This document shows positions 1 through 64,000 of a stretch of DNA of 64,000 bases, piece by piece. The notes under the pieces are model-generated. The model had not been told where the DNA came from, made no database searches, and saw only the letters and a program-made list of their open reading frames with translations. The number at the start of each line of letters is the position of its first letter. Position 1 is the stretch's first letter. Source of the DNA: Candidatus Gastranaerophilales bacterium. Its GTDB lineage: Bacteria > Cyanobacteriota > Vampirovibrionia > Gastranaerophilales > Gastranaerophilaceae. The DNA is taken from assembly GCA_944326425.1 (NCBI GenBank), contig CALVDX010000003.1, forward strand, positions 62,001 to 126,000. Direction: 5' to 3'. The position numbers were made by a program, and so were the translations under genes.

Positions 1-357
1 AATTGCGACCTCTATTGTTTTTGCCCTGTCAAATGCCGAAATTCCTGTTGTTACTCCATATTTTTCATTTGCATCAATACTTACGGTAAATGCTGTTCTC
101 ATGCTTTCATTGTTATCAGATACCATTTGAGGTAAATCAAGCTTATTTGCAATTTCATCAGAGATTGCAAGACAAATAAGCCCTTTACACTCAGAAGCCA
201 TAAATTTAATAATTTCAGGAGTAGCATATTGGGCTGCAACAATTAAGTCACCTTCGTTTTCTCTATGCTCATCATCAGCAATAATTACAGGTTTTCCTTG
301 CCTGTAATCGTTCAAAGCATCTTCGATTGTATCAAATTGAATATGTTTTTCTTCCAT
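1..357 (-). CDS. ribB: 3,4-dihydroxy-2-butanone 4-phosphate synthase, N-terminal part (cut by window edge)
   Basis: Converts ribulose 5-phosphate to the four-carbon precursor of riboflavin, plus formate. The visible 119 residues contain the family signature DDEHRENEGDL near residue 27 and GVTTGISAFDRA near residue 102, which carry the metal-binding and catalytic acids. The start ATG shares one base with the TAA stop of ribE (TAATG), so the two are translationally coupled. The reading frame is open to base 1; whether a GTP cyclohydrolase II domain follows (ribBA fusion) cannot be seen. Confidence 0.93.
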   Translation of the reverse strand, partial: MEEKHIQFDTIEDALNDYRQGKPVIIADDEHRENEGDLIVAAQYATPEIIKFMASECKGLICLAISDEIANKLDLPQMVSDNNESMRTAFTVSIDANEKYGVTTGISAFDRAKTIEVAI

Positions 358-983
358 TATGCAAACCCATTTTCTTCCAGAAAATTTAGATTAATCCTAG
401 ATTTATTATGATATATTATTAAGTTTTTTTCAATATACTTAGAAATTATATCGAATTCTATATTAACACTTCTGCCTGTGCACAGATTATTGAGTGCTGT
501 ATTTTCCCATGTATGAGGTATAACTGCGATTTCTATGCCCTCAGCAGTTTCGTCTGCTATTGTTAAACTTATTCCGTCAATAGCAATAGAACCTTTTTTT
601 ACAGTGTAATGATTAAATTCTGCAGGTATTTTTATTGTGAGTGTATAAAATTCATTATGCTTTGTTATTCTAATAACTTTTGCGGTTGTATCCACGTGAC
701 CGTAAACAAGATGCCCGTCCAGACGGGAATTAAGCTGCATAGCGCGTTCAAGATTAACTGTATCACCGGTCTTTTTCTCTGAAAAATTTGTGACCTTAAA
801 TGTTTCAGGTGAAAGATTTGCCTCAAATATATCATTTGCCGCCTTAATAACAGTAAGGCAGACCCCGTTTACCGCAATACTGTCACCAACATTTAATTCT
901 CTTGCTATAAATGTTCTGATAGTAATCTGATTTGTGTTAATAACAGAAATACTTCCGGTCGCTTCTACTAACCCTGTAAACAT
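357..983 (-). CDS. ribE: riboflavin synthase, alpha subunit
   Basis: Dismutates two 6,7-dimethyl-8-ribityllumazine molecules to riboflavin. The protein has 208 residues, the usual length, and opens with the diagnostic MFTGLVEATG. Two lumazine-binding repeats are visible: the first has GDSIAVNGVCLTV near residue 33, the second GSIAIDGISLTI near residue 131. It is first in an operon with ribB. No Shine-Dalgarno sequence precedes the ATG; a TATAAT box ends 6 nt upstream, suggesting a leaderless message. I saw no FMN riboswitch in the 200 bases upstream. Confidence 0.95.
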   Translation of the reverse strand: MFTGLVEATGSISVINTNQITIRTFIARELNVGDSIAVNGVCLTVIKAANDIFEANLSPETFKVTNFSEKKTGDTVNLERAMQLNSRLDGHLVYGHVDTTAKVIRITKHNEFYTLTIKIPAEFNHYTVKKGSIAIDGISLTIADETAEGIEIAVIPHTWENTALNNLCTGRSVNIEFDIISKYIEKNLIIYHNKSRINLNFLEENGFA

Positions 984-998
984 AGTTAAATTATATCA
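984..998 (-). promoter_or_regulatory. extended -10 promoter of ribE, leaderless geometry
   Basis: On the minus strand TGATATAAT is an extended -10 element (TG, one base, TATAAT at 995-990), followed by six bases and then the ribE ATG. Transcription would start at or next to the A of the ATG. The same TGATATAATTTAA core precedes the minus-strand gene that starts at 62611. Confidence 0.55.
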
Positions 999-1187
999 CA
1001 AAAATCAGGGAGGAATAATTTGCAGTTTGACTGCTTACCAGTATTTTATTATATTTTGTGCTTTATTTCAAAACAAAAACTCTGTTTTGATGTTGTCTTT
1101 TTGTTAATTTGCATTAATCATACAAACAGAGGTACGCAAAATCAGCATATATGAGTCATAATTATAAAATATAGTGAGATAATTATA

Positions 1188-1661
1188 ATGCCTTTTTCTT
1201 ACAGGTTGCAAAAAGTTCTTGATTTTAGGATCAGGGAAAAAGAAAAACAGCTTCTTGTCGTACAGGAAGCGCAGCAAAGAGTTGCGGAAGCGGAGCAGGC
1301 AATTATAAGAAATAATGAGGAAATAGAACTTACTATAAAGAATAAAAGAGTAGCGGATTTTAAACTGATGGAGTATTATGATAAATATTTGCATCACCTG
1401 TGGGATAAGGCGGAAGAACTGGAAGCTCACAGGCAGGAAGTTCAAAAAATACTTGATCAGGAACTCATGACTCTTACTTATATGGAACAGAGGGTTAAAG
1501 TTCTGGAGAAACATAAAGAACGGCTAAAAGAAGAGTATGATTATGAGCAAAAACAAATAGAAATGAAACAATTTTCCGAAATCGGCGTTCAACGATTTTT
1601 TCAACGTAAAAACGAAGAAATTGAAGAACAGGAACGAATAAATAAACAGGAGCAGATATGA
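1188..1661 (+). CDS. fliJ: flagellar export chaperone FliJ
   Basis: FliJ is a soluble coiled-coil protein of the flagellar type III export gate that works with the ATPase FliI and escorts rod/hook substrates. The 157-residue product is almost wholly charged helix, starts MPFSYRLQKVLDFRIREKE as FliJ proteins do (family F-RLQ-VL--R), and has the normal length. It overlaps the fliK-like gene by 4 bases (ATGA) and lies first in a three-gene flagellar operon. There is no convincing ribosome site before the ATG. Confidence 0.85.
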   Translation: MPFSYRLQKVLDFRIREKEKQLLVVQEAQQRVAEAEQAIIRNNEEIELTIKNKRVADFKLMEYYDKYLHHLWDKAEELEAHRQEVQKILDQELMTLTYMEQRVKVLEKHKERLKEEYDYEQKQIEMKQFSEIGVQRFFQRKNEEIEEQERINKQEQI

Positions 1662-2728
1662 ATATAGAAACAGGAACAGTATCAAATTTAAAACAAACAG
1701 AAAAACCGCGTAAAACAACAGCATCAGCAGGTGGCGATAAAGACTTTCGTTCTGAAATGGAAGACTTAAAAAGAAGTCAAAAAGAACCGGTAGAAAAAAA
1801 TAACAAATCGGCTATTAATGCACAGTTCGATAACACTGCAGAACAAGATGATGGCGGTATAATTCAAAAAAATGAAACAGAGGAACAGAAACTTCCTCAA
1901 GTTGATAAGAATACCCAAAACCTTACTTCTACAATAGAAGAAATTAATAACTCTATCCATCAAACGGAGGATTTTGATGGTAATATATTAAACCAACAGC
2001 CGAAACAACCCGATATTAATAAAAACAAGGAGTTTGATAATCTGTTGTTAAATAATGATATGAATATGCAAAATGTAAAAACTGATAAGATGCCGGAGTT
2101 AAAGGCAGATATAAGTTTTGCACAAAATAACAGTGAAGCTTTTTCATCATTTTTTAAGAACAGCGAACTGCAAGAGACAGGTGACGAAATCAAGGAAGAT
2201 TCTTCTATTCTTTCGACTATGGCCGAAAATATTGCGATGGTAAATAAAGCATTAACAGAAAAAACGGCTTCTGTGAAAAAGACAGGGCAGGTGGGAGAAG
2301 TCATTGATAAAACCATAAATGCTTCTACGTTAAACATGACCAGAACTGATGTTCAGTTTTTTATTAACCTTACAGCAGGAGAAACCACGGACATAAATGA
2401 AATTACTAAAGCTCAGGAAACCTCTAAAAACGGGGCTGTGTCAGAAACCCTTGCCAATCTTCTTGCGGATAGTATGAAAACGGGTAAACCTTTCAGAATA
2501 AATTTTGACAATGACATTTCTGTCATTATAAAGTTAAGTAAAGAAGGCAGGATATCAGCAAGCTTTATTCCGGGCTCTGATGCCGCCGATAATTACCTAA
2601 GAAATAACCTGTCAAATCTGGTTCAAAGATTTGAGGACGAAAATTTGCCCTATGATGATTTGAGCCGCCAAAGACAAAGACGTGATAACGAACAAGAACA
2701 AAATAAGAAGGATAATAACAATGAATGA
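1658..2728 (+). CDS. fliK: flagellar hook-length control protein, FliK-like
   Basis: FliK is the secreted molecular ruler that stops hook growth and switches export specificity. The 356-residue protein has a long Asn/Gln/Glu/Lys-rich, low-complexity N-terminal part (residues 1-260) and a compact C-terminal part (about 270-330) resembling the FliK hook-length domain: basic/hydrophobic strands, a region reading VIIKLSKEGRISASF, then a helix ending LVQRFEDENLPYDDL. The call rests mostly on that domain and on position between fliJ and a hook gene. The stop lies inside the next gene (8-base overlap). Confidence 0.75.
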   Translation: MNIETGTVSNLKQTEKPRKTTASAGGDKDFRSEMEDLKRSQKEPVEKNNKSAINAQFDNTAEQDDGGIIQKNETEEQKLPQVDKNTQNLTSTIEEINNSIHQTEDFDGNILNQQPKQPDINKNKEFDNLLLNNDMNMQNVKTDKMPELKADISFAQNNSEAFSSFFKNSELQETGDEIKEDSSILSTMAENIAMVNKALTEKTASVKKTGQVGEVIDKTINASTLNMTRTDVQFFINLTAGETTDINEITKAQETSKNGAVSETLANLLADSMKTGKPFRINFDNDISVIIKLSKEGRISASFIPGSDAADNYLRNNLSNLVQRFEDENLPYDDLSRQRQRRDNEQEQNKKDNNNE

Positions 2729-3554
2729 TTCTTTTACAACCGCACTTAATACACAGCGTGCAACAAATCAGTGGATAAATGTTCTTGCTGATAACATGAC
2801 AAACATTTATACTCCTGGTTTTAAAGAAAACAAAGTTAACTTTCAAACCTTCCTTGGCGGTGCTATTATTGATAACCCGCTAAGAAACCAGGGGCAGGGA
2901 AAATCAACCCCCGGAACATCCAATGAAAACCTCTTCTTTGAAGGGTCTGGATACTTTATCGTGAGAAATGCCGAAGGTAAAGTTGCATATACACGCCATG
3001 GTGAATTTACTTTTGATGCGGAAGGTGTATACAGAGCTGCTGATGGTGATACTGTTCAGGGATATATTTTAAATGATAAAGGCGAAATTATGTCCGGAAC
3101 AAAATCAATTAGCGCCGATTTGTATCAGGAGACAGCATTAAAAGGCGGGGCGCTAAGTATACCAACTACAAATATTAAACTCTGGATTGATCCGAATAAC
3201 GGAAAATTCCTTGGTAAATATGATGAATATGAAATAAGAAATGACGGTACTATTTATGGTAAAGCAGATAATGGTAATCGTTCAGTACCATTATATAAAA
3301 TAGCAACTGCAAATTTTCACAATCCAAACGGCTTATACGAAATTAAAGACAGCAAGTACGTTGAAACAGCGGAATCAGGAAAACCTGTAGTCGGAAGAGG
3401 TGAAATCCGCTCCGGGCTGTTAGAAATGTCTAACACAGATTTTAAAAATAATATTGCTGAGTATCAACAGGCCAAAGTTCAAATGGAACTTGTTAATGCT
3501 TTGATTAAATCAAATAAAGAACTGCTTGAAAATGCTATGCAGCTTGTAACTTAG
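2721..3554 (+). CDS. flagellar hook/rod protein (FlgE/FlgF/FlgG family)
   Basis: Axial protein of the rod or hook. The N-terminal helix contains NQWINVLADNMTNIYTPGFKE near residue 15, the standard rod-hook motif (N-ANN-T-GFK), and the C-terminal segment (FKNNIAEYQQAKVQMELVN) is the matching coiled coil. In the middle, GSGYFIVRN and YTRHGEFTFD are typical of FlgE/F/G. Its 277 residues suit FlgF/FlgG better than a long FlgE, but next to fliK a small FlgE is possible. I chose the ATG at 2721 because AAGGA lies 8 bases before it and the family begins at this point. Confidence 0.85.
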   Translation: MNDSFTTALNTQRATNQWINVLADNMTNIYTPGFKENKVNFQTFLGGAIIDNPLRNQGQGKSTPGTSNENLFFEGSGYFIVRNAEGKVAYTRHGEFTFDAEGVYRAADGDTVQGYILNDKGEIMSGTKSISADLYQETALKGGALSIPTTNIKLWIDPNNGKFLGKYDEYEIRNDGTIYGKADNGNRSVPLYKIATANFHNPNGLYEIKDSKYVETAESGKPVVGRGEIRSGLLEMSNTDFKNNIAEYQQAKVQMELVNALIKSNKELLENAMQLVT

Positions 3555-3584
3555 GATTAATAGATAAAGTTAAACTCCGTTTTG

Positions 3585-3612
3585 AAAAGGAACTTATAAA
3601 GTTCCTTTTTTA
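3585..3612 (+). terminator. rho-independent terminator, flagellar operon
   Basis: A 10-bp stem, AAAGGAACTT paired with AAGTTCCTTT around a 3-base loop, is followed by a T run on the plus strand. On the minus strand it is also followed by several T bases, so it probably serves the convergent gene ending at 3618 as well. Confidence 0.85.
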
Positions 3613-3617
3613 TTTAA

Positions 3618-4688
3618 TTAACCTCCCCAGTCAAATACTGAGGAAATAGCATCATCAATCAAGGACTGTACGGATTCAATTTCTGTTTCTATCGCAGAAA
3701 GTTCTGTAGAAAGATTTTGAAGTTCAACATCCCAATAATCTTCTTTGGCAGAAATCTTTTCTTTTTCGGCATTATACCAGGCAGTGATTTCTTCTTGCTC
3801 TACAGAGTCCCTGCGTTCAGTTACAAATGCCGCGTTTAAATAGTATTGAAGGGAAGTTCCTGCTTCATACTCACCATAATCATCTACTGTCTGCAGGTGA
3901 AATATACCGCTGGTTAGAGCATTGCTGATATAATCGCTGTCGCTAAGATTACTTGTATATTCAGTTGTCCATCCGTTTGAAGCGCAAGCCTGAAATATAG
4001 GTTTATAAAAATCTACCATTTGTTGGTAAGCTTCGACACGTGTAGAAGATGTAAAACCGCCTTCAACAACTGTTCCATCCTCTTTAGTTCCGTCAATATT
4101 TGTAGTTGAGAGCCCCAAAGTCTCCAGAGCTGCTGTATCGTTATTATAAACAGCAATAATTGCCTGGTATTCAGTAGAGCCTTCGCTAAATCCCATATAG
4201 TTTGCAATAATCTGAGGTATGTAAGAAGCTTTAAAAGTACTTCCTCTACCGCTGCCGTCGCATTTTACATCGTCTCCGCAGGTTGCAATAATGGCATTTG
4301 CATACTCGTTATTTAAAACAACAAGCCCCCGGTAATCTGTTAGTATTACAGAATTATCTGTTTTGGTTACAGGAGTACTTGAAGATGTAATTCCATATTC
4401 TGCAGCAATATCAGAATCTGTTATCATAGAAGCAGCGTAGCTGTCAACAAAAGAGCTCTTTAATGAACTGTCCCCCATTAAGTAGCTGTAAGTGATAGGA
4501 ACATAGGCGCCGTCGCTGTAATAGTTTATCTTTTTATTTTGCAGTTTACTGTAATACTCTTGTGATAATTCACTTTGTTCACGGGAAAGAGCCAGTTTCT
4601 TGTTAGAAACAAGCATTGTTTCAAGTTCATTATCAGCTTTTCTGCTGATAAGGGTCAATAATCTGACTTGTGAACATGCTAAACCCAT
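3618..4688 (-). CDS. lineage-specific protein of unknown function (MGLACSQ-type N-terminus)
   Basis: A 356-residue protein with no domain I can name. The N-terminus MGLACSQVRLLTLISRKAD followed by a Glu-rich helix and SQEYYSKLQNKKI is, from memory, shared by a family confined to gut Melainabacteria. The middle (residues 60-250) is Ser/Thr/Asp/Gly-rich, like an exported or surface protein, yet there is no signal peptide. The C-terminal 80 residues are coiled coil and end in FDWGG. A good ribosome site (AAAGGAG) precedes the ATG. Lack of a Sec signal next to flagellar genes makes type III-like export conceivable, but this is speculation. Confidence 0.7.
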   Translation of the reverse strand: MGLACSQVRLLTLISRKADNELETMLVSNKKLALSREQSELSQEYYSKLQNKKINYYSDGAYVPITYSYLMGDSSLKSSFVDSYAASMITDSDIAAEYGITSSSTPVTKTDNSVILTDYRGLVVLNNEYANAIIATCGDDVKCDGSGRGSTFKASYIPQIIANYMGFSEGSTEYQAIIAVYNNDTAALETLGLSTTNIDGTKEDGTVVEGGFTSSTRVEAYQQMVDFYKPIFQACASNGWTTEYTSNLSDSDYISNALTSGIFHLQTVDDYGEYEAGTSLQYYLNAAFVTERRDSVEQEEITAWYNAEKEKISAKEDYWDVELQNLSTELSAIETEIESVQSLIDDAISSVFDWGG

Positions 4689-4713
4689 TTTGGCTCCTTT
4701 ATCTTTTTCCCTT

Positions 4714-4719
4714 GTATTA
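4714..4719 (-). promoter_or_regulatory. possible -10 box for the gene starting at 4688
   Basis: TAATAC on the minus strand would place transcription start near 4707, giving a leader of about 20 bases with the AAAGGAG ribosome site. Weak by itself; mentioned because it places the repeat at 4767-4782 about 60-75 bp upstream of the start. Confidence 0.3.
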
Positions 4720-4766
4720 GTGTTATCGGCACTTTTTAGGAAAACTTTAATTTTTTAAAAGAAAAT

Positions 4767-4782
4767 GTTACAAAAATTTACA
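4767..4782 (-). promoter_or_regulatory. direct-repeat motif (TGTAAATTTTTGTAAC), putative regulator site
   Basis: Two TGTAA half-sites lie exactly 10 bp apart in the sense of the downstream gene. Equivalent motifs precede the genes starting at 10091, 26076, 35869, 40750 and, in weaker form, 50583 and 54418. A one-helical-turn direct repeat is typical of OmpR-family response regulators. The binding protein is unknown. Confidence 0.5.
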
Positions 4783-4809
4783 AAAAAATTTATAAGCCGA
4801 AAGGTAAAG

Positions 4810-6183
4810 TTAATTAATTTTTATTATTGCAACATTTTCAATATGGGGTGTATTTGGAAACATATCAAAAGGTTGTATACTTTCAATAGTACAATTGTTT
4901 TTTAACAGGTATTTTAAATCCTGCGCAAGGCTTTTGGGGCTGCAGCTTACGTAGATTATTGTATTTTTTGTAACTCTTAAAATATTCTTCAAAACTTCTT
5001 CCCCGCAACCTTTCCTTGGCGGATCAAGTATTGCAATATCAAAATTTTCACTGCACTGTTTTATATATTCAAGGCTATCAGAAGCAATTACACTAATATT
5101 TGTTATACTATTTTGTTGTATCGTTTCGATTGCATTTGATACTGCGTGAGTATTCAACTCAACACTTGTAACAGCTGAACATAAGCCGGAGAGAGTGATT
5201 CCGAATGCTGCAATGCCTGCATAGGCATCAAGAAGTTTCGGAGTGCTGAAATTATTTGAAATATAATTCTTAATATAGTCAAACATTATATTTGCACACC
5301 CCGGATTTACCTGAAAAAACGTATCCGCACTAATTTTAAAGATAATATCCGACAGTTTTTCTTCAATAAAGTCAAATCCCGTTAACAGGTGCGTGGTTTT
5401 ACCGAGTATAATATTAGTTTTTTGGGGATTAAAATTAATTGCAACGCCACTTATTCTATCAAATTTTTTACTAAGTTTCTCTGCAAGTAAATTAAATTTA
5501 TTAGAAACCATGCGATCATCTAAATTAACTACTAAAACTACAAGAATATCACCATTGTTCTCGGAAAGTCTCAGGACAATATGTTTCAATTCGCCGGAAT
5601 GAGATGTTTCATTATATCCGGAAATTCCTAGGAGTTCTCCTTCCGTTTTTATAAATTCTATAATTTCATCGCATATTGCCGGATGTATCGGACAGTATTT
5701 AATATTAACAAGATCATGTGTACCGGGTTTGAAATATCCTGCATACAATCTGGTATTATATTTCTGTAATTTACCCCCGCGGCTTCTGACCGGATATTGC
5801 ACTTTGCATCTGTAATTATAATCTTTGCCTGAGCTGATAGGATTATTAATTGTTACCTTTTCACCAAGAATTGAGTACAAGGTATCTTCAACAATGATCC
5901 TTTTATAGTTTAGCTGCTCTTTATATTTTATATGCTGCAGGACACATCCTCCGCAGACCTTTTGTAATTTACATTTCGGTTCAATTCTAAACGGAGAAGG
6001 AGTAATTATTTCTAAAATTTCGGCTTCGGCATAATTTTTTTTAGCTTTTGTTATTTTGCATTTTAACCTATCCTGAGGGCAGGCGCCTTTTATAAAAATA
6101 ACAAAATTATCTTTACGGGCTAGTCCTGCACCTTCACTGTTAAGTTTTTCAACATCCAGAATAACAATATCACCGGCATTCAT
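4810..6183 (-). CDS. rlmD: 23S rRNA (uracil-C5)-methyltransferase, RlmD/RumA family
   Basis: SAM-dependent methyltransferase making 5-methyluridine in RNA. An N-terminal TRAM RNA-binding domain (residues 1-58) precedes four cysteines placed for a 4Fe-4S cluster (C71, C77, C80, C164), then the methyltransferase fold with LLDAYAGIAAFGITLS near 318, ILDPPRKGC near 385 and the nucleophile C414 in YVSCSPKSLAQDL. The 457-residue length is normal. One base separates it from the stop of mnmG, so both are RNA-modification genes of one operon. RlmD and the paralogue RlmC/RlmCD cannot be told apart from sequence alone. Confidence 0.9.
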   Translation of the reverse strand: MNAGDIVILDVEKLNSEGAGLARKDNFVIFIKGACPQDRLKCKITKAKKNYAEAEILEIITPSPFRIEPKCKLQKVCGGCVLQHIKYKEQLNYKRIIVEDTLYSILGEKVTINNPISSGKDYNYRCKVQYPVRSRGGKLQKYNTRLYAGYFKPGTHDLVNIKYCPIHPAICDEIIEFIKTEGELLGISGYNETSHSGELKHIVLRLSENNGDILVVLVVNLDDRMVSNKFNLLAEKLSKKFDRISGVAINFNPQKTNIILGKTTHLLTGFDFIEEKLSDIIFKISADTFFQVNPGCANIMFDYIKNYISNNFSTPKLLDAYAGIAAFGITLSGLCSAVTSVELNTHAVSNAIETIQQNSITNISVIASDSLEYIKQCSENFDIAILDPPRKGCGEEVLKNILRVTKNTIIYVSCSPKSLAQDLKYLLKNNCTIESIQPFDMFPNTPHIENVAIIKIN

Positions 6184-6184
6184 A

Positions 6185-8050
6185 CTATTTACCCAGAATT
6201 ACCATCATAACGGAAATATCAGCAGGCTTTACACCACCGATTCTTGAGGCCTGTGCAAGATTTACCGGTCTTATTTTTTCAAGTTTTTCGCGGCTTTCTG
6301 ATGAAATACTTTTTACCATACTATAATCAAAATTTTGTGGAATTTTGTATTTTTCAAGCTGCTCGGTATTTTCAATCTGGTTTTCCTGACGTTTAATGTA
6401 TCCGTCATACTTAATAAGTATTTCCGCTTCCTGTGCTGCATCATCCGGTAAATTAAGTGCTTCTGTTTCACTGTCAATTTCTTTCAATACATTATAGTTA
6501 ATATTGGGACGTTTTAACAATTCAGCAAGCCTTACACCGCGTTCTATAGTTTCTCCATACTTTGCTAGTTTATTATTTACCTCATCATTACAGGGTATTT
6601 TAGACTGCTTTAAACGTTCTATTTCCTGCTTAATTCTTTCCTGTTTTGTTTTAAAAATTAAATACTGCTTATCGTCAATAAGCCCTATTTTATGTCCAAG
6701 AGGGGTTAGTCGTTCATCCGCATTATCCTGTCTCAAAAGGAGACGGTATTCAGAACGGGAGGTAAGCATTCTATAGGGCTCCTGAATATCTTTTGTAACC
6801 AAATCATCAATAAGAGTTCCAATATATGAAGAACTTCTGCTGAAGGTTATCATTTCTGTATTATCCAGATATTTAACCGCATTTATTCCTGCAACAAGTC
6901 CCTGCGCTGCTGCCTCTTCGTAACCGCTTGTTCCGTTTATCTGCCCCGCGAAAAACAAACCCTTTACGCGCTTAGACATCAGAGAATGAGTTGTCTGTAC
7001 TGCCGGTATATAGTCATACTCAACAGCGTATGCAGGTTTAATTATATGCGCATTTTCAAGCCCGGGCAGCGAGCGTACCATTTTTACCTGAACATCGGCA
7101 GGCAGGCTTGTTGAAAATCCCTGAATATAAACTTCATAAGTATTTAAACCCTCCGGTTCTATAAATATATGATGTGAAGGGTTTGATGCAAAACGCTTTA
7201 CTTTATCTTCAATAGATGGGCAATACCTAGGACCAACTCCCTCTATTAATCCCTGATACATAGGGGATTTGTCTAAATTTTCCCTGATTATTTGGTGGGT
7301 AATCTCATTAGTTCTCGTTAAATAGCAGGGAACTTGCTGTCTTACGGGTCTGTCAGGTTTAAAAGAATAAAAAGTGAGTTTATCATCCCCGGGCTGAATT
7401 GTCATTTTTGAATAATCAATAGTACGTTTGTCTACGCGAGCAGGGGTTCCTGTTTTAAGTTTTTTAACCGTAAACCCTAATTTTTTAAGAGAATCAGAAA
7501 GTCCGATAGCCGGCATTTCTCCTAAACGTCCAGCACTATAAGACTTCAAACCAATATAAATCTTACCGTTTAAAGAAGTTCCAGTTGTTAGAATAACTGC
7601 ATTTGCGCTGTACTCATTTCCAAATTCATCAACTGCTCCCGTAATAACATTACCGCTCGCAATTAAATCAGTTACCGTTGCCTGTTTTAACCAGATATTT
7701 TCTGTACTTTCAATTATATTACGCATATAGCGCATATATTCTTTTTTATCAGACTGAGCCCTTAACGCCCTTACTGCTGGGCCCTTCGATGAGTTTAAAA
7801 CTTTCATTTGTATATATGTGGCATCCGCAGCCTCTCCCATAACTCCGCCGAGAGCGTCAATTTCACGAACAAGAGTCGACTTTGCAGGCCCGCCGATTGC
7901 AGGGTTACAGGGCATAAGCGCTATGTTATCAAGGTTAAGACTAAACAGCAAAACCTTTGCCCCGAGTCTTGCCGCCGATATTGCCGCTTCACAGCCCGCA
8001 TGACCTCCGCCTACTACAATTATATCGAAACTGTTGTTTAAATAACTCAT
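6185..8050 (-). CDS. mnmG: tRNA uridine-5-carboxymethylaminomethyl modification enzyme MnmG (GidA)
   Basis: FAD-dependent enzyme that with MnmE builds the cmnm5 group on U34 of several tRNAs. The FAD-binding motif FDIIVVGGGHAGCEAA lies at residue 8, and PCNPAIGGPAKSTLVREIDALGG and GPRYCPSIEDK are family signatures; cysteines in PCNP and YCPS are the conserved pair. From ATG 8050 the protein has 621 residues, the usual size. The open frame extends 26 codons further, but those codons encode AT-rich non-homologous sequence and lie upstream of the TATAAT box. Confidence 0.96.
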   Translation of the reverse strand: MSYLNNSFDIIVVGGGHAGCEAAISAARLGAKVLLFSLNLDNIALMPCNPAIGGPAKSTLVREIDALGGVMGEAADATYIQMKVLNSSKGPAVRALRAQSDKKEYMRYMRNIIESTENIWLKQATVTDLIASGNVITGAVDEFGNEYSANAVILTTGTSLNGKIYIGLKSYSAGRLGEMPAIGLSDSLKKLGFTVKKLKTGTPARVDKRTIDYSKMTIQPGDDKLTFYSFKPDRPVRQQVPCYLTRTNEITHQIIRENLDKSPMYQGLIEGVGPRYCPSIEDKVKRFASNPSHHIFIEPEGLNTYEVYIQGFSTSLPADVQVKMVRSLPGLENAHIIKPAYAVEYDYIPAVQTTHSLMSKRVKGLFFAGQINGTSGYEEAAAQGLVAGINAVKYLDNTEMITFSRSSSYIGTLIDDLVTKDIQEPYRMLTSRSEYRLLLRQDNADERLTPLGHKIGLIDDKQYLIFKTKQERIKQEIERLKQSKIPCNDEVNNKLAKYGETIERGVRLAELLKRPNINYNVLKEIDSETEALNLPDDAAQEAEILIKYDGYIKRQENQIENTEQLEKYKIPQNFDYSMVKSISSESREKLEKIRPVNLAQASRIGGVKPADISVMMVILGK

Positions 8051-8062
8051 AAAATGATTATA
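8051..8062 (-). promoter_or_regulatory. -10 box of mnmG, leaderless geometry
   Basis: TATAAT (8062-8057, minus strand) is followed by the six bases CATTTT and then the mnmG ATG. There is no Shine-Dalgarno sequence. This is one of four promoters in the window with exactly this spacing. Confidence 0.5.
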
Positions 8063-8078
8063 ATACAAAAGAGTTGTA

Positions 8079-8087
8079 TGATATAAT
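8079..8087 (+). promoter_or_regulatory. extended -10 promoter for the gene at 8110
   Basis: TGATATAAT on the plus strand is an extended -10 element. It places transcription start near 8094 and leaves an AAGAGG ribosome site before the ATG at 8110. It is back-to-back with the mnmG promoter. Confidence 0.5.
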
Positions 8088-8109
8088 TTAATTAAAAAAG
8101 AGGTTAAGT

Positions 8110-8721
8110 ATGAATAAAATTTTATCATGTCTGCTAATGCTTATATTGCTTTCTCCACAGATAATGGCGGAAAATTTTTTATTTCAGGGCAGTGTAGTTT
8201 TTAACTGGGATGAAATTACTCAGGAAGAACGGGATGAAGATATTAAACAAATGCAAATTAACATTTTTGGAGATAAATTGCCTGAAAAGAAAATCCGTAT
8301 GGAAGATTTTAAAACAAAGTATAAAGACTATTTAAAAGATAAAGATTATAAAAAACATTATATGGCAGCTGCTGCAGGGTACAAAGAATATAAAGAATAT
8401 AATATCTCTGCAATGTACTTTAAAAGAATGAATTCTTTATATATGTACGGGCTGCAGAAAAAGGATGATCCGACAACTATTTACTACTATGATGCAATGG
8501 GAAATCTTCGTTATGTAGATAATATTAAAGGAATGTATCCCAGGTTTCCTTACTTTGCAGAACAATATAGAAGAAACGGTACTCTTGCAGGGGTAAGCTA
8601 TTTTACCACTCTTGAAACCCAGTATATTTTTAAAGGCAACGGCGATTTTAAAGGGGTTTGGAATCAGTATAAGTTTTATAACAAAAAAGGAAAAGTTATT
8701 ATGCAAAGGAGCAACTATTAA
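8110..8721 (+). CDS. exported protein of unknown function
   Basis: A 203-residue protein beginning with a clear Sec signal peptide (MNKILSCLLMLILLSPQIMA, cleavage expected after ALA-like MA near residue 20). The mature part is rich in Lys, Tyr and Asp; residues 70-110 carry YKDYL, YKKHY, YKEYKEY, suggesting Tyr/Lys-rich amphipathic helices, and the C-terminal half looks like beta strands (YYYDAMGNLRYVDN, GTLAGVSYFTT), reminiscent of MORN/YD-like repeats without matching them. The stop overlaps the start of pncC by one base (TAATG). No homologue recognised. Confidence 0.75.
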   Translation: MNKILSCLLMLILLSPQIMAENFLFQGSVVFNWDEITQEERDEDIKQMQINIFGDKLPEKKIRMEDFKTKYKDYLKDKDYKKHYMAAAAGYKEYKEYNISAMYFKRMNSLYMYGLQKKDDPTTIYYYDAMGNLRYVDNIKGMYPRFPYFAEQYRRNGTLAGVSYFTTLETQYIFKGNGDFKGVWNQYKFYNKKGKVIMQRSNY

Positions 8722-9191
8722 TGAATTTAGAAGACGAAATCGGCAGATTTCTAATTGATAATAAATTGACAATATCCACGGCCGAATCATGCACCGGCGG
8801 TCTCTTAAGCTCAAAACTTACAGATGTACCCGGAAGTTCTAATTATATAACCTATAATGTTGTTACGTATTCTAATGATATAAAAAACAAAATATTGAAT
8901 GTAACAGAATATACTCTTGAAAACTTTGGTGCCGTAAGCCCTGAATGCGCCCGGGAAATGGTACAGGGGTTAAAAGCTATAACCGGCTCGGATATTTGTG
9001 TAGCAACAACAGGTATAGCCGGTCCGGGAGGCGGCACTCCGCAAAAGCCCGTAGGATTATGTTATGCTGCAGTGTTATACAAAGATGCAACAACTGTAGA
9101 AAGGATTCTTCTCCCGCCTAATACCCTGAGAAAACAAATGAAAGAATTATTTGCCCAACAAGCGCTTAAACTCATTCAAAAAGTTTTATAG
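8721..9191 (+). CDS. pncC: nicotinamide-nucleotide amidase (CinA C-terminal domain protein)
   Basis: Deamidates NMN to nicotinate mononucleotide in the pyridine-nucleotide salvage cycle. The 156-residue protein is a stand-alone CinA C-terminal domain with the family motifs STAESCTGGLLSSKLTDVPGSS (residues 18 on), the VVTYSNDIKN strand and ATTGIAGPGGGTPQKPVG. The N-terminal MoCF-like domain found in full-length CinA is absent, as in E. coli PncC/YgaD. It is coupled to the exported-protein gene and converges with the minus-strand gene at 9186 with a 6-base overlap of the stops. Confidence 0.92.
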   Translation: MNLEDEIGRFLIDNKLTISTAESCTGGLLSSKLTDVPGSSNYITYNVVTYSNDIKNKILNVTEYTLENFGAVSPECAREMVQGLKAITGSDICVATTGIAGPGGGTPQKPVGLCYAAVLYKDATTVERILLPPNTLRKQMKELFAQQALKLIQKVL

Positions 9192-10091
9192 ACTTGATGC
9201 AATTTCTTCAAGAAAAGGCTGGCAGTCTTTCATAAGGTATTCTGCAAACAATTGTGTATCCACCTGTACCATAACAATTGATAAATAGTTTTCATCAAGC
9301 TGTGATAACATTTCCATTAATGTTTCCTTTTCAAGAACTTCCATTGGTTTAATAATGTCCGGTTTCATTAATGTACTCAGCATTTTTATATAAACTTCAT
9401 TATCAAATAATTGTAAATATTTGGGTTCATCAGATGACATAGAGAAAATTATTTGTCTGAGAATAAACGGATCAATACTTGCCATTACCGCCTCATAATC
9501 TCTGTCACCAAGTGATGTTATCTGATTAATAATTTCAGTAGAATTTACCTGAAAAGCCGGCTGCCCTGTTAAAGATTCCATCAATTGCTGCATTAACTCC
9601 GGCGGAAGGCTTTTTAGATATTTAGCAACATCCTTTTTTTCAACTTCTGTATTTGCAAAAAAGTTTTGGAGTTCTTCCTCCGGCATCATTAACATTATTT
9701 CTTCAAGATCAAATGTATTTAACATTAAATTAACCATTTCTTCCGGATCAATATCCTCTAATAATGTTAATAACTTATCTTTTGTAAAAAATTGCATGCC
9801 GATTACCATATCTTCAGGTTCCAATAACGGAAGTATGGCTTCCCTCATTTGGTAATCCATTTCGGATATAAGTCTGTATTTATTTTCCGGATCAAATAAT
9901 CTAAAAAGTTCAATAAGCTCATCTGTACTGTTATATAATTTCCGTGCATAATTAAGCGCATTTACGTTCCCTTGAGCAGCTTCTGCCTCGAGAATTTCAT
10001 CAACGGTAGAAGTTGCATAATCTCTCATTCTTGTATTTGAAAGATTAAGCACGCTCTGTAAATGAAAAATATTTGTATCAATTGCGACCAT
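9186..10091 (-). CDS. helical-repeat protein resembling MgtE N-terminal/FliG middle domains
   Basis: A 301-residue soluble protein made of short acidic helices. Repeated units of about 25-35 residues such as DPEEMVNLMLNTFDLEEIM and PPELMQQLMESLTG resemble the superhelical MgtE-N domain, which is related to FliG. No membrane segment or catalytic motif is visible. FliG-like motor, adaptor or scaffold roles are possible but unproven. It has its own promoter candidate (TATAAT at 10108-10103) with a very short leader, and a direct-repeat motif at 10155. Confidence 0.65.
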   Translation of the reverse strand: MVAIDTNIFHLQSVLNLSNTRMRDYATSTVDEILEAEAAQGNVNALNYARKLYNSTDELIELFRLFDPENKYRLISEMDYQMREAILPLLEPEDMVIGMQFFTKDKLLTLLEDIDPEEMVNLMLNTFDLEEIMLMMPEEELQNFFANTEVEKKDVAKYLKSLPPELMQQLMESLTGQPAFQVNSTEIINQITSLGDRDYEAVMASIDPFILRQIIFSMSSDEPKYLQLFDNEVYIKMLSTLMKPDIIKPMEVLEKETLMEMLSQLDENYLSIVMVQVDTQLFAEYLMKDCQPFLEEIASSL

Positions 10092-10154
10092 AATATACCT
10101 ATATTATATAACTTATATATATAAAGTATTTGTTGCTAAAATAATTGCTTTTTT

Positions 10155-10170
10155 GTTACAAAAGTTAATA
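10155..10170 (-). promoter_or_regulatory. variant of the TGTAA direct-repeat motif
   Basis: In sense orientation TATTAACTTTTGTAAC matches TGTAAATTTTTGTAAA at 11 of 16 positions. It lies 60-75 bp upstream of the start predicted from the TATAAT box at 10108-10103, the same distance as at several other lineage-specific genes. Confidence 0.35.
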
Positions 10171-11031
10171 TTAGAAAAATTTCTCTTTTAATTCGTATAT
10201 TGAATGGCTCTCTCCGGCAAATACGTAATTCCCTACGACTCCGGTATTATAATCTTTATTTATGTTACTTTCGTATCTTAAATTAGTAGTAGGGGTCATT
10301 ATTATCTTATTATATATTCCTGCTTTTTTCAGTTTTGAAACATCAAAAAGTGCATTGTCATAAGTTGTTTCTATAACCTGAAAAATAAACATATAATCAA
10401 CAGGGGCCTGTGAATGTAGTGCTCTGAAAAAATATTTCAAATCAGCATCAATATGATCAATCTTTGTGGTAAATTTGTAAACGTACCCTTCACCGCTTCT
10501 TTCAGGGAGCACTAAAGTTTTAGAATATAAAAACTGATTTAATATTTTGTATTGTTCGTCCAAATCTACTTTTTCAGCAGTGTTCTCCTTTTCCCGCAAT
10601 TCAACATACATAAATGAATAAGAAATTTTGTTATTCATTCTTTGTATATTATTATGCAACTCTTTATTAATACGACGTTCTTCATTCTTCAAGTAATCAA
10701 ATTTTAAATCGTTAAAAAACTTTGCAAGGTTATTACATCTTTGTTTGATAAACTGGGAGAATAGAAATACCGATATTATTAAAAGTAAGCTGGTAATAAA
10801 ACCGCCGACTTGCATAGCCCCATCACTACCTTTTCGCCAAATAAGAGAGGCTATTGAATTAATTACATTTGCTACGGGTTCAAAAAAATTAAAAATATTT
10901 GAATTGGCCAATGAAAACATCATATACGTTGTATATAATAAAAGATAAAGTAATGCTACAATTGCTATAAATTGAAATATATTTTCCAGGCACCTTGATA
11001 AGTATATGGCTAAAGAAAGTAGTTTTTTCAA
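10171..11031 (-). CDS. membrane protein of unknown function
   Basis: A 286-residue protein with an N-terminal membrane anchor: hydrophobic segments at about residues 18-42 and 73-95, then a positively charged coiled-coil stretch (100-135) and a soluble C-terminal domain of about 150 residues (region with GEGYVYKFTTKIDHIDADL). The start is TTG at 11031: GGAG lies 7 bases upstream inside the end of panC, two bases after the panC stop. It is thus the third gene of a panB-panC operon, but nothing ties it to pantothenate synthesis. Confidence 0.7.
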   Translation of the reverse strand: MKKLLSLAIYLSRCLENIFQFIAIVALLYLLLYTTYMMFSLANSNIFNFFEPVANVINSIASLIWRKGSDGAMQVGGFITSLLLIISVFLFSQFIKQRCNNLAKFFNDLKFDYLKNEERRINKELHNNIQRMNNKISYSFMYVELREKENTAEKVDLDEQYKILNQFLYSKTLVLPERSGEGYVYKFTTKIDHIDADLKYFFRALHSQAPVDYMFIFQVIETTYDNALFDVSKLKKAGIYNKIIMTPTTNLRYESNINKDYNTGVVGNYVFAGESHSIYELKEKFF

Positions 11032-11033
11032 TC

Positions 11034-11891
11034 TTATTCTCCCAATTTAATATTATCAATAAGTCTTACGCCTTCTACTCTGCAGGCTATAAAAGCTCTT
11101 GAATTATCATCTGCTTCTTGTTTTTCTTCTAAGGTATCAGAATCATAAATTTCAAGATACTCTAATTCTACATTATTATTTAAAAAAGAGAAAGCTGTTT
11201 CTTTGAGTAAATCCACATTTATTATGCCCTGTTTATAGCATTTTTTTATATTTTGTAAAATTTTAGACAATAAAAGAGCTTCTTTTTTACCGTTTTCTGA
11301 AAGATATTTATTTCTGGAACTAAGTGCCAGTCCGCCAGTTTCTCGTACAATGGGGCAGCCGATTATTTCAATTGGAATATTTAAATCTTTAACCATTTTC
11401 TTTATTATAATTAATTGCTGTGCATCTTTTTCCCCGAAGAAGGCAAAGTCGGGCTGTACAATATTAAATAATTTATTAACTACAGTACAAACTCCGTCAA
11501 AATGTCCGACTCTTGATTTTCCGCAAAGCTTATCTGTAAAATTATATGGAGGGCACACATAGGTAAGATTATCATTAGAAAGTATAAAGCCTGCTCCGTA
11601 CATTTCTTCAGGTGACGGTGAAAAAACTGCATCTACACCGTTTTTCATACATAATTCATAATCTGCCTTAAGTGTCCGCGGATATTTATTGTAGTCCTCA
11701 TTTGGACCAAACTGTATCGGATTTACAAAAACTGATACAACAACCCTGTCACACTTCTCCTTAGCAGCTTTTATAAGACTTAAATGTCCGTTATGCAGTG
11801 CGCCCATTGTAGGAACGAGTCCTAAAGTTTCATTATTAGCTTTATAGGGGCGTATATATTCCCTTAATTCATTTATTTTTTTAATTAACAA
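11034..11891 (-). CDS. panC: pantothenate synthetase
   Basis: Condenses pantoate and beta-alanine with ATP to give pantothenate. The nucleotidyl-transferase motifs PTMGALHNGHLSLI (near residue 28), FFGEKDAQQL (near 148) and LSSRNKYLSE (near 190) are all present; 285 residues is normal. The start is TTG at 11891, supported by AGAGGA eight bases upstream and by the homologous start position; it overlaps panB by 11 bases. Confidence 0.95.
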   Translation of the reverse strand: MLIKKINELREYIRPYKANNETLGLVPTMGALHNGHLSLIKAAKEKCDRVVVSVFVNPIQFGPNEDYNKYPRTLKADYELCMKNGVDAVFSPSPEEMYGAGFILSNDNLTYVCPPYNFTDKLCGKSRVGHFDGVCTVVNKLFNIVQPDFAFFGEKDAQQLIIIKKMVKDLNIPIEIIGCPIVRETGGLALSSRNKYLSENGKKEALLLSKILQNIKKCYKQGIINVDLLKETAFSFLNNNVELEYLEIYDSDTLEEKQEADDNSRAFIACRVEGVRLIDNIKLGE

Positions 11892-12723
11892 AGTATTTAT
11901 CCTCTTTTAGTTTTTGATATTCTTCATCTGTTAAATTGAAAACTTCTGCCTGTGAAGGGAAATTACAATTTCTAACATCATTTGCATAGTCTGTAACGGC
12001 TTTTTGTACTACCTCGTTGATATTAACGTATCTTCTTGCAAATCTTGGTGTGAAATCAGTATATTTACCTAAAATATCATCCGACACAAGAATTTGGCCT
12101 GAACAATATCGTCCGGCACCGATACCTAAAGTCGGAACAGAAAGATTATCAGTAATATATTTTGCACTTTCTTCCGGAACCATTTCAAGGACTATACCAA
12201 AGACTCCGGCATCAACAAGCCTGTTTGCCCACTCTAACAATTTTATTGTTGACTCATAGGTTTTACCCTGTATTTTATATCCGCCAAGAGTATTCATAAA
12301 CTGCGGGGTAAAGCCAATATGCGCAAGAACAGGTATACCGCTCTGTACACACCTTGACACTAATTTTAAAAGATGATTATTAGCACCTTCAATCTTAATT
12401 GCACTTGCCCCTGCTTTAAGCATTTTCCCTGCATTTTCTAACCCTTGTTCCAAAGATACATTATAACTCATAAACGGCATATCGCCGACAATAAAAGAAT
12501 TTTTAGCGCCTTTGGATACTGCTCTTACAAAAACAATCATTTCGTCAATACCGATAACGTAAGTGTCACGATAGCCTAAAGCTACCATTGCCAGTGAATC
12601 CCCTACTAATATTAAATCGACGCCGGACTGTTCGATTATCTTTGCCGTTGAATAATCATAAGCTGTTATTCCAACAATTTTAGTTCCATTTTCTTTTAAC
12701 TTTTGCAGTTTTGGTATATTCAT
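11881..12723 (-). CDS. panB: 3-methyl-2-oxobutanoate hydroxymethyltransferase
   Basis: First committed step of pantothenate synthesis: transfers a hydroxymethyl group from 5,10-methylene-THF to ketoisovalerate. The TIM-barrel signatures are clear: ITAYDYSTAKIIEQSG, LVGDSLAMVALGYRDT with the metal-binding Asp, and VLAHIGFTPQ. The 280-residue length is slightly above typical. A good ribosome site (AAAGGGA) precedes the ATG. It forms an operon with panC. Confidence 0.95.
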   Translation of the reverse strand: MNIPKLQKLKENGTKIVGITAYDYSTAKIIEQSGVDLILVGDSLAMVALGYRDTYVIGIDEMIVFVRAVSKGAKNSFIVGDMPFMSYNVSLEQGLENAGKMLKAGASAIKIEGANNHLLKLVSRCVQSGIPVLAHIGFTPQFMNTLGGYKIQGKTYESTIKLLEWANRLVDAGVFGIVLEMVPEESAKYITDNLSVPTLGIGAGRYCSGQILVSDDILGKYTDFTPRFARRYVNINEVVQKAVTDYANDVRNCNFPSQAEVFNLTDEEYQKLKEDKYFVN

Positions 12724-12758
12724 ATAATCCCTTTATATACCTTTATATACATTTATAA

Positions 12759-14066
12759 TCATTTTTTCGTTTTTTTCTTAAACCAGTAATATATAGCTCT
12801 TGCGACGCGGTTTGAACTGTGTCTTACAAGTCCGGATCTGTTCTCTTGAATAAGCTTTGACGAAATAATTTCAATATTAAGCGAAGCCAGTTTATCATCA
12901 TCAATCACAACAGGAAAAGAACCGGACTCTGCATACCCTTCTGAAATTACTGCCGGTAAAACATTATTAACTAATACCGCATCAATAATTCTCTTTCCGC
13001 CGGCATGTTTAAGGAGTGCTTTTATATGGTCAGATACAGTATAATCATCCGTTTCTCCTGGTTGGGTCATTATATTGCAAACATATAGTTTTTTAGCTTT
13101 AGATGCAGCAATGGCGTCCGCAATTTCGCTGATTAACAAATTAGGAATAACGCTTGTATATAAGCTCCCCGGCCCCAGAATAATCAGATCGGCTCCCTTA
13201 ATAGCAGTAAGAACATCCGGTAACGGCTTGCATTTCTCAGGTTCTGTGTATAACCGTTTAATTACACCGCCGGCTTCAGGAATATTGGATTCTCCGTGAA
13301 CTACTCTTCCGTCCTCAAATTTTGCAACCAGCTTCATATCATCTAAAGTGGCCGGTAATACAACACCTCTTATTGAAAGAACTTTGGAGGATTCTTTAAC
13401 AGCTGTAACCATATCTCCGGTTATAGAACAGAGTGCCGTTAAAAATAAGTTGCCAAAACTGTGCCCTTCAAGACCCTCACCGTTTTGAAAACGGTATTGA
13501 AAAAGCTGGGTTACCAAATCTTCATCATCTGCAAGGGCAGCAATACAGTTTCTAATATCACCCGGGGGTAAAACCCCTAATTCTTCTCTTAAGCGTCCGG
13601 AGCTTCCGCCGTCATCACCAACTGTTACTACTGCTGTAATGTTGTTCGTAAAACGCTTGATTCCTTTAAGCAGCATTGATAATCCGGTGCCGCCGCCAAT
13701 TGCAACAATGTGCGGTCCGCGGTTTAACTTACGGCGTCTGTATAGAATTTCCAGCACTGAACTTCTGTCTTTTTCTGTTCTTAAATCCATTATTGACATG
13801 TTAGTTTTTTGCCAGCCAAGAAAAAATAGTATAATCCCTGCAATTACCAGCAAACATGCAAGTAAATCATGCGGCAGGTAATTAACTGTTGATTTGGCAA
13901 ACGTAAGCAGCCAGGATAACACCCCAATATTAAGTAATATAAGGATACCAAAAAGAATCAAAAAAGACCCCAGCAGTATTAAGGCAAACCAACGTTTTAC
14001 TTCAAGTCCGGGGATTAACCACCCGACATCTTTTGGCACTTTAATATGACGAATCCTTTTTAACAT
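12759..14066 (-). CDS. yvcK: YvcK-family protein (gluconeogenesis factor, CofD-like) with membrane anchor
   Basis: YvcK proteins bind UDP-sugars and regulate cell-wall precursor allocation. The CofD-like core starts at residue 118 with VAIGGGTGLSMLLKGIK and contains VGDDGGSSGRLREELG and PPGDIRNCIAAL. Two hydrophobic segments at about residues 28-52 and 65-85 form an N-terminal membrane anchor, as in cyanobacterial YvcK and unlike the soluble Bacillus protein. ATG 14066 follows GGAG by 4 bases. One base separates it from the pxpA stop. Confidence 0.9.
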   Translation of the reverse strand: MLKRIRHIKVPKDVGWLIPGLEVKRWFALILLGSFLILFGILILLNIGVLSWLLTFAKSTVNYLPHDLLACLLVIAGIILFFLGWQKTNMSIMDLRTEKDRSSVLEILYRRRKLNRGPHIVAIGGGTGLSMLLKGIKRFTNNITAVVTVGDDGGSSGRLREELGVLPPGDIRNCIAALADDEDLVTQLFQYRFQNGEGLEGHSFGNLFLTALCSITGDMVTAVKESSKVLSIRGVVLPATLDDMKLVAKFEDGRVVHGESNIPEAGGVIKRLYTEPEKCKPLPDVLTAIKGADLIILGPGSLYTSVIPNLLISEIADAIAASKAKKLYVCNIMTQPGETDDYTVSDHIKALLKHAGGKRIIDAVLVNNVLPAVISEGYAESGSFPVVIDDDKLASLNIEIISSKLIQENRSGLVRHSSNRVARAIYYWFKKKTKK

Positions 14067-14067
14067 A

Positions 14068-14862
14068 CTACTCCGCCCAACCTGCTTCTTTTGCTGTTAT
14101 ATAATTTACCGGATACGGTTTTATTAATTCATTAGCCTGTTTTATAAGTGACAATGATGAGGGGTATTTATTACTAAAATGAATTGTTTGAGCGTTTACT
14201 GCTGCCATCCCCTGATTAATAGTCCTTATTTGGGAGGTATGTATAAAGTGCTGTAAACGTTTCATTACAGAATAATTATCTGTATTATCTGCAATAGAGT
14301 AATCAATAGTTAAATCCGTATTGTATGTTTTTTCAGGAAGCAATTCTTGAACAACTCTTATGTTAACAGCTTCTGATGTTTTTTCAGCAATATCACCCAA
14401 CGGCGAATAAAGTGAAAGCCAATTAGAACATTTTTTTACGGCGCGGGCTACTGCGCAGGAAAATTGAAAATCTTCACCTATTTTTTTATACATTGCACCA
14501 TGCGGTCTTACAAATTCTATATCAAGGCTATAAGCCTTTGCAAAGGATAGAAGTGCGCCAACCTGATAAACAACAAGAGTTTCAATCTCTTCTTCCGTTA
14601 AATCTACATTCCTATATCCAAAACCCTGTATATCTGCATAGCCGATATGTGCTCCGATTGCAATATTTTTGTTTTTTGCTTCAAACAGTGCAGACTTAAT
14701 AACAACAGGGTCTCCTGCATGAAATCCGCAGGATATAGCAGCAGAACTTACATAATCCAGAAGTTCTAATTCTGTTGAATTCTTATATACTCCGAAGCCC
14801 TGTGCCAGATCACAGTTAAAATCAATATTTTTAACTTGTTTTCTCTCTATAATTTCTTGCAT
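14068..14862 (-). CDS. pxpA: 5-oxoprolinase subunit A (LamB/YcsF family)
   Basis: PxpA with PxpB and PxpC opens 5-oxoproline to glutamate using ATP. The conserved motifs IDFNCDLAQGFG, AAISCGFHAGDP and IAIGAHIGYADIQGFG are present, with a further FVRPHGAMY (family KPHGALY). 264 residues from ATG 14862, chosen because GAGG lies 9 bases upstream; an in-frame TTG five codons earlier overlaps that GAGG. No pxpB or pxpC is adjacent, unlike the usual cluster. Confidence 0.85.
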   Translation of the reverse strand: MQEIIERKQVKNIDFNCDLAQGFGVYKNSTELELLDYVSSAAISCGFHAGDPVVIKSALFEAKNKNIAIGAHIGYADIQGFGYRNVDLTEEEIETLVVYQVGALLSFAKAYSLDIEFVRPHGAMYKKIGEDFQFSCAVARAVKKCSNWLSLYSPLGDIAEKTSEAVNIRVVQELLPEKTYNTDLTIDYSIADNTDNYSVMKRLQHFIHTSQIRTINQGMAAVNAQTIHFSNKYPSSLSLIKQANELIKPYPVNYITAKEAGWAE

Positions 14863-14904
14863 TATTTCCAACCTCAATAAAACTATTATACCATAAAATA
14901 TGAA

Positions 14905-15979
14905 TTATATTTGCATTTGTGATTTTAAAAATGCCTGTATAAATCCATCGATTTCTCCGTCCATTACCGCATCAACATTACCTGTTTCAAACCCTGTACG
15001 ATGATCTTTAACCATTTTATACGGGTGAAAAACATAAGAGCGGATTTGTGAGCCGAAATTTATGTCAAAAGCTTCTCCTTTTAACTCTGCTAACTTTTTC
15101 TCATGTTCCTGCTGCTTTAATTCCAAGAGTTTAGACGCAAGCATCTGCATTGCGTTCTCTTTGTTTTGCAGCTGGGAACGCTCCTGCTGACACTTTACAA
15201 CAATTCCTGTCGGCTTATGCACAATTCTTACAGCTGTTTCTACTTTATTAACATTTTGTCCGCCGGCCCCGCCCGAACGCATGGTGTCAACCTCTATATC
15301 TTCGGGTGGAATATGGATTTTCTTATCTACATCCGGTATTATGGGTGACACCTCACATGATGCAAAACTTGTCTGCCGTTTGTTATTTGCATTGAACGGA
15401 GAAAGCCTTACAAGTCTATGGACGCCTTTTTCTGCTTTTAAATAACCATACACATACCTGCCGGTTATTTTTAATGTTGCAGATTTTATTCCTGCTTCTT
15501 CACCGTCTGATTTTTCTATAATCTCAATTTTATAATTATGCTTTTCTGCCCATCTTGTATACATTCTTAAAAGCATATTTGCCCAATCCTGAGCATCAGT
15601 CCCGCCGGCTCCTGCATTAATACTTAAAAATGCATCGGCATAATCATACTCACCGCTCAGCAGTTTTTCAAATTCATACTTATCCAGCTGTTCCTGAACA
15701 ACTTGTAATTTTGTTTCTGCTTCTTTTAAAAAATCATCATCCCCCAACTCTAATGCTGTTTCTGCATCAGAAATTGTTTCTTCCCAGAAAGCAAACAGTT
15801 CAAGAATGTCTTTTATTTCTCTTACCTTTGCACCTAATTCGGAAGCCTTACGCTGATTTGCCCATATTTCCGGCTTTTCTAATTCTAATTGCAGATTATT
15901 TAATCTTTTATTTAAATCTGCAAAGTCAAAGACACTCCTTATTTTTTTCTATGCGTTGTTTTAGTTCCGATATATTCAT
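14905..15979 (-). CDS. prfB: peptide chain release factor 2, with programmed +1 frameshift
   Basis: RF2 ends translation at UGA and UAA. The ATG at 15979 opens a 17-codon frame that stops at TGA (15928-15926); reading continues after a +1 shift for a total of 357 residues. The downstream part carries the SPF specificity tripeptide ([12 protein letters not shown]) and the catalytic GGQ in [21 protein letters not shown] box lies 11 bases before the ATG and there is no ribosome site, so the leader is very short. The GGQ and SPF motifs distinguish RF2 from RF1. Confidence 0.95.
15926..15940 (-). other. prfB programmed +1 frameshift site
   Basis: On the minus strand AAGGAG TGT CTT TGA C: an internal Shine-Dalgarno-like AAGGAG, a 3-base spacer, the slippery CTT and the stop TGA followed by C. 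This is the classical RF2 autoregulatory site. It shows that TGA is a real stop codon in this organism. Confidence 0.95.
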
Positions 15980-16020
15980 ATAGAAATTTTATTATAAATT
16001 ATTTATGATTACAAGTAAAA

Positions 16021-16041
16021 AGCACCTCCTTACGAGGTGCT
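16021..16041 (-). terminator. rho-independent terminator after the foldase gene
   Basis: An 8-bp stem AGCACCTC/GAGGTGCT with a 5-base loop is followed on the minus strand by a T run. It closes the mfd/foldase operon and separates it from prfB. Confidence 0.85.
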
Positions 16042-16066
16042 TTGTTTTCAATATTGAACTTTAAGT

Positions 16067-17164
16067 TTATTTGTTCTCTTCGCTTCCTTCTATTTCACCA
16101 TTATCAATCATTTTTTGGAGCTCCGATGGTTCATATTCTTTATTAACAAATTCTACAGTTGCTCCGTTTTTTAGAGAAGTCAGCAATCCGTTAATTATGT
16201 TCATTTGTCTTTGCATTTTTATAGTTTGCTCAATTTCGTTTTTCACTTGGGCAAACGGGTATGTTCCGGCTTCCATTCGGTCAGTAACAATAATAATATG
16301 GTATCCGTATTTTGATTTTACAAGTCCGCTTATTTGATTAACAGGAAGCGAGAATGCTGCATCTGAAAATTCTTTAACCATTTCTTTTCTTGCAAAGAAA
16401 CCTAACTCGCCGCCTTGCTGTGCGCTTGTTCTGTCATCAGATTTTGCTTTTGCAATTTTAGCAAAATCCCTTGGACTGTTCTTAACCTCGGCAAGAACTG
16501 CTTCTGCTTTTCCTTTTCTTGCAGCCATTTCCTGATCTACACGTTTTTTTAATTCTTCTTCCGTGATTTCAGGATTTTTCTTTTTCAACTCGGCAGCATA
16601 CTCATCAGCATCTGCTAAAATCAAGATATGAGAAGCCCTGACTTTTTCCGGGTAAGAAAAGTTTGCCTTTCTCTTCTTATAATAGTTAGAAACATCTTCT
16701 TCTGTAACTGTTGTTTTAGATATAGAATCCGCAAGTTTACTTACCTTTATTTGGTTTGTTGTAAGTTCTTTGAATTTCGCAGGCGATATACCTTTATTTC
16801 TCAAGTATTTGTTTAAATCATCTTTAGATCCGAATGTATTAGATAATCTCTCGATTTCTTTTTCGTAGTCTTCATTTGTTACAACAATATTACGCTTTTT
16901 AATTTCTTGCTCAAGAAGTTTATCATAAATTAATTCATTGACGACTTTATCTTTAAATATACCGTAAAGCATATTGTTAGGATCTTTTACCGCATCTTTA
17001 TTCTGTGCAAATATAGAGCTGCCAACCCATTCATCAAATCTCTTGTCAAACTGCCCCTGCGTAATTGGTTCTCCGTTAACTTTAATAATTACATTTCTGC
17101 TGTTTAAAGAACAACCTGTTGCAAGCAGTCCCACAAACATTAAAGACAGTAATAATTTTTTCAT
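16067..17164 (-). CDS. PrsA/SurA-type peptidyl-prolyl isomerase lipoprotein
   Basis: Periplasmic foldase that helps exported proteins fold. It starts with a lipoprotein signal peptide ending LLATGCSL (lipobox, modified Cys near residue 18). Residues 35-155 form a SurA_N/trigger-like chaperone region; the parvulin domain (about 180-305) has VRASHILILAD, GGELGFFARKEMV and SKYGYHIIIVTD. It follows mfd directly with a ribosome site AGAGGG overlapping the mfd end. 365 residues is longer than Bacillus PrsA because of an insert in the parvulin domain near residue 195. Confidence 0.88.
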   Translation of the reverse strand: MKKLLLSLMFVGLLATGCSLNSRNVIIKVNGEPITQGQFDKRFDEWVGSSIFAQNKDAVKDPNNMLYGIFKDKVVNELIYDKLLEQEIKKRNIVVTNEDYEKEIERLSNTFGSKDDLNKYLRNKGISPAKFKELTTNQIKVSKLADSISKTTVTEEDVSNYYKKRKANFSYPEKVRASHILILADADEYAAELKKKNPEITEEELKKRVDQEMAARKGKAEAVLAEVKNSPRDFAKIAKAKSDDRTSAQQGGELGFFARKEMVKEFSDAAFSLPVNQISGLVKSKYGYHIIIVTDRMEAGTYPFAQVKNEIEQTIKMQRQMNIINGLLTSLKNGATVEFVNKEYEPSELQKMIDNGEIEGSEENK

Positions 17165-20100
17165 TTAAATGCCCTCTTCCTTATACTTGTAACTAACGTC
17201 TTTTATATGATAAAACAAACCTGTTAAAATGTTAAATAATTCATCAAAATTTGAATATACATTTTTTAACAAAAGTATGGATTTTGTATTCTCAATATTT
17301 TTAGGCGCCTGGGTAAATTTTATATTTCTTGATATTTCTGGTTTAAGATTGCTCTTAATTAAATTCCATTCATAATTGGTATACGGAGTATAAATTCTAA
17401 TATATTCGTCAGTTTCACGTACTGCAGAAATGCCGGCGGACGATGCAAGCAAACGGATTCTTATGAGTTTGGTAAGGTTTTCTACTTCTTCAGGAAGTTT
17501 TTTAGAAAATCTGTCTCTCCATTCTGATATAATATAATCAAGTTCTATTTCTGATTTTACATCACTCAAACGTTTATATTCTATCATTTTTTGCTCTGTA
17601 TCCCCGACCCACTCATCAGGAATAAATGCTGTAACGTTAATATCAACAATTGTCTGCGGAGTATTTTTTATTTCTTCACCCTTTAACTCGTTAACAGTAT
17701 CTTCCAAAAGCTGGCAGTATGTATCAAAACCCACATTTACCATGTGTCCGTGCTGTTTGGTTCCTAATATATTTCCAACTCCTCTGATTTCGACATCGCG
17801 CATTGCTATTCTGTAACCGCTGCTAAGAGTTGTAAATTCTTTAATTGCTTTTAAACGTTCTTTTGCATCTCCTGTTAGTTCTTTATTTTGTTTATAGAAA
17901 CAATAGCAATATGCCTGCCGTTCGCTTCTGCCCACTCTTCCTCTAATTTGATAAAGCTGTGCAAGTCCGAGTTTATCGGCATTATGTATAATTATTGTAT
18001 TTGCATTTGGAATATCAATTCCGTTTTCAATAATAGTAGTACATAATAAAATGTCATACTCATGATTAGAAAAATCGACTATAATTTTTTCCAGCTCTTT
18101 TTCATCCATTTGGCCGTGGCCTATTGCTATTCTTGCATTTGGAACAAGTGCCTGTAACTTAACTTTAAAATCCATAATAGTTTCTACGCGATTGTAAAGA
18201 TAAAAAACCTGTCCGTCTCTGTCTATTTCATGCAAAATAGCATTTCTTAAAACCTGTTCATTATATGCACCTACAAACGTTTTTATCGGCAGCCGGTTTG
18301 ATGGCGGGGTATTTATTACAGAAATATCTTTAATTCCTGAAAGCGACATATAAAGTGTCCTCGGTATAGGGGTTGCAGACATTGAAATAATATCAATATT
18401 CTCGCGCATTTCTTTTATTTTTTCCTTATGTCTTACTCCAAATCGATGCTCTTCATCAATAACAAGCAATCCCAGGTCTTTGAAAACAATATCCTTTTGT
18501 AAGAGTCTGTGCGTGCCAATGACAACATCGCACTGGCCTGTTGCCATATTTTTTAATGTTTCATGCTGCTCTTTTTTTGACCTGAAACGGCTTAATAACT
18601 CAACATTAACTCCAAACGGTTTAAATCTTTCCTGCATGGTATTAAAATGCTGAAATGCCAGTAATGTTGTAGGAACAATAACGGCTGTTTGTTTTCCTGA
18701 AGCCGCGGCTTTAAATATAGCACGCATAGCAACTTCGGTTTTTCCAAATCCTACATCACCGCATATCAGCCTGTCCATGGGTGTACTGCTTTCCATATCA
18801 GCCTTTACATCATTTATCGCTTTTAATTGATCCGGAGTTTCCATATATTCAAAACTTTCTTCAAGTTCAATTTGCATTGGAGTATCAGGAAGGAACTCAA
18901 TGCCCTGTTTCATTTTTCTTCTTGCATAAAGCCTTAATAAATCGTACGCAATAGATTCTACTTCTTTTTTGACCCTGGTTTTAGTTGTTTCCCAGTCGCT
19001 TCCGCCCATGCGTGAAAGTTTCGGTTTAATATTGCCGGCCCCGCGGTAGCGCGAGAGCAGGTTTATTTGTTCTGCAGGAATGTGCAGCCTGTCTTTTCCT
19101 GCATATTCAATAGTTAAATAATCTTTTAACTGCCCGTCTATTTCTTGTTTTGAAAGACCGGCATATATACCGATTCCGTGAACGGAGTGAACTATAAAAT
19201 CCCCGACAGAAATGTCGTTTAGGCTTTCAATATACTCCATTTTTGTTTTATATGGGCGCTTTTTATATGTCGTGACATTTTTACCTGATTTATTGAATAA
19301 CTCTCTGTCCGTAATATAAAGCGTATTTAATTCTTCAATCCGGCAGCCCGACGCAGAAGTATTTTCTATTAATTCAAAATTAAAAATCCCAAATTCATTT
19401 AATTCTTCTCTCACCCTGTCCGGATAATCGGTTGCTATTATCAGCTTATAACCCCGATAATTATTAATATATTCTGAAAGTTTTTCAAAATCAGCATCAA
19501 AAAGAGGAACAGACAGTGCACTTAAATCGATTACTTCCAGTTCTATATCATCAAGAAAATTGTTAAGATAAATTTTAGGATTAGCCGCCATTCCGGCTAT
19601 TACATCTTTTGCAGAAAGATGATTTTTACCTTTAATTGTCTGAATTAAACCGCTTTTAATATTTTCTGCAAATTGGTTATCAAAATTCTCATTCAAAGTT
19701 TCAAGTCTTGTAACTACTTCGCTATACTCATCAATTATGTACGTATAGCCTGAGAAATACTCCGTGACCGGTTTTAAATCATTAAAGTAATTTTGATATA
19801 CATTTATCCCCTCAAAAAAGCCTTCTTCACTCACCTCTTCACGCAGAAAATCGGGAAGCCCAGATATATTATCAGGCAGAACAAATTTAAATAACGGGTA
19901 TATAGTGCATTCTTCCGCCTTGCCGGTAGAACGCTGGGTTTCATTATTAAAATATCTTATCTCAACAATCTCGTCGCCCCAGAACTCTATTCTTACAGGA
20001 GAGTCCGTAAACGAATAAATATCAGTAATATCTCCCCTGACGCTAAATTCTCCGACATCAGATACCATTGTTACCCGCTTGTATCCAAGTTTAACCAGTT

Positions 20101-20500
20101 TTTCTGATAATTCTTGCGGAGAAACCTCATCTCCTATTTTGAAATTTAGTGAATATTTTTTATAAAACTCTGGCGCAGGAAAGCTTTCCATAAGCGCACG
20201 CGCCGGAACTATTATAAGCTGCGGAAGTTCTGTTATTATGCTTGTTTGATTAGACAAATCATAAAAATCAGGATACAAAAGTTCATAAGGCGAAATACTC
20301 TGGTATGGAAAAACGGCAGCCTCTTTATTAAAAATCTTTTTTATATCACTCTGATACTTTTGCGCGTTAATTTCAGTAGCAGTAAGCAGTACAACCTTTC
20401 TGCCTTCATCAAGACATTTATTTACAATATATAATCGCAAATAAGACGTTAAACCTGTGAGTATAAAAGATGATTGTTTAAGTTTACTAAGAATACTCAT
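17165..20500 (-). CDS. mfd: transcription-repair coupling factor
   Basis: ATP-driven translocase that removes RNA polymerase stalled at DNA damage and recruits UvrA. The order of domains is standard: UvrB-like region (residues 1-340), RNA polymerase interaction domain (about 425-500, HSVHGIGIYAGL), superfamily 2 motor with Walker A ICGDVGFGKTEVAMRA and DEEH box LVIDEEHRFGV, motif VI RGRVGRSERQAYCY, and the C-terminal UvrA-masking TRCF domain. 1111 residues is the usual size. Start ATG overlaps the stop of the upstream small gene. Confidence 0.96.
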   Translation of the reverse strand: MSILSKLKQSSFILTGLTSYLRLYIVNKCLDEGRKVVLLTATEINAQKYQSDIKKIFNKEAAVFPYQSISPYELLYPDFYDLSNQTSIITELPQLIIVPARALMESFPAPEFYKKYSLNFKIGDEVSPQELSEKLVKLGYKRVTMVSDVGEFSVRGDITDIYSFTDSPVRIEFWGDEIVEIRYFNNETQRSTGKAEECTIYPLFKFVLPDNISGLPDFLREEVSEEGFFEGINVYQNYFNDLKPVTEYFSGYTYIIDEYSEVVTRLETLNENFDNQFAENIKSGLIQTIKGKNHLSAKDVIAGMAANPKIYLNNFLDDIELEVIDLSALSVPLFDADFEKLSEYINNYRGYKLIIATDYPDRVREELNEFGIFNFELIENTSASGCRIEELNTLYITDRELFNKSGKNVTTYKKRPYKTKMEYIESLNDISVGDFIVHSVHGIGIYAGLSKQEIDGQLKDYLTIEYAGKDRLHIPAEQINLLSRYRGAGNIKPKLSRMGGSDWETTKTRVKKEVESIAYDLLRLYARRKMKQGIEFLPDTPMQIELEESFEYMETPDQLKAINDVKADMESSTPMDRLICGDVGFGKTEVAMRAIFKAAASGKQTAVIVPTTLLAFQHFNTMQERFKPFGVNVELLSRFRSKKEQHETLKNMATGQCDVVIGTHRLLQKDIVFKDLGLLVIDEEHRFGVRHKEKIKEMRENIDIISMSATPIPRTLYMSLSGIKDISVINTPPSNRLPIKTFVGAYNEQVLRNAILHEIDRDGQVFYLYNRVETIMDFKVKLQALVPNARIAIGHGQMDEKELEKIIVDFSNHEYDILLCTTIIENGIDIPNANTIIIHNADKLGLAQLYQIRGRVGRSERQAYCYCFYKQNKELTGDAKERLKAIKEFTTLSSGYRIAMRDVEIRGVGNILGTKQHGHMVNVGFDTYCQLLEDTVNELKGEEIKNTPQTIVDINVTAFIPDEWVGDTEQKMIEYKRLSDVKSEIELDYIISEWRDRFSKKLPEEVENLTKLIRIRLLASSAGISAVRETDEYIRIYTPYTNYEWNLIKSNLKPEISRNIKFTQAPKNIENTKSILLLKNVYSNFDELFNILTGLFYHIKDVSYKYKEEGI

Positions 20501-20832
20501 TATTGTTTAGTCGTAGATTCGTATGATATCCCCATCTCTTTTAATGCCTGAATAAACCTTTCAGCACAGGCCGATTGCACTTCAGGCGGAACAACACGAA
20601 GAATTTCAACAGTCTTAGATATAATAGGATCTTTATCATACCATCTGCTGCCATTTACAGGCTTAACCATATCATAAAAACGATCTATTGCATCAACAGA
20701 AACCTTCTGTGCAAGCTTATCAAGAAACAACTTTGCGTGAGAGTGTAATTCTTCAGGATAATTTTTTAATAATTCAATAACTTCTAAAAGTTTCGGGTCA
20801 TGGTCATACCATCTTTTATAAGCGGGAGTCAT
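20500..20832 (-). CDS. small protein with an internal duplication, unknown function
   Basis: A 110-residue soluble protein made of two similar copies of about 35-40 residues: RWYDHDPKLLEVIELLKNY then RWYDKDPIISKTVEILRVV, each followed by a helix (HAKLFLDKL, CAERFIQAL). The repeated RWYD-DP motif is distinctive. GGAGG lies 9 bases before the ATG. It overlaps murA upstream by 17 bases and mfd downstream by 1 base, so it is firmly part of this operon. No known family recognised. Confidence 0.75.
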   Translation of the reverse strand: MTPAYKRWYDHDPKLLEVIELLKNYPEELHSHAKLFLDKLAQKVSVDAIDRFYDMVKPVNGSRWYDKDPIISKTVEILRVVPPEVQSACAERFIQALKEMGISYESTTKQ

Positions 20833-22141
20833 TTTTAATAACCTCCTCTGCAGTAAGAATATGATTGTCTGAATCAGTTACCCTTACAATTTTTGCTCCA
20901 AGAGCTCTCAATTTTTCTTCAAAATGTTCATACCCTCTGTCAATGTGATGCAGATTAGTAACTTCTGAGACACCTTCAGCCATAAGAGCGGCAACAACCA
21001 ATCCGGCTCCGGCTCTTAAGTCGCATGCTTTTAATGTTGTTCCCGTAAGTTTTTTAACACCTTTAACAATTGCATGATTTCTATCCTGATGAATATCAGC
21101 TCCCATTCTTCGCAAATCAGGAACTTGCATAAAACGATTTTCGTAAAGGCTCTCTGTAATAATACCAACTCCCGAGGCTGTTGTTAAAAGTGTCATTGCC
21201 ATTGACTGTAAATCTGTCGGGAAGCCCGGGTAAGGCTGGGTTACAAAATTGATTGAATTCAATCTGTTACGGCAGGAGACCTCAATAGCAGTAGGTTCTA
21301 AAAGCTTAATATGAGCACCCATTTTTATCAGCTTGTCGTTAAAAAATGTTAAATGAGCAGGAAATACATTTCTAATTATCGCTTTTCCCTTAGTTGCAAC
21401 GACAGCGGCCATAAAAGTACCGGCTTCAATTCTATCAGGAATGGTAGTGTATTCTATCGGATGTAAATCGCTCTGTTTAACTCCGTTTATAACAATTTCG
21501 GAGGTACCGGCTCCTGCAACATCAGCTCCCATAGTATTAAGGAAATTAGCTAAATCAACTATTTCAGGCTCCTGTGCTGCATTTTGTATTCTTGTTGCTC
21601 CTTCAGCAGTCGTTGCTGCAAGCATAAGGTTTTCAGTCGCACCAACAGAGGGTATATCAAGATAAATATCTGTTCCAATTAATTTTGATGCCTTAGCATG
21701 GACATATCCGTTTTCTATTTTTATTTTAGCACCCAGAGCTTCTAAACCCTTTATATGAAAATCAACACGACGTTCGCCTATTGCACAGCCGCCGGGAAGA
21801 GCAACAACTGCTTCGCCGCAGCGAGCCATTAGTGCCCCCAATACAATAAAGGATGCCCTCATTTTGCTTACATACTCATATTTTGCAGTTACTGAATTTA
21901 AAGCATCAGCATCAATTATTACAGATTTTTCAGCTTTATCATATACTGTTTTAGCTCCAAGGCCTTCAATTACATCAAGCATTATATTAACATCTGTAAG
22001 TTCCGGAACATTATAAATTTTAGTTTGACCTTTTGCAATGATAGAAGCTGCAAGCAGTTTGAGCACAGCATTTTTTGCTCCGCCTATTAAAACTTCTCCC
22101 TTAAGGGAATACCCACCTTTTATGTTGTATGTTTCTGCCAA
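20816..22141 (-). CDS. murA: UDP-N-acetylglucosamine 1-carboxyvinyltransferase
   Basis: First committed step of peptidoglycan synthesis. The N-terminal GGAKNAVLKLLAAS and the fosfomycin-binding loop LPGGCAIGERRVDFHIKG with the catalytic Cys are clear; about 441 residues. The frame reaches a GTG at 22147, but GGAG ends inside that codon; TTG at 22141 has the GGAG at a 5-base spacing, so I prefer it. A TATAAT box on the minus strand lies about 25 bases upstream. Confidence 0.93.
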   Translation of the reverse strand: MAETYNIKGGYSLKGEVLIGGAKNAVLKLLAASIIAKGQTKIYNVPELTDVNIMLDVIEGLGAKTVYDKAEKSVIIDADALNSVTAKYEYVSKMRASFIVLGALMARCGEAVVALPGGCAIGERRVDFHIKGLEALGAKIKIENGYVHAKASKLIGTDIYLDIPSVGATENLMLAATTAEGATRIQNAAQEPEIVDLANFLNTMGADVAGAGTSEIVINGVKQSDLHPIEYTTIPDRIEAGTFMAAVVATKGKAIIRNVFPAHLTFFNDKLIKMGAHIKLLEPTAIEVSCRNRLNSINFVTQPYPGFPTDLQSMAMTLLTTASGVGIITESLYENRFMQVPDLRRMGADIHQDRNHAIVKGVKKLTGTTLKACDLRAGAGLVVAALMAEGVSEVTNLHHIDRGYEHFEEKLRALGAKIVRVTDSDNHILTAEEVIKNDSRL

Positions 22142-22251
22142 TGTCACTCCAATTCTTACAATAATTATAATACAACTATATTAACAAAATGTAAAGGTTT
22201 GTTACATTTTATAACCTGTTTGGAGGACAACAATTATCCTTAAAACTGAGT

Positions 22252-23436
22252 CTAATGAGGAATTGCAGACTTTATAACTTCAATAACAAAATCAAGAGCT
22301 CCATGCTGGGCTTCAAACACATTTTGGCATGCTTTAGAAGTCTTGTTATAAAAACTTGTATCTGATAATAATGCATCAGCAGTTTGTTCAAACTCTTCCG
22401 GGGTTTTAACAACAAAACCGGCATTAAATGCCGTCAGCAGTTTATATATATCTTTGAAGTTATGTGTATCCGGCCCTGAGATTACAGGCTTATCCCATAT
22501 TGCAGCTTCAAGAGGGTTGTGTCCGCCTGTTTTACAAAAACTTCCGCCAATAAAAGCAATGTATGCAAAACTGTACATTTTTGCCAGCTCACCCAACGTA
22601 TCAAGAAGAATAATATCATACTCTTTGAAAGTTTGATTATTTGAACGTAATCCGTACTTTAAACCTCTTATATCCAGCAATCTTTTTATGTCATCCAGTC
22701 TTGTAAGATGTCTTGATGCATGCAACAGCTTTAAATCCGGATGCTTGGTTTTAAGTTTTTGAAAAATATCAAAAACAATTTCATCTTCTCCTGTATGGGT
22801 GGAGCCTGCAAGAAGTATTCTGCCGCCGCCATTATCTATTGATATATCAACTTCGGGAGGTGTTATATCAAATTTTAAATTTCCCATTACTTTAGTTTTC
22901 TCCGGGTGAGAACCAAGATAAAGAAACTTCACGTTATCATCTTCAGACTGGGTGTACACTCCGGAATAATTACTCAATACACTCTTAAAGAAAAACTTAA
23001 ACGGTTTATAATATTTAAAGGAAGAATCTGATATTCTGCCGTTAATTGTATAAAGTTTGATTTCTCTCCGTTTGCAAACAGATGCAAAATACGGCCAGAT
23101 TTCAGTTTCAGCAATAAAAACAATATCCGGTTTTATTTTATTTAAAAATTTTTCAACTATAACAGGTAAATCAGCAGGGAAATAAGTAATGAAATCTACA
23201 ATTTCTCCTAGTTTTTTATGGGCAATTTCCTGACCCGTAACAGTACCTGATGTTAAAATAATTCTTGCATCAGGAAAAACTTCTCTTGTTTTTCTGAGAA
23301 GTTTTTCCAGTGCAATTACTTCACCTACAGAAACTCCGTGAAACATAATAACAGGACGGGTATCAGCACTCCAGTTCTCCGGCTCCTTAAAGAATCCTAA
23401 TTGTGTTATGTAACGAACTTTTCTGTTAAATTCCAT
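22252..23436 (-). CDS. waaA: 3-deoxy-D-manno-octulosonic acid (Kdo) transferase
   Basis: Adds Kdo from CMP-Kdo to lipid A precursor. The GT30 signature HGVSVGEVIALEKL (catalytic Glu) lies near residue 33, followed by AETEIWPYF, INGRISDSSFKYY and the sugar-nucleotide site GGSFCKTGGHNPLEAA. At 394 residues it lacks most of the N-terminal membrane helix of E. coli KdtA; the start may be further upstream, but ATG 23436 has AGG 8 bases before it. With lpxA at 49252 it argues for a lipopolysaccharide outer membrane. Confidence 0.93.
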   Translation of the reverse strand: MEFNRKVRYITQLGFFKEPENWSADTRPVIMFHGVSVGEVIALEKLLRKTREVFPDARIILTSGTVTGQEIAHKKLGEIVDFITYFPADLPVIVEKFLNKIKPDIVFIAETEIWPYFASVCKRREIKLYTINGRISDSSFKYYKPFKFFFKSVLSNYSGVYTQSEDDNVKFLYLGSHPEKTKVMGNLKFDITPPEVDISIDNGGGRILLAGSTHTGEDEIVFDIFQKLKTKHPDLKLLHASRHLTRLDDIKRLLDIRGLKYGLRSNNQTFKEYDIILLDTLGELAKMYSFAYIAFIGGSFCKTGGHNPLEAAIWDKPVISGPDTHNFKDIYKLLTAFNAGFVVKTPEEFEQTADALLSDTSFYNKTSKACQNVFEAQHGALDFVIEVIKSAIPH

Positions 23437-23440
23437 AAAA

Positions 23441-24835
23441 CTAACCTGCTATATATTTAACAAGCGTTCTTACTCCTGCTCCTGCGCCGCCTTCAATAAA
23501 TTCTTTTTGCGGTTTTTCAAAATACGCAGTCCCGGCAATATCAATGTGTGCCCATTTAACATCTTTTACGAATTTCTTAAGAAATACACCTGCTGTAGAT
23601 GCTCCACCCCAACGTGAACCTGTATTCTTCATATCTGCAATAGAACTTTTCAGGCTGTCGCCGTATTCTTCCCACAGCGGAAGTTCCCAAAATCTTTCGC
23701 CTGCCTGTTTTGCAGTTTCTATTAGAGATTTAACCAGTCCGTCATCGTTGCCCATAATGCCGGAAGCCTGCGTTCCCAATGCAACCATACATGCCCCTGT
23801 AAGGGTTGCAATATCAATGACTTCATCTACGCCTAATTCGCAGGCGTAACAAATTGCATCTGCAAGGGTTAAACGTCCTTCGGCATCCGTATTATCAACT
23901 TCTATGGTTTTTCCGTTTTTAGCAATAAGTATATCTCCCGGTTTATATGCTCCGCCGCTTATCATATTTTCACAGGCTGCAATAATACCATGTACTTCAA
24001 CATTAGGGTTAAGAGCTGTAAGGGCTTTCATCGTAGCAATTACACACGCGGCGCCGGACATGTCATCCTTCATTGTAAGCATTGATGACGGCGGTTTTAA
24101 ATCCATGCCGCCGCTATCGAATGTAATCCCCTTACCAATTATTGCGATTTTCTTAACAGGATTATCACAAGAGTATCTCATGTGTATGAATTTTGGCGGC
24201 TGAACACTTCCTTGTGCAACTGCAAGGTATGCGCCCATCCCTAACTTTTCTATTTCTTCTGTTTCATAAACCCGTACATCTAAATCAAGAGATTCTGCAA
24301 CATCAGCCAAAAACTGCGGAGTTATTATCTGTGCAGATTCATTAATCAGGTTACGTGCCAGGCTCATTGCATCTGCTATTTTTTCTGTCCTTTCAACAAT
24401 AGATTGATTTGCCTGTACAAATACAGTTTCAATTTTATCAGGTTTTTCCGATTTATATTTATCAAAGCTGTAATCAGCAATTTTCACGCCGTAAGTAAAC
24501 TGTTCAGAGTAGTCAAAATTTACCCCCTCAAGAGAAAATGCAACTGTTTTGGCTTTCATTTGCATTGATTTTTTTACAGCTTTTGCCGCAGCTTCACGTA
24601 GTTTATCATGGTTAAAATCTTCACGTTTACCAAAACCTATCAATAATATCTTGCTTGCAGGAACTTTATCATAAGTTTGCAGAAGGTATGTTTCACCAAA
24701 TTTTCCCTCAAACCCGTCTTTCTCTATTGCATAATAGTTCGCAATTTCATTGTTTGTTTTTTCTCCTTCAAACTGGTTTACAACCAAAATATCACAGTAT
24801 ATTTCATTTACATTTTCAACAACTTGTATATTCAT
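23441..24835 (-). CDS. pepA: leucyl aminopeptidase (M17 family)
   Basis: Cytosolic di-zinc aminopeptidase that removes N-terminal residues. The catalytic domain has GKGITFDSGGMDLKP (metal Lys/Asp) and the signature NTDAEGRLTLAD near residue 310, with the N-terminal macro-like domain before residue 150. 464 residues, slightly short but complete. AGAGGAG precedes the ATG and TATAAT (minus strand) lies just upstream. It is 4 bases before waaA, so probably co-transcribed. Confidence 0.95.
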   Translation of the reverse strand: MNIQVVENVNEIYCDILVVNQFEGEKTNNEIANYYAIEKDGFEGKFGETYLLQTYDKVPASKILLIGFGKREDFNHDKLREAAAKAVKKSMQMKAKTVAFSLEGVNFDYSEQFTYGVKIADYSFDKYKSEKPDKIETVFVQANQSIVERTEKIADAMSLARNLINESAQIITPQFLADVAESLDLDVRVYETEEIEKLGMGAYLAVAQGSVQPPKFIHMRYSCDNPVKKIAIIGKGITFDSGGMDLKPPSSMLTMKDDMSGAACVIATMKALTALNPNVEVHGIIAACENMISGGAYKPGDILIAKNGKTIEVDNTDAEGRLTLADAICYACELGVDEVIDIATLTGACMVALGTQASGIMGNDDGLVKSLIETAKQAGERFWELPLWEEYGDSLKSSIADMKNTGSRWGGASTAGVFLKKFVKDVKWAHIDIAGTAYFEKPQKEFIEGGAGAGVRTLVKYIAG

Positions 24836-24890
24836 ATAACTCTCCTCTTTTTATTATAATATTACCACTTTTACAGGATAATGTAAAATT

Positions 24891-25538
24891 TTATACTTTC
24901 ATCCCGCTGCTATGGCTATTGTATAGCGCAGGTTTGTAATGCAATTGTAAAATTTTTGAATCCTTATTGTCAAGTTCTTCTTTTGTAAAAACCTGATTTT
25001 TACCTTCATCAGCGCGCTTAACAATTGTGTTGTGGGAAATTGAAGCTAACTCATTACGGAGCAGCGGGGTAACAATATTGCAGGATAGAACAGTTGCTCC
25101 TATAGTAGAGCCTGTCGTGAAAATATTTTTAAATGCATTATACGTTTTTTTGTATGGTTCAAATGATACAAGCGGTGTTAAATCCTTTTCCATATTAAAG
25201 CTGCTTTTCCCGTAAGAATGTTTAAACGGGGAATTTTCCATATATTTTTTTATTGATTTGGGTAAAATTTTTCCTGTCGTCACAAGCTTTTTAGAAAAAT
25301 TTTTAATCCCTGTAGTTAAACCGTAAAAGCAGCCTATGTTGACTGCAGCATCAAAAGTCTCCTGCGGAATAAGGAACGTTTTCTCTTTTGCAGAAATTTT
25401 ATCGTTAAACAAAATAGCGGTAATTTGAGCAGCAGAAGATAAAGCCCAACCAATTGTCCCTGTATGGACAAGCACTTTTGCCGGGTCTCTTGAATATCTA
25501 TTCCAGATATTTTCCAGATATTTATCAAAACTAGGCAT
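24891..25538 (-). CDS. lineage-specific membrane-associated protein
   Basis: 215 residues beginning MPSFDKYLENIWNRYSRDP. Hydrophobic or Gly/Ala-rich stretches occur at about residues 22-42, 62-80 and 130-155 (FTTGSTIGATVLSCNIVTPLL), consistent with membrane association. ATG 25538 has AAGG five bases upstream; the longer GTG start is less likely. It overlaps the upstream gene by 8 bases, so the pair is translationally coupled. I recall related proteins only in gut Melainabacteria; function unknown. Confidence 0.7.
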   Translation of the reverse strand: MPSFDKYLENIWNRYSRDPAKVLVHTGTIGWALSSAAQITAILFNDKISAKEKTFLIPQETFDAAVNIGCFYGLTTGIKNFSKKLVTTGKILPKSIKKYMENSPFKHSYGKSSFNMEKDLTPLVSFEPYKKTYNAFKNIFTTGSTIGATVLSCNIVTPLLRNELASISHNTIVKRADEGKNQVFTKEELDNKDSKILQLHYKPALYNSHSSGMKV

Positions 25539-26076
25539 CAGCACCTTCTTTCTTTGCTGCTTTGGCTCTTCTCCAAGCGATAAGTTTATTTGTTAAATAT
25601 GCAGTGCCCGGAGCGTCAAGGGCAAAATTACTAAAACACATAACTCCCAAAGCCAGAAGTGTTGAAACAATTATACGATGAGTTTTTAAAAAGAAACTGC
25701 CCTCCTTCAATCCCTGTAATTTTGAACTTGGAATTAACCATTTTGAATACCTTTTATTTCCATCAGGGCGCGTCATTGCAGCAACCAGATTATAACTCGG
25801 CTGACGCACTGCAATACCGGCAAGAGTCCCTACAATAACTTTTGCTTTTGTTCTGTCAGCAGAAATTTCCCTGGTCTCAAGACTAACGTTTTTGTTATGC
25901 AGGTCAATATACGGTTGTGTGGCTAATGCAGTTATACCAGTTATTGCACGATTAGGAGCAGGTCGTGATACCCAATCGGCAATTTTATTCCATCTGTCAG
26001 GATTTCCGTTAGAAACCGACATTTTTGGGATACTGTCAAAAATTTTATTAATACTTATAGACATACAACGACACAC
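25531..26076 (-). CDS. lineage-specific protein with a C-terminal membrane segment
   Basis: About 181 residues. An N-terminal soluble part (SVSNGNPDRWNKIADWVSR, then APNRAITGITALATQPYIDL) is followed by a Gly/Ala stretch (VIVGTLAGIAVRQP) and a strongly hydrophobic segment at about 132-152 (IIVSTLLALGVMCFSNF), with a Lys/Ala-rich tail. GTG 26076 has AAAGGA six bases upstream; ATG 26064 (MSISINKIF) is the alternative start with no ribosome site. Function unknown; coupled to the next gene. Confidence 0.68.
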   Translation of the reverse strand: MCRCMSISINKIFDSIPKMSVSNGNPDRWNKIADWVSRPAPNRAITGITALATQPYIDLHNKNVSLETREISADRTKAKVIVGTLAGIAVRQPSYNLVAAMTRPDGNKRYSKWLIPSSKLQGLKEGSFFLKTHRIIVSTLLALGVMCFSNFALDAPGTAYLTNKLIAWRRAKAAKKEGADA

Positions 26077-26135
26077 TCACTATCCTTTATCATAAAACAT
26101 GTGAAGTTCTATAATTGACTTTTTTTGAGGTAATA

Positions 26136-26151
26136 TTACAAAAAATTTACA
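26136..26151 (-). promoter_or_regulatory. TGTAA direct-repeat motif
   Basis: Sense strand TGTAAATTTTTTGTAA, two half-sites 11 bp apart, squeezed between the lepA stop and the start at 26076. The best -10 (TATAGA at 26113-26108) would put it at about -35 to -50. Confidence 0.45.
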
Positions 26152-26152
26152 A

Positions 26153-27955
26153 TTATTCTTCATTCAGACTCAGAACTGCCATAAAAGCTTCCTGCGGAAC
26201 TTCCACTCTTCCGACAGCCTTCATACGTTTTTTACCTCGCTTTTGTTTTTCAAGCAGTTTTCTTTTTCTTGTGATGTCACCGCCGTAACATTTATCAAGC
26301 ACACTTTTCCGCATTGCTTTGATTGTTGTTCTGGCAATTACACGTCCGCCGATTGCCGCCTGAATAGGAACTTCAAAGAGCTGACGCGGAATAATATCTT
26401 TTAATTTAGCCGTAAGTTTTTGACCAATATAATATGCACTATCTTCGTGACAAATAACAGACAGGGCATCCACTGTTTCACCAGCCAAAAGGACATCAAG
26501 TTTTACAAGTTTTGAGCGCTTATAATCCTCAAACTCATAATCCATGCTCGCATATCCTTTGGAACGTGATTTTAATTGATCATAAAAATCAGTAATGACT
26601 TCACTTAACGGAATATGATAAATTAATTCTGCCCTTACTTTGTCTAAGTAATTCATATTTATGAATATACCGCGCTTAGTTTGCGCCAGATCCATTAATG
26701 TACCGACATAATCATTCGGTGCGATTATAGATACTTTTACATAAGGTTCTTCTATATAGTCTCTGTACTGTGCAGCAGGGAGATTTGCCGGATTATCAAT
26801 TTCAACAACTTCGCCGTTTGTCTTATGAACTCTGTAAACTACAGACGGTGCAGTCGTTACGATTGACAAATTATATTCCCTCTCAAGCCTTTCCTGTGCT
26901 ATTTCCATGTGCAGCATTCCTAAGAAACCGCACCTGAAGCCAAACCCCAGGGCCGAAGAGGTTTCAGGTTCAAAAGTAATACTGCTGTCATTGAGCTTTA
27001 ATTTTTCTAAAGATTCTTTTAATTCATGGTAATCTTCATTGTCTACAGGATATAGTCCGGAGAATACCATTGGCAAAGCTTCTTTATACCCCGGCAGCGG
27101 TTCTGTTGCAGGATTATCCACATGTGTTACAGTATCACCTACAAATCTTGTTAATTCTTTTATAGAAGCAGCAAAATATCCTACATCCCCGCAAACAAGT
27201 TCGTCAACCTGGACTCTGTTCGGGGTTAAATATCCTAACTCTACGACTTCATACTCCTTTTTAGATGCCATAAACCTGATTTTATCCCCGTTACGTAATT
27301 TCCCGTCCATTATTTTAAAGAAACACAAAGTGCCCAAATACTGGTCATACGCACTGTCAAAAATCAAGGCCCGCAACGGCTTCTCTGTTGTATCCTCCGG
27401 CGGAGGTATAAAATCAACAATAGCTTCCAGTACATTTTCAATTCCTAATCCGGTTTTTGCACTCACAGGAATCGCCATTGATGTGTCAATACCTAATATC
27501 TCTTCAATTTCAGCCTTTACCCGTTCAACATCCGCAGACGGCAAATCTATTTTGTTGATAATGGGGATTATTTCAAGATTCTGTTCAATTGCCATATAAA
27601 CATTGGCCAGAGTTTGCGCTTCAACTCCCTGGGTTGCATCAACTATAAGCAGAGCACCCTCACAGGCTGCAAGAGAACGTGATACTTCATAAGAAAAATC
27701 AACGTGCCCCGGAGTGTCTATAAGGTTTAAAATATAATCTTTACCATCCTTTGCCTTATAATTCATTCTTGCTGCGTTTAATTTAATAGTAATCCCTCGT
27801 TCCCGCTCAATATCCATTGTATCAAGCAGCTGCTCCTGCATATCACGCTCTGCAATTGTTCCGGTAGCTTCTAGCAATCTGTCAGCCAGTGTTGACTTTC
27901 CATGATCAATATGTGCGATTATACAAAAATTCCTTACATTATCTCTATATTTCAT
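26153..27955 (-). CDS. lepA: elongation factor 4 (LepA)
   Basis: Ribosome-associated GTPase that acts on stalled or misassembled ribosomes. G1 motif [14 protein letters not shown] near residue 15, G3 DTPGHVDF, G4 NKID; the C-terminal LepA-specific domain has [20 protein letters not shown] near residue 560. 600 residues, full length. It has no ribosome site, and TATAAT lies 6 bases before the ATG. Confidence 0.97.
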
Positions 27956-27967
27956 AACTCAATTATA
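27956..27967 (-). promoter_or_regulatory. -10 box of lepA, leaderless geometry
   Basis: TATAAT (27967-27962, minus strand), six bases TGAGTT, then the lepA ATG. Same spacing as at ribE, mnmG and the gene starting at 62611. Confidence 0.5.
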
Positions 27968-28077
27968 ACCAAAACAAAAAATTATATATATTTTTCTTCC
28001 GCAACAGTACAACACAAGCTAGCATATTATTCGTATTTGCAGCCGCGCCTCAATGCAGCCTTACTCAACAAATAAAA

Positions 28078-28103
28078 AGACCGGACATGATACTGTCCGG
28101 TCT
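28078..28103 (-). terminator. rho-independent terminator of the ribosomal block
   Basis: A perfect 10-bp stem, AGACCGGACA paired with TGTCCGGTCT, with a 6-base loop and a T run on the minus strand. It lies 23 bases after the rpsI stop. The other 120 bases between it and lepA hold no gene that I can see. Confidence 0.92.
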
Positions 28104-28125
28104 TTTGTATATATAAGAAAGAGTA

Positions 28126-28527
28126 TTAACGTTTTGAAAATTGGAAACGTTTTCTTGCTCTTTTTCTACCGTATTTTTTACGTTCTTTAACACGCGGGTC
28201 ACGGGTTAAGAGACCTTCTGAACGGAGAACACTCTTATATTCTTCATTAGATTTTAATAATGCTCTTGCGATACCGTGTCTGATAGCCCCTGATTGTGAA
28301 ACAATACCGCCGCCTAAAGTCTTAACTCTTACATCATATTTATCTTGATTTTCAGTTAAGACTAACGGTCTGTAAATCATCATTTCTACAGCCGGTCTGT
28401 TTCCGATATATGCTTTTAATGTTTTACCGTTAACAAAAACTCTGCCTTTACCTCTAACGAGTGTAACAACAGCAACAGAAGTTTTTCTGCGTCCGGTTGC
28501 TTTAATTTCTTCTTTATTAAGTGCCAT
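28126..28527 (-). CDS. rpsI: 30S ribosomal protein S9
   Basis: 133 residues. It has the family core ATGRRKTSVAVVTLVRGKG at the N-terminus and the C-terminal tail ending KKYGRKRARKRFQFSKR, which reaches the P-site tRNA. The start overlaps the rplM stop by one base. Last gene of the block, followed by a strong terminator. Confidence 0.97.
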   Translation of the reverse strand: MALNKEEIKATGRRKTSVAVVTLVRGKGRVFVNGKTLKAYIGNRPAVEMMIYRPLVLTENQDKYDVRVKTLGGGIVSQSGAIRHGIARALLKSNEEYKSVLRSEGLLTRDPRVKERKKYGRKRARKRFQFSKR

Positions 28528-28964
28528 TATTTAGCCTCCTTTTCTAATAAGATAGGTTTTTGTGCAGCGTGCGGATGTTCAGAACCTGCATATACTTTTA
28601 ATTTAGTGAATTGGGTGTCACCTAAAGTATTATGCTGTAACATACCTTTAACAGCTTTTTCAATAGCCAATCTCGGATCTTTTTCCATTAAGGCTTTAAA
28701 GCTGGCACTCTTTAGCCCGCCCGGATAACCGGTGTGGTGATAGTAAATTTTAGAGTTTTCTTTGTCGCCGGATACTCTAACTTTGTCAGCATTGATAATA
28801 ATTACAAAATCACCTGTATCAACGTTAGGAGTATACTGCGGTTTATGTTTTCCTCTTAAGATATTGGCAGCTCTAACCGCAAGACGGCCGAGAATTTCGC
28901 CTTCTGCATCAAGAACGTACCATTTTCTTTCAACTTCAAGAGGTTTTGCTGAATATGTTTTCAT
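28527..28964 (-). CDS. rplM: 50S ribosomal protein L13
   Basis: 145 residues with the family motifs [15 protein letters not shown] and [16 protein letters not shown]. Preceded by GGAG and immediately downstream of truA. The rplM-rpsI pair is standard. Confidence 0.97.
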
Positions 28965-28985
28965 GCGTATTCTCCAATATAATAA

Positions 28986-29762
28986 TTAGTATTCTACTTT
29001 CATTAGTGTCAGTCCGTACGGACTAACTGTTTGTCCGGCCTTACACCGGTCTTTTGCCTCCAATATCTCTTTCATAAGAGATGGCGGCAATTTGTGTCCT
29101 TCTATTTTTAGAAGAGTACCGACAATAGTTCTTACCATATTGTAAAGAAATCGATTCCCTGCAATATCAATAATAACTTTGTCACCTTCCCGGCTGCATT
29201 GAATATCATACAGCGTACAGACTCTGCTCGGGTTTAGCGTTCCGGAACTTTTAAACGAAGAAAAATCATGTTCGCCTAACAAGTGATTCAAGGCTTCCTG
29301 CATTCTTATTAAATCTACCGGATATTTTATTCTCAGTAAATCTCCGTCAAATGCCTGTTTGTACTTCCGGTTTATAAACTCATATCTGTAATATCGTTTT
29401 TTAGCAGATTTTTGAGCGTGAAACCTGTCCGGTACAATCCTTAAATCAGAAACAGAAATATCAGGAGGTAAAATTTCATTCAACTGATAGACAAATTTTG
29501 AAGCAACAATATCTTTGTCATAGTCAAAATGAATAACCTGACCTTTAGCATTGACACCTCTGTCTGTTCTTCCGGAAAAGACTGTCTTTACGGGTCTTAT
29601 TTTATTAAGGGATTCATAACGAACCCCGGTTAATAATGTACAAATTCCTCTTTCCAGTTCTCCTTGTATTGTCGGCTTGATTTCTACACCATCTTTGTCG
29701 AATTGAATTTGACTTCCGGCATAATTCTTACCGATATACTGAACGTCAAGAGCGTACCTCAC
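28986..29762 (-). CDS. truA: tRNA pseudouridine(38-40) synthase
   Basis: Makes pseudouridine 38-40 in the tRNA anticodon arm. The catalytic Asp is in FSGRTDRGVNAKGQ near residue 64; YRYEFINRKYK and FLYNMVRTIVGTLL are typical. 258 residues. Start is GTG at 29762 with AGGA 7 bases upstream. Its place between rplQ and rplM is the same as in many Gram-positive and cyanobacterial genomes. Confidence 0.95.
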   Translation of the reverse strand: MRYALDVQYIGKNYAGSQIQFDKDGVEIKPTIQGELERGICTLLTGVRYESLNKIRPVKTVFSGRTDRGVNAKGQVIHFDYDKDIVASKFVYQLNEILPPDISVSDLRIVPDRFHAQKSAKKRYYRYEFINRKYKQAFDGDLLRIKYPVDLIRMQEALNHLLGEHDFSSFKSSGTLNPSRVCTLYDIQCSREGDKVIIDIAGNRFLYNMVRTIVGTLLKIEGHKLPPSLMKEILEAKDRCKAGQTVSPYGLTLMKVEY

Positions 29763-29771
29763 AGCGCAATC

Positions 29772-30200
29772 CTAAACTAATTGGATTAGAGCCATTTCGG
29801 CAGCATCACCGCGACGGGGCGGTAAACGGTAAATTCTTGTATATCCGCCTTGTCTTGATGAATATTTTTTACCGATAATTAAGAACAATTTTCTTAATAC
29901 GGTTTGCGGAGCAAGCTTTTTATTTTCTTCAGCCTTGTCAAAAACTTCGCCTGTAGATAAATCCATAAACTTGCCGGTTTCTTTATCAAAAATATACTTG
30001 GAAGCGATTCTTCTTGAGTTCAAGTCGCCTTTTTTTGCAAGAGTGATAACCTGTTCAGCATATGGTTTCAATGCTTTTGCACGAGCCATAGTTGTTTTGA
30101 TTTCACCGTGTACAAAAAGTTCGGTAGCAAGTGAACGCAAAAGAGCCTTTCTCTGGTCTTGAGCTTTTCCAAGCGTATGTTTTTTTGTTTGGTGTCTCAT
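29772..30200 (-). CDS. rplQ: 50S ribosomal protein L17
   Basis: 142 residues. N-terminal RHQTKKHTLGKAQDQRKALLRSL and C-terminal TRIYRLPPRRGDAAEMALI are characteristic. An insert of about 20 residues (KETGKFMDLSTGEVF) near residue 75 makes it longer than the 116-130 residues usual in Cyanobacteria and E. coli. Confidence 0.96.
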   Translation of the reverse strand: MRHQTKKHTLGKAQDQRKALLRSLATELFVHGEIKTTMARAKALKPYAEQVITLAKKGDLNSRRIASKYIFDKETGKFMDLSTGEVFDKAEENKKLAPQTVLRKLFLIIGKKYSSRQGGYTRIYRLPPRRGDAAEMALIQLV

Positions 30201-30227
30201 TGTTTTATTCCTTTAATCTAAATATTA

Positions 30228-31232
30228 CTAGTCGTTTGTTATAACTACACCGTTTTCATCAGTTTCAGGATTTGGAGCCAAATCTAAACCGAAGTGGTGG
30301 AGTCTTTCAATTACTTCGTCTGAAGATTTTTTACCGAAGTTTTTGATGTTAAGAAGATCATGTTCTGATTTCTTAAGTAATTCAGCCATAGAATTGATGC
30401 TTGCTCTCTTTAAGCAGTTGTATGCTCTTACGGAAAGCTCAAGTTCATCAATAGTAATTGACGGTTCTTCGCTGGAAGTTTCTTCAGATGCTGCAGCAGG
30501 TTCAGCTGCTTCCATTACTGCATCAACAACAGCAGAGTTTTTGCCGGTGATGTTAGAAATTTGAACAAAGTGCTCAATTAACAGGTCAGCAGCCTGAGTA
30601 AGTGCTGTTGTTACATCAATACAGCCGTTAGACCAAATTTCGATAGTTAATTTATCATAATCAATGCTGTCGCCTACACGGGTGTTTTCTACTTCATAGC
30701 TTACACGTTTGATAGGCATAAATGTAGCATCAATCGGTAACATATCGATTGCCTGACCGGACTTAGCGTTTCTTGGAACGTCATGAGCGACATAACCTTT
30801 ACCGGTTTCAACGATTACGTCTGCGTGGAAACTGCCGCCTTCTGCAATTGTACAAATTAACCAATCCGGATTTACAACCTTAACACCTGCAGGTAATTGA
30901 ATATCACTTGCAAGCACCGGTCCGGGTCTGTCAACATCAATTCTTAAATGCTGCGGTTCTTTAGAATCAGTCTTGATAGCTAATCCTTTAAGGTTAAGCA
31001 TAACGTCAATAACGTCCTCCAATACACCCGGAATTGCTGTGTATTCATGTGTAATACCTTCAATTCTTGCAGAGGTAACTGCCGTACCTTCAAGACTTGA
31101 TAACAAAACCCTTCTTAAAGAGTTACCGATAGTGGTACCAAAACCTCTTTCAAGCGGTTCAATAACGAACTTGCCGTACTGTGAACCGTCAGAGCTTGTC
31201 ATAGTATTAACTGTTTTAATTTTTAATTCCAT
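30228..31232 (-). CDS. rpoA: DNA-directed RNA polymerase alpha subunit
   Basis: 334 residues. N-terminal assembly domain with PLERGFGTTIGNSLRRVLLSS; C-terminal domain from about 255 with LELSVRAYNCLKRASINS and NLKNFG-like helix-hairpin-helix (LLNIKNFGKKSSDEV), the part that binds UP elements and activators. The linker (235-255) is Ala/Glu/Ser-rich. AGGAG precedes the ATG. Confidence 0.97.
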   Translation of the reverse strand: MELKIKTVNTMTSSDGSQYGKFVIEPLERGFGTTIGNSLRRVLLSSLEGTAVTSARIEGITHEYTAIPGVLEDVIDVMLNLKGLAIKTDSKEPQHLRIDVDRPGPVLASDIQLPAGVKVVNPDWLICTIAEGGSFHADVIVETGKGYVAHDVPRNAKSGQAIDMLPIDATFMPIKRVSYEVENTRVGDSIDYDKLTIEIWSNGCIDVTTALTQAADLLIEHFVQISNITGKNSAVVDAVMEAAEPAAASEETSSEEPSITIDELELSVRAYNCLKRASINSMAELLKKSEHDLLNIKNFGKKSSDEVIERLHHFGLDLAPNPETDENGVVITND

Positions 31233-31258
31233 ATTTAATATCTCCTATCAGAATTAGC

Positions 31259-31861
31259 TTACTTTGAGTAGTACTCAATAACGAGTTGTTCTTTAAAGTC
31301 AGGATCGAGTTCTTCGCGTTCCGGAATTCTGTCAAATACGATTTTTAATTCGTCTTTGTCTATAGTCATCCATGCAGGAGCACAAGCCATATCAATCATT
31401 CCTGTAACGCTCTTAAGGAATTCAGCACTCTTTGACTTGATAGTAATAACATCGCCTGCTTTAATTAAGTATGACGGGATATCAACTTTCTTACCGTTAA
31501 CAAGTACGTGTCCATGGTTAACGATTTGTCTTGATTGTTTGCGGGTAATACCGAAACCTGCTCTGAAAAGGATATTGTCTAATCTTGATTCAAGAATTTG
31601 AAGTAAGATAGTACCTGTTACACCTTTTCTTCTGGCTGCTTCGTGATAATACTTAGCAAATTGTTTTTCACTTACTAAATAAGTAAGTCTGATTTTTTGT
31701 TTTTCGTTTAAGTGGATTGCATATTCAGAAAGTTTTTTTCTGACTGCGCCGTGCTGCCCGGAAGCTGTTTGTCTCATAGAAACAGTAAGCTTTCTGTTAG
31801 ACAGGTCTTTTACTCCGTAGTTGCGGAATAATTTATTTGTTGGCCCTGTGTATCTTGCCAT
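31259..31861 (-). CDS. rpsD: 30S ribosomal protein S4
   Basis: 200 residues from ATG 31861 (MARYTGPTNKLFRN), chosen because AAAGGAG lies 7 bases upstream; an 11-codon upstream extension is not conserved. S4 domain RLDNILFRAGFGITRKQSRQIVNHGHVLVNG is typical. The N-terminal zinc-binding cysteines of some S4 proteins are absent (C-minus form). S4 binds 16S rRNA and nucleates small-subunit assembly. Confidence 0.96.
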   Translation of the reverse strand: MARYTGPTNKLFRNYGVKDLSNRKLTVSMRQTASGQHGAVRKKLSEYAIHLNEKQKIRLTYLVSEKQFAKYYHEAARRKGVTGTILLQILESRLDNILFRAGFGITRKQSRQIVNHGHVLVNGKKVDIPSYLIKAGDVITIKSKSAEFLKSVTGMIDMACAPAWMTIDKDELKIVFDRIPEREELDPDFKEQLVIEYYSK

Positions 31862-31926
31862 TGTAATTTCTCCTTTAACTTGCCGGTGAGGCACCTATGA
31901 CTTGCTAAAAGCAAGCTCTCACCGCA

Positions 31927-32313
31927 CTATACTCTACGTTTTTTAGGAGGACGGCATCCGTTGTGCGGAATAGGTGTTACGTCCTTGATTAATGTAATTT
32001 CCAGACCTGCGGCTTGGATTGCTCTTATAGCGGTTTCTCTGCCTGAACCGGGTCCTTTGATGTATACTTCTACTTTTTTCATACCCTGGTCAATTGATTT
32101 TTTAGCAACCAATTCTGCTGCTGATTGAGCGGCAAACGGAGTACCTTTTCTTGCACCCTTGAAACCGGTAGCACCGGCAGATGCCCATGCAATAGCATTA
32201 CCTTGTGTATCTGTAGAAGTTACAATCGTATTATTGAAGGTGGACTGAATATGTACAACACCTTGTAATACGTTTTTCTTTTCTTTTTTCTTAGTTTTTT
32301 GTGGTCTTGCCAT
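31927..32313 (-). CDS. rpsK: 30S ribosomal protein S11
   Basis: 128 residues with [18 protein letters not shown] and the C-terminal [19 protein letters not shown]11 forms the platform of the small subunit near the E site. Confidence 0.97.
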
Positions 32314-32352
32314 TTTATCTATCCTTTATCTTTTCTTTTAATTAATTTCTAA

Positions 32353-32724
32353 CTATGCTTTTTTCTTACCTGCAATAGGGCCGCCTTTTTTACCGCGTCT
32401 TGTTCTTGCATTAGTTTTTGTTCTTTGGCCTCTGCAAGGAAGACCTTTTTTGTGGCGCATGCCTCTGTAAGAATTGATTTCCTGAAGGCGTTTAATATGC
32501 ATTGTTACTTCACGTCTGAGGTCACCTTCAATATGATAAGCTGATAAAGCTTCACGAAGCTGTTTAATATCATCATCTGTTAAATCATCTGTTCTTAAAT
32601 CCGGAGAGATACCGGTAACTTCAAGAACTTTTGCAGCTCTGGAAGGCCCTATTCCGTATATATAGGTTAATGCAACTTCCAGTCTCTTGTTACGGGGTAA
32701 ATCCACCCCTGCTAATCTTGCCAT
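32353..32724 (-). CDS. rpsM: 30S ribosomal protein S13
   Basis: 123 residues, [20 protein letters not shown] at the N-terminus and the basic tail [21 protein letters not shown]13 makes the A-site finger bridge between subunits. Confidence 0.97.
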
Positions 32725-32770
32725 TTATTTTCTCCTTTGTTATTTTCTTAAATCTTATTAATTAATTTAA

Positions 32771-32884
32771 TTACCCTTGTCTTTGTTTGTGTTTAGGGTT
32801 TTCACAAATGACAGCAATTCTGCCTTTTCTTTTAATAACTTTGCATTTGTCACACATTTTTTTGACTGATGCTCTAACTTTCAT
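32771..32884 (-). CDS. rpmJ: 50S ribosomal protein L36
   Basis: A 37-residue ORF starting [16 protein letters not shown] and ending with NPKHKQRQG. Cysteines 11, 14 and 27 and His 32 form the zinc site (C-plus form). AAAGGA lies 8 bases before the ATG. It sits between infA and rpsM as in most bacteria. Confidence 0.97.
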
Positions 32885-32910
32885 TTTTCTATTCCTTTAT
32901 ATTTACTACG

Positions 32911-33126
32911 TTACTTTAATCTGAATGTAATTCTGCCTTTTGATAAATCATACGGTGTCATTTCTACTTTAACCTTATCGCCCGGCAAAATTCTTATGAA
33001 GTTCTTTCTGATTTTGCCTGAAATATGGGCTAAAATTTCGTGACCGTTTTCAAGCTGTACACGAAACATTGCGTTTGGCATTGCTTCCAGAATAGTACCT
33101 TCAATTTCTATGACATCTTTAGACAT
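32911..33126 (-). CDS. infA: translation initiation factor IF-1
   Basis: 71-residue OB-fold protein ([38 protein letters not shown]). Blocks the A site during initiation. First gene of the infA-rpmJ-rpsM-rpsK-rpsD-rpoA-rplQ block; GAGGA precedes the ATG. No adk or map gene lies upstream. Confidence 0.97.
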
Positions 33127-33355
33127 ATTGTCCTCATTTTTCGGCTATCAACGTGCGTAATTAACGCTTATTTTAATCTTACCCGCTAAAATTCAAAATG
33201 CAAGCAATTTTGAGGATAATAGTACAGAAAATGTATATTAAACAAATGAATGTTTTAATAATTTATGCACGCATTCCTTGTATTACGCATTCTCCCGAAC
33301 TCAGTAGTTTTAATCTTTTCAGGAATTTATCTTAATAATTCTTAATATAATAAAA
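33127..33355. other. intergenic region upstream of infA
   Basis: About 230 AT-rich bases between infA and the surE terminator. It should contain the promoter of the ribosomal block, but I see no strong -35/-10 pair and no reading frame with a ribosome site. Confidence 0.4.
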
Positions 33356-33381
33356 AATGATTGCCTATAAAAACAATCATT
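33356..33381 (-). terminator. rho-independent terminator after surE
   Basis: An 8-bp stem AATGATTG/CAATCATT with a 10-base loop, followed on the minus strand by TTTTTTATT. It lies 27 bases after the surE stop. Confidence 0.85.
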
Positions 33382-33407
33382 CTTTATCGCTCAGAAGATT
33401 AAAAGAT

Positions 33408-34208
33408 TTAGTTATGATGAAACCAGTTACAGAATTCATCACTGCACAAGTTTTTGTTTAGCTGGTTCATTACTTCAACATTTGTCATATCAAAAGTAAT
33501 AGGTGTTACAGAAATTTTATTATTTCTGACTGCTGAAATATCAGTATTTGCATCTTCAGGTTCTGTGATTAATTCTCCTGCCATCCAGTAATAGACTTTA
33601 CCTCTGGGGTCTATTCTTTTCTCATAATCGTCTGTAAACATTCTTTTCCCGAGTTCAGTAATTGCAATACCGCCGATATCTTCTAAATCCAACCCCGGAA
33701 CATTAATGTTCAAAATTGTTTTGGGCGGAATAATTGTCGGATCAAGTTTATCAACAAAAGCCGCAATACAGGCAGCCGAAACTTTAAAATCTTCATACTC
33801 GTTGCGCATACTGGCCAGCGAGGTTGCTATACTCGGAAATCCAAGCATTGCCCCTTCCATTGCACAGCTTACCGTGCCGGAATACAGAATATCAGCGCCG
33901 AGGTTTGGTCCGTGGTTAATTCCGGATATTACCAGATCCGGCATTTCATCTTCTGACAAAATAGCATTCAGCGCAATTTTTACACAGTCCCCCGGTGTAC
34001 CGGTTGTCATCCAGCAGCGTTTTGTACCGTATTTAGCATCAACTTCTTCTACTCTTAACGGAGTATGCAAGGTTAAAGAGTGTCCGGCAGCACTTCTTTC
34101 CCTGTCCGGGGCAACGATATAAACATCGTTCTTTAAACTAAGTGCTTCGGCCAGCGCACGAATACCGTTTGCCAAAATACCATCATCATTTGAAATCAAA
34201 ATCTTCAT
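33408..34208 (-). CDS. surE: 5'/3'-nucleotidase SurE
   Basis: Metal-dependent nucleoside monophosphate phosphatase. MKILISNDDGILANGIRAL carries the metal Asp pair; VISGINHGPNLGADILYSGTV and SVTPITFDMTN follow. 266 residues from ATG 34208, which has AGGGAG 6 bases upstream; a 15-codon extension is not supported. Confidence 0.95.
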   Translation of the reverse strand: MKILISNDDGILANGIRALAEALSLKNDVYIVAPDRERSAAGHSLTLHTPLRVEEVDAKYGTKRCWMTTGTPGDCVKIALNAILSEDEMPDLVISGINHGPNLGADILYSGTVSCAMEGAMLGFPSIATSLASMRNEYEDFKVSAACIAAFVDKLDPTIIPPKTILNINVPGLDLEDIGGIAITELGKRMFTDDYEKRIDPRGKVYYWMAGELITEPEDANTDISAVRNNKISVTPITFDMTNVEVMNQLNKNLCSDEFCNWFHHN

Positions 34209-34280
34209 GATAAGCTCCCTATATAATATCCACCTAATTATATAGTACCACAATTTTCAAATTTTGTACCGCAGAATAAT

Positions 34281-35291
34281 TTAAACTTTCATTTCTTTTT
34301 CAAAGCCGAAAAGTGAGCTTACGGATTCTTCATCATGAATTCTTGAAATGGCCTGTCCCAGCAACGGTGCTACTGATAATTGAACAATATTTTCAGGAAG
34401 CTTTTCTTTATCCCACGGGATGGAATTTGTTACAATGCAAAGTTCAATTGGTGCATTTTTAAGTCTTTCTATAGCCGGCCCCGAAAAAATAGCATGTGAA
34501 GCACATACATAAACCTGTTTTGCACCCTTGGACTTAAGAAGTTTTGCTGCTTCGCAGATAGTTCCTGCAGTATCAATCATATCGTCAAACATTATACATA
34601 CTTTACCATCTACGTCGCCTATTACATGCGAGGCAATTGCTTCATTATGTTTGTCTCTCCTTTTATCAATAATAGCAAGCGGACAATCAATTTTCTTGGC
34701 AAACTGTCTTGTTCTTTGTACCCCGCCTGTATCAGGACTTACCGCAACCATATCATCTGCCGGTATATTAAGGCTTTTAATATAATCAACAAGTATAGGA
34801 GTTGCAAAAATATGATCAACAAGGATATTAAAGAAGCCTTGGATTTGACCGGTATGTAAATCCATTGCAAGAACTCTGTCCGTACCGGCAGTGGTCAATA
34901 AATCCGCAACAAGTTTAGCTGTAATAGCTTCTCTGCCGGAAGTTTTTCTGTCCTGTCTTGCATATCCGTAATAAGGAATAACCGCAGTAATACTTTTAGC
35001 GCTTGCACGCTTAAAGGCATCAATAATGATAAGAAGTTCCATTAAATTTTCGTTAACAGGATTGCAAAGCGGCTGGATAATAAAGACATCGTCGCCTCTA
35101 ACACTTTCTTTAACCTGAACATAAATTTCGCCGTCAGCAAAATTTTTAACAACCATAGGACCGACTGTTGTCCCAAGATAATCCGCAATTTCCTGAGCGA
35201 GTTTCGGGTTTGAGCGCCCGGCAAAAAGTTTAATGTCGTGAGTTGGATTGACTGCTTTTTCAAGCTGCGGATAAGAAACTTCAAGAACCAT
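34281..35291 (-). CDS. prs: ribose-phosphate pyrophosphokinase
   Basis: Makes PRPP from ribose 5-phosphate and ATP for nucleotides, His and Trp. Signatures: KLFAGRSNPKLAQEIADYLG, IPYYGYARQDRK, MDLHTGQIQGFF, and the PRPP loop MFDDMIDTAGTI. 336 residues from ATG 35291 (AAAGGA 6 bases upstream); an ATG five codons earlier is less likely. Length and motifs indicate the class I, phosphate-activated type. Confidence 0.95.
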   Translation of the reverse strand: MVLEVSYPQLEKAVNPTHDIKLFAGRSNPKLAQEIADYLGTTVGPMVVKNFADGEIYVQVKESVRGDDVFIIQPLCNPVNENLMELLIIIDAFKRASAKSITAVIPYYGYARQDRKTSGREAITAKLVADLLTTAGTDRVLAMDLHTGQIQGFFNILVDHIFATPILVDYIKSLNIPADDMVAVSPDTGGVQRTRQFAKKIDCPLAIIDKRRDKHNEAIASHVIGDVDGKVCIMFDDMIDTAGTICEAAKLLKSKGAKQVYVCASHAIFSGPAIERLKNAPIELCIVTNSIPWDKEKLPENIVQLSVAPLLGQAISRIHDEESVSSLFGFEKEMKV

Positions 35292-35376
35292 TTTAAATCC
35301 TTTCATACGATTTGTGATGTTTTTATAATAATAGAAAATTATATATTTTAACAGTATTTTTTAAGAAAAATTAAGA

Positions 35377-35401
35377 CGGGCTGATATATACTATCAGCCC
35401 G
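35377..35401 (-). terminator. rho-independent terminator of the gene at 35423
   Basis: A 10-bp stem CGGGCTGATA/TATCAGCCCG with a 5-base loop, followed by a T-rich tract on the minus strand. Confidence 0.85.
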
Positions 35402-35422
35402 CCCTTAATATTCTTTTAATGA

Positions 35423-35869
35423 TTATGCTGTAGCGCCGTCATTGCCGGCACCGCCGCCTTTTTTTGCAAATAATTTTGCAATCGGATCATAGGTATATTT
35501 TTTTACAAATTTTGCAGAAGTATGTGCTCCGTCAATACATTTGTTTATACCTTTTTGCATAAAGTTTAAATCTTTACCTTCTTTTGCAACAAATTTGCCG
35601 AAAGTATGTTTACCGATTTTTAGCCCTTTGCCTCTGCCTAAAAGTGCGGCCAGCGTATATAACCCTGCCGCTGCAACTACGCCGGCACCGATAGCAATGT
35701 TTCTTCCGGTGTGGGATTCTTCGCGTTCAAAAGAATCATGATCTTTCCTTCCTTCAAAATTTGCAGTACCAACAGGCGGCTCTTGTGCTTTTTTATAAGC
35801 TTTCGTTTCTGTTGCTGTTTCCGGAACAGTGTAAACTCCGTAACTTTTGTAGCCGACACCTTCAACCAT
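35423..35869 (-). CDS. lineage-specific protein with one Gly/Ala-rich membrane segment
   Basis: 148 residues: a polar N-terminal part (1-55) rich in Thr, Glu and Pro, one hydrophobic segment IAIGAGVVAAAGLYTLAALL at about 57-77, then a Lys/Gly-rich C-terminal domain ending in KKGGGAGNDGATA. The same plan (short polar N-terminus, one Gly/Ala segment, basic part) recurs at 50203 and 54891. AGGAGG precedes the ATG; a TATAAT (35918-35913) and a direct-repeat motif lie upstream. Function unknown. Confidence 0.7.
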   Translation of the reverse strand: MVEGVGYKSYGVYTVPETATETKAYKKAQEPPVGTANFEGRKDHDSFEREESHTGRNIAIGAGVVAAAGLYTLAALLGRGKGLKIGKHTFGKFVAKEGKDLNFMQKGINKCIDGAHTSAKFVKKYTYDPIAKLFAKKGGGAGNDGATA

Positions 35870-35968
35870 AATTTACCTCCTAAGTATAATTAATTAAACA
35901 CTAACCTTTTTCATTATACTTTTATAAAGTTTTAAGAATATTATTTATTGCTAAAATTTAATATAAAA

Positions 35969-35984
35969 TTTACAAATGTTTACA
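35969..35984 (-). promoter_or_regulatory. TGTAA direct-repeat motif
   Basis: Sense strand TGTAAACATTTGTAAA, half-sites exactly 10 bp apart. It lies about 64-78 bp upstream of the start predicted from TATAAT at 35918-35913. Confidence 0.5.
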
Positions 35985-36034
35985 ATTAATAATCGGAGGA
36001 ATAAAAACAAAGTATAGGTCAAATTTTCCCTGTT

Positions 36035-39000
36035 TTAATCTCCGAAGATAATAAACGGAATATCGTGTTCTATTGCATAATCTTGCAAGAATTTTGTTCT
36101 GTCGTACGCTGATTGCCTTTGCGCTCCGTTATAACCGCGATCAGCTTTGCCGATTTCTGTTTTACCTAAGAAATCAAGCGGGTTTCCGACAGTTAGATTT
36201 ATATCCCTCTCATAGGCAAAGACTGCCATTACCTCTCTGGGGTTAGAGCCGTACATTTCATTGTATCTTGTGTTAGAATTAATTGACGCATATGCTTTTA
36301 TCAGCTGCTCTCTGTATTCCGGCGGTTCAATTTCGTTTAAGGATTTGTTTTTGTTTGCTTCAACAAAACGTACATACTCCGCATCATTCATGCCGGTAGC
36401 TTCTTTAACGAGATCAGAAATATAAACTCTGTCATATTCCCCTATTCCGCCAAATACGTAATCTCTTTTAAAATCTTCGATAAACTTTCTGAAGCCGGAG
36501 CCTGCATTCGTGTTTCCTCCGCCGTGAATGTATTTTGTGTCAAAATCAAGTACTACTCCCTGCGGGCGGAAGAAACGGTATTTGGATTCGGGACGTTCTG
36601 CATAACTTATGGATAACAAGACATCAGAGTCTATTAGTGAGAATGCATCAAACTTGGCAAGCTGGTTTTCGTAATCAAGTCCGTGTACAAAGAATTTTAT
36701 ATTCCCTGTGTTAACATTTTCTGTAAGTTCACTGCCTTTTTTATCGCTGCCGGCTTGCGCTGTATACCCTCTTGATACCGAGCCTTGCGGGAAGCCTATA
36801 GCCTCCCAGTCCTCAACTTCGTTAAACTTAATAACAACAAGCCCGTCAGAACGTTTGTATACTCCTTTAATATTGGTGCTGCCGTCCGGATTAACTGTAG
36901 TTATTGCCTGATTAATTTTACTTGCCTTTGGAACTTTTGTAACTGGTAAAATAGGTTGTGATACTTTTAGTTCGTCAATATAACCTCTTATTCTTTGAGC
37001 GTAAATATCTGCTGATTGACCGAAACTTCTTACATTCCCGTTAAAATCCGTCCTTGCCTTACCTGTAGCAGAGTCATGGAAGGAATTGTCTGTTTTTACT
37101 GCTTTCAGGTCTGCGTGGGTAAACATTAATGCCATATCAAAAAGATTATCATACTGCAGGTCGTAGGCAACGGATTGCAGACGTTTTGTTAAATCAGCCT
37201 CTGATTTTGCAGTGTTTGCATAAGCCAGCCATTCGTGATGTCTTGTAAGTGTGTACAGCTTAATTTCTTCATCTCTTGTGAGATTAAACTTTTTACTTAT
37301 AAAGAACGTATCAAAGCTGCCTTGAGCAGCGTGAGTTCTGTCGCTGAACCCTTCTTTTTTAGTAACATCATGCAACAGGGAGGCAAGCATCATTATCTTT
37401 TTATCAGAGTCGTTCAGAGTTTGGAATTTGGGATCCTGCGTTACTTTTTGCATAACTTTAAGCGAGTGTGTAAAAACGTCATAATCGTGCGCACCGTGCT
37501 GTGTTTTCCCGATTTCAGTTCTTAATTCGGGTATTATGTCTACAATGTCGTTCAAAAGCTTTTCAACCTGAGGGTTGCTGCATCTTATCGGATTTTGTTC
37601 TGAAAAACGGATAACATCGGGGCGGAGTGCTTCAACTACGGCTTTTGTATTCGGGTCTGTAATATCTGCCAGCTTTTTGCCGTTGTTGAGGTTTACCGGA
37701 TAACCCGTTATAGAAAATCCCGTTTTATTTTGTTTGTTGTGGTGGAGTTCAAACCCGAAGTAGTCATAGACTTTTTGTTGTTCGTTTCTTGACAGTTTTT
37801 TTATTTTTTCAAGCACGTTAGTAATAAATTCATCTTTAGAGTACTCCTGCCTGATTTGTAAATTAGAAAAATCTGTATCGGAAAGTTTTGCAAGGTTAGA
37901 GGCAAGACTGCTCATATTTTGATTAAATTCCGTTATTCTTTCAGGCGGTTCAATTGTTCTAATATCAACACCTAAAGATTTAACAATAGCCGGCAGCAGT
38001 GAACAGTAGGTTTCGCTGTCAGTCGGAATGAGCGGGAAATGTTTCTTTAAGTCATCGCTTATATTAAACAATGCCGCGTTGTTGGCTACAAGCTTACGTA
38101 AAAGGTTTTGTTTCCCTTCCATCGGAATTTCGTTAATATTTGTTTTGCCGTATAAATCAAGGTTTTGTGCCGTAAATAGAAGATCTGACTTTGAAAGTTG
38201 CAAAACTCTCATAAGTCTTTCATTCGAAAGAATTTCATCAGCACTCATTACTTTATCAGAAGTGTCTGCATTCTTAAATATATAGAATGCAGTTTTCATA
38301 ACATCAGTGTTATTATACAGTTTTTCATCTGAAAGAATTTTATCAGCAAGTTTGAATTGTTCTGAGTTCTCAATATTAAAAAGTATATCTCTTGCTGTCA
38401 CCATGTAATTTCTATTATTATACAATTTTTCATCGGAAAGAAGCTTATCAAGAATTTGAATTTTTGCAATCGCGCTCTCATGACTAGTAGTATTTTTAAG
38501 TATCTCTCCTATATGATTGCCCATTAAACATCCATTGTTATACCATTTTTCATTAGAGAGAATTTTATCAATAAGCATTAATTGGTTGGGAGTGTTTGTA
38601 TACGTAAGTATTTGGTATACAGAATTTATGATGTGGGTATTATTATACAACTTTTCGTCAGAAAGGATTTTATCAGCAAGCATTACTTTATCAGGAGTAT
38701 TTGCCTCCTTAAGTATATTGTGTGCAGTCTTCATAACATTAGTGTTATTATACAGTTTTTCATCCGAAATAATCTTATCAAGAATTTTAACTTGTTCCTG
38801 TGTATTAATCCAAAAAATACTACCTTTTTCTTTATATGATACCCCATCATTCCATACAACTGCATTGTCACATAGTTGATGCATCAACATGTCATTGTTA
38901 TACCATTTTTCATCAGAGAGAATTTTATTCATAATTTGAATGTTATATTCATTCCAGTCATAATGGACAGTCATATTAAGTTTTTTTAGTTTAGTTTTAA

Positions 39001-39724
39001 CATCATTTTTCATTTTATTAAATTCTTCAATTGACAAATCTTCCTTAAATGACGGAATTGCGTTGTTTTTTTCCTTCGCCAAAGACAAAACAACAAATGC
39101 AAGTTCGTTTTCATCCCTGGCTTTGCAAAGAACGCGGTTGTTTTCTTTTATGTTATACGTTCCATCCTTCATTTTTTCGATTTTGACATTAGAGAGGGCG
39201 GATGCATTCTGGCTTGCACCGTGCATTCTGGCACCTGCAATCATCATCCCGAAGTTCATAAGCCCGTTTTGTTCAAGTGATTCTCTTAGGGAAAGGTCCG
39301 ATGTTAACCTGTCAAAGAGTACATCTGCTGTCGTTTCGGTAGTTGTGCCTGCAACAAGAGTAAATTTGTGGGAAGAGATAATTGATTTAAAGAAGTTGGG
39401 GTTTTTAGAGAGGACTTTTTGAACAGCATTCCCGAGCGGTCCTGAAACGTACGCAGCGAAATAGTTGTACATTAAACCGCTTTTTAATTGTTCCCAGGCT
39501 TCTTTACCTTTGTCTAAAGTTAACCCCTCGTTACTTGTAAGCCCTCCTACGATTGTCTCTGCCGCGGAGAGAGCCGCCATAGATGTGGTCATACCGGCTT
39601 TAAAAACCTGCTTACCCGCTATTGTCCCGAGGGTTTTCACTGCTTTATTCTTTAACATAAGAACCGTGGCGGATCCTGCGGTTAAAAAAGAAGTACCGAT
39701 TATTGCCGCGGTCTCTAATAACAT
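36035..39724 (-). CDS. large HD-domain protein with tandem repeats (second half of a stop-interrupted ORF)
   Basis: 1229 residues from the first ATG. Layout: hydrophobic N-terminal region (1-60, Gly/Ala/Thr-rich), a soluble region, seven degenerate repeats of about 35 residues with the core ILSDEKLYNN (residues 268-535), an HD-type metal phosphohydrolase domain (about 743-875: H753, LLHD at 783-786, RHHEW at 828-832, D872), and a C-terminal domain of about 300 residues ending FIIFGD. The ATG has no ribosome site, and the frame continues upstream to a single TAA that ends the 324-residue ORF. It may be one broken gene, or a second cistron. I know of no named homologue. Confidence 0.6.
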   Translation of the reverse strand: MLLETAAIIGTSFLTAGSATVLMLKNKAVKTLGTIAGKQVFKAGMTTSMAALSAAETIVGGLTSNEGLTLDKGKEAWEQLKSGLMYNYFAAYVSGPLGNAVQKVLSKNPNFFKSIISSHKFTLVAGTTTETTADVLFDRLTSDLSLRESLEQNGLMNFGMMIAGARMHGASQNASALSNVKIEKMKDGTYNIKENNRVLCKARDENELAFVVLSLAKEKNNAIPSFKEDLSIEEFNKMKNDVKTKLKKLNMTVHYDWNEYNIQIMNKILSDEKWYNNDMLMHQLCDNAVVWNDGVSYKEKGSIFWINTQEQVKILDKIISDEKLYNNTNVMKTAHNILKEANTPDKVMLADKILSDEKLYNNTHIINSVYQILTYTNTPNQLMLIDKILSNEKWYNNGCLMGNHIGEILKNTTSHESAIAKIQILDKLLSDEKLYNNRNYMVTARDILFNIENSEQFKLADKILSDEKLYNNTDVMKTAFYIFKNADTSDKVMSADEILSNERLMRVLQLSKSDLLFTAQNLDLYGKTNINEIPMEGKQNLLRKLVANNAALFNISDDLKKHFPLIPTDSETYCSLLPAIVKSLGVDIRTIEPPERITEFNQNMSSLASNLAKLSDTDFSNLQIRQEYSKDEFITNVLEKIKKLSRNEQQKVYDYFGFELHHNKQNKTGFSITGYPVNLNNGKKLADITDPNTKAVVEALRPDVIRFSEQNPIRCSNPQVEKLLNDIVDIIPELRTEIGKTQHGAHDYDVFTHSLKVMQKVTQDPKFQTLNDSDKKIMMLASLLHDVTKKEGFSDRTHAAQGSFDTFFISKKFNLTRDEEIKLYTLTRHHEWLAYANTAKSEADLTKRLQSVAYDLQYDNLFDMALMFTHADLKAVKTDNSFHDSATGKARTDFNGNVRSFGQSADIYAQRIRGYIDELKVSQPILPVTKVPKASKINQAITTVNPDGSTNIKGVYKRSDGLVVIKFNEVEDWEAIGFPQGSVSRGYTAQAGSDKKGSELTENVNTGNIKFFVHGLDYENQLAKFDAFSLIDSDVLLSISYAERPESKYRFFRPQGVVLDFDTKYIHGGGNTNAGSGFRKFIEDFKRDYVFGGIGEYDRVYISDLVKEATGMNDAEYVRFVEANKNKSLNEIEPPEYREQLIKAYASINSNTRYNEMYGSNPREVMAVFAYERDINLTVGNPLDFLGKTEIGKADRGYNGAQRQSAYDRTKFLQDYAIEHDIPFIIFGD
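38122..38923 (-). repeat. coding tandem repeats, about 105 bp units
   Basis: Seven copies encode the core ILSDEKLYNN or close variants (ILSDEKWYNN, IISDEKLYNN, ILSNEKWYNN, LLSDEKLYNN) at residues 268, 318, 353, 388, 428, 463 and 498 of the protein starting at 39724. Spacing is 35 residues except for two copies with 5 and 15 extra residues. Such arrays change copy number easily. Confidence 0.85.
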
Positions 39725-39775
39725 TGCATTGGTTTGGGATGAGGTAATAAATTTTTCTGTTATTTCATCAGCGTT

Positions 39776-39778
39776 TTA
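39776..39778 (-). other. in-frame TAA separating two ORFs of the same frame
   Basis: The frame starting at 40750 ends here (last residues NAMGE) and is open again for 1247 codons to 36035. The junction reads GAA TAA AAC with no frameshift. Removing the stop would give one protein of about 1570 residues. Confidence 0.9.
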
Positions 39779-40750
39779 TTCTCCCATTGCATTTTTGTAG
39801 GCGGTTTTAAAGCTGCCCTCCAACTCTTCGCGGTTAAAGGATTTTGCTTTTTTATCGGCTTCGTTTTTTGCCTCCGCCAGAATTTGAGTAAGTTTTTCTT
39901 TTAATTCAGTATCGTTCTGACATTCCTGCTTTAAATTATCAATGTATGCCTTAGCATCGTTACCAAGGATGGGAGATAAGAGTGCCGCAGGTTCAAAGCT
40001 GTCAAAATCTGTACCTTTAATTTTTTCTATCCCGAATTCAAAGTATTTGCTTAATGCTTCGCAAGTGTTTAATTCATTTAATTGACTGTTAACCTCACCA
40101 AGCTTTTTAAAAGCTTCCGGATTAAAATCAATGCCGTAGAGATTTTTAAATTCTTTAGCAAACTCGTTTTGTTTTTTTGTTTTTGATTTTAATTGATTAA
40201 GCTTGTTGATTTCGTTTTGGAGTCCGTCCTCGTATTCAAAGACTGTACCGAAATCATTTCTTCCGGTAATAGAATCAAACAGTCCGTTGCCTATGACATT
40301 AAAACCCTGCCATACCGCATCAAAAGAAAGATATCCGATACTGTCATGGTACCCTTTAACTTTTGAGTATGCAGTATTAGCAATCCCTGATAAAATATTA
40401 ACCGCATCTTCTCTTGCCTGATTATCTTCTTTAGCCCATTTGGGAGCGGCAGGTTTTGCAGCAGGAATATCGTGAAACGACTCAAGGTAGGATTGTTGAT
40501 TGTTATATCCCCAGATGCTGCCTGACTGCCGTGCCATTTTCTGCATGCGGGAGTATATTTCACTGTCGGAGCCTTCTTTGGTATTCATCCAGGAAGCAAA
40601 GTCTGATTGAGTGAGGGCATTTTGAGAGAGCATAAATTGAGCAATTTCGTATTTCGTAAACTTTTTCCCCTGTTTACGTTCTTCGTCCTTCAACTCCTTG
40701 ATATGCGACTGCGTATAGCTGTCGATTTTTGCCGATATTTCATTGCCCAA
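39776..40750 (-). CDS. lineage-specific protein, first half of a stop-interrupted ORF
   Basis: 324 residues, charged and mostly helical, with no signal peptide. The N-terminal region (MGNEISAKIDSYTQSHIKEL, then FTKYEIAQFMLSQNALT) is followed by an Ala/Lys linker and coiled coils with NKLNQLKSKTKKQNEFAKEF and repeated Leu-Asn patterns. Start is TTG at 40750 with AAGGAAGG 9 bases upstream. The promoter region lies in the left inverted repeat at 40767-40797. Function unknown; see the in-frame stop. Confidence 0.65.
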   Translation of the reverse strand: MGNEISAKIDSYTQSHIKELKDEERKQGKKFTKYEIAQFMLSQNALTQSDFASWMNTKEGSDSEIYSRMQKMARQSGSIWGYNNQQSYLESFHDIPAAKPAAPKWAKEDNQAREDAVNILSGIANTAYSKVKGYHDSIGYLSFDAVWQGFNVIGNGLFDSITGRNDFGTVFEYEDGLQNEINKLNQLKSKTKKQNEFAKEFKNLYGIDFNPEAFKKLGEVNSQLNELNTCEALSKYFEFGIEKIKGTDFDSFEPAALLSPILGNDAKAYIDNLKQECQNDTELKEKLTQILAEAKNEADKKAKSFNREELEGSFKTAYKNAMGE

Positions 40751-40766
40751 TGCGGATTACCTTCCT

Positions 40767-40797
40767 TTATGCATCGTTTTATACTTTATGGTGTATA
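40767..40797. repeat. left 31-bp inverted repeat
   Basis: Pairs with 41156-41186, 30 of 31 bases complementary (one G/A difference). It lies just upstream of the ribosome site of the gene starting at 40750 and contains TATAAA (40783-40778, minus strand), a candidate -10. Confidence 0.9.
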
Positions 40798-40840
40798 TAT
40801 CGGTATAATTTAGTAAAACTTTAGTACTTTAGAGTATATT

Positions 40841-40856
40841 TTTACAAAAATTTACA
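40841..40856 (-). promoter_or_regulatory. TGTAA direct-repeat motif inside the inverted-repeat element
   Basis: Sense strand TTTGTAAATTTTTGTAAA, half-sites 10 bp apart, nearly identical to the site at 4767. It lies 70-85 bp upstream of the start predicted for the gene at 40750. Confidence 0.5.
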
Positions 40857-40928
40857 AAGGGGTAGAAATAATAATTTTAATTCACCCTCTGCGAAGTGAG
40901 CCATCAATGTTAGTGAAACAGTTACAGG

Positions 40929-40968
40929 GCGGGCATTGTTTGAGGTACGAAATACCGAGTTTGCCCGC
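40929..40968. repeat. hairpin in the 40767-41186 element
   Basis: GCGGGCA (40929-40935) pairs with TGCCCGC (40962-40968); an inner GGTA/TACC pair flanks the loop CGAAA. Confidence 0.6.
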
Positions 40969-41024
40969 TTGATGTTGAACTATACAATTGATGAGCGAAC
41001 GCAGCAATAGGGTGGCGGTTTTGC

Positions 41025-41048
41025 GTCTCTTTTGCCGCCAAAAGAGAC
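41025..41048. repeat. hairpin in the 40767-41186 element
   Basis: A perfect 10-bp stem GTCTCTTTTG/CAAAAGAGAC closes the 4-base loop CCGC. No T run follows, so it is not a simple terminator. Confidence 0.75.
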
Positions 41049-41155
41049 CCCGTCCGGAGGACCCGCCGGAGGCGATGTTGAAATAATAAAATCCTACTGG
41101 GTACGAGGGTGCATAGCAGTCCGATAAAATAAATATTTACCCCCTTTCAGGGGGG

Positions 41156-41186
41156 TATACACCATAAAGTATAAAACGGTGCATAA
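41156..41186. repeat. right 31-bp inverted repeat
   Basis: Mate of 40767-40797. It reads toward the helicase gene at 41300, as the left copy reads toward the gene starting at 40750; each copy contains TATAAA pointing outward. Confidence 0.9.
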
Positions 41187-41271
41187 GCGGGGAAAATCCT
41201 TAAAATCCGTTATTATTGGAATTCCCCTTTCCTATTTAAGCATATTTTGCCGGAAAAGATTTTATTTATTG

Positions 41272-41277
41272 TATAAT
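41272..41277 (+). promoter_or_regulatory. -10 box of the helicase gene
   Basis: TATAAT, 22 bases before the ATG at 41300, with AGGAG (41290-41294) in between. Confidence 0.5.
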
Positions 41278-41299
41278 TAAAATAAGAATAGGAGTTTGT

Positions 41300-43594
41300 A
41301 TGTACGATTTTCCATTTGAGCTGGATGATTTTCAAAAACAGGCATGTGACTATATTTCCAATGGAGAAAGTGTCGTTGTCTGCGCACCAACGGGAGCAGG
41401 AAAAACGGTAATAGCAGAACACGCTATTCACTGTGCACTTAAAGAAAACAAAAGAGTATTCTATACAACCCCTTTAAAGGCTCTTTCTAACCAGAAATAC
41501 AGAGACTTTGCAAACAAATTCGGCGAGGATAAAGTCGGACTTTTAACCGGAGATACATCCTGTAACCGCGGGGCACAAATAGTCGTTATGACAACGGAAG
41601 TATTCCGCAATATGCTTTATGGTACAAACTTCGGGTCTGTTACGGATAATTTGAAAGAGGTTAAATATATTGTACTTGATGAAGTCCATTATATGAACGA
41701 TGAGCAGAGGGGAACTGTTTGGGAAGAAAGTATAATCTACTGCCCGACAAATGTTCAGATTATTGCCCTCTCTGCGACCGTCGCTAATGCAGATGAACTT
41801 ACCGGATGGATTAATACTGTACATTCAAAAACAGAACTTGTAAATACTGACTTTCGTCCGGTGCCTTTGAGATTTTTTTACTTCGATTCTTCACAGCCTG
41901 ATAAATTGCTGCCTTTATTTTCACCGGGCGGCGCTTTAAATAAAAAAATCAAGCCTGAAAAGAAAAGCTTTAAGCACGGTAAAATGGCCCAAAGAAGTGT
42001 AGTAAAAGATGTTATAAGAAACCTTCATGAGCAGAATATGCTTCCTGCTATATACTTTACATTCTCAAGAAAAAAATGTGATGAGCAGATGGAAAAATGT
42101 ATTTCTCTATCCCTTGTTACTCCTGCAGAACAGAAAAGATTACGAGAAATAATTGATGAATATATTGCGGAAAATCCATACCTGTACAAAAATAAGCACA
42201 TTGATTATCTTTTATCAGGTGTAGCATCGCATCACGCAGGACTTCTGCCGGGTTGGAAAGTACTTGTAGAAAAATTATTTCAGGAAGGACTTATAAAAGT
42301 TGTATTTGCTACAGAAACACTTGCTGCCGGTATCAACATGCCGGCACGCTCAACAGTTATAAGTTCTATCAGCAAGCGTACAGATTCGGGACACAGAACA
42401 CTTACTCCGAGCGAATTCCTTCAAATGTCAGGTCGCGCAGGGCGCAGAGGGATGGACGAAGTAGGCTATGTTACTATTGTCGGCACTCCTTTCCAATCTC
42501 CTGAAGAAGTAGCGGAACTGGTATTAAGCGATGCTAATCCGCTGGAAAGCCGTTTTGCTCCAAGCTATTCAATGGTTTTAAACCTCTTGCAGCGTTTTAC
42601 GGTTGAAGAAGCAAAAGAACTTATTTTAAAAAGCTTCGGCTACTACTCAGCAGGTTCGCGATTATCACCATTGTTTGCACAGCAGGAATTAAACGAAGAA
42701 AAAATTGAAGAGTGTGAAGCCTTTAAATGCCCGCACAGGTTAACAAATGACAACCTGCTCAGATATAATAAAGTGCGGGAAATGTACGTTGCAAACAGAA
42801 GGACGCTGAAAACCATAAGGAAACAGGAAGAAAAGAAAAAAAGAGAATTATCTCAGGAGTTCTATGAATTTGAAAAACAAACAAAAAAACTTTTGCACGA
42901 AATGCATTCTTCGCCCTGTGATGTGTGTAAAATGTTTAAAAAACACATGAAGTGTATAGAAATACTTGAAAGATATAAGAAAAAACAGGAGTCGCTTAAC
43001 AAGGAAATTGAACGCAAGCGCGATATTTTCTGGAATATCTTCCTTGCGCACCGCGATGTTTTAAAAGAATACGGATACATCAAAGATGACTACCCGACAG
43101 AGCAGGGGATAATGATTTCTCAATTCCGGTCGGAAAACGAACTGTTTTTAGCCCGGACAATAATTCAAAATGTATATCAAGAACTGACTCCGGCAGAACT
43201 TGCAAGTGTTGTTTGTGCAATTACTACGGAAGATATGCGTAATATAGAAATTCCCTATTTACCGCTGTCACGTCCGGTTAAAAAAGCTATTAATAAAATA
43301 AAAGATATTAGACGTGAGCTAGATAAAATTCAGAAAAAATATCTTATAGAAGATGTAATGTATATTAATACATACTTCTGCGCCCTCATAGAAATGTGGG
43401 TAAACGGAGCAGAGTGGGATGATGTCGTTGACCAGTCTAATGTCAGTGAAGGAGATCTGGTAAGGGCTTTCAAACGGGTTGTTGATGTATTGAGACAGTT
43501 CTGTACAATACAGGGTGTTCCGGAAGATATTGTATTTACCGCGCGCGAAGCAATTGACTGTATTCAGCGCTCGCCAATAGATATTGATAATTAA
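41300..43594 (+). CDS. Ski2/Mtr4-like superfamily 2 RNA helicase (DEVH box)
   Basis: 764 residues. Motif I APTGAGKTVIAEH at 31, motif Ia TTPLKALSNQKY, DEVH box LDEVHYMND near 134, SAT motif ALSATVANADEL near 160, motif VI QMSGRAGRRGMD near 375. A winged-helix/ratchet and DSHCT-like C-terminal region follow, containing a CPC/CK cluster (SPCDVCKMFKKHMKC). This protein type is common in Cyanobacteria and Actinobacteria and is thought to unwind RNA for exonucleases. AGGAG precedes the ATG. The stop overlaps the convergent gene by 4 bases. Confidence 0.92.
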   Translation: MYDFPFELDDFQKQACDYISNGESVVVCAPTGAGKTVIAEHAIHCALKENKRVFYTTPLKALSNQKYRDFANKFGEDKVGLLTGDTSCNRGAQIVVMTTEVFRNMLYGTNFGSVTDNLKEVKYIVLDEVHYMNDEQRGTVWEESIIYCPTNVQIIALSATVANADELTGWINTVHSKTELVNTDFRPVPLRFFYFDSSQPDKLLPLFSPGGALNKKIKPEKKSFKHGKMAQRSVVKDVIRNLHEQNMLPAIYFTFSRKKCDEQMEKCISLSLVTPAEQKRLREIIDEYIAENPYLYKNKHIDYLLSGVASHHAGLLPGWKVLVEKLFQEGLIKVVFATETLAAGINMPARSTVISSISKRTDSGHRTLTPSEFLQMSGRAGRRGMDEVGYVTIVGTPFQSPEEVAELVLSDANPLESRFAPSYSMVLNLLQRFTVEEAKELILKSFGYYSAGSRLSPLFAQQELNEEKIEECEAFKCPHRLTNDNLLRYNKVREMYVANRRTLKTIRKQEEKKKRELSQEFYEFEKQTKKLLHEMHSSPCDVCKMFKKHMKCIEILERYKKKQESLNKEIERKRDIFWNIFLAHRDVLKEYGYIKDDYPTEQGIMISQFRSENELFLARTIIQNVYQELTPAELASVVCAITTEDMRNIEIPYLPLSRPVKKAINKIKDIRRELDKIQKKYLIEDVMYINTYFCALIEMWVNGAEWDDVVDQSNVSEGDLVRAFKRVVDVLRQFCTIQGVPEDIVFTAREAIDCIQRSPIDIDN

Positions 43595-44490
43595 TCAAGG
43601 TTATTTGTAAAACCGGTTGAAATTAGTACTATATTGTATTTATTACATAATTTTATTAAATCCGGTGTTGCAAACGGGAGTATAACAACAGCAATTCTTC
43701 CCTGGGCTGCAACTTCAATATCATGCGGTGTTACATACCCATCAACAGCCATAATTGCATCTTTAGAGCTATCACAGGAATAATCAAGCGCCATTTCCAT
43801 AGCGGAACTATGCACACCCTGAATTATTGCAGTAGTTTTAAACTCTTTAGAAATTACAACGGCATTTGATTTTACATATTTTACAATTTTCCAGGCAAAA
43901 ACAGCATCCTCTATCTGTTCTACAGTCGGCTTTGCCTTTGATGCAACTTTAAAAGTATCTTTTGAAAGTTCTTTTCGGTTTGGCTCCTCTACTATAGTAC
44001 CAAATGGAGTAACCGTGACTTTATCGGCTTTAAATTTTTTGTACTCTGATAGAGGTGTTTTGATTATAACAAATTTTATTTCGTGGTGTTTCAAATAATC
44101 TATAGCATTTTGTGTAAACGCCGGAGCCGCTATAAGATTTCCAGAGGTAAGCATTTTTACAAAATCAGTATCAATTTTTTCGCTTGCTGCAATTACTGAA
44201 TTTTGTACATCAATAGGATTTGCGTCCATTACCTTTGTATATGCTTCTACAAGTGTCGGAGCAAGAGCTGCACCATAAACGTGAGAATTTTTAGCGGATG
44301 CAACTGCTTTTACATCAAAAAATTCAGCAACAATTGATAATGCAAGTGTTAAACTTTTTATATCAGAATATGATAATTCAAAATCAGCTTCGTACTCAAT
44401 CATATTTTCTGATTTATATAATTTTGCACTTTGATGCTCATTTATTCCTGATGAAAGTTCTCTTATTAATTCTAATTCCTGATTACTCAT
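43591..44490 (-). CDS. diverged AICAR-transformylase homologue (PurH C-terminal domain only)
   Basis: 299 residues matching the formyltransferase part of PurH without the IMP cyclohydrolase domain. GINEHQSAKLY near residue 15 corresponds to YGENPHQ-A--Y, YVKSNAVVIS near 205 to the family VKSNAIVYA, and VDGYVTPHDIEVAAQG near 249 to DAFFPF-D-I--AA. The catalytic Lys-His segment (KHTNPCG in active enzymes) reads KNSHVYG (67-73), so the His is lost or shifted, and the C-terminal RHF motif is gone. Likely a paralogue with altered or no transformylase activity. It overlaps PBP1A by one base. Confidence 0.75.
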   Translation of the reverse strand: MSNQELELIRELSSGINEHQSAKLYKSENMIEYEADFELSYSDIKSLTLALSIVAEFFDVKAVASAKNSHVYGAALAPTLVEAYTKVMDANPIDVQNSVIAASEKIDTDFVKMLTSGNLIAAPAFTQNAIDYLKHHEIKFVIIKTPLSEYKKFKADKVTVTPFGTIVEEPNRKELSKDTFKVASKAKPTVEQIEDAVFAWKIVKYVKSNAVVISKEFKTTAIIQGVHSSAMEMALDYSCDSSKDAIMAVDGYVTPHDIEVAAQGRIAVVILPFATPDLIKLCNKYNIVLISTGFTNNLD

Positions 44491-46727
44491 TAATTATTCT
44501 CCATATTACTGACAGGTGTATGTTCTGTATTGTTATTCCCGGACGCAGATGAAGGGACCGCTGTTCCGCTTCCTTCATTATGACCGGCTACTGGCGGGGT
44601 TAAGGTTATTGTATTGCTTTGTTTTACCGGTACCGGTGCCGTTTCGGCCGGCTTAGGCATAGGCGGATGTATCGCCGGAGTTTTCTCTTGCTGCTCAGTA
44701 CTATTATTATTTCTGCGCAAGCCCGGAAGAGAAATATTTATTTTAGGAACATCAACTTTCGGCAAATCTATTTGAGGCGCATCAAGTTTTTTGTCATCTT
44801 CTTTTTTCTCAAAGGCTTTTTGCGCATCACTTGGTGCAATTATTTTAACAGATTCTGCCTTAAAAGCATCTAAAGCAACCGGCGGGTAATCAAAATCATG
44901 ATCACCGTAGGGCGCTGTAGCCACCGTCATTATATCTTTCCATATAAGTGCAGGAACTGTACCACCGGTTAATGATCCTCTTGAATTATCATCGTTACCA
45001 ACCCATACACCGCATACGATATCCGGAGTATAGCCCATAAAATATGCATCCTTATAATTATCCGTAGTCCCGGTTTTACCTGCCGCGGGTTTTCCTATTC
45101 TGGCAGCAGTTCCTGTTCCATATTGTATTACCGTTTTTAGCATTGCAGTCATTTGTGAAACTGTGTCATAATCCAAAACTTTTACGGATTTCGTACGCGG
45201 AGCCTCATAAATAACTTTGCCGCGAGAGGTTTCTATTTTTTCAATTGCATACGGCTCGACCTTGTATCCTCCGTTTGCAAAAATACCGTATGCACGCGTC
45301 ATTTCAAATAGTTTTACACTGTGTGACCCGAGCGCAATTGTATAATCGTATGGCATCGGGGTTGTAATACCCATCATTCTGGAGAGTTGAATTACATTCC
45401 TTACCCCCACAATATCCATCATTCTGGCTGCACAAACGTTTGAAGAAATCATCAAGGCCGTATAAATAGGAATGGAGCCTCTGTACTTGTTTCCGTAGTT
45501 TCTTGGTATCCAGTTTCCGACTTTGAACGGTAAATCATCAAGTCTGTCGTTCGGGCCATAACCCTTTTCAAGCCCTGCAGCATATATAAAAGGTTTAAAG
45601 GCAGAACCGCTCGGTCTGAGTGATTGTGTAACCCTGTCATATTGGGATTTCGTATAATCTTTTCCGCCGGCATACGCTATAATCCGCCCGTTTACCGGAG
45701 AAAAGACAAATGCGGCTGCCTGATTTTTATCAGATTTAAGCCCCCAGGCATTCATATTTTTTAGTATAGCTTCATTAGTTTTTATTTGGGTTTTATAATC
45801 AAGAGTGGTTGTAATCTTATATCCGCCGGTTGAAATATCTTCATCCGTAAAACCGAGTTTTTCAAGCTCTTTCATTACATAATCACAAAAATAAGGTGCT
45901 TTGTTTAAAGCGTACAAAGAAGGAATATTCGATAGATTTACCGGAGCTTCTTTTGCCGAATTGTAGGTATCTTTATCGATATATTTCATTTTATACATTC
46001 TGCCTAAAACCTGATTGCGTCTTTGTTTTGCAAGTTCTATATCATTAAACGGTGAATATACCGACGGGGCCTGCGGCAGCCCCGCAATCAATGCCATTTC
46101 AGGTAAAGTAAGCTGGTTTAATTCTTTATTAAAGTAGACTTTTGCAGCGGCTTCAACCCCGTAAGCGCCTGAGCCTAAATAAACATTATTCAGGTATAGT
46201 TCCAGAATTTTATCTTTATCAATAGTTTTTTCTATTTGTGCAGCAATTTTTATTTCTTTAATTTTTCTTGTTAATGTCCGTTCGTTACTTAAGAACAACA
46301 TTCTCGAAAGCTGTTGTGTAATAGTACTTGCGCCCTGAACTACTTTACCTGCAAGAATATTAGCAATTATTGAACGTGAAAGCCCGAATAAATCGTACCC
46401 CGAATGTGAATAAAAATGTTTATCTTCAGTTGCAATAAGAGCTTGAATTAACGGTTTTGGAATTTCGCCCAGTGTAGTTTTGGAAGATGAAAAGGCTGTA
46501 AATGTTTTTATAACAACTCCGTCATCCGAATAAATCTGGGTTACCATATTCGGGGTAAAACTTTCAAGCTTGCTTATCGGCGGGAGCGTCATTAAGTAAA
46601 CCTTGAGAACAATCAGCCCCGCTAACACTATTGATATAAAAATTACGATTAATTTAGTTATAAGTGATATTATAGGATTTGGCGTATTTTTTCTTCCGCC
46701 ATTTTTATTACGTGGAATTTTATACAT
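44490..46727 (-). CDS. penicillin-binding protein 1A (bifunctional transglycosylase/transpeptidase)
   Basis: Builds peptidoglycan in the periplasm. One membrane anchor at about residues 20-45; GT51 domain with ATEDKHFYSHSGYD near 95 and GASTITQQLSRMLFLS; transpeptidase with SGSAFKPF (catalytic Ser near 385), SSN-like SSNVCAA, and TGKTGTTDN near 560. A Pro/Lys-rich, low-complexity tail of about 110 residues follows. 745 residues. AGGGGA precedes the ATG. Coupled to the PurH-like gene. Confidence 0.95.
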   Translation of the reverse strand: MYKIPRNKNGGRKNTPNPIISLITKLIVIFISIVLAGLIVLKVYLMTLPPISKLESFTPNMVTQIYSDDGVVIKTFTAFSSSKTTLGEIPKPLIQALIATEDKHFYSHSGYDLFGLSRSIIANILAGKVVQGASTITQQLSRMLFLSNERTLTRKIKEIKIAAQIEKTIDKDKILELYLNNVYLGSGAYGVEAAAKVYFNKELNQLTLPEMALIAGLPQAPSVYSPFNDIELAKQRRNQVLGRMYKMKYIDKDTYNSAKEAPVNLSNIPSLYALNKAPYFCDYVMKELEKLGFTDEDISTGGYKITTTLDYKTQIKTNEAILKNMNAWGLKSDKNQAAAFVFSPVNGRIIAYAGGKDYTKSQYDRVTQSLRPSGSAFKPFIYAAGLEKGYGPNDRLDDLPFKVGNWIPRNYGNKYRGSIPIYTALMISSNVCAARMMDIVGVRNVIQLSRMMGITTPMPYDYTIALGSHSVKLFEMTRAYGIFANGGYKVEPYAIEKIETSRGKVIYEAPRTKSVKVLDYDTVSQMTAMLKTVIQYGTGTAARIGKPAAGKTGTTDNYKDAYFMGYTPDIVCGVWVGNDDNSRGSLTGGTVPALIWKDIMTVATAPYGDHDFDYPPVALDAFKAESVKIIAPSDAQKAFEKKEDDKKLDAPQIDLPKVDVPKINISLPGLRRNNNSTEQQEKTPAIHPPMPKPAETAPVPVKQSNTITLTPPVAGHNEGSGTAVPSSASGNNNTEHTPVSNMENN

Positions 46728-46794
46728 TTATATCCCCTGTACATGATTTATATGTTATTATTTTACCAGATAAAAAAAAAGTAGGTAGGGGTTA

Positions 46795-47196
46795 ATGATT
46801 TCGGATTTATTATTCTCTATAAAAAATGAAATTCTTTCTTATTTTGTTCCTGAAAGAATAAAATATAAAATAACAGGAGAGTGCAAAAAGTGCGGCAAAT
46901 GCTGCCGGTATATGTATAGTGTTGACAAATACTCGCCGACTGATTTTAAAATAATGCAGTTTCTTTTTCCTGCATATAGGCGGTTTTACATAAAGGGAAC
47001 AGATGATACGGGCAATCTTATTTTTGCATGTAAATACGTTACGGATGACGGATTATGCAGCGTGTATGATAAACGATTAAAAATGTGTAAAAATTATCCT
47101 GCAAAATCAATACGATTTTACGGAAAACTACACGAGGGATGCGGGTATACAATTGAAAAACCGGATTTTAAATCGTATCTGAACAAATCAGACTAA
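46795..47196 (+). CDS. YkgJ-type cysteine-cluster protein
   Basis: 133 residues with CKKCGKCCRYMY at about 31 and CKYVTDDGLCSVYDKRLKMCKNYP further on: the CxxCxxCC pattern of the YkgJ/UPF0153 zinc or iron chelate family, whose members are often found near RNA or peptidoglycan genes. AGGGG precedes the ATG. Divergent from PBP1A. Confidence 0.9.
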   Translation: MISDLLFSIKNEILSYFVPERIKYKITGECKKCGKCCRYMYSVDKYSPTDFKIMQFLFPAYRRFYIKGTDDTGNLIFACKYVTDDGLCSVYDKRLKMCKNYPAKSIRFYGKLHEGCGYTIEKPDFKSYLNKSD

Positions 47197-47197
47197 A

Positions 47198-47530
47198 TTA
47201 TTTTTGAAGAGCGCAGCCATCAGTAGTAGTAAATGTATTTAAACAAATCATAATAAAATCAACAAATGCCCAGATACCTGTTATAAGAAGTCCGATTCCA
47301 AGCCAGCCGAGGAGCAAAGTAATTAAAAGCATTGTAATTCCTGATGCGGTTTTGCCTACATAAAAGCGATGAGCGCCAAACCCTCCTAGGAACAAGCATA
47401 ATAATAGCGCGACGACCCAGCTTTTTCCTGTATTGTTAGATACAGCTGCCGGCTTTCCCGTTGCAACTCCGCAGTGAACACAAACTACAGCATTATCATC
47501 TATTTTTTGTCCGCAATTTTGACAGTACAT
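47198..47530 (-). CDS. zinc-ribbon and TM2-domain membrane protein
   Basis: 110 residues. N-terminal zinc ribbon CQNCGQKIDDNAVVCVHCG (C3, C6, C17, C20) followed by a TM2 domain: segment VVALLLCLFLGGFGAHRFYVG and a second hydrophobic segment with the family motif. Membrane protein, function unknown in bacteria. Good ribosome site AAGGAG. Confidence 0.92.
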   Translation of the reverse strand: MYCQNCGQKIDDNAVVCVHCGVATGKPAAVSNNTGKSWVVALLLCLFLGGFGAHRFYVGKTASGITMLLITLLLGWLGIGLLITGIWAFVDFIMICLNTFTTTDGCALQK

Positions 47531-47590
47531 TTTACTCTCCTTATTTCAAAATTGTAGCATATTATAAAGGCAGGTTCAAATTGTCAGTGC

Positions 47591-47800
47591 TTACCCGCCG
47601 CAAACCTTACAAGGTATTCCGCCACGGTTTATTGTTTCTTTTTTATCAATTTTGATACAATTAACAGTGCACTTTGCAGCCCATCAGCACAATAATTGAT
47701 GATATTTGAGGGTTTTAGTGTTAAATAATACCATCTCTGCAGAACATAGTGTTGCGGATAAAAATATCAGAGTTATTAGTAATGTAAAAATTTTTTTCAT
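47591..47800 (-). pseudogene. small exported Cys-rich ORF interrupted by an in-frame TGA
   Basis: From ATG 47800 a signal peptide (MKKIFTLLITLIFLSATLCSA) and 16 residues follow, then TGA at codon 39 (47686-47684). The same frame continues for 30 codons to a TAA: WAAKCTVNC, then GGIPCKVCGG. Total 69 codons with five Cys (38, 44, 48, 64, 67). The part after the stop matches a pattern I recognise as a conserved small family (KYH--SC-WA-KCT-NCI, GG-PCK-CGG), so the ORF looks intact apart from the stop. The position of the TGA appears to be a variable residue, so a point mutation to a stop is the simplest reading. Only a weak ribosome site (AGG) precedes it. Confidence 0.55.
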
Positions 47801-47893
47801 AAAATATACCTGTTTAATTTGAAAAATACTAACATACTTTTATTTAAATGTAAAACAGTGGGAGAAAAGAAAAACTAATGCAAAGAGAAGAAA

Positions 47894-47908
47894 GTACAAT
47901 TTTTGTAC
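47894..47908 (-). terminator. weak terminator-like hairpin after tRNA-Lys
   Basis: GTACAA/TTGTAC with a 3-base loop, about 30 bases downstream of tRNA-Lys, followed by a short T-rich tract on the minus strand. Confidence 0.35.
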
Positions 47909-47936
47909 AAAATCAAATAGTAAGAACGAAAAAATA

Positions 47937-48009
47937 TGCGCTTGGCGCGATTCGAACGCGCGACCTATCCCTTAAAAGGGGAGTGCTCTACCTGCTGAGC
48001 TACAAGCGC
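47937..48009 (-). tRNA. tRNA-Lys (anticodon TTT)
   Basis: 73 nt. Acceptor GCGCTTG/CAAGCGC, D arm GCTC...GAGC, anticodon loop CTTTTAA with anticodon TTT, T arm GCGCG TTCGAAT CGCGC. One C-T mismatch at the top of the anticodon stem. CCA is not encoded. Confidence 0.96.
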
Positions 48010-48120
48010 ATATTTTATAAACTTTATCAAAACAACCAGCCTGCTATTTATACTTAGTAATTCTTAACTTCGGCCGCCTGGCTGCCAACTATTTCAATAT
48101 ACCAAGAACATTTTTTATCG

Positions 48121-49251
48121 TCAAGCATTTTTTATGATATCAGTAAAATCTTTATGAAGCTTTACATTGTGTACACGCAGGTAATCAACACGTTTTTCAA
48201 TTAACAGACTGTTTATTGCCAGCGTATAAATATCCTTTTCTTCATTTGTTCCGTTGCCGAGAAAGCTTTTTCTCGATATACCAACCATAACAGGCCGCTT
48301 TAAAGTATAAAAATCTTCAATCCTGCTTAATATATCTAAATTATTTTGTTTTGTTTTTCCAAAACCTATCCCGGGGTCGATTATTATATTTTCTATTCCT
48401 AAGGATTTTGCAAACTCAATTTTTTTATAAAGAGCTAAATAGATGTCTTCTACAACGTTGTTATAATTTGGATTATCTTGCATTTTGTCCGGGGTTCCCT
48501 GAGAATGCTGAAGAATTACCGTTGCATTATATTTTGCAATAATTTCCGGCATGCCTTTGTCATAGTCAAAACCTGATACATCATTAATTATGTAATTTCC
48601 CCGCTTAAGCACTTCTTCTGCAACTTTAGCAGAACGCGTATCAATACTAATCGGGAGATTAATGTTTTCTTTCTCTATAAAATCTAAAACAGGTAAAACC
48701 CTTTTAAGCTGGGTAGCAGCATCAACAGGAGAAGAATAGGGCTTTGTTGATTCTGCGCCGATGTCTATCCCGTCAGCCCCGTCTTTAATCAATTTCAGAA
48801 GATGTCTTTTTGCATCTTCAATATCCAAATACTTACCCCCATCCGAAAATGAGTTATCTGTAATATTTAAAATTCCTATTATTTTCGTAATATTATTTTT
48901 GGTATAATCGCACAAATTAAGTATTTCTTCTGACAGCATCTTTAAACCAAATGGTTGAAATACCAGTTTTTGTGCAATCTTCTTTAATTCGGATATTGAT
49001 GCTGTAATAATTGCATCAGATTTTTCAATTTTTCCGGTAATAACCTCTCTATGAGTCATGCAGTCTGCACCAACTGAAATTGCTGTTTGTTTTAAAATGT
49101 TAGCCTGCGCAGGGCTTAAATCATATACTTTAATCAGTTTAAAATCCAGTTTGGGGACTGCCTGAGAAGAGTAAGAAGAGTCATACCCGATTTTGGCTAA
49201 CTCCTCTTCTTTGTTAATATTTTTCAGTTCTCTTAAAATAAACTTATGCAA
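48121..49251 (-). CDS. folP: dihydropteroate synthase with N-terminal extension
   Basis: Joins p-aminobenzoate to the pterin to make dihydropteroate for folate. The barrel begins near residue 123 with IIGILNITDNSFSDGG, followed by GADGIDIGAESTKP, IIIDPGIGFGK and the C-terminal RVHNV. Residues 1-110 form a separate domain (AQANILKQTAISVGADCMT; KKIAQKLVFQPFG) of the type found in long FolP proteins of Firmicutes and Thermotogae. Start is TTG at 49251, directly after the lpxA stop. The neighbouring lpxA gene is an unusual partner. Confidence 0.93.
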   Translation of the reverse strand: MHKFILRELKNINKEEELAKIGYDSSYSSQAVPKLDFKLIKVYDLSPAQANILKQTAISVGADCMTHREVITGKIEKSDAIITASISELKKIAQKLVFQPFGLKMLSEEILNLCDYTKNNITKIIGILNITDNSFSDGGKYLDIEDAKRHLLKLIKDGADGIDIGAESTKPYSSPVDAATQLKRVLPVLDFIEKENINLPISIDTRSAKVAEEVLKRGNYIINDVSGFDYDKGMPEIIAKYNATVILQHSQGTPDKMQDNPNYNNVVEDIYLALYKKIEFAKSLGIENIIIDPGIGFGKTKQNNLDILSRIEDFYTLKRPVMVGISRKSFLGNGTNEEKDIYTLAINSLLIEKRVDYLRVHNVKLHKDFTDIIKNA

Positions 49252-50061
49252 TTATTCTTCGCTTTCTAAAGATTGATGACCTGTTTTGTGTGATTTAAGT
49301 GTTACACCGCGTTTTGAGGTCTGGATAAATTCTATCATATCTTCAACAAGCTGATTAACCGGAAGTTCTTTTCTAATTTTTTCAATTGCTTGAGATGTAT
49401 TGTATTCATCAGAGATGAGAAGCTTAAATGCATCATAAGCAATAGTCCTGTCCTCTTGCGAGAAGCCTCTTCTTTTAAGAGCCACAACATTTAACCCGCG
49501 CGGGATTGGCGGTCTGCCCTCTCCTTTTGAATATGGCAGAATATCCTGTCTTGCAGCAGAAAAGCCGCTTATTATAGCCATTTTCCCGATTCTGATATTT
49601 TGGTGGAAAACACTCATCCCGCCGACAAACGCACCAAAGCCGACATGGACGTGTCCGCCGAGGGTAACAAGATTTGCAAGTATAACCTGATCTTCTAAAA
49701 CACAATTGTGCGCAACGTGCGAGCCTACCATTAACAAACATTTGTTTCCGACCCTTGTTGTAAAATCCCCGCAGGCAGCCCCTCTGTGAATAGTAACATT
49801 TTCTTTAATAATGGTATCATCGCCGATTACAACCTTTGTAGGTTCGCCTTTATAGCCTAAATCCTGCGGTTCTGAACCAATAGTCGCAAATGGAGATATC
49901 GTACAGCGTTCACCTATTTCTGCAAACTCAATATAGGCGTTAGCAATAACTCTTGTTTTGCTTCCAATTATTACATTTTCACCTATAACAACATTAGGTC
50001 CTATTATTGCATCATCTGCTATTTTTGCACCCGGGTGAATTACCGCACTTTTGTCAATCAT
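49252..50061 (-). CDS. lpxA: UDP-N-acetylglucosamine acyltransferase
   Basis: First step of lipid A synthesis: adds a hydroxyacyl chain to UDP-GlcNAc. 269 residues of left-handed beta helix with hexapeptide repeats (IHPGAKIADDAIIGPNVVIG), the catalytic His region VGSHVAHNC and GGHVHVGFGAFVGG, and the LpxA-type C-terminal helical domain. AAGAGGAG precedes the ATG. With waaA this supports a lipopolysaccharide outer membrane; the other lpx genes are not in the window. Confidence 0.94.
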   Translation of the reverse strand: MIDKSAVIHPGAKIADDAIIGPNVVIGENVIIGSKTRVIANAYIEFAEIGERCTISPFATIGSEPQDLGYKGEPTKVVIGDDTIIKENVTIHRGAACGDFTTRVGNKCLLMVGSHVAHNCVLEDQVILANLVTLGGHVHVGFGAFVGGMSVFHQNIRIGKMAIISGFSAARQDILPYSKGEGRPPIPRGLNVVALKRRGFSQEDRTIAYDAFKLLISDEYNTSQAIEKIRKELPVNQLVEDMIEFIQTSKRGVTLKSHKTGHQSLESEE

Positions 50062-50151
50062 TTTATACTCCTCTTATTGAACTGCATTTACAAATTTAAG
50101 TATAGTATAAAAAAATAGTTTATTTCAAAATTTAATATTATTTTAATATGA

Positions 50152-50186
50152 AACCACCCCCAATAAATATTTTATTGGGGGTGGTT
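50152..50186 (-). terminator. rho-independent terminator of the gene at 50203
   Basis: A 16-bp perfect stem (50152-50167 with 50171-50186) and a 3-base loop, 17 bases after the stop of the gene at 50203. Very stable, with an A/T-rich tail either side. Confidence 0.9.
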
Positions 50187-50202
50187 ATTTAATAAATACT
50201 TG

Positions 50203-50583
50203 TTACACTTGTGGCGGCAGGTGCTTTTCCATATCATAAATCATTGCTCTAAAATCGGGAGTTTTATTGCCTTTTGCCAGCGTAGTTGCGCCGAACCCGA
50301 GGGCCGTAAGTCCTAACGGAGCTATTGAAATTAAACGTCCCCACTTATTTTTTAAGAATGCTCCGCCTAAGAGAGCAAGCAATGATGCAGCAGTAATTGA
50401 ACCGCCGATTATATTTTTACGTTTTACACCCTTTTTGTGTTGTGCTTCCAACTGAGAAACAAATTCATCAACTGTCGGTTCAGGGAGTCTTGCCGGTGCA
50501 TTGTTAACACCGGTTTGTGTTTGTACCGGCGCCGGAGTGTTAACCGGATAAGCTGCTGTGTTTGGAGAAATACCTTGTACCAT
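50203..50583 (-). CDS. lineage-specific protein with Gly/Ala-rich membrane segments
   Basis: 126 residues. A Pro/Thr/Gln-rich N-terminus (MVQGISPNTAAYPVNTPAPV) leads to a basic segment (KKGVKRKN), hydrophobic IIGGSITAASLLALLGGAFL at about 59-78 and a second hydrophobic stretch at 86-105. The plan is the same as in the proteins at 35423 and 54891. AAGGAAG precedes the ATG; a motif half-site lies 120 bp upstream. Function unknown. Confidence 0.7.
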   Translation of the reverse strand: MVQGISPNTAAYPVNTPAPVQTQTGVNNAPARLPEPTVDEFVSQLEAQHKKGVKRKNIIGGSITAASLLALLGGAFLKNKWGRLISIAPLGLTALGFGATTLAKGNKTPDFRAMIYDMEKHLPPQV

Positions 50584-50690
50584 AGTTCTTCCTTTCTATA
50601 ACTAACCTTTGTATATAATAATTAGAAATGTAACTAACCTTACTTTTATAAAAACAATATTAGTAAAATAATTGCTAGTAAAACAAATAA

Positions 50691-50708
50691 TGTAAAGAAA
50701 AATTTACA
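50691..50708 (-). promoter_or_regulatory. degenerate TGTAA motif upstream of the gene at 50583
   Basis: Sense strand TGTAAATTTTTCTTTACA: the first half-site fits, the second is replaced by an inverted TTTACA. It lies 55-70 bp upstream of the start predicted from TATAAA at 50650-50645. Confidence 0.3.
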
Positions 50709-50729
50709 AAATTATTTTTTTATTTCAGC

Positions 50730-50757
50730 TTGAATTTGAATGTTGAGCAGATATAAT
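50730..50757 (+). promoter_or_regulatory. promoter for tRNA-Pro
   Basis: TTGAAT (50730-50735), a 16-base spacer and TATAAT (50752-50757). It gives a 5' leader of about 165 bases before the tRNA. Confidence 0.45.
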
Positions 50758-50763
50758 AAGTTA

Positions 50764-50931
50764 TGGTCTCTCAATGTTCTGGCTTTGAGAGGTTGATAAT
50801 TAAATAAATCAATTTGGATGCAGCAGGTTTGTAAATAGGGCAGGCGAATGGAGAGCTCTGGGGATCGATGGAGCCGTATAGGAGATATACCAAGCTGCGC
50901 CCGAAAAATTTAAAAATTGATAATTGAATAT
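50764..50931 (+). other. long tRNA-Pro leader, no gene
   Basis: No supported protein gene. Two copies of TTGATAATTRAAT (near 50791 and 50915) flank a segment that includes ACCAAGCTGCGC (50889-50900), the exact complement of the tRNA-Pro D-arm bases 50941-50952. Confidence 0.5.
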
Positions 50932-51008
50932 CGGGATGTAGCGCAGCTTGGTAGCGCACCTCGCTTGGGACGAGGGGGTCGCACGTTCAAATCGTGTCAT
51001 CCCGACCA
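50932..51008 (+). tRNA. tRNA-Pro (anticodon TGG), CCA encoded
   Basis: Acceptor CGGGATG/CATCCCG, D arm GCGC...GCGC, anticodon stem CCTCG/CGAGG with loop CTTGGGA (anticodon TGG), T arm GCACG TTCAAAT CGTGT, discriminator A and encoded CCA at 51006-51008. Confidence 0.96.
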
Positions 51009-51012
51009 TTTT

Positions 51013-51040
51013 AAAAGAGAGGGTAGCCCTCTCTTTTTTG
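51013..51040 (+). terminator. rho-independent terminator after tRNA-Pro
   Basis: An 11-bp stem AAAAGAGAGGG/CCCTCTCTTTT with loop TAG, followed by TTTGTTT. Starts 5 bases after the tRNA. Confidence 0.92.
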
Positions 51041-51072
51041 TTTATCAATGTAATTTTTAGGAGGAAGGTATT

Positions 51073-51306
51073 ATGGGCAAAATTTTTGGTATTTCGGACA
51101 ATCCTGTTTCTACAATTGGAGGTTCATTAAACCCTGTAACTTATGAAAAGAAGGAGCAGCCGGTAACAATTATTAATAAACAGATTAACAAGGCTGATAA
51201 GTTTGTACCTTCTGAAAAACTGCCCAAATCCAATTCGTTTGTAAAAATGCGTAATGGTGTCGGCAGATTAATGTCGCATTTTAGTAAGAAATTCATTAAA
51301 AAATAA
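51073..51306 (+). CDS. small basic protein of unknown function
   Basis: 77 residues, Lys/Asn/Ser-rich (MGKIFGISDNPVSTIGGSLN; KSNSFVKMRNGVGRLMSHF). No membrane segment or recognised motif. The very strong ribosome site AGGAGGAAGG 5-8 bases before the ATG argues that it is expressed. It begins 33 bases after the tRNA-Pro terminator; the only -10-like hexamer (TGTAAT, 51049-51054) is adjacent. A hairpin closes the gene. Confidence 0.65.
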   Translation: MGKIFGISDNPVSTIGGSLNPVTYEKKEQPVTIINKQINKADKFVPSEKLPKSNSFVKMRNGVGRLMSHFSKKFIKK

Positions 51307-51346
51307 AATCCCGCCGGTATTTTTTCGGTGCGGCGGTCATTTTATT
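51302..51346 (+). terminator. imperfect terminator hairpin of the small gene
   Basis: AATAAAAT and CCGCCG pair with CGGCGG and ATTTTATT around a 15-base loop. Long but with bulges and without a clear T run. Confidence 0.5.
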
Positions 51347-51362
51347 GTAATTACTATAATAC

Positions 51363-51388
51363 AAAAGGCAGGTTTTACCCTGCCTTTT
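51363..51388 (-). terminator. rho-independent terminator of eno
   Basis: A 10-bp stem AAAAGGCAGG/CCTGCCTTTT with a 6-base loop; T-rich on the minus strand. It is symmetrical enough to act on both strands. Confidence 0.85.
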
Positions 51389-51430
51389 GGTTTTCGCATT
51401 TTCTTAATCCGTAAGAAACCTGCAAGATGC

Positions 51431-52825
<1,395 letters not shown>

Positions 52826-52883
52826 TTAAGAATTGTTTTTGCTCTTGAAATTTTCTGCTGCCAAAATGTTTTGGTTCTGAAAA

Positions 52884-54125
52884 TTATTCAGCGGAAATGT
52901 ATCCTCTTAAAGCAGTGTATGCCGCCACATAAGGGGAAGCAAGATAAATAAAACCTTTTGTGTTTCCCATTCTTCCCTGAAAGTTTCTGTTTTGTGTTGC
53001 AAGACAGACTTCGCCGTCACCTAAGATACCGGCGTGAACGCCTACGCACGGTCCGCATCCGGGAGCCATAATTGCGGCGTTAGCCTCTACAAAAATATCT
53101 ATTAAGCCTTCTTTTAGGGCCTGCTTAAAGACATCTTTTGATGCAGGAGAGATAATCATCCTTACATCGGGGTGAACCGTTTTGCCTTTCAATATTTCTG
53201 CGGCAACTCTCAAATCTTCGATTCTTCCGTTTGTACAGGTGCCTAAGAATACCTGATTAACTTTCACATCTTTTAATTCTTCAACCGGCTTTGTATTGTC
53301 TACCGTATGCGGGCAGGAAACCGTGTGAGGAACGGAACCTGCGTCAATAACGATTATTCTTTCGTAATTGGCGTCGGGGTCGGGGAGAATTTGTTTAAAC
53401 TTGTCCTCCCTTCCTCTTTGTTTTAAAAACTCTTTTGTCTTGTCGTCTGCGACAAATAAACCGCATTTTGCGCCGGCTTCAACCGCCATGTTTGCAAGCG
53501 TGAACCTTTCTGACATTGACATCTTGTTTATTGTATCGCCGCAAAATTCAAGCGCTTTGTAGGTTGCACCGTCAGCACCAATCATACCGATAAGGTGGAG
53601 CATCAAATCTTTTGAACAGACGCCGGGCTTGAATGTTCCGTTTACAACGATTTTGAAGGTTGCAGGGACTTTTAACCAGGTTTTACCCAGAGCCATTGCT
53701 ACTGCAATATCGGTAGAGCCCATACCTGTTGCAAAAGCGCCCAGCGCGCCGGATGTACATGTGTGTGAATCCGCGCCTACAAGGACCTCACCGGGGTTAA
53801 CGTAGGTTTCAATAAGTCTCTGGTGGCAAACTCCCGAACCGACATCCGAGAGGACAGCGCCGTACTCTTTAGAAAATTCTCTTAGTACCATGTGCGTGTT
53901 AGATAGTTCTTTGCGCGGGCTCGGGGATGCGTGATCTATAAAAAGAATTGTCCGCTCGGGGTTGTTGAGTTTTTGTTTGCCTAGCTTTTTAAACTCCGCA
54001 ACCGTCAGAGGACCTGTTCCGTCCTGAACTGCGGCTACATCAACCTTTGATATAACGAGTTCTCCCGCCTTAACATCTTTTCCCGCGTGGTTTGAAATAA
54101 TTTTTTCTACAAGTGTCTGCCCCAT
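52884..54125 (-). CDS. leuC: 3-isopropylmalate dehydratase large subunit
   Basis: Isomerises 2- and 3-isopropylmalate in leucine synthesis; needs the small subunit LeuD, not seen here. The 4Fe-4S ligands are C287-like FLGTCTNGR and CGPC in APGCGPCVGVH; ADSHTCTSGALGAFATGMGS is the substrate-site signature. 413 residues places it in the shorter LeuC class that also includes homoaconitase and methanogen-type enzymes, so the exact substrate is less certain. AAAGGGGA precedes the ATG. Confidence 0.88.
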   Translation of the reverse strand: MGQTLVEKIISNHAGKDVKAGELVISKVDVAAVQDGTGPLTVAEFKKLGKQKLNNPERTILFIDHASPSPRKELSNTHMVLREFSKEYGAVLSDVGSGVCHQRLIETYVNPGEVLVGADSHTCTSGALGAFATGMGSTDIAVAMALGKTWLKVPATFKIVVNGTFKPGVCSKDLMLHLIGMIGADGATYKALEFCGDTINKMSMSERFTLANMAVEAGAKCGLFVADDKTKEFLKQRGREDKFKQILPDPDANYERIIVIDAGSVPHTVSCPHTVDNTKPVEELKDVKVNQVFLGTCTNGRIEDLRVAAEILKGKTVHPDVRMIISPASKDVFKQALKEGLIDIFVEANAAIMAPGCGPCVGVHAGILGDGEVCLATQNRNFQGRMGNTKGFIYLASPYVAAYTALRGYISAE

Positions 54126-54204
54126 AATTTCCCCTTTTTTTTATTTTAGATTATAACACAAAGTACAATTTGCGGAGAGTTATTCAATATAGCCAATGAC
54201 TAAA

Positions 54205-54220
54205 TGTAACAGAATGTTAA
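54205..54220 (+). promoter_or_regulatory. variant of the TGTAA direct-repeat motif
   Basis: TGTAACAGAATGTTAA, half-sites 10 bp apart, in the sense of the gene at 54418. It lies about 57 bases before the first TATAAT of the pentanucleotide array. Confidence 0.35.
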
Positions 54221-54259
54221 GACGAATTTCAAGAAGGCGGAAACGCATCAGCCGCGCGG

Positions 54260-54336
54260 AATATAATATAATATAATATAATATAATATAATATAATATA
54301 ATATAATATAATATAATATAATATAATATAATATAA
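54260..54336. repeat. pentanucleotide tandem repeat (AATAT), about 15 copies
   Basis: 77 bases of unbroken (ATATA/ATAAT)n between leuC and the gene at 54418, flanked by GC-rich CCGCGCGG and CTCGCGC. On the plus strand each unit creates a TATAAT, so the array is a row of overlapping -10 boxes. A five-base unit does not preserve frame; it is noncoding. Confidence 0.95.
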
Positions 54337-54349
54337 CTCGCGCAATTAA

Positions 54350-54418
54350 TTGTAATTCCCGGTTTTAATATAAATATAAGATTGTTAAGTAGGAAATAAA
54401 ATGAAAGGGGAATTACAA
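54350..54418 (+). promoter_or_regulatory. hairpin that can sequester the ribosome site of the 54418 gene
   Basis: TTGTAATTCCC (54350-54360) is perfectly complementary to GGGAATTACAA (54408-54418), which contains the GGGGA ribosome site and the A of the ATG. Transcripts starting just after the last TATAAT would begin with the first arm. Confidence 0.6.
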
Positions 54419-54421
54419 TGA
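54401..54421 (+). CDS. six-codon leader ORF
   Basis: ATG AAA GGG GAA TTA CAA TGA (MKGELQ), with AGGA 6 bases upstream. Its stop overlaps the next start as ATGA. Translating it would open the hairpin just described. Too short for any conservation argument. Confidence 0.4.
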   Translation: MKGELQ

Positions 54422-54816
54422 CAAGATTTACACCATTAATTAAATTGGCAAAACAAGCGCCGTCGTTTTTGAATAACACGGCAAAAACCGCACAGAAAAA
54501 ATTTACGCCGACTGCAAATTTGATTAACCAAAGAGTGCTGACAACTGCACCGGATGGTTATAAAATCAGCGCGGCCTTTAAAGACTTATCAGATACTTTT
54601 ATCAAACATACTCCTGATGTATCAGGTATTACTAATTCAATAAAACTGGCACCGTCGTTTTTGAATAGTGCGGCAAAAACTGTAAAGGGCAAATTTACGC
54701 CAACTGCAAATTTGATTAATGAAAAAATACTGACAACTGAACCGTATGGTCATAAAATCAGCGCGTCTTTTAAAGAATTGATGGCAAATATGAATAAAAT
54801 GATAAAAGATATTTAA
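54418..54816 (+). CDS. lineage-specific protein with two tandem repeats
   Basis: 132 residues in two copies of about 65-70: the first contains APSFLNNTAKTAQKKFTPTA and LTTAPDGYKISAAFKDL, the second APSFLNSAAKTVKGKFTPTA and LTTEPYGHKISASFKEL. No membrane segment. The DNA copies differ, so the duplication is not recent. GGGGA is 6 bases from the ATG. Probably in an operon with 54891. Function unknown. Confidence 0.7.
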   Translation: MTRFTPLIKLAKQAPSFLNNTAKTAQKKFTPTANLINQRVLTTAPDGYKISAAFKDLSDTFIKHTPDVSGITNSIKLAPSFLNSAAKTVKGKFTPTANLINEKILTTEPYGHKISASFKELMANMNKMIKDI

Positions 54817-54890
54817 AAATTTTGATGTTGAAAAATAAGGAGGACTTTGCGCCCCCTCCATTCAATTAAAAAAGGGTAAGGAGTAAACCA

Positions 54891-56027
54891 ATGACACATA
54901 TTCAGCCAATAGCAAGCAATACTGCAGCGCCAACAATAAAACCGGTATTTACATCAGCGCCGGATAATAAACCCGCGGCGGATATTCAGGAAAAGAAAAC
55001 AAGTAATACCGTAAAAGCGGTTATCGGAACGGCAGGCGCTCTTGCGATTGCGGCAACTATAATCGGCGGAATACGCTATAAAAAGGGAAAAGACATTGCT
55101 AAAGAAGTTAAAGAACTTATGAAAACCTGCAAGATCGGATACTCTGCCCAGCATGTAAAAAATAACTATAATAATAATGAACAAATAGCAAAACGGCTTG
55201 AAGAGATAAGCAAATTAAAACCCAAAGAACAGTTAAGCGCGTTAAAGCAGCTGGAAACAGATATGAGTAATCTAAACCTGCTTGCCTACTGGCGGCAAAT
55301 GGACGGCAAGGGTGTCAGCAAAGTGATGGAAACGGTGCCGGCAGAGGTAAAAAAAGCACTGGATGATAATGATATTCTAAAAGCAGCGGAATTATACAGA
55401 CAGCTTGGAGTAAATCTGCCTAAAGGACGGGTTCTCTCTAATAATGGTGCGACTGTTGCGGAAACAATAGAAAATACCTTCGGCAAAGGGTCAAAAATTA
55501 AACCGCATACCTATGATAAAGCGCAGGAATATGATGTAATCACCGTGTATAGAAATCAAGGCGGATACAAGGAGGGTTATGTAAATTCTAAAAATGAAGT
55601 TATCTCCGGTTCTAACGGGGTTATGCTTAAAGATGATGATATCTTATGCCGCAGTTACATGCATGCGGACACAATTAAAGCAGTAGGCGGAAATAAGAAG
55701 GATTTTGCGGTTTTAGAAGGAACTGTCCACGGTTCTAACAGGCGGCAGGTGCAGCTGTATATTAATGGACCTGAAAGAGATACTGCCGGTCGCGCTATTC
55801 CTTATAAAATCAATATATTGTCTCCGGACGGCAATCTGACTCCCGTACAAAAGGATTTGTTAGAACTTGCCAAAAACCCGGAAAAATTTGATCGCAGAAT
55901 TTTTGACAGAATACTGGAAGGTCCTGAAACAGTGCAGGAAATGATAGACGGGGTTACGCACGTAAATACTTATAAGTATCTTAATTATGATTTATTACTC
56001 TCTGCTATCCAATCAATGGTGAAGTAA
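54891..56027 (+). CDS. lineage-specific protein with one membrane segment and a soluble domain
   Basis: 378 residues: a Pro/Thr/Ala-rich N-terminus (1-42), hydrophobic Gly/Ala segment AVIGTAGALAIAATIIGGI at about 44-63, basic residues, a helical region (75-160) and a mixed alpha/beta domain (180-378) with VITVYRNQGGYKEGYV and VLEGTVHGSNRRQVQLYING. Orientation is probably N-out or N-in with the large domain on one side; unknown. AAGGAG precedes the ATG. Function unknown. Confidence 0.72.
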   Translation: MTHIQPIASNTAAPTIKPVFTSAPDNKPAADIQEKKTSNTVKAVIGTAGALAIAATIIGGIRYKKGKDIAKEVKELMKTCKIGYSAQHVKNNYNNNEQIAKRLEEISKLKPKEQLSALKQLETDMSNLNLLAYWRQMDGKGVSKVMETVPAEVKKALDDNDILKAAELYRQLGVNLPKGRVLSNNGATVAETIENTFGKGSKIKPHTYDKAQEYDVITVYRNQGGYKEGYVNSKNEVISGSNGVMLKDDDILCRSYMHADTIKAVGGNKKDFAVLEGTVHGSNRRQVQLYINGPERDTAGRAIPYKINILSPDGNLTPVQKDLLELAKNPEKFDRRIFDRILEGPETVQEMIDGVTHVNTYKYLNYDLLLSAIQSMVK

Positions 56028-56035
56028 GGCAATAA

Positions 56036-56064
56036 TTTAATCGGGGGCTGCACCCCCGATTAAA
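56036..56064. terminator. hairpin after the gene at 54891
   Basis: A perfect 12-bp stem (56036-56047 with 56053-56064) with a 5-base loop. There is no T run, so termination is uncertain, but the position 9 bases after the stop fits. Confidence 0.55.
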
Positions 56065-56079
56065 ATAAACTCTTTCCCT

Positions 56080-56127
56080 GCGCCCTACGGGCGCGGAGGA
56101 GAGGGATTTGTCGGGCTAAAGCCCGAC
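56080..56127. repeat. two small palindromes
   Basis: GCGCCC/GGGCGC with loop TAC (56080-56094) and GTCGGGCT/AGCCCGAC with loop AA (56110-56127). They form part of a palindrome-rich noncoding stretch, 56036-56302. Confidence 0.7.
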
Positions 56128-56142
56128 CTATTACTACTAAAA

Positions 56143-56302
56143 TGTCATCCCGAACTTGTTTCGGGATCTTACCAGCAAACAAGTATAATGCCAAGTTGGT
56201 AAGATGCTGAAGCGCGAATGAGCAGAGGCTGGAGGGCAAAATGGGAATTTTGCCCGTAATGCCGTTTAACGCGAGTGAGTAAGAACCAAGTTCAGCATGA
56301 CA
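56143..56302. mobile_element. 160-bp palindromic repeat element
   Basis: TGTCATCCCGAACTTG at 56143-56158 and its inverted copy CAAGTTCAGCATGACA at 56287-56302 (14 of 16). Inside are nested stems ATCCCGAA/TTCGGGAT and ATCTTACCA/TGGTAAGAT and a GGGCAAAAT/ATTTTGCCC stem. The GTCATCCCGAACTTG core resembles palindromic repeats widespread in bacterial intergenic DNA. No coding capacity. Confidence 0.6.
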
Positions 56303-56359
56303 AAATAATTTATTATGGACAGAGTGCTCCCGACGGGAGAGGGGAAATTTTTTTAACAA

Positions 56360-56387
56360 AAAGAGGATGGCTATTGCCATCCTCTTT
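56360..56387 (-). terminator. rho-independent terminator after secY
   Basis: A perfect 12-bp stem AAAGAGGATGGC/GCCATCCTCTTT, loop TATT, followed by a T-rich tract on the minus strand; 17 bases after the secY stop. Confidence 0.92.
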
Positions 56388-56403
56388 CTTTATTCCAAAT
56401 ATT

Positions 56404-57738
56404 TTACTGTTTCAGGAACGATTCATAATTCCTTGCAAGGAGGTGTGTTCTTACCTGATTGATTAAGTCAAGAGCAACACCGACCATGATGATCAGTGAC
56501 GTTGCCCCGATACCTTGCAGGGTTGTAATTCCCGTAAAGTAACTGGTTATTGACGGTACAAGCGCGATTATACCAAGCCCCAGTGCGCCGATAAATGTTG
56601 TTTTGGTTAATATTTTATCTAACGCATCTGCGGTTGGTTTCCCGGGCTTAATCCCCGGAATTGATGAACCGTATTTCTTTAAGTTATTAGCAATTTCTTT
56701 TGGCTGCATATTAGGCATGATTGATGCGTAGAAGAAAGTTAAGGCAACAATCAGCGTAAAATACAACGCGTAATAAGTTATACCGCTGGGTGAAAAGATT
56801 TTGTTTAAGAAAACAACAGTATTTTCAACCCATCCTGCCGGCAAATGCGCCTGCCCGATTAAACTAAGGATAGTTGACGGGAAAAGCAAAATTGCAACAG
56901 CAAAGATAATAGGCATAACCCCGCCCGGATTGAGTTTAAACGGAATAAAAGTGTTTACTCCGCCGTAAACTTTATTACCTACCTGACGTTTCGGGTTTAC
57001 GATAATAACTTTTCTGACCGCTTCCTGCATAATTACAATGAATACCATTGTTGCAAAGAAGATTGCTAAAAGTACGCACAACCCGATTTGCAGCATTGAA
57101 TCGTGCATAACGATTTGTGCCGTTCTCTGGGTGTAAAGCGGAATACCTGAAATAATACCGATAAAGATTATAAGAGAACCACCGTTCCCTATACCTTTTT
57201 CTGTTATTAATTCGGAAATCCACATTACAAGCGCACTACCTGCCGTTAATGAAAATATCGATGAAATATAAAACATTGTATGGCTGCTTACCGTGATTGT
57301 GTTTTCAAGGTGTGAAAGATACGCCATAAATACAACAGACTGGAACGCTGCAAGAATTACAGCAAAAATTCTCGTATACTGAGAAAGTTTACGTCTCCCG
57401 GCTTCCCCTTCTTCTTTTTGTAATTTTTCCAGCGACGGAATAATTACTGCAAGTAACTGCATAATAATTGAAGAAGTAATATAGGGTCCGATACCTAACG
57501 CAAAGATAGATACCTTACCAAGCGCACCGCCGGAGAACAAATCAAGGAAACCTATGATGTTGTTCTGGCTTGCGATGTTTGCAAATACCTCGTTGTTAAT
57601 ACCGAAAATCGGTAAATGAACACCGAACCTGAAAGCAACAAGCATAATAAAAGTAAAGATAATCTTTTCTTTTAAGCCCGATGCATTCCACATAGACATC
57701 AAGTCTGCTGTCGTCGGTAGTTTTATATTTTGTGCCAT
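56404..57738 (-). CDS. secY: preprotein translocase subunit SecY
   Basis: Channel of the Sec pathway. 444 residues with ten hydrophobic segments; FGVHLPIFGINNEVF, the plug region near 65, GEAGRRKLSQYTRIFA and the C-terminal cytoplasmic loop MPNMQPKEIANNLKKYGSSIPGIKPG. Start overlaps the rplO stop by one base. It ends the split operon with a terminator; no adk or map follows. Confidence 0.97.
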   Translation of the reverse strand: MAQNIKLPTTADLMSMWNASGLKEKIIFTFIMLVAFRFGVHLPIFGINNEVFANIASQNNIIGFLDLFSGGALGKVSIFALGIGPYITSSIIMQLLAVIIPSLEKLQKEEGEAGRRKLSQYTRIFAVILAAFQSVVFMAYLSHLENTITVSSHTMFYISSIFSLTAGSALVMWISELITEKGIGNGGSLIIFIGIISGIPLYTQRTAQIVMHDSMLQIGLCVLLAIFFATMVFIVIMQEAVRKVIIVNPKRQVGNKVYGGVNTFIPFKLNPGGVMPIIFAVAILLFPSTILSLIGQAHLPAGWVENTVVFLNKIFSPSGITYYALYFTLIVALTFFYASIMPNMQPKEIANNLKKYGSSIPGIKPGKPTADALDKILTKTTFIGALGLGIIALVPSITSYFTGITTLQGIGATSLIIMVGVALDLINQVRTHLLARNYESFLKQ

Positions 57739-58193
57739 TATACTAACTCAACCTTTCCGCCGGCTTTTTCGATTTTTTCTTTTGCTTGCGGCGTTACATA
57801 ATTTGCTTTAACAGTAATTGATTTTGAAAGTTCTCCGTTCCCGATGATTCTTAATGCCTGTGATGACGGGTGAATTCTCTTTGCATCAATTAAAGTTTCA
57901 AGAGAAACTTCTGTAATGCCCCATTGCTCAAGTCTGCCGACGTTAACTGCGGCAGTATTGATTTTGTTAATAATTTCAAAGCCTTTTAATTTAGGCAAAC
58001 GTCTGTAAGCCGGCATTTGACCGCCTTCAAAACCTCTTTTGGAAGATCTTCCGGAACGTTGTCCTTCACCGTTGTTACCGCGGCAGGAGGTTTTACCCAT
58101 ACCTGATGAACGGCCGCGTCCTACGCGTTTGCTTTTTGATGTAGCGCCTGCTGCAGGTGCCAAATCCGTTAATTCTATTCTTTTATCTGACAT
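57738..58193 (-). CDS. rplO: 50S ribosomal protein L15
   Basis: 151 residues. GRGRSSGMGKTSCRGNNGEGQ and GFEGGQMPAYRRLPKLKGF are typical. N-terminal start follows a short extension MSDKRIELTDLAPAAGATS. Confidence 0.96.
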   Translation of the reverse strand: MSDKRIELTDLAPAAGATSKSKRVGRGRSSGMGKTSCRGNNGEGQRSGRSSKRGFEGGQMPAYRRLPKLKGFEIINKINTAAVNVGRLEQWGITEVSLETLIDAKRIHPSSQALRIIGNGELSKSITVKANYVTPQAKEKIEKAGGKVELV

Positions 58194-58218
58194 AATTTAT
58201 TCCTCTTTCTGATAATTA

Positions 58219-58410
58219 TTATTCTATTACTTCAACAAGGTGTGATACTTTGTTAATCATACCCTTGATAATAGGAGTATCATTTTGTTCAACGATACTG
58301 TTTGTTTTCTTCAAGCCTAAAGCTGCTACAACTTTTCTTTGAGCGGGAGAACAGCCAATCAGACTTCTTTTTAATTGAATTTTTATTTTTTTAGTTTCAG
58401 TCTTACTCAT
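58219..58410 (-). CDS. rpmD: 50S ribosomal protein L30
   Basis: 63 residues, beginning [20 protein letters not shown] and containing [18 protein letters not shown], the L30 core. Bacterial short form. Confidence 0.95.
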
Positions 58411-58457
58411 TATTATATTCCTTATTATTTCATGTAAATTTGTAAATCAATCAGCTA

Positions 58458-59126
58458 TTAGTTTAATAATTCAGCCATAGTCAGGCCGCGTTTTTTAGCA
58501 ACTTCATGGAACGGAGTTAAAGCTTTTAATGCAGCAATTGTTGCATTGGCAGCATTTAACGGAGACTTAGAACCTAAGGATTTAGAAAGTATGTTTTCAA
58601 TCCCTGCAAGTTCTAATACTGAACGAACAGCTCCGCCTGCGATAATACCGGTACCTTGTGATGCAGGTCTTAACATAACAGCGCCTGCGCCTGAACGCCC
58701 TGTAATCGGGTGCGGAATAGTTGTTTTGAAAATAGGAACACTAACAAGATTTTTACGTCCGTCTGCAACTGCTTTTTGGATAGCGATAATAACTTCGGCA
58801 GCTTTAGCGCAGCCTACACCTACCTGACCTTTTTGGTTTCCTACGATGACGATTGCACGGAAGCTTAATTTCTTACCGCCCTTTACAACCTTTGTTACAC
58901 GGCGGATTTGAACAACTTGTTCTTTCCATTCTGATTGAGGTTGTTCTTCTTTTGATGTTTCAATTTTCTTTTTTCTTGAACGTTGTTTCTTTGGAGGAAG
59001 AACTTCAACATTTTCTTCTGCTGATACTTCTGCTGCAGCAGTTTCGCTTACAGCTTCTGTTTCCGTTTCTGCGGCTGTTTCGGTTTCTGCAACAGCGCCT
59101 GATTCGATTTTTTCTTCTTCAGTCAT
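58458..59126 (-). CDS. rpsE: 30S ribosomal protein S5 with acidic N-terminal extension
   Basis: 222 residues compared with about 166-170 in E. coli. Residues 1-60 form an Ala/Glu/Thr-rich acidic extension then a basic patch ([15 protein letters not shown]). The S5 core starts near residue 66: [18 protein letters not shown] and VGIGKAKA-like [11 protein letters not shown] and [18 protein letters not shown] follow. AAAGG precedes the ATG. First gene of its operon: L18 is not upstream. Confidence 0.95.
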
Positions 59127-59296
59127 TTTTTACCTTTCTTAATTTATTTTACTAACTTATTATTTACGTTATTTGAATACATCAAAACATAAGCATTTTT
59201 TGCTTTTTGAAAACTATTCAAATGTGGGTTATTTTCTGACAGGATTATATTATTATAAACAAAAATTAAATGCAAGCGGGGTAAATTTGACTATGA

Positions 59297-62200
59297 CTAT
59301 AAATTCTCGGTTTTAATTCCTGCCAAACCTTTTAATACTGACTCTGTTTGGTTTATAAATCCGCGTTCAGCACTAATATCAATATCATATTTTTGAATAT
59401 CAACTATTTCAACAAGTTTTTTCTTCAAAAGATATAACAGCAGAATACATGGTTTGGAAGTACGCTCCAGTATAGTAATCGAGTTAGTCAATATTTGAAG
59501 CGCTGTTTGATAATTGCCCTCTGCGGCGTTTAAATCTGCCAGTAAATAATTTGACAGGTGGGTAATAAAAAATAAAGAGTTATTTTTGCTTTTAGCCAGT
59601 ACATTGCTAAATATATGCCCTGCTTTTTCATACCCTTTAAGCGACTTGTATGCATATCCTATTAACAAATCTCCAAGCAGTGTATACGGAACTCTGGATT
59701 GCTCTGCCGCCGTCTTTTTAAATTCATAAATATTTGATGCAAATACTCCGTAGTCTCCGTTAAATCCTGTAAAAGCATTAAGCAGCTTTGATAGAAGTGT
59801 AAAATATTCATCCTCATAATACTCTGTAACAGGATTAACTGTTTGTCCCTGTAAAAATTTATTAATACTAACCAGAACGGATGATGATACAGGTTTCTTT
59901 CCTGCTGCAATTTCTATTTTTTCTAAAAGTTTTTCAATATTACTTTCCCCCGTTAAAATTGAAGAGAGCAGGCAATAAACAAAGCTGTCCAGAATATGCA
60001 GCATAAACTGTTCCATAGTAAAGATTTCAGGTTTTAATCGGGCAATTTTATCCGGTGTTAAGACATTTAATATGTCATTACTTACTTCCATACATTTGTC
60101 ATATAGCCCTAAGTAGAAATAAATTTCCATACTCACAAGTGACAGAGAAAAAACTTTAAAATTAATATTCCCTTCTCTATCTGCAAGCGCACAGTTTTCC
60201 GTTCTTTCAAGAATGTTCTGCAGAAGAGTAACTGTATTTGTATAATTAGAAGTCAAAAGCCCGCCCTGAAGCATCATATTTGACAGTATTACAATTTTTT
60301 CATTATCATTAGACTGTATAGCTTTTTGCAGCAGGCTTTCTGCTATCGGATAAATTCTTTCCGGTGCATATCTGTAAAGCAGCTGGGTAAGGTTATTATA
60401 AAAATCTGATTGATATTCAGCCAGTTCATCTTCCGGAATATCCTTCTCTAGCACTTTTAATAACTTCAAAAGTTTAATGCACATTTTTAAATATGCATCA
60501 TAATCGCCAAATTGAAGTGTTATAATAGATAATTCATAAAGTTTGGAAAAAGCCATTGAATAATCATCTAAATACTCAAACAGCAAAACCTGTGTATAAT
60601 CTGTTTTATTACCGCTGAAAACTTTTGTGTTAAGATTATTTGCCAAATATTTAAGAACTTCCGGCTTAAGTGTTGTTTTAAAACTCTTTCTTAGTGTTTC
60701 GTAATTTTGAATGTAAATTCTGTTACCGTATAAAGTTAGATATCCGCTGTTTTGCAGCTCTCTTATACTATCAGTATTATTAAGTCCTAGTTTATCCAGG
60801 ACAGAAGTTTCTATTACGGGGCCCAATATATATGAATATGCTAAAACTAACGACTTTGCAGTATCTTTAGATATTCGTTTCAATCTGGTATTAATAAGAT
60901 GTTCCAGATTAAACGGCAGTATAACTGTTTTGGAATCGGTAACCACAGTTTTATCATTAAAGGTTATTATAATGCCGCAATCCTTCAGGTAATTAATGGC
61001 ATTTACGCAATAAAGATAAGAAGCCCCGGCATTATCAATAATTTTTTTATAATAATATGAATTTTTAAAATCCTCTGTATCCACAAGCTGTTTTATAGCT
61101 TCCGGAATATTCATCTGCCCGATAAATATTTCAGTATAAAAGTATGAATTAAGGAGTTCGGGCATAACCTTTTGTAAAGCGTAGCTTTTACAATTTGTTA
61201 TTATAAAGGATAGTTTCGTATTATTTACTTTGCTGAATACTTCTTCTAATACTCTTTGTGATGCAATATCAACATATTCAAAATTTTCTATATAAATTGT
61301 AGACTGCGGGAGGGCGGTTAAAAATTGAAGGAATAGCTCAATATAAGCAAGTCTGGCACTCTCTGCATCTGAAAAGTCAGGCGGTGAAAGGTGTAGAAGA
61401 GAATTTATAAGTTTATCCCCGCGGGCCCCCAATGTAATTTTATTCACGCTATTGTTCAATATTTCATCAATAAGAGTTCTTAATAAACCCCACGGAGACA
61501 TTGACATGTCCTCGGTACAGATTACCGTATAGCAGGGTACATTTTTTAATCGTACAATATTTTCCACTGCGCTTGTTGGCAATGTTCTTTCACTGTCGCC
61601 CCTAAGTGATATTATTCTGCTTCCTGTTTGGAAATTTATACCATCCAGATAATTATAAACCTGCTCTGCGCCGAATTGCTCAAATTTGCAATTAACTTTT
61701 ATTCCTTCGATACTTTTTTTATAAAGTTCCTGTTCAAAATCCAGCTCTTTTTTTGTTACAATCTTAACTGCACTTGCCTGTATATTAGCAGAATCATCTG
61801 TTTCTTTTTTCTCCGGAATTATATATTCTGACGTATTTAAAGAATAATACGATATAACTTGCCCGTCTCTTTCAGTTGTATAAAGAGAATCCATCTTGTA
61901 TTCTTTTTTTAAGTAGTTATAAATATATTGATCAACAGTAAGCTGCAAGCCTTTTGCATCGTTTGTTTGTTCCGTATACAAGTCAAGAAGTTTAACTTTC
62001 TCTGTATCTTCATTCAGGTCAAAAAAGGCTTTTAAATTTTTTTCTTCTACTGTCAGGCGGGCTTCAAGGGTAAACATTAATTCTTTTTTTAATGTTCTGT
62101 TTAAATTTCCTAAAATATTCAAAAGCTTAATACTTGCCTTCATTGCTTTTTGTGCAGAAGTAAAACCTGATTGCTCATTTATAAAATTTAGTATAAATGT

Positions 62201-62611
62201 TGTTTCATTGTACATAATAAAGTAAGCTTTTTCTTCTTTTGCAAAGTTTGAAAGCATTGCTTTAAGTTTATATAAAAACTTTGTGACAAGCTTTTTGTTT
62301 CCGAGAACTTTAGACAGCTTTGTAAGATTACTGAAATTAACCGTTAAAGCAGAATAAGAATCATTCTCCGTTAATCTCTTTACTGCGCTTACAACAGTAG
62401 ACTCCCCGCATTTTGAACAGATATTGCTGTTTGTTTTGTTAATAGTGCCGCATTTCGCGCATTTGCTTATAATGATATACCCGCAATTTGCACAGGTGCT
62501 CACATCAGATGTATTACCGCACCTGGGGCACACTAATGTCAGAACTTTCTTACAGTACGGGCATACTGTAGATTTATCGTCTATTTCCTTTTTACACTTC
62601 GGGCAAATCAT
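59297..62611 (-). CDS. zinc-ribbon protein with degenerate cyclase-like, NTPase-like and helical-repeat regions
   Basis: 1104 residues. Three four-Cys zinc ribbons at the start (C3/C6/C17/C20; C28/C31/C40/C43; C51/C54/C65/C68), then a region (85-260) reminiscent of a class III nucleotide cyclase fold (VNFSNLTKLSKVLGNKKLV) without catalytic Asp residues, then an NTPase-like region (310-620) whose P-loop position reads SLRGDSERTLPTS (not GxxxxGKS/T) while STIYIENFEYVDIAS resembles Walker B, then helical TPR-like repeats (690-1080). Likely a scaffold or inactive regulator of the zinc-ribbon/cyclase/ATPase/TPR type. Leaderless promoter geometry. Confidence 0.65.
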   Translation of the reverse strand: MICPKCKKEIDDKSTVCPYCKKVLTLVCPRCGNTSDVSTCANCGYIIISKCAKCGTINKTNSNICSKCGESTVVSAVKRLTENDSYSALTVNFSNLTKLSKVLGNKKLVTKFLYKLKAMLSNFAKEEKAYFIMYNETTFILNFINEQSGFTSAQKAMKASIKLLNILGNLNRTLKKELMFTLEARLTVEEKNLKAFFDLNEDTEKVKLLDLYTEQTNDAKGLQLTVDQYIYNYLKKEYKMDSLYTTERDGQVISYYSLNTSEYIIPEKKETDDSANIQASAVKIVTKKELDFEQELYKKSIEGIKVNCKFEQFGAEQVYNYLDGINFQTGSRIISLRGDSERTLPTSAVENIVRLKNVPCYTVICTEDMSMSPWGLLRTLIDEILNNSVNKITLGARGDKLINSLLHLSPPDFSDAESARLAYIELFLQFLTALPQSTIYIENFEYVDIASQRVLEEVFSKVNNTKLSFIITNCKSYALQKVMPELLNSYFYTEIFIGQMNIPEAIKQLVDTEDFKNSYYYKKIIDNAGASYLYCVNAINYLKDCGIIITFNDKTVVTDSKTVILPFNLEHLINTRLKRISKDTAKSLVLAYSYILGPVIETSVLDKLGLNNTDSIRELQNSGYLTLYGNRIYIQNYETLRKSFKTTLKPEVLKYLANNLNTKVFSGNKTDYTQVLLFEYLDDYSMAFSKLYELSIITLQFGDYDAYLKMCIKLLKLLKVLEKDIPEDELAEYQSDFYNNLTQLLYRYAPERIYPIAESLLQKAIQSNDNEKIVILSNMMLQGGLLTSNYTNTVTLLQNILERTENCALADREGNINFKVFSLSLVSMEIYFYLGLYDKCMEVSNDILNVLTPDKIARLKPEIFTMEQFMLHILDSFVYCLLSSILTGESNIEKLLEKIEIAAGKKPVSSSVLVSINKFLQGQTVNPVTEYYEDEYFTLLSKLLNAFTGFNGDYGVFASNIYEFKKTAAEQSRVPYTLLGDLLIGYAYKSLKGYEKAGHIFSNVLAKSKNNSLFFITHLSNYLLADLNAAEGNYQTALQILTNSITILERTSKPCILLLYLLKKKLVEIVDIQKYDIDISAERGFINQTESVLKGLAGIKTENL

Positions 62612-62626
62612 TCTTAAATTATATCA
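62612..62626 (-). promoter_or_regulatory. extended -10 promoter of the zinc-ribbon gene, leaderless geometry
   Basis: TGATATAAT on the minus strand (62626-62618), six bases TTAAGA, then ATG 62611. The core is the same as at ribE. Confidence 0.55.
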
Positions 62627-62683
62627 CAATTTTATTTCTATACCAGTTAATACCACTTGTTATCAGGCAAAAAAAGTAGTACC

Positions 62684-62695
62684 ATGAAAAAATGA
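62684..62695 (+). CDS. three-codon leader ORF (MKK), overlapping the next start
   Basis: ATG AAA AAA TGA, whose stop overlaps the ATG of the next gene (62692) as ATGA. No ribosome site. Listed because the 54401 leader has the same ATGA overlap. Confidence 0.2.
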   Translation: MKK

Positions 62696-64000
62696 ATATG
62701 CTTGAACAGGTTAATAAAGCTATTTTATTATCAAAGCAGGGAAAAAATGCCGCGGCAGAAAAACTCTATTTTGAATTATTGGAAAAATATCCGGAGGATA
62801 TCCGTATTTTACCGTTTCTCGGCTGGTTTTATATATCAACTTCGCAGTATGAAAAAGCAATAAAAATATTTGAAAAAATAAATATTTCAACACGGGATAT
62901 TAACGTTATAACCGGGCTTGGACTTGCATATTATCATACAAACAGATTTAAAGAGGCGTATAAAAATCTAAAGATAGCTGCTGATGCTAATCCGACGCTG
63001 GATATCCTTGATAAACTTATTACCTGTGCATGCGAAAAAACTAATCATCCAGAAACAGTATTTGGTTATGCACAAAAAATGAGAACTCTCTATCCGGATT
63101 CTCCAAAGACATGGGAATGCTATATTCTTGCTGCTCTGTGCGCAGGTCATTTTGAAGAAGCCGAAACTTACTGCGCGGAGTTACTAAGCATTCACCACGA
63201 TGTCCCCGCCATATATTTAAGCGCGGGACTTATCCAGGAGGTTATGTATTCTAATTATAACCTTGCTCTTGAATGTTCTTTAAAAGCGATTAGTCTTTCA
63301 CGCTCTCCTGCGGCTCTATATAATGCAGGTTTAATATATTCAAGATTAAAAAATTACACTGTGGCCGAGAAATATTTGCTTGAAGCATATAACACAAACG
63401 AAAATTCACCCTCCTTAAATACAACGCTTTATCTCTTGTATATGAAGATGAAACAATTTTCAAAAGCGTATTCTTACTTCAAAAAATCAGCTCTAGAACA
63501 CGGTCCAGGGAAAATGCTTAAAAATTTATGGGAAGGAGAGGACTCCATTAACGAAACATTGTATGTATACGGCGATCAAGGGTTTGGAGATATAATTATG
63601 TATTCAAGATATTTATTATGTCTCAGGGATAAGTTTAAAAAAGTAATTTTGGCTCTTCCGCAGGCACTTATTCCCTTATTTACAGAAGTTTTACCAAAAA
63701 ATTTTTATCAAATAGTTTCTCTTAACACTCCTGTAGATTATGATAAATCTGTTTTAATCTCTTTTCTCCCTTATTATTTGAATTTAGATTTTTTTGAAAA
63801 TATTCCATATTCGGAAGGATATATAAAACTTAACCCGGATATTACTAACACGGATTTAATAAAAAACAATAAAAAACTTAAAGCCGGAATTGTCTGGGAA
63901 GCTGCAGGAACTGCTCTTAGAGGTCCTATAGACAGGACTATTAATGTAAAACTTCTTTCCGATATTTTGAACCAGGAAGGTATAGATTTCTATTCTTTAC
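62692..64000 (+). CDS. TPR-glycosyltransferase (GT9/heptosyltransferase-like) fusion, cut by window edge
   Basis: Open from ATG 62692 to the end of the window (436 codons seen). Residues 1-270 are tetratricopeptide-like repeats (AEKLYFELLEKYPEDIRILP; ALECSLKAISLSRSPAALYN). Near residue 290 the sequence VYGDQGFGDIIMYSRYLLCL matches the GEQGLGDTIQFARYLPLL block of TPR-GT9 fusions, and IVWEAAGTALRGPIDRTI near 402 the corresponding donor-site region. The role would be transfer of a sugar, possibly to lipopolysaccharide or a surface protein. No ribosome site is visible, so the start is less certain. Confidence 0.75.
   Translation, partial: MNMLEQVNKAILLSKQGKNAAAEKLYFELLEKYPEDIRILPFLGWFYISTSQYEKAIKIFEKINISTRDINVITGLGLAYYHTNRFKEAYKNLKIAADANPTLDILDKLITCACEKTNHPETVFGYAQKMRTLYPDSPKTWECYILAALCAGHFEEAETYCAELLSIHHDVPAIYLSAGLIQEVMYSNYNLALECSLKAISLSRSPAALYNAGLIYSRLKNYTVAEKYLLEAYNTNENSPSLNTTLYLLYMKMKQFSKAYSYFKKSALEHGPGKMLKNLWEGEDSINETLYVYGDQGFGDIIMYSRYLLCLRDKFKKVILALPQALIPLFTEVLPKNFYQIVSLNTPVDYDKSVLISFLPYYLNLDFFENIPYSEGYIKLNPDITNTDLIKNNKKLKAGIVWEAAGTALRGPIDRTINVKLLSDILNQEGIDFYSL

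What the first reader, a model, noticed from the sequence alone, without database searches (positions are those of the whole stretch)
40767..41186. 31-bp inverted repeats around a noncoding 358-bp segment between divergent genes
30 of 31 bases match. Each copy contains an outward TATAAA. The segment carries strong hairpins and one copy of the shared regulatory motif. The structure fits a MITE-like element that supplies promoters, or an invertible promoter segment of the kind known in gut bacteria; inversion would swap which gene faces the regulatory motif.
Basis: partly seen in the sequence, partly recalled or inferred. Interest (0 to 1): 0.7.

Follow-up and report, generated by a model that had tools for sequence, protein, structure and literature searches.

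The report
Invertible flagellar-type promoter in gut bacterium
A 420-base stretch between two genes of an uncultured gut bacterium (Candidatus Gastranaerophilales) is one copy of a family of promoters that flip by DNA recombination at 31-base sites, so related species have the same genes switched on or off; such switches are known elsewhere, but I found no report of them in this group.

Summary
The inverted repeats are real: 40767-40797 and 41156-41186, 30/31 identical, 358 bp apart, none expected by chance. The segment is one of a family of small elements found only in five of seven sampled species of this Gastranaerophilales genus. Each element has one promoter end (P), a sigma-28-type promoter (TAAAGTTT-N11-NCCGATA) plus a TTTGTAAATTTTTGTAA box reading outward through the 31-bp site, and one promoterless end (D). 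The middle is unrelated repeat filler. The repeats are not transposon ends. The inner half of each site goes with the element end (P or D; permutation p<0.0005); the outer half stays with the flank (p=0.65). The central 6 bp match within each of eight complete elements but differ between elements (p=0.0016). At five homologous flanks, different species carry opposite ends; one gene start is at P in two species and at D in a third with the promoter pointing away. In one assembly the same prepilin start is joined to both P and D. Best reading: an invertible promoter (inverton) family controlling prepilins and large repeat proteins. In the window the promoter faces the gene at 39776-40750; inversion would aim it at the helicase at 41300. 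Inversion of this copy, and the recombinase, are not shown. The MITE reading is rejected.

The parts
40767..40797 (-). P-site: 31-bp recombination site at the promoter end (TATACACCATAAAGTATAAAACGATGCATAA read inside to outside); central hexamer AGTATA; falls in the 5' leader of the left gene
41156..41186 (+). D-site: 31-bp recombination site at the promoterless end (TATACACCATAAAGTATAAAACGGTGCATAA); central hexamer AGTATA, same as the P-site
40798..40823 (-). sigma-28-type promoter TAAAGTTT-N11-ACCGATA reading leftward through the P-site
   Evidence: 2 matches in the window with 0 mismatches, 0.05 expected with up to 1 mismatch; FliA/WhiG sigma factor present over cut-off
40842..40858 (-). 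TTTGTAAATTTTTGTAA box, at near-constant distance upstream of the -35 in P-ends and in many site-less promoters of the genus and family; possible activator site
40879..41074 (.). core: a separate ~196-bp dispersed, hairpin-rich repeat that also occurs without sites or promoter; replaced by unrelated sequence in other elements, so filler
41140..41155 (.). CCCCCTTTCAGGGGGG hairpin at the inner side of the D-site, similar hairpins at several other D-ends
39776..40750 (-). gene now faced by the promoter: first 324 codons of a large repeat protein; reading frame interrupted by one in-frame stop and continuing in frame to 36035; 95% identical protein in G006, no Pfam or NCBIfam family
36035..39724 (-). 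in-frame continuation of the same coding region
41300..43594 (+). DEAD/DSHCT helicase gene on the promoterless side; would be faced by the promoter after inversion; has its own upstream TTGTATAAT-like sequence

Best explanation
The 420-bp segment is a member of a genus-specific family of invertible promoters (invertons). A site-specific recombinase, most likely a tyrosine recombinase, exchanges strands at the central ~6 bp of two inverted 31-bp sites, flipping the segment between them. In one orientation a sigma-28-type promoter with a TTTGTAAATTTTTGTAA box transcribes outward through its site into the gene on that side; in the other it points at the opposite flank, in several cases a terminator or the 3' end of a neighbour. 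Targets across the genus include prepilin-like genes and large repeat proteins. In the window the promoter now faces the gene at 39776-40750 (ON state for that gene); inversion would aim it at the helicase at 41300. Shown: anatomy, family, half-site behaviour, matched centres, opposite ends at homologous flanks. Inferred: the enzyme, sigma-28 dependence, switching within a living population, and that this particular copy still flips.
For: Site family in G000, G001, G004, G005, G006 and absent from G002, G003; genome-wide pattern scan finds it only in Gastranaerophilales-type MAGs. P/D architecture at 43 sites. Inner half-sites differ by end type (between-minus-within distance 1.22, p<0.0005) and outer halves do not (-0.11, p=0.65): the crossover lies at the site centre. 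Central dinucleotide/hexamer identical at both ends of 8/8 complete elements, varying between elements (p=0.0016), and in inverted, not direct, register in the five elements with a non-palindromic centre. Opposite ends at homologous flanks: gene MGDGQ... P in G000 and G006, D in G005 (85% over 1.9 kb, same position), with the G005 promoter pointing away; flank STGLVKTSF... D in G000, P in G005 and G006; flank MKSLAEF... P in G005, D in G006 (80% over 3 kb); prepilin 1 P in G000, both P and D in G004; prepilin 2 D in G001, P in G004. G004 contigs C18 and C7 share exactly 119 bp beginning at the first base of the site and running into one prepilin gene, one joined to D and one to P. Sites pile up at contig ends, as expected where an assembly graph branches.
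Against: The window locus itself shows no flip between species: relatives have no site upstream of the helicase and the G006 counterpart has lost its P-site. Contig-end enrichment is also expected from repeats alone. The G004 case could be two copies of a prepilin gene rather than one gene in two states (either way the element is reversed relative to it). No recombinase gene is linked to most sites. The left gene carries an in-frame stop, so this copy may serve a decaying gene.
Confidence: 0.82

Rival explanations
1. MITE-like transposon: the 31-bp repeats are terminal inverted repeats, moved by a DDE transposase in trans, and the promoter is cargo.
For: Dispersed copies in one genome and in relatives; terminal inverted repeats; no coding capacity; several copies lie in gene-poor spots.
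Against: No target-site duplication at eight complete elements; the middle is not conserved between elements (G004 middle unrelated); a single site with no element (flank, site, prepilin) occurs in G001:C14; inner but not outer half-sites track the element end; opposite ends at the same site base in homologous loci.
Confidence: 0.06
2. Xer/dif-module-like system: the sites are dif-like and host XerC/XerD shuffle promoter modules bounded by inversely oriented sites, as in Acinetobacter pdif modules. This is a rival for the enzyme and for the reach of the system, not for inversion itself.
For: The consensus shares CATAATG(T/C)ATATT with the E. coli dif sequence as I remember it (18/28 matches for the best variant, 0.06% of shuffles); identical central 6 bp in partner sites, the same rule reported for pdif inversions (PMC13141974); full-length Xer-type recombinases are present; flank partners are exchanged between loci.
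Against: The XerD arm (TTATGTTAA) is not conserved here, and other site variants are no closer to dif than shuffles (p 0.06-0.2); the chromosomal dif of these genomes was not found in the DNA held; G002 and G003 have Xer-type genes but no sites.
Confidence: 0.25
3. Rearrangement by ordinary homologous recombination between dispersed repeats (cores and promoters), with the 31-bp arms as bystanders.
For: The core is a dispersed repeat; flank partners were swapped between loci (G006:C53 D-flank is homologous to the G000:C26 D-flank, 85% over 3.6 kb, while its P-side gene is homologous to the window's).
Against: Junctions change at the centre of the 31-bp site, not in the core; G004 elements flip relative to the prepilin gene although their middle is unrelated to that core; 31 bp is short for efficient homologous recombination.
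Confidence: 0.08
4. Fixed promoter with a palindromic leader: the arm is a conserved 5' leader hairpin of a sigma-28 regulon, and the second arm is a chance duplicate.
For: The site lies just after the -10 and is internally quasi-palindromic.
Against: Most promoters of the same type lack it; second sites occur at the far end of every complete element with matching centres.
Confidence: 0.02

Closest known systems
Bacteroides fragilis Mpi-controlled invertible promoters (at least 13 switches; cited in PMC5386303)
   Same: Many scattered promoters bounded by inverted repeats with a common core, apparently served by an enzyme that need not be linked to them
   Different: Site sequence, promoter class (sigma-28-type here), targets (prepilins and large repeat proteins here), and phylum; the enzyme here is not identified
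Clostridioides difficile RecV switches (cwpV, flagellar switch: 154 bp between 21-bp inverted repeats; PMC5386303)
   Same: Small intergenic invertible segment in the 5' leader; small tyrosine recombinase as likely enzyme type
   Different: There the flagellar switch acts after transcription initiation; here the segment carries the promoter. Repeats and spacing differ
Salmonella Hin/fljB switch (from own knowledge)
   Same: Invertible segment that carries a sigma-28-dependent promoter
   Different: Hin is a serine invertase encoded inside a ~1-kb segment; here no gene inside and a tyrosine-recombinase-like site geometry
Acinetobacter pdif modules (PMC13141974)
   Same: Short modules bounded by inversely oriented sites; recombination needs a matching 6-bp centre; partners shuffle
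   Different: pdif modules carry genes on plasmids; XerD arm not conserved here

Membership tests
Inverton / invertible promoter | Short inverted repeats (10-40 nt) flanking an intergenic segment | tested here: met
   31-bp arms, 358 bp apart; range from PMC11892184
Inverton / invertible promoter | Promoter inside the segment, reading out of one end only | tested here: met
   sigma-28-type promoter at the P-end only
Inverton / invertible promoter | Partner sites share the crossover sequence in inverted register | tested here: met
   8/8 complete elements
Inverton / invertible promoter | Both orientations observed | tested here: met
   Met for the family between species and within the G004 assembly; not for the window's own copy
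Inverton / invertible promoter | Both orientations in one clonal population (reads) | not testable with these tools
   no read data
Inverton / invertible promoter | Identified recombinase acting on the sites | tested here: inconclusive
   Small (~180-aa) tyrosine recombinases, with weak but significant similarity to the FimB/FimE-type DNA invertase models, occur in all seven genomes including those without sites; none linked except G006:C53, 8 kb away
MITE | Target-site duplication flanking the terminal repeats | tested here: not met
   none seen at eight complete elements
MITE | Conserved whole element sequence between copies | tested here: not met
   only sites and promoter are shared; middle differs
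dif/Xer module | Site with dif-like XerC and XerD arms around a 6-bp centre | tested here: inconclusive
   18/28 to E. coli dif for the best variant, but XerD arm not conserved
sigma-28 regulon | TAAAGTTT-N11-GCCGATAA promoter and a FliA-type sigma factor in the genome | tested here: met
   dependence on the sigma factor itself not testable here

The most novel reading that the evidence does not exclude
The promoters form a genome-wide shuffling network rather than independent switches: because elements of a genome share compatible sites, recombination between different elements moves a limited set of sigma-28-type promoters among many prepilin and large repeat-protein genes and at the same time exchanges chromosome flanks. 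Two different promoter ends converge on one prepilin start in the window's own assembly by exactly one 77-mer (C18 end, C25 start), and flank partners are swapped between species.
Probability: 0.25. Interest if true: 0.72.

Novelty: new member of a known kind. Interest (0 to 1): 0.52.

Why it matters
Phase-variable promoters are well studied in Bacteroides, Clostridioides and enterics. I found no report of them in the gut relatives of Cyanobacteria (searches; open-access papers only). A family of switches that couples the flagellar-type promoter class to prepilins and large repeat proteins would give these uncultured bacteria on/off surface variation, would explain why their assemblies break at these loci, and can be tested directly in existing metagenome reads.

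Tried and rejected
MITE/transposon reading (no target duplications, middle not conserved, half-site behaviour). TATAAA as outward promoters (not conserved among sites). Integrase-type attL/attR reading: it would need the centres in direct register, but the five elements with a non-palindromic centre are all in inverted register. A flip at the window locus itself was looked for and not found: the helicase has unrelated upstream DNA in all six relatives. The reciprocal flank of the flipped MGDGQ locus in G005 was searched for and not found in that assembly, so that flip is shown from one side plus the promoter direction. Co-occurrence of a recombinase group with the sites: not clear, small recombinases are in all seven genomes. 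Chromosomal dif not found in the DNA held. Viral contigs hold no such site. Flagellin promoters of the own genome do not show the same strict motif, so the regulon may not be a simple flagellin regulon.

Full report
WHAT IS THERE. The inverted repeats are as described: 40767-40797 and 41156-41186, 30 of 31 bases, 358 bp between, extending to 44 nt at 84%. A 23-nt core of the arm at up to 3 mismatches has exactly these two matches in the window and in the whole 2,009,762-bp, 40-contig genome, with 0.00 expected in the window. The segment is intergenic between a leftward gene (39776-40750, minus) and a rightward DEAD/DSHCT helicase gene (41300-43594, plus). The genome is flagellated (eight flagellin-domain matches, a FliA/WhiG sigma factor over the curated cut-off). 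Its congener G006 is deposited as a Candidatus Gastranaerophilales MAG (CALUTH01; identical site coordinates).

PROMOTER. Just inside the left arm, reading left, lies TAAAGTTT-N11-ACCGATA (40798-40823, minus), the sigma-28 layout known from enterics (own knowledge). With up to one mismatch it occurs twice in the window against 0.05 expected, both with none; the other copy is at 4724-4749 (minus), upstream of 3618-4688. A TTTGTAAATTTTTGTAA box lies about 18 bp upstream. The same box plus promoter, without any 31-bp repeat, precedes many genes in this genus and in other genera of the order. So the promoter is an old regulatory module, and the 31-bp site is an addition placed between the -10 and the ribosome binding site.

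FAMILY. Searching the genome with the 446-bp region gives a mosaic: complete elements at C3 (the window), C18 and C28; the core alone at C7 and C2; promoter ends at C5 and C25. The core (40879-41074) is therefore an independent dispersed repeat and only filler: G004 elements have an unrelated middle between the same kind of ends. A sequence model of the 31-bp site finds it in G000, G001, G004, G005 and G006 of the genus, and not convincingly in G002 or G003. A pattern scan of 84,980 bacterial and archaeal species hits only three of these MAGs; the window's own genome may be left out of that scan. Viral contigs give none.

ANATOMY OF AN ELEMENT. Every complete element has one promoter end (P: promoter, -10, site, flank) and one promoterless end (D: often a CCCTTTCAGGGGG hairpin, site, flank), the two sites inverted. 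I split each site into an inner half (positions 1-13) and an outer half (19-31) and asked which follows the end type. Inner halves are more alike within P or within D than between (difference 1.22, no permutation of 2000 within genomes reached it); outer halves show nothing (-0.11, p = 0.65). So inner halves belong to the element and outer halves to the flank, which is what repeated crossover at the centre of the site produces. The centre itself (TRYATA or AGTATA) is the same at both ends of all eight complete elements (AGTATA/AGTATA in the window; TACATA, TGTATA, TGCATA elsewhere), p = 0.0016 by shuffling partners. The eight are not fully independent (C28 and G006:C7 are homologous; the two G004 elements are similar). 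In the five elements with a non-palindromic centre the two centres are in inverted register, as needed for inversion and unlike attL/attR of an integrated element.

ORIENTATION CHANGES. Homologous flanks carry opposite ends in different species. (1) The gene beginning MGDGQIDGKFVITNGG: P in G000:C28 and G006:C7, D in G005:C64, at the same position; in G005 the promoter lies at the far end and points away from the gene. (2) The 3' flank of the gene with STGLVKTSF: D in G000:C18, P in G005:C101 (read from the five bases CGATA left before the contig end) and G006:C28. (3) The flank of MKSLAEFISEKREKAG: P in G005:C93, D in G006:C27, 80% over 3 kb. (4) Prepilin 1: P in G000:C5; in G004 joined to D on contig C18 and to P on contig C7, the two contigs sharing exactly 119 bp that begin at the first base of the site. 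(5) Prepilin 2: D in G001:C17, P in G004:C30. In G001, contig C14 joins the same prepilin start to another flank through a single site with no element, sharing exactly 77 bases with C17, the usual overlap of SPAdes contigs at k=77 (own knowledge); the two ends on MKKQK... in the window's own genome (C18, C25) also share exactly 77. Several P-ends face terminator-like hairpins or 3' gene ends (G001 C10, C30, C33; G005 C101, C130), which is where an OFF promoter would point.

FLANK EXCHANGE. The gene at 39776-40750 is 95% identical in G006:C53, but its D-flank there is homologous to the D-flank of a paralogue on G000:C26 (85% over 3.6 kb), not to the helicase flank; upstream of the helicase the six relatives have other DNA and no site. 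Thus elements also take part in larger rearrangements. Whether these run through the sites or through homologous recombination is not settled.

THE WINDOW'S COPY. Both sites are intact, nearly identical, and have the same centre, so this copy looks able to invert; no direct evidence shows that it does. The promoter now faces the 39776 gene. Its frame has one in-frame stop after codon 324 and then continues in frame to 36035, where G006 reads on, so the product may be truncated in this MAG. Inversion would put the promoter about 110 bp before the helicase start.

ENZYME. Candidates: small tyrosine recombinases of about 180 aa (G000:C1, around 64056-65265, where an active-looking copy lies beside a paralogue that appears to have lost catalytic residues, judged by eye), similar in size and weakly in sequence to the FimB/FimE-type invertase models (E 3.6e-8), and full-length Xer-type recombinases. 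Both kinds are in all seven genomes, also those without sites, and none is closely linked to a site except in G006:C53 (8 kb). The best site variant resembles E. coli dif in its centre and one arm (18/28, 0.06% of shuffles), but the other arm and other variants do not. I leave the enzyme open.

COMPARISON. It works like the multi-locus invertible promoters of Bacteroides fragilis (Mpi) and the RecV switches of C. difficile (PMC5386303), with a promoter class like that of the Salmonella Hin switch (own knowledge). The matched 6-bp centre is the same rule as reported for pdif modules (PMC13141974). The open papers searched gave no report of invertible promoters or phase variation by inversion in Gastranaerophilales or Melainabacteria. 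I judge it a new family of a known kind.

Noticed in passing
window 36035-40750 (-): A ~1570-codon frame with a single in-frame stop after codon 324 (frame continues without shift); the G006 homologue reads through there. Degenerate repeats with the motif KILSDEKLYNN, and a weak GlnD-like region further on.
   Followed up: partly
window 4724-4749 (-): Same sigma-28-type promoter plus TTTGTAAATTTTTGTAA box, without recombination sites, upstream of 3618-4688 (protein starting MGLACSQVRLL). Similar proteins (MGxxSSQARLL) follow the same promoter in other genera.
   Followed up: partly
window 40879-41074: A ~196-bp hairpin-rich dispersed repeat, also present in other genera of the family (G019 and others), independent of the promoter and sites; possibly its own mobile repeat.
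   Followed up: no
L182 (G000:C1) near 64056-65265; L190 (G004:C21) near 72837-73976: Tandem pair of ~180-aa tyrosine recombinases, the second apparently lacking the catalytic histidine and tyrosine; an unlinked single copy of the second type is in G006:C40.
   Followed up: partly
L112, L113 (G000:C28 end, G000:C7 start): Two related flagellin-domain proteins with frames of about 1010-1019 aa, both within 400 bp of contig ends.
   Followed up: no
L078:8239-8859 (G004:C18): The prepilin gene at the D-end appears frameshifted compared with the G000 homologue, and its contig end overlaps two other contigs (C22, C19) by exactly 141 bases, so it may be a collapsed two-copy repeat.
   Followed up: partly

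Follow-up and report, generated by a model that had tools for sequence, protein, structure and literature searches.

Promoter-region repeats of the hif type are an accepted mechanism of phase variation (PMC2651432). In Escherichia coli, promoters with sigma-70-dependent pauses at a 16–20 nt register have a -10-like element that lies 11 bp past the -10 (PMC7876045). In cyanobacteria, the regulator RpaB recognizes the HLR1 site, KTTACAWW-N2-KTTACAWW, and activates transcription from sites in the range -66 to -45 (PMC13421787). The presence of RpaB without photosynthesis in Melainabacteria was noted in 2013, and its role was left open (PMC3787301). Sigma-28 (FliA) promoters follow the consensus TAAAGTTT-n11-GCCGATAA (PMC2859248). 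A search of open-access full text found no publication on phase variation in Gastranaerophilales, nor one that links Melainabacteria to promoters and tandem repeats.

The locus described here lies in a 64,000-nucleotide stretch of a Gastranaerophilales genome, referred to below as the window, and its features are collected in the table. Positions 54260–54336 form a perfect AATAT repeat of 77 bp and 15.4 copies, identified with TRF and by direct reading; its TRF score is 154, and that of the next-best tandem tract in the window is 58. An earlier note described about 15 overlapping TATAAT boxes, with one -10 hexamer every 5 bases facing the gene at 54418, and placed them 3' of a regulatory motif and 5' of that gene. 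The period-5 array and its placement are as described, and TATAAT recurs every 5 bases on the + strand toward the ATG at 54418, but the exact hexamers number 14 (54262–54332) and the final unit reads TATAAC. A search of the whole genome returned this array as the only one with at least four TATAA units. None of the TATAAT boxes carries an extended -10, and the best -35 at any box matches 3/6 positions, leaving the array boxes without a usable -35. Fourteen working promoters are unlikely, because the distance to the motif grows with each later box and none of these boxes has a -35.

Features of the locus, with positions counted from the first base of the window
Feature	Positions	Strand	Basis or remark
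LeuC-like gene, divergent	52884–54125	-	Pfam aconitase family
Likely extended -10 TGTGTTATAAT of the LeuC-like gene, outside the array	54150–54155	-	Sequence
Module motif TGTAACAGAATGTTAAGACGAATTT: HLR1/RpaB-type direct repeat (one exact and one degenerate half-site) with conserved GAATTT	54205–54229	+	Recurrence, PWM, model match
GAAAC, at offset +35 as in canonical modules	54240–54244	+	Gap-free register with canonical modules
Lost -10 slot, AGCCGC versus canonical TATAAT	54250–54255	+	PWM -27 bits
(AATAT)15.4 tandem repeat containing 14 overlapping TATAAT boxes	54260–54336	+	First box 54262 = +57, the pentanucleotide-repeat slot
GCAATT, start of the second leader element of modules without a sigma-28 match	54342–54347	+	Same order in many modules
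Inverted repeat TTGTAATTCCC (54350–54360) / GGGAATTACAA (54408–54418)	54350–54418	+	Spans the ribosome-binding region; may be a chance match
TTTTAATATAAATATAAG, dyad-like stretch of the second leader element	54363–54380	+	Comparison with other GCAATT-type leaders
132-aa gene behind the array	54418–54816	+	No Pfam or NCBIfam match at cut-offs; of 59 genomes, in this one (G000) and G006 only
378-aa gene, likely next in the same transcript	54891–56027	+	No NCBIfam match

Several features of the neighborhood stand apart from the array. The 132-aa gene contains an internal duplication, with two copies of a 138-bp unit that are ~82% identical. The array was considered as a promoter of the divergent LeuC-like gene, a role that was ruled out because that gene has its own extended -10 on the - strand, off the array. 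A hairpin over the 54418 start codon was also rejected: its fold z-score is -1.18, 24/200 shuffles fold as well, and two of its pairs are lost in the sister species G006. Between the 378-aa gene and secY, positions 56136–56340 hold a dispersed repeat with ~50 partial copies in the genome, including inverted pieces such as GTCATCCCGAA..TTCGGGAT.

The motif at 54205, which the earlier note had already singled out, is real and recurrent, with ten sites in the genome at three or fewer mismatches and 0 for a reversed control. At most of the array-bearing motif sites in the genome, a TATGA repeat starts exactly 57 bp from the motif start. These sites define a promoter module with the consensus TGTAACGAAATGTAAAGATGAATTTAnAAnnGGCTGAAACCnAGnTATAATCCCCTATATGATATG, in which an HLR1-type repeat is followed by TATAAT at +45, a period-5 array at +57, and a second promoter-like element. 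Many copies have TTTAMA at +22, 17 bp ahead of the -10, which fits a -35. Counted from the first base of the -10, the canonical array begins 12 bp downstream, where transcription is predicted to start, and it is followed by a G-rich tail. A sequence-only model of the module, which includes nine bases of the TATGA repeat yet also found modules with other units, has matches in 38/59 related genomes and 15 matches in this one. These counts are lower bounds because several contigs end in or beside a module (L214, L215, L218, L221, L223, L224, and L254), as if the repeated promoter breaks assembly. Most genes behind the modules have no known family and are lineage-specific; a few carry EF-hand, RHS-like, or pilin-type N-terminal signatures.

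The module has a candidate link to RpaB. The reverse complement of the 5' part of the consensus, TTTACATTTYGTTACATT, is an exact match to the HLR1 motif, and the genome encodes RpaB (NF045944, 357.3 bits against an equivalog cut-off of 330). When transcription is assumed to start 7 nt past the -10, the canonical HLR1 lies at about -60 to -43, near the activating range. At the 54205 locus, CTTAACATTCTGTTACATTT comprises one exact HLR1 half-site and one with 3 mismatches, and a start from the first box would put HLR1 at about -71 to -54, so that part of it falls beyond the range in which activation is documented.

The 54205 locus is matched by the module model at E = 8e-6, although it was outside the training set. 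When scored with a PWM that excludes this locus, the segment from +0 to +45 reaches 34.1 bits, and the next-best position in the window reaches 0.1. Both the module motif TGTAACRAAATGTAAAGATGAATTT and the spacer that follows it are present, and the register from motif to array is free of gaps relative to canonical modules, the first TATAA unit at 54262 being 54205 + 57. The canonical -10 is absent, with AGCCGC in place of TATAAT at +45 and a score of -27 bits (PWM +45 to +57). The G-rich tail past the array is likewise missing at this locus and is replaced by CTCGCGC. Its retained motif, spacer, and repeat slot identify the locus as a derived relative of the module, with the unit TATAA rather than TATGA; it is not a full member because the -10 slot reads AGCCGC. 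This alignment overturns two suggestions of the earlier note, namely that the first box stands at the usual distance from the motif and that the array expanded from one -10 site. The first box is at +57, 12 bp beyond the canonical -10 at +45, and the array occupies the repeat slot of a conserved module, which rules it out as an expanded canonical -10.

The repeat slot is a regular part of the module across the family. In a survey for which ~60 further modules were fetched, with copy numbers counted only as far as +110, a period-5 tandem repeat of at least three copies occurs between +50 and +110 in 61/84 modules. It is also found in 20/30 modules located by the motif alone, against 0/89 and 1/83 in upstream and downstream control windows. 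Periods of 3, 4, 6, 7, and 8 each appear in the slot in 0–2 modules. The unit drifts while the period is kept: the seven types are TATGA, TAGGA, TAGCA, TATGG, TATGC, TAGAA, and TATAA (the unit at 54260), with TATGA the main unit in this genus and several others and TAGGA in many others. The first unit begins 12 bp past the start of the -10 in 68/82 arrays and 11 bp past it in 7/82. Nearly all units contain TA in the same register; units were rotated to start with TA where possible, so the TA core is partly a convention and the 12-bp register is not. With a period of 5 and a unit that starts with TA, each unit yields a minimal -10 hexamer, TAnnnT. The conserved period may stem from a function of the RNA or DNA or from promoters having been copied repeatedly; that the unit changes from genus to genus appears to argue against simple copying alone. 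The longest canonical array seen, with 13 copies of TATGA, belongs to a canonical module of the same genome (L212, G000:C17:12704); the homologous gene in G006 has ~4 units.

Downstream of the array, about a third of the modules carry what resembles a FliA promoter. The sigma-28 consensus is matched at 13 or more of 16 positions in 34/99 leaders and in 0/99 shuffled leaders. The spacer is 11 in 29 of the 34, and there are two exact matches. These 16/16 matches belong to L338 (G048:C24) and L354 (G020:C10), and G048 represents another family of the order. FliA scores above its cut-off in 35/35 genomes, and this genome encodes it. The distance from the -10 to the sigma-28-like promoter is mostly 37, 42, 47, 52, or 57 bp and otherwise 46, 51, or 56 bp; as these distances step by 5 bp, one unit corresponds to half a helical turn. 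At the 54260 locus no sigma-28-like promoter reaches 13/16 positions. Leaders without a sigma-28 match, this one included, instead carry GCAATT followed by a TTTATA..ATGTAAG-like stretch (54342–54380 here), an element that looks like a second promoter or operator.

Comparison with the sister species shows a difference in array length. At the same locus in G006, the array is 42 bp long with 8.4 units and 7 TATAAT boxes, against 77 bp and 15.4 units here (one genome per species). The flanks are 97% identical, and the length gap amounts to exactly seven units. Repeat number differs among relatives, as the earlier note had anticipated. Its further idea, that copy-number change would move the distances between the motif, the active -10, and the gene, holds for the downstream spacing only: the motif-to-first-box distance is 57 bp in both species despite the difference in copy number, and with the 5' end of the array as its anchor, slippage leaves this distance fixed. 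Homologous arrays at other loci of the same two species have 5/4, 3/4, 5/4, and 13/4 copies, and copy number is unequal in every homologous pair (protein identity 99%, 90%, 78%, and 50%), although the pair at 50% may not be orthologous.

In the five other genomes of the genus, the LeuC-like gene is present and the 132-aa gene is absent. The LeuC-like gene adjoins secY in G002, G003, and G004, indicating that the array arrived with a block of ~2.2 kb, and this block was not found in genomes of the genus other than this one and G006. The derived state is common to both sister species, which points to a loss of the -10 and a unit change that are older than their split. Across the family, ATAAT runs of at least 25 bp occur in 4/288 genomes; in two of the four (G166 and G231), the arrays lie at unrelated places.

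On balance, and with modest confidence, we favor a reading in which the array is the TATAA form of the family-wide module pentanucleotide and its first boxes now act as the -10 of the 54418 gene. In canonical modules, -10-like boxes lined up where the transcript begins would retain or re-capture sigma-70, and such capture may lead to polymerase pausing or staggered starts. The repeats are proposed to hold sigma-70 or offer staggered starts because their first unit is placed like the -10-like element of E. coli pause promoters. A gain or loss of one unit would displace the downstream element by 5 bp, equal to half a helical turn, and copy number would set the phase. At the 54260 locus, the original -10 would have decayed. 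As the units match the TATAAT consensus and the canonical -10 has been lost, the simplest account is that one or two leading boxes have taken over its role. This account has to contend with the poor -35 match of every box, the shifted and half-degenerate HLR1, and the missing canonical -10 and G-rich tail. Slippage in the array would then leave more or fewer spare boxes, alter the leader, and bring the downstream element closer or move it away. Copy number probably tunes the spacing downstream of the array, and reversible switching within a strain is possible.

The GCAATT-type downstream element could drive the 54418 gene instead. This would be the case if the upstream promoter died with its -10 and the repeat drifted and expanded unselected as a relic or spacer. 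We regard this alternative as doubtful. It accords with the decayed -10 slot, the absence of a box with a -35, the retention of the second leader element, and the existence elsewhere of long TATAA arrays without promoter orientation. However, the motif, spacer, and slot are retained in both sister species, and the units have turned into consensus TATAAT rather than random sequence. It is less likely still that this is a true phase-variable promoter, in which a single strain would switch the 54418 gene between on and off states by slippage of the array. The tract is long and perfect, the sister species differ in it by exactly seven units, related tracts vary too, and hif-type repeats offer an accepted precedent. 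Yet the distance from motif to first box is equal at 8 and 15 copies, and the array has no -35/-10 pair to bring closer together or move apart.

Among 84,980 genomes, TATAA arrays 40 bp or longer were located in 37 stretches; a gene start lies on the side that the TATAAT boxes face in 20 of these and on the opposite side in 16. Within the family, G166 and G231 have unrelated arrays, the one in G231 between convergent genes. A chance AT-rich microsatellite without any promoter link is nevertheless highly improbable here, given that the array sits at exactly +57 behind the module motif. A general promoter role for TATAA arrays in many bacteria was considered and rejected, as the 20 versus 16 counts reveal no clear orientation bias. 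Arrays of up to 43 TATAA copies, unrelated to the module, are present in Candidatus Karelsulcia muelleri SMEUTCHI (L081).

The favored reading, with the first boxes as the -10, may form part of a broader scheme that we put forward tentatively. The modules would constitute an entire RpaB regulon of a cyanobacterial lineage that lacks photosynthesis, with a hypermutable 5-bp repeat fixed at the start site. This repeat would offer sigma-70 an adjustable series of pause or start boxes and would phase a second, often FliA-type, promoter. Lineage-specific genes could then be tuned independently. Selection would act on the period and TAnnnT rather than on the unit, and the row at 54260 would be taking over as the -10. 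If true, a promoter class found throughout a bacterial family would have a simple-sequence repeat as a regular component at a fixed position, a rare case in which the repeated sequence is replaced over time but its period and location are conserved. The modules would also offer a concrete candidate set of RpaB targets in Melainabacteria.

Compared with the RpaB-controlled HLR1 promoters of cyanobacteria (PMC13421787), canonical modules share the exact KTTACAWW-N2-KTTACAWW motif in a genome that encodes RpaB. They differ in that photosynthesis genes are absent, the predicted start carries a tandem repeat, and the genes presumed to be controlled are lineage-specific; at the 54205 locus, one half-site is also degenerate. 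As in sigma-70 promoter-proximal pausing at lambda pR' and the E. coli G1d pauses (PMC7876045), TAnnnT occurs in the initial transcribed region, 11–12 bp past the -10. Canonical modules, for which a pausing role is inferred, have instead a series of these hexamers spaced 5 bp apart, in variable copy number; they retain the upstream -10, whereas the 54260 locus lacks it. A second promoter like those of sigma-28 (FliA; PMC2859248) is found in a third of modules, and the 54260 locus has a GCAATT-type element in its place. With the hifA/hifB TA tract of Haemophilus influenzae (PMC2651432), the array shares a perfect short repeat in a promoter region that differs in length between related genomes. 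Unlike the hif tract, it does not lie between a -35 and a -10 but begins at the predicted transcription start, and at the 54260 locus it alters neither the -35/-10 nor the activator/-10 spacing (-35 at most 3/6; 57 bp constant). A further difference from hifA/hifB is that the module unit drifts while its period and place are kept.
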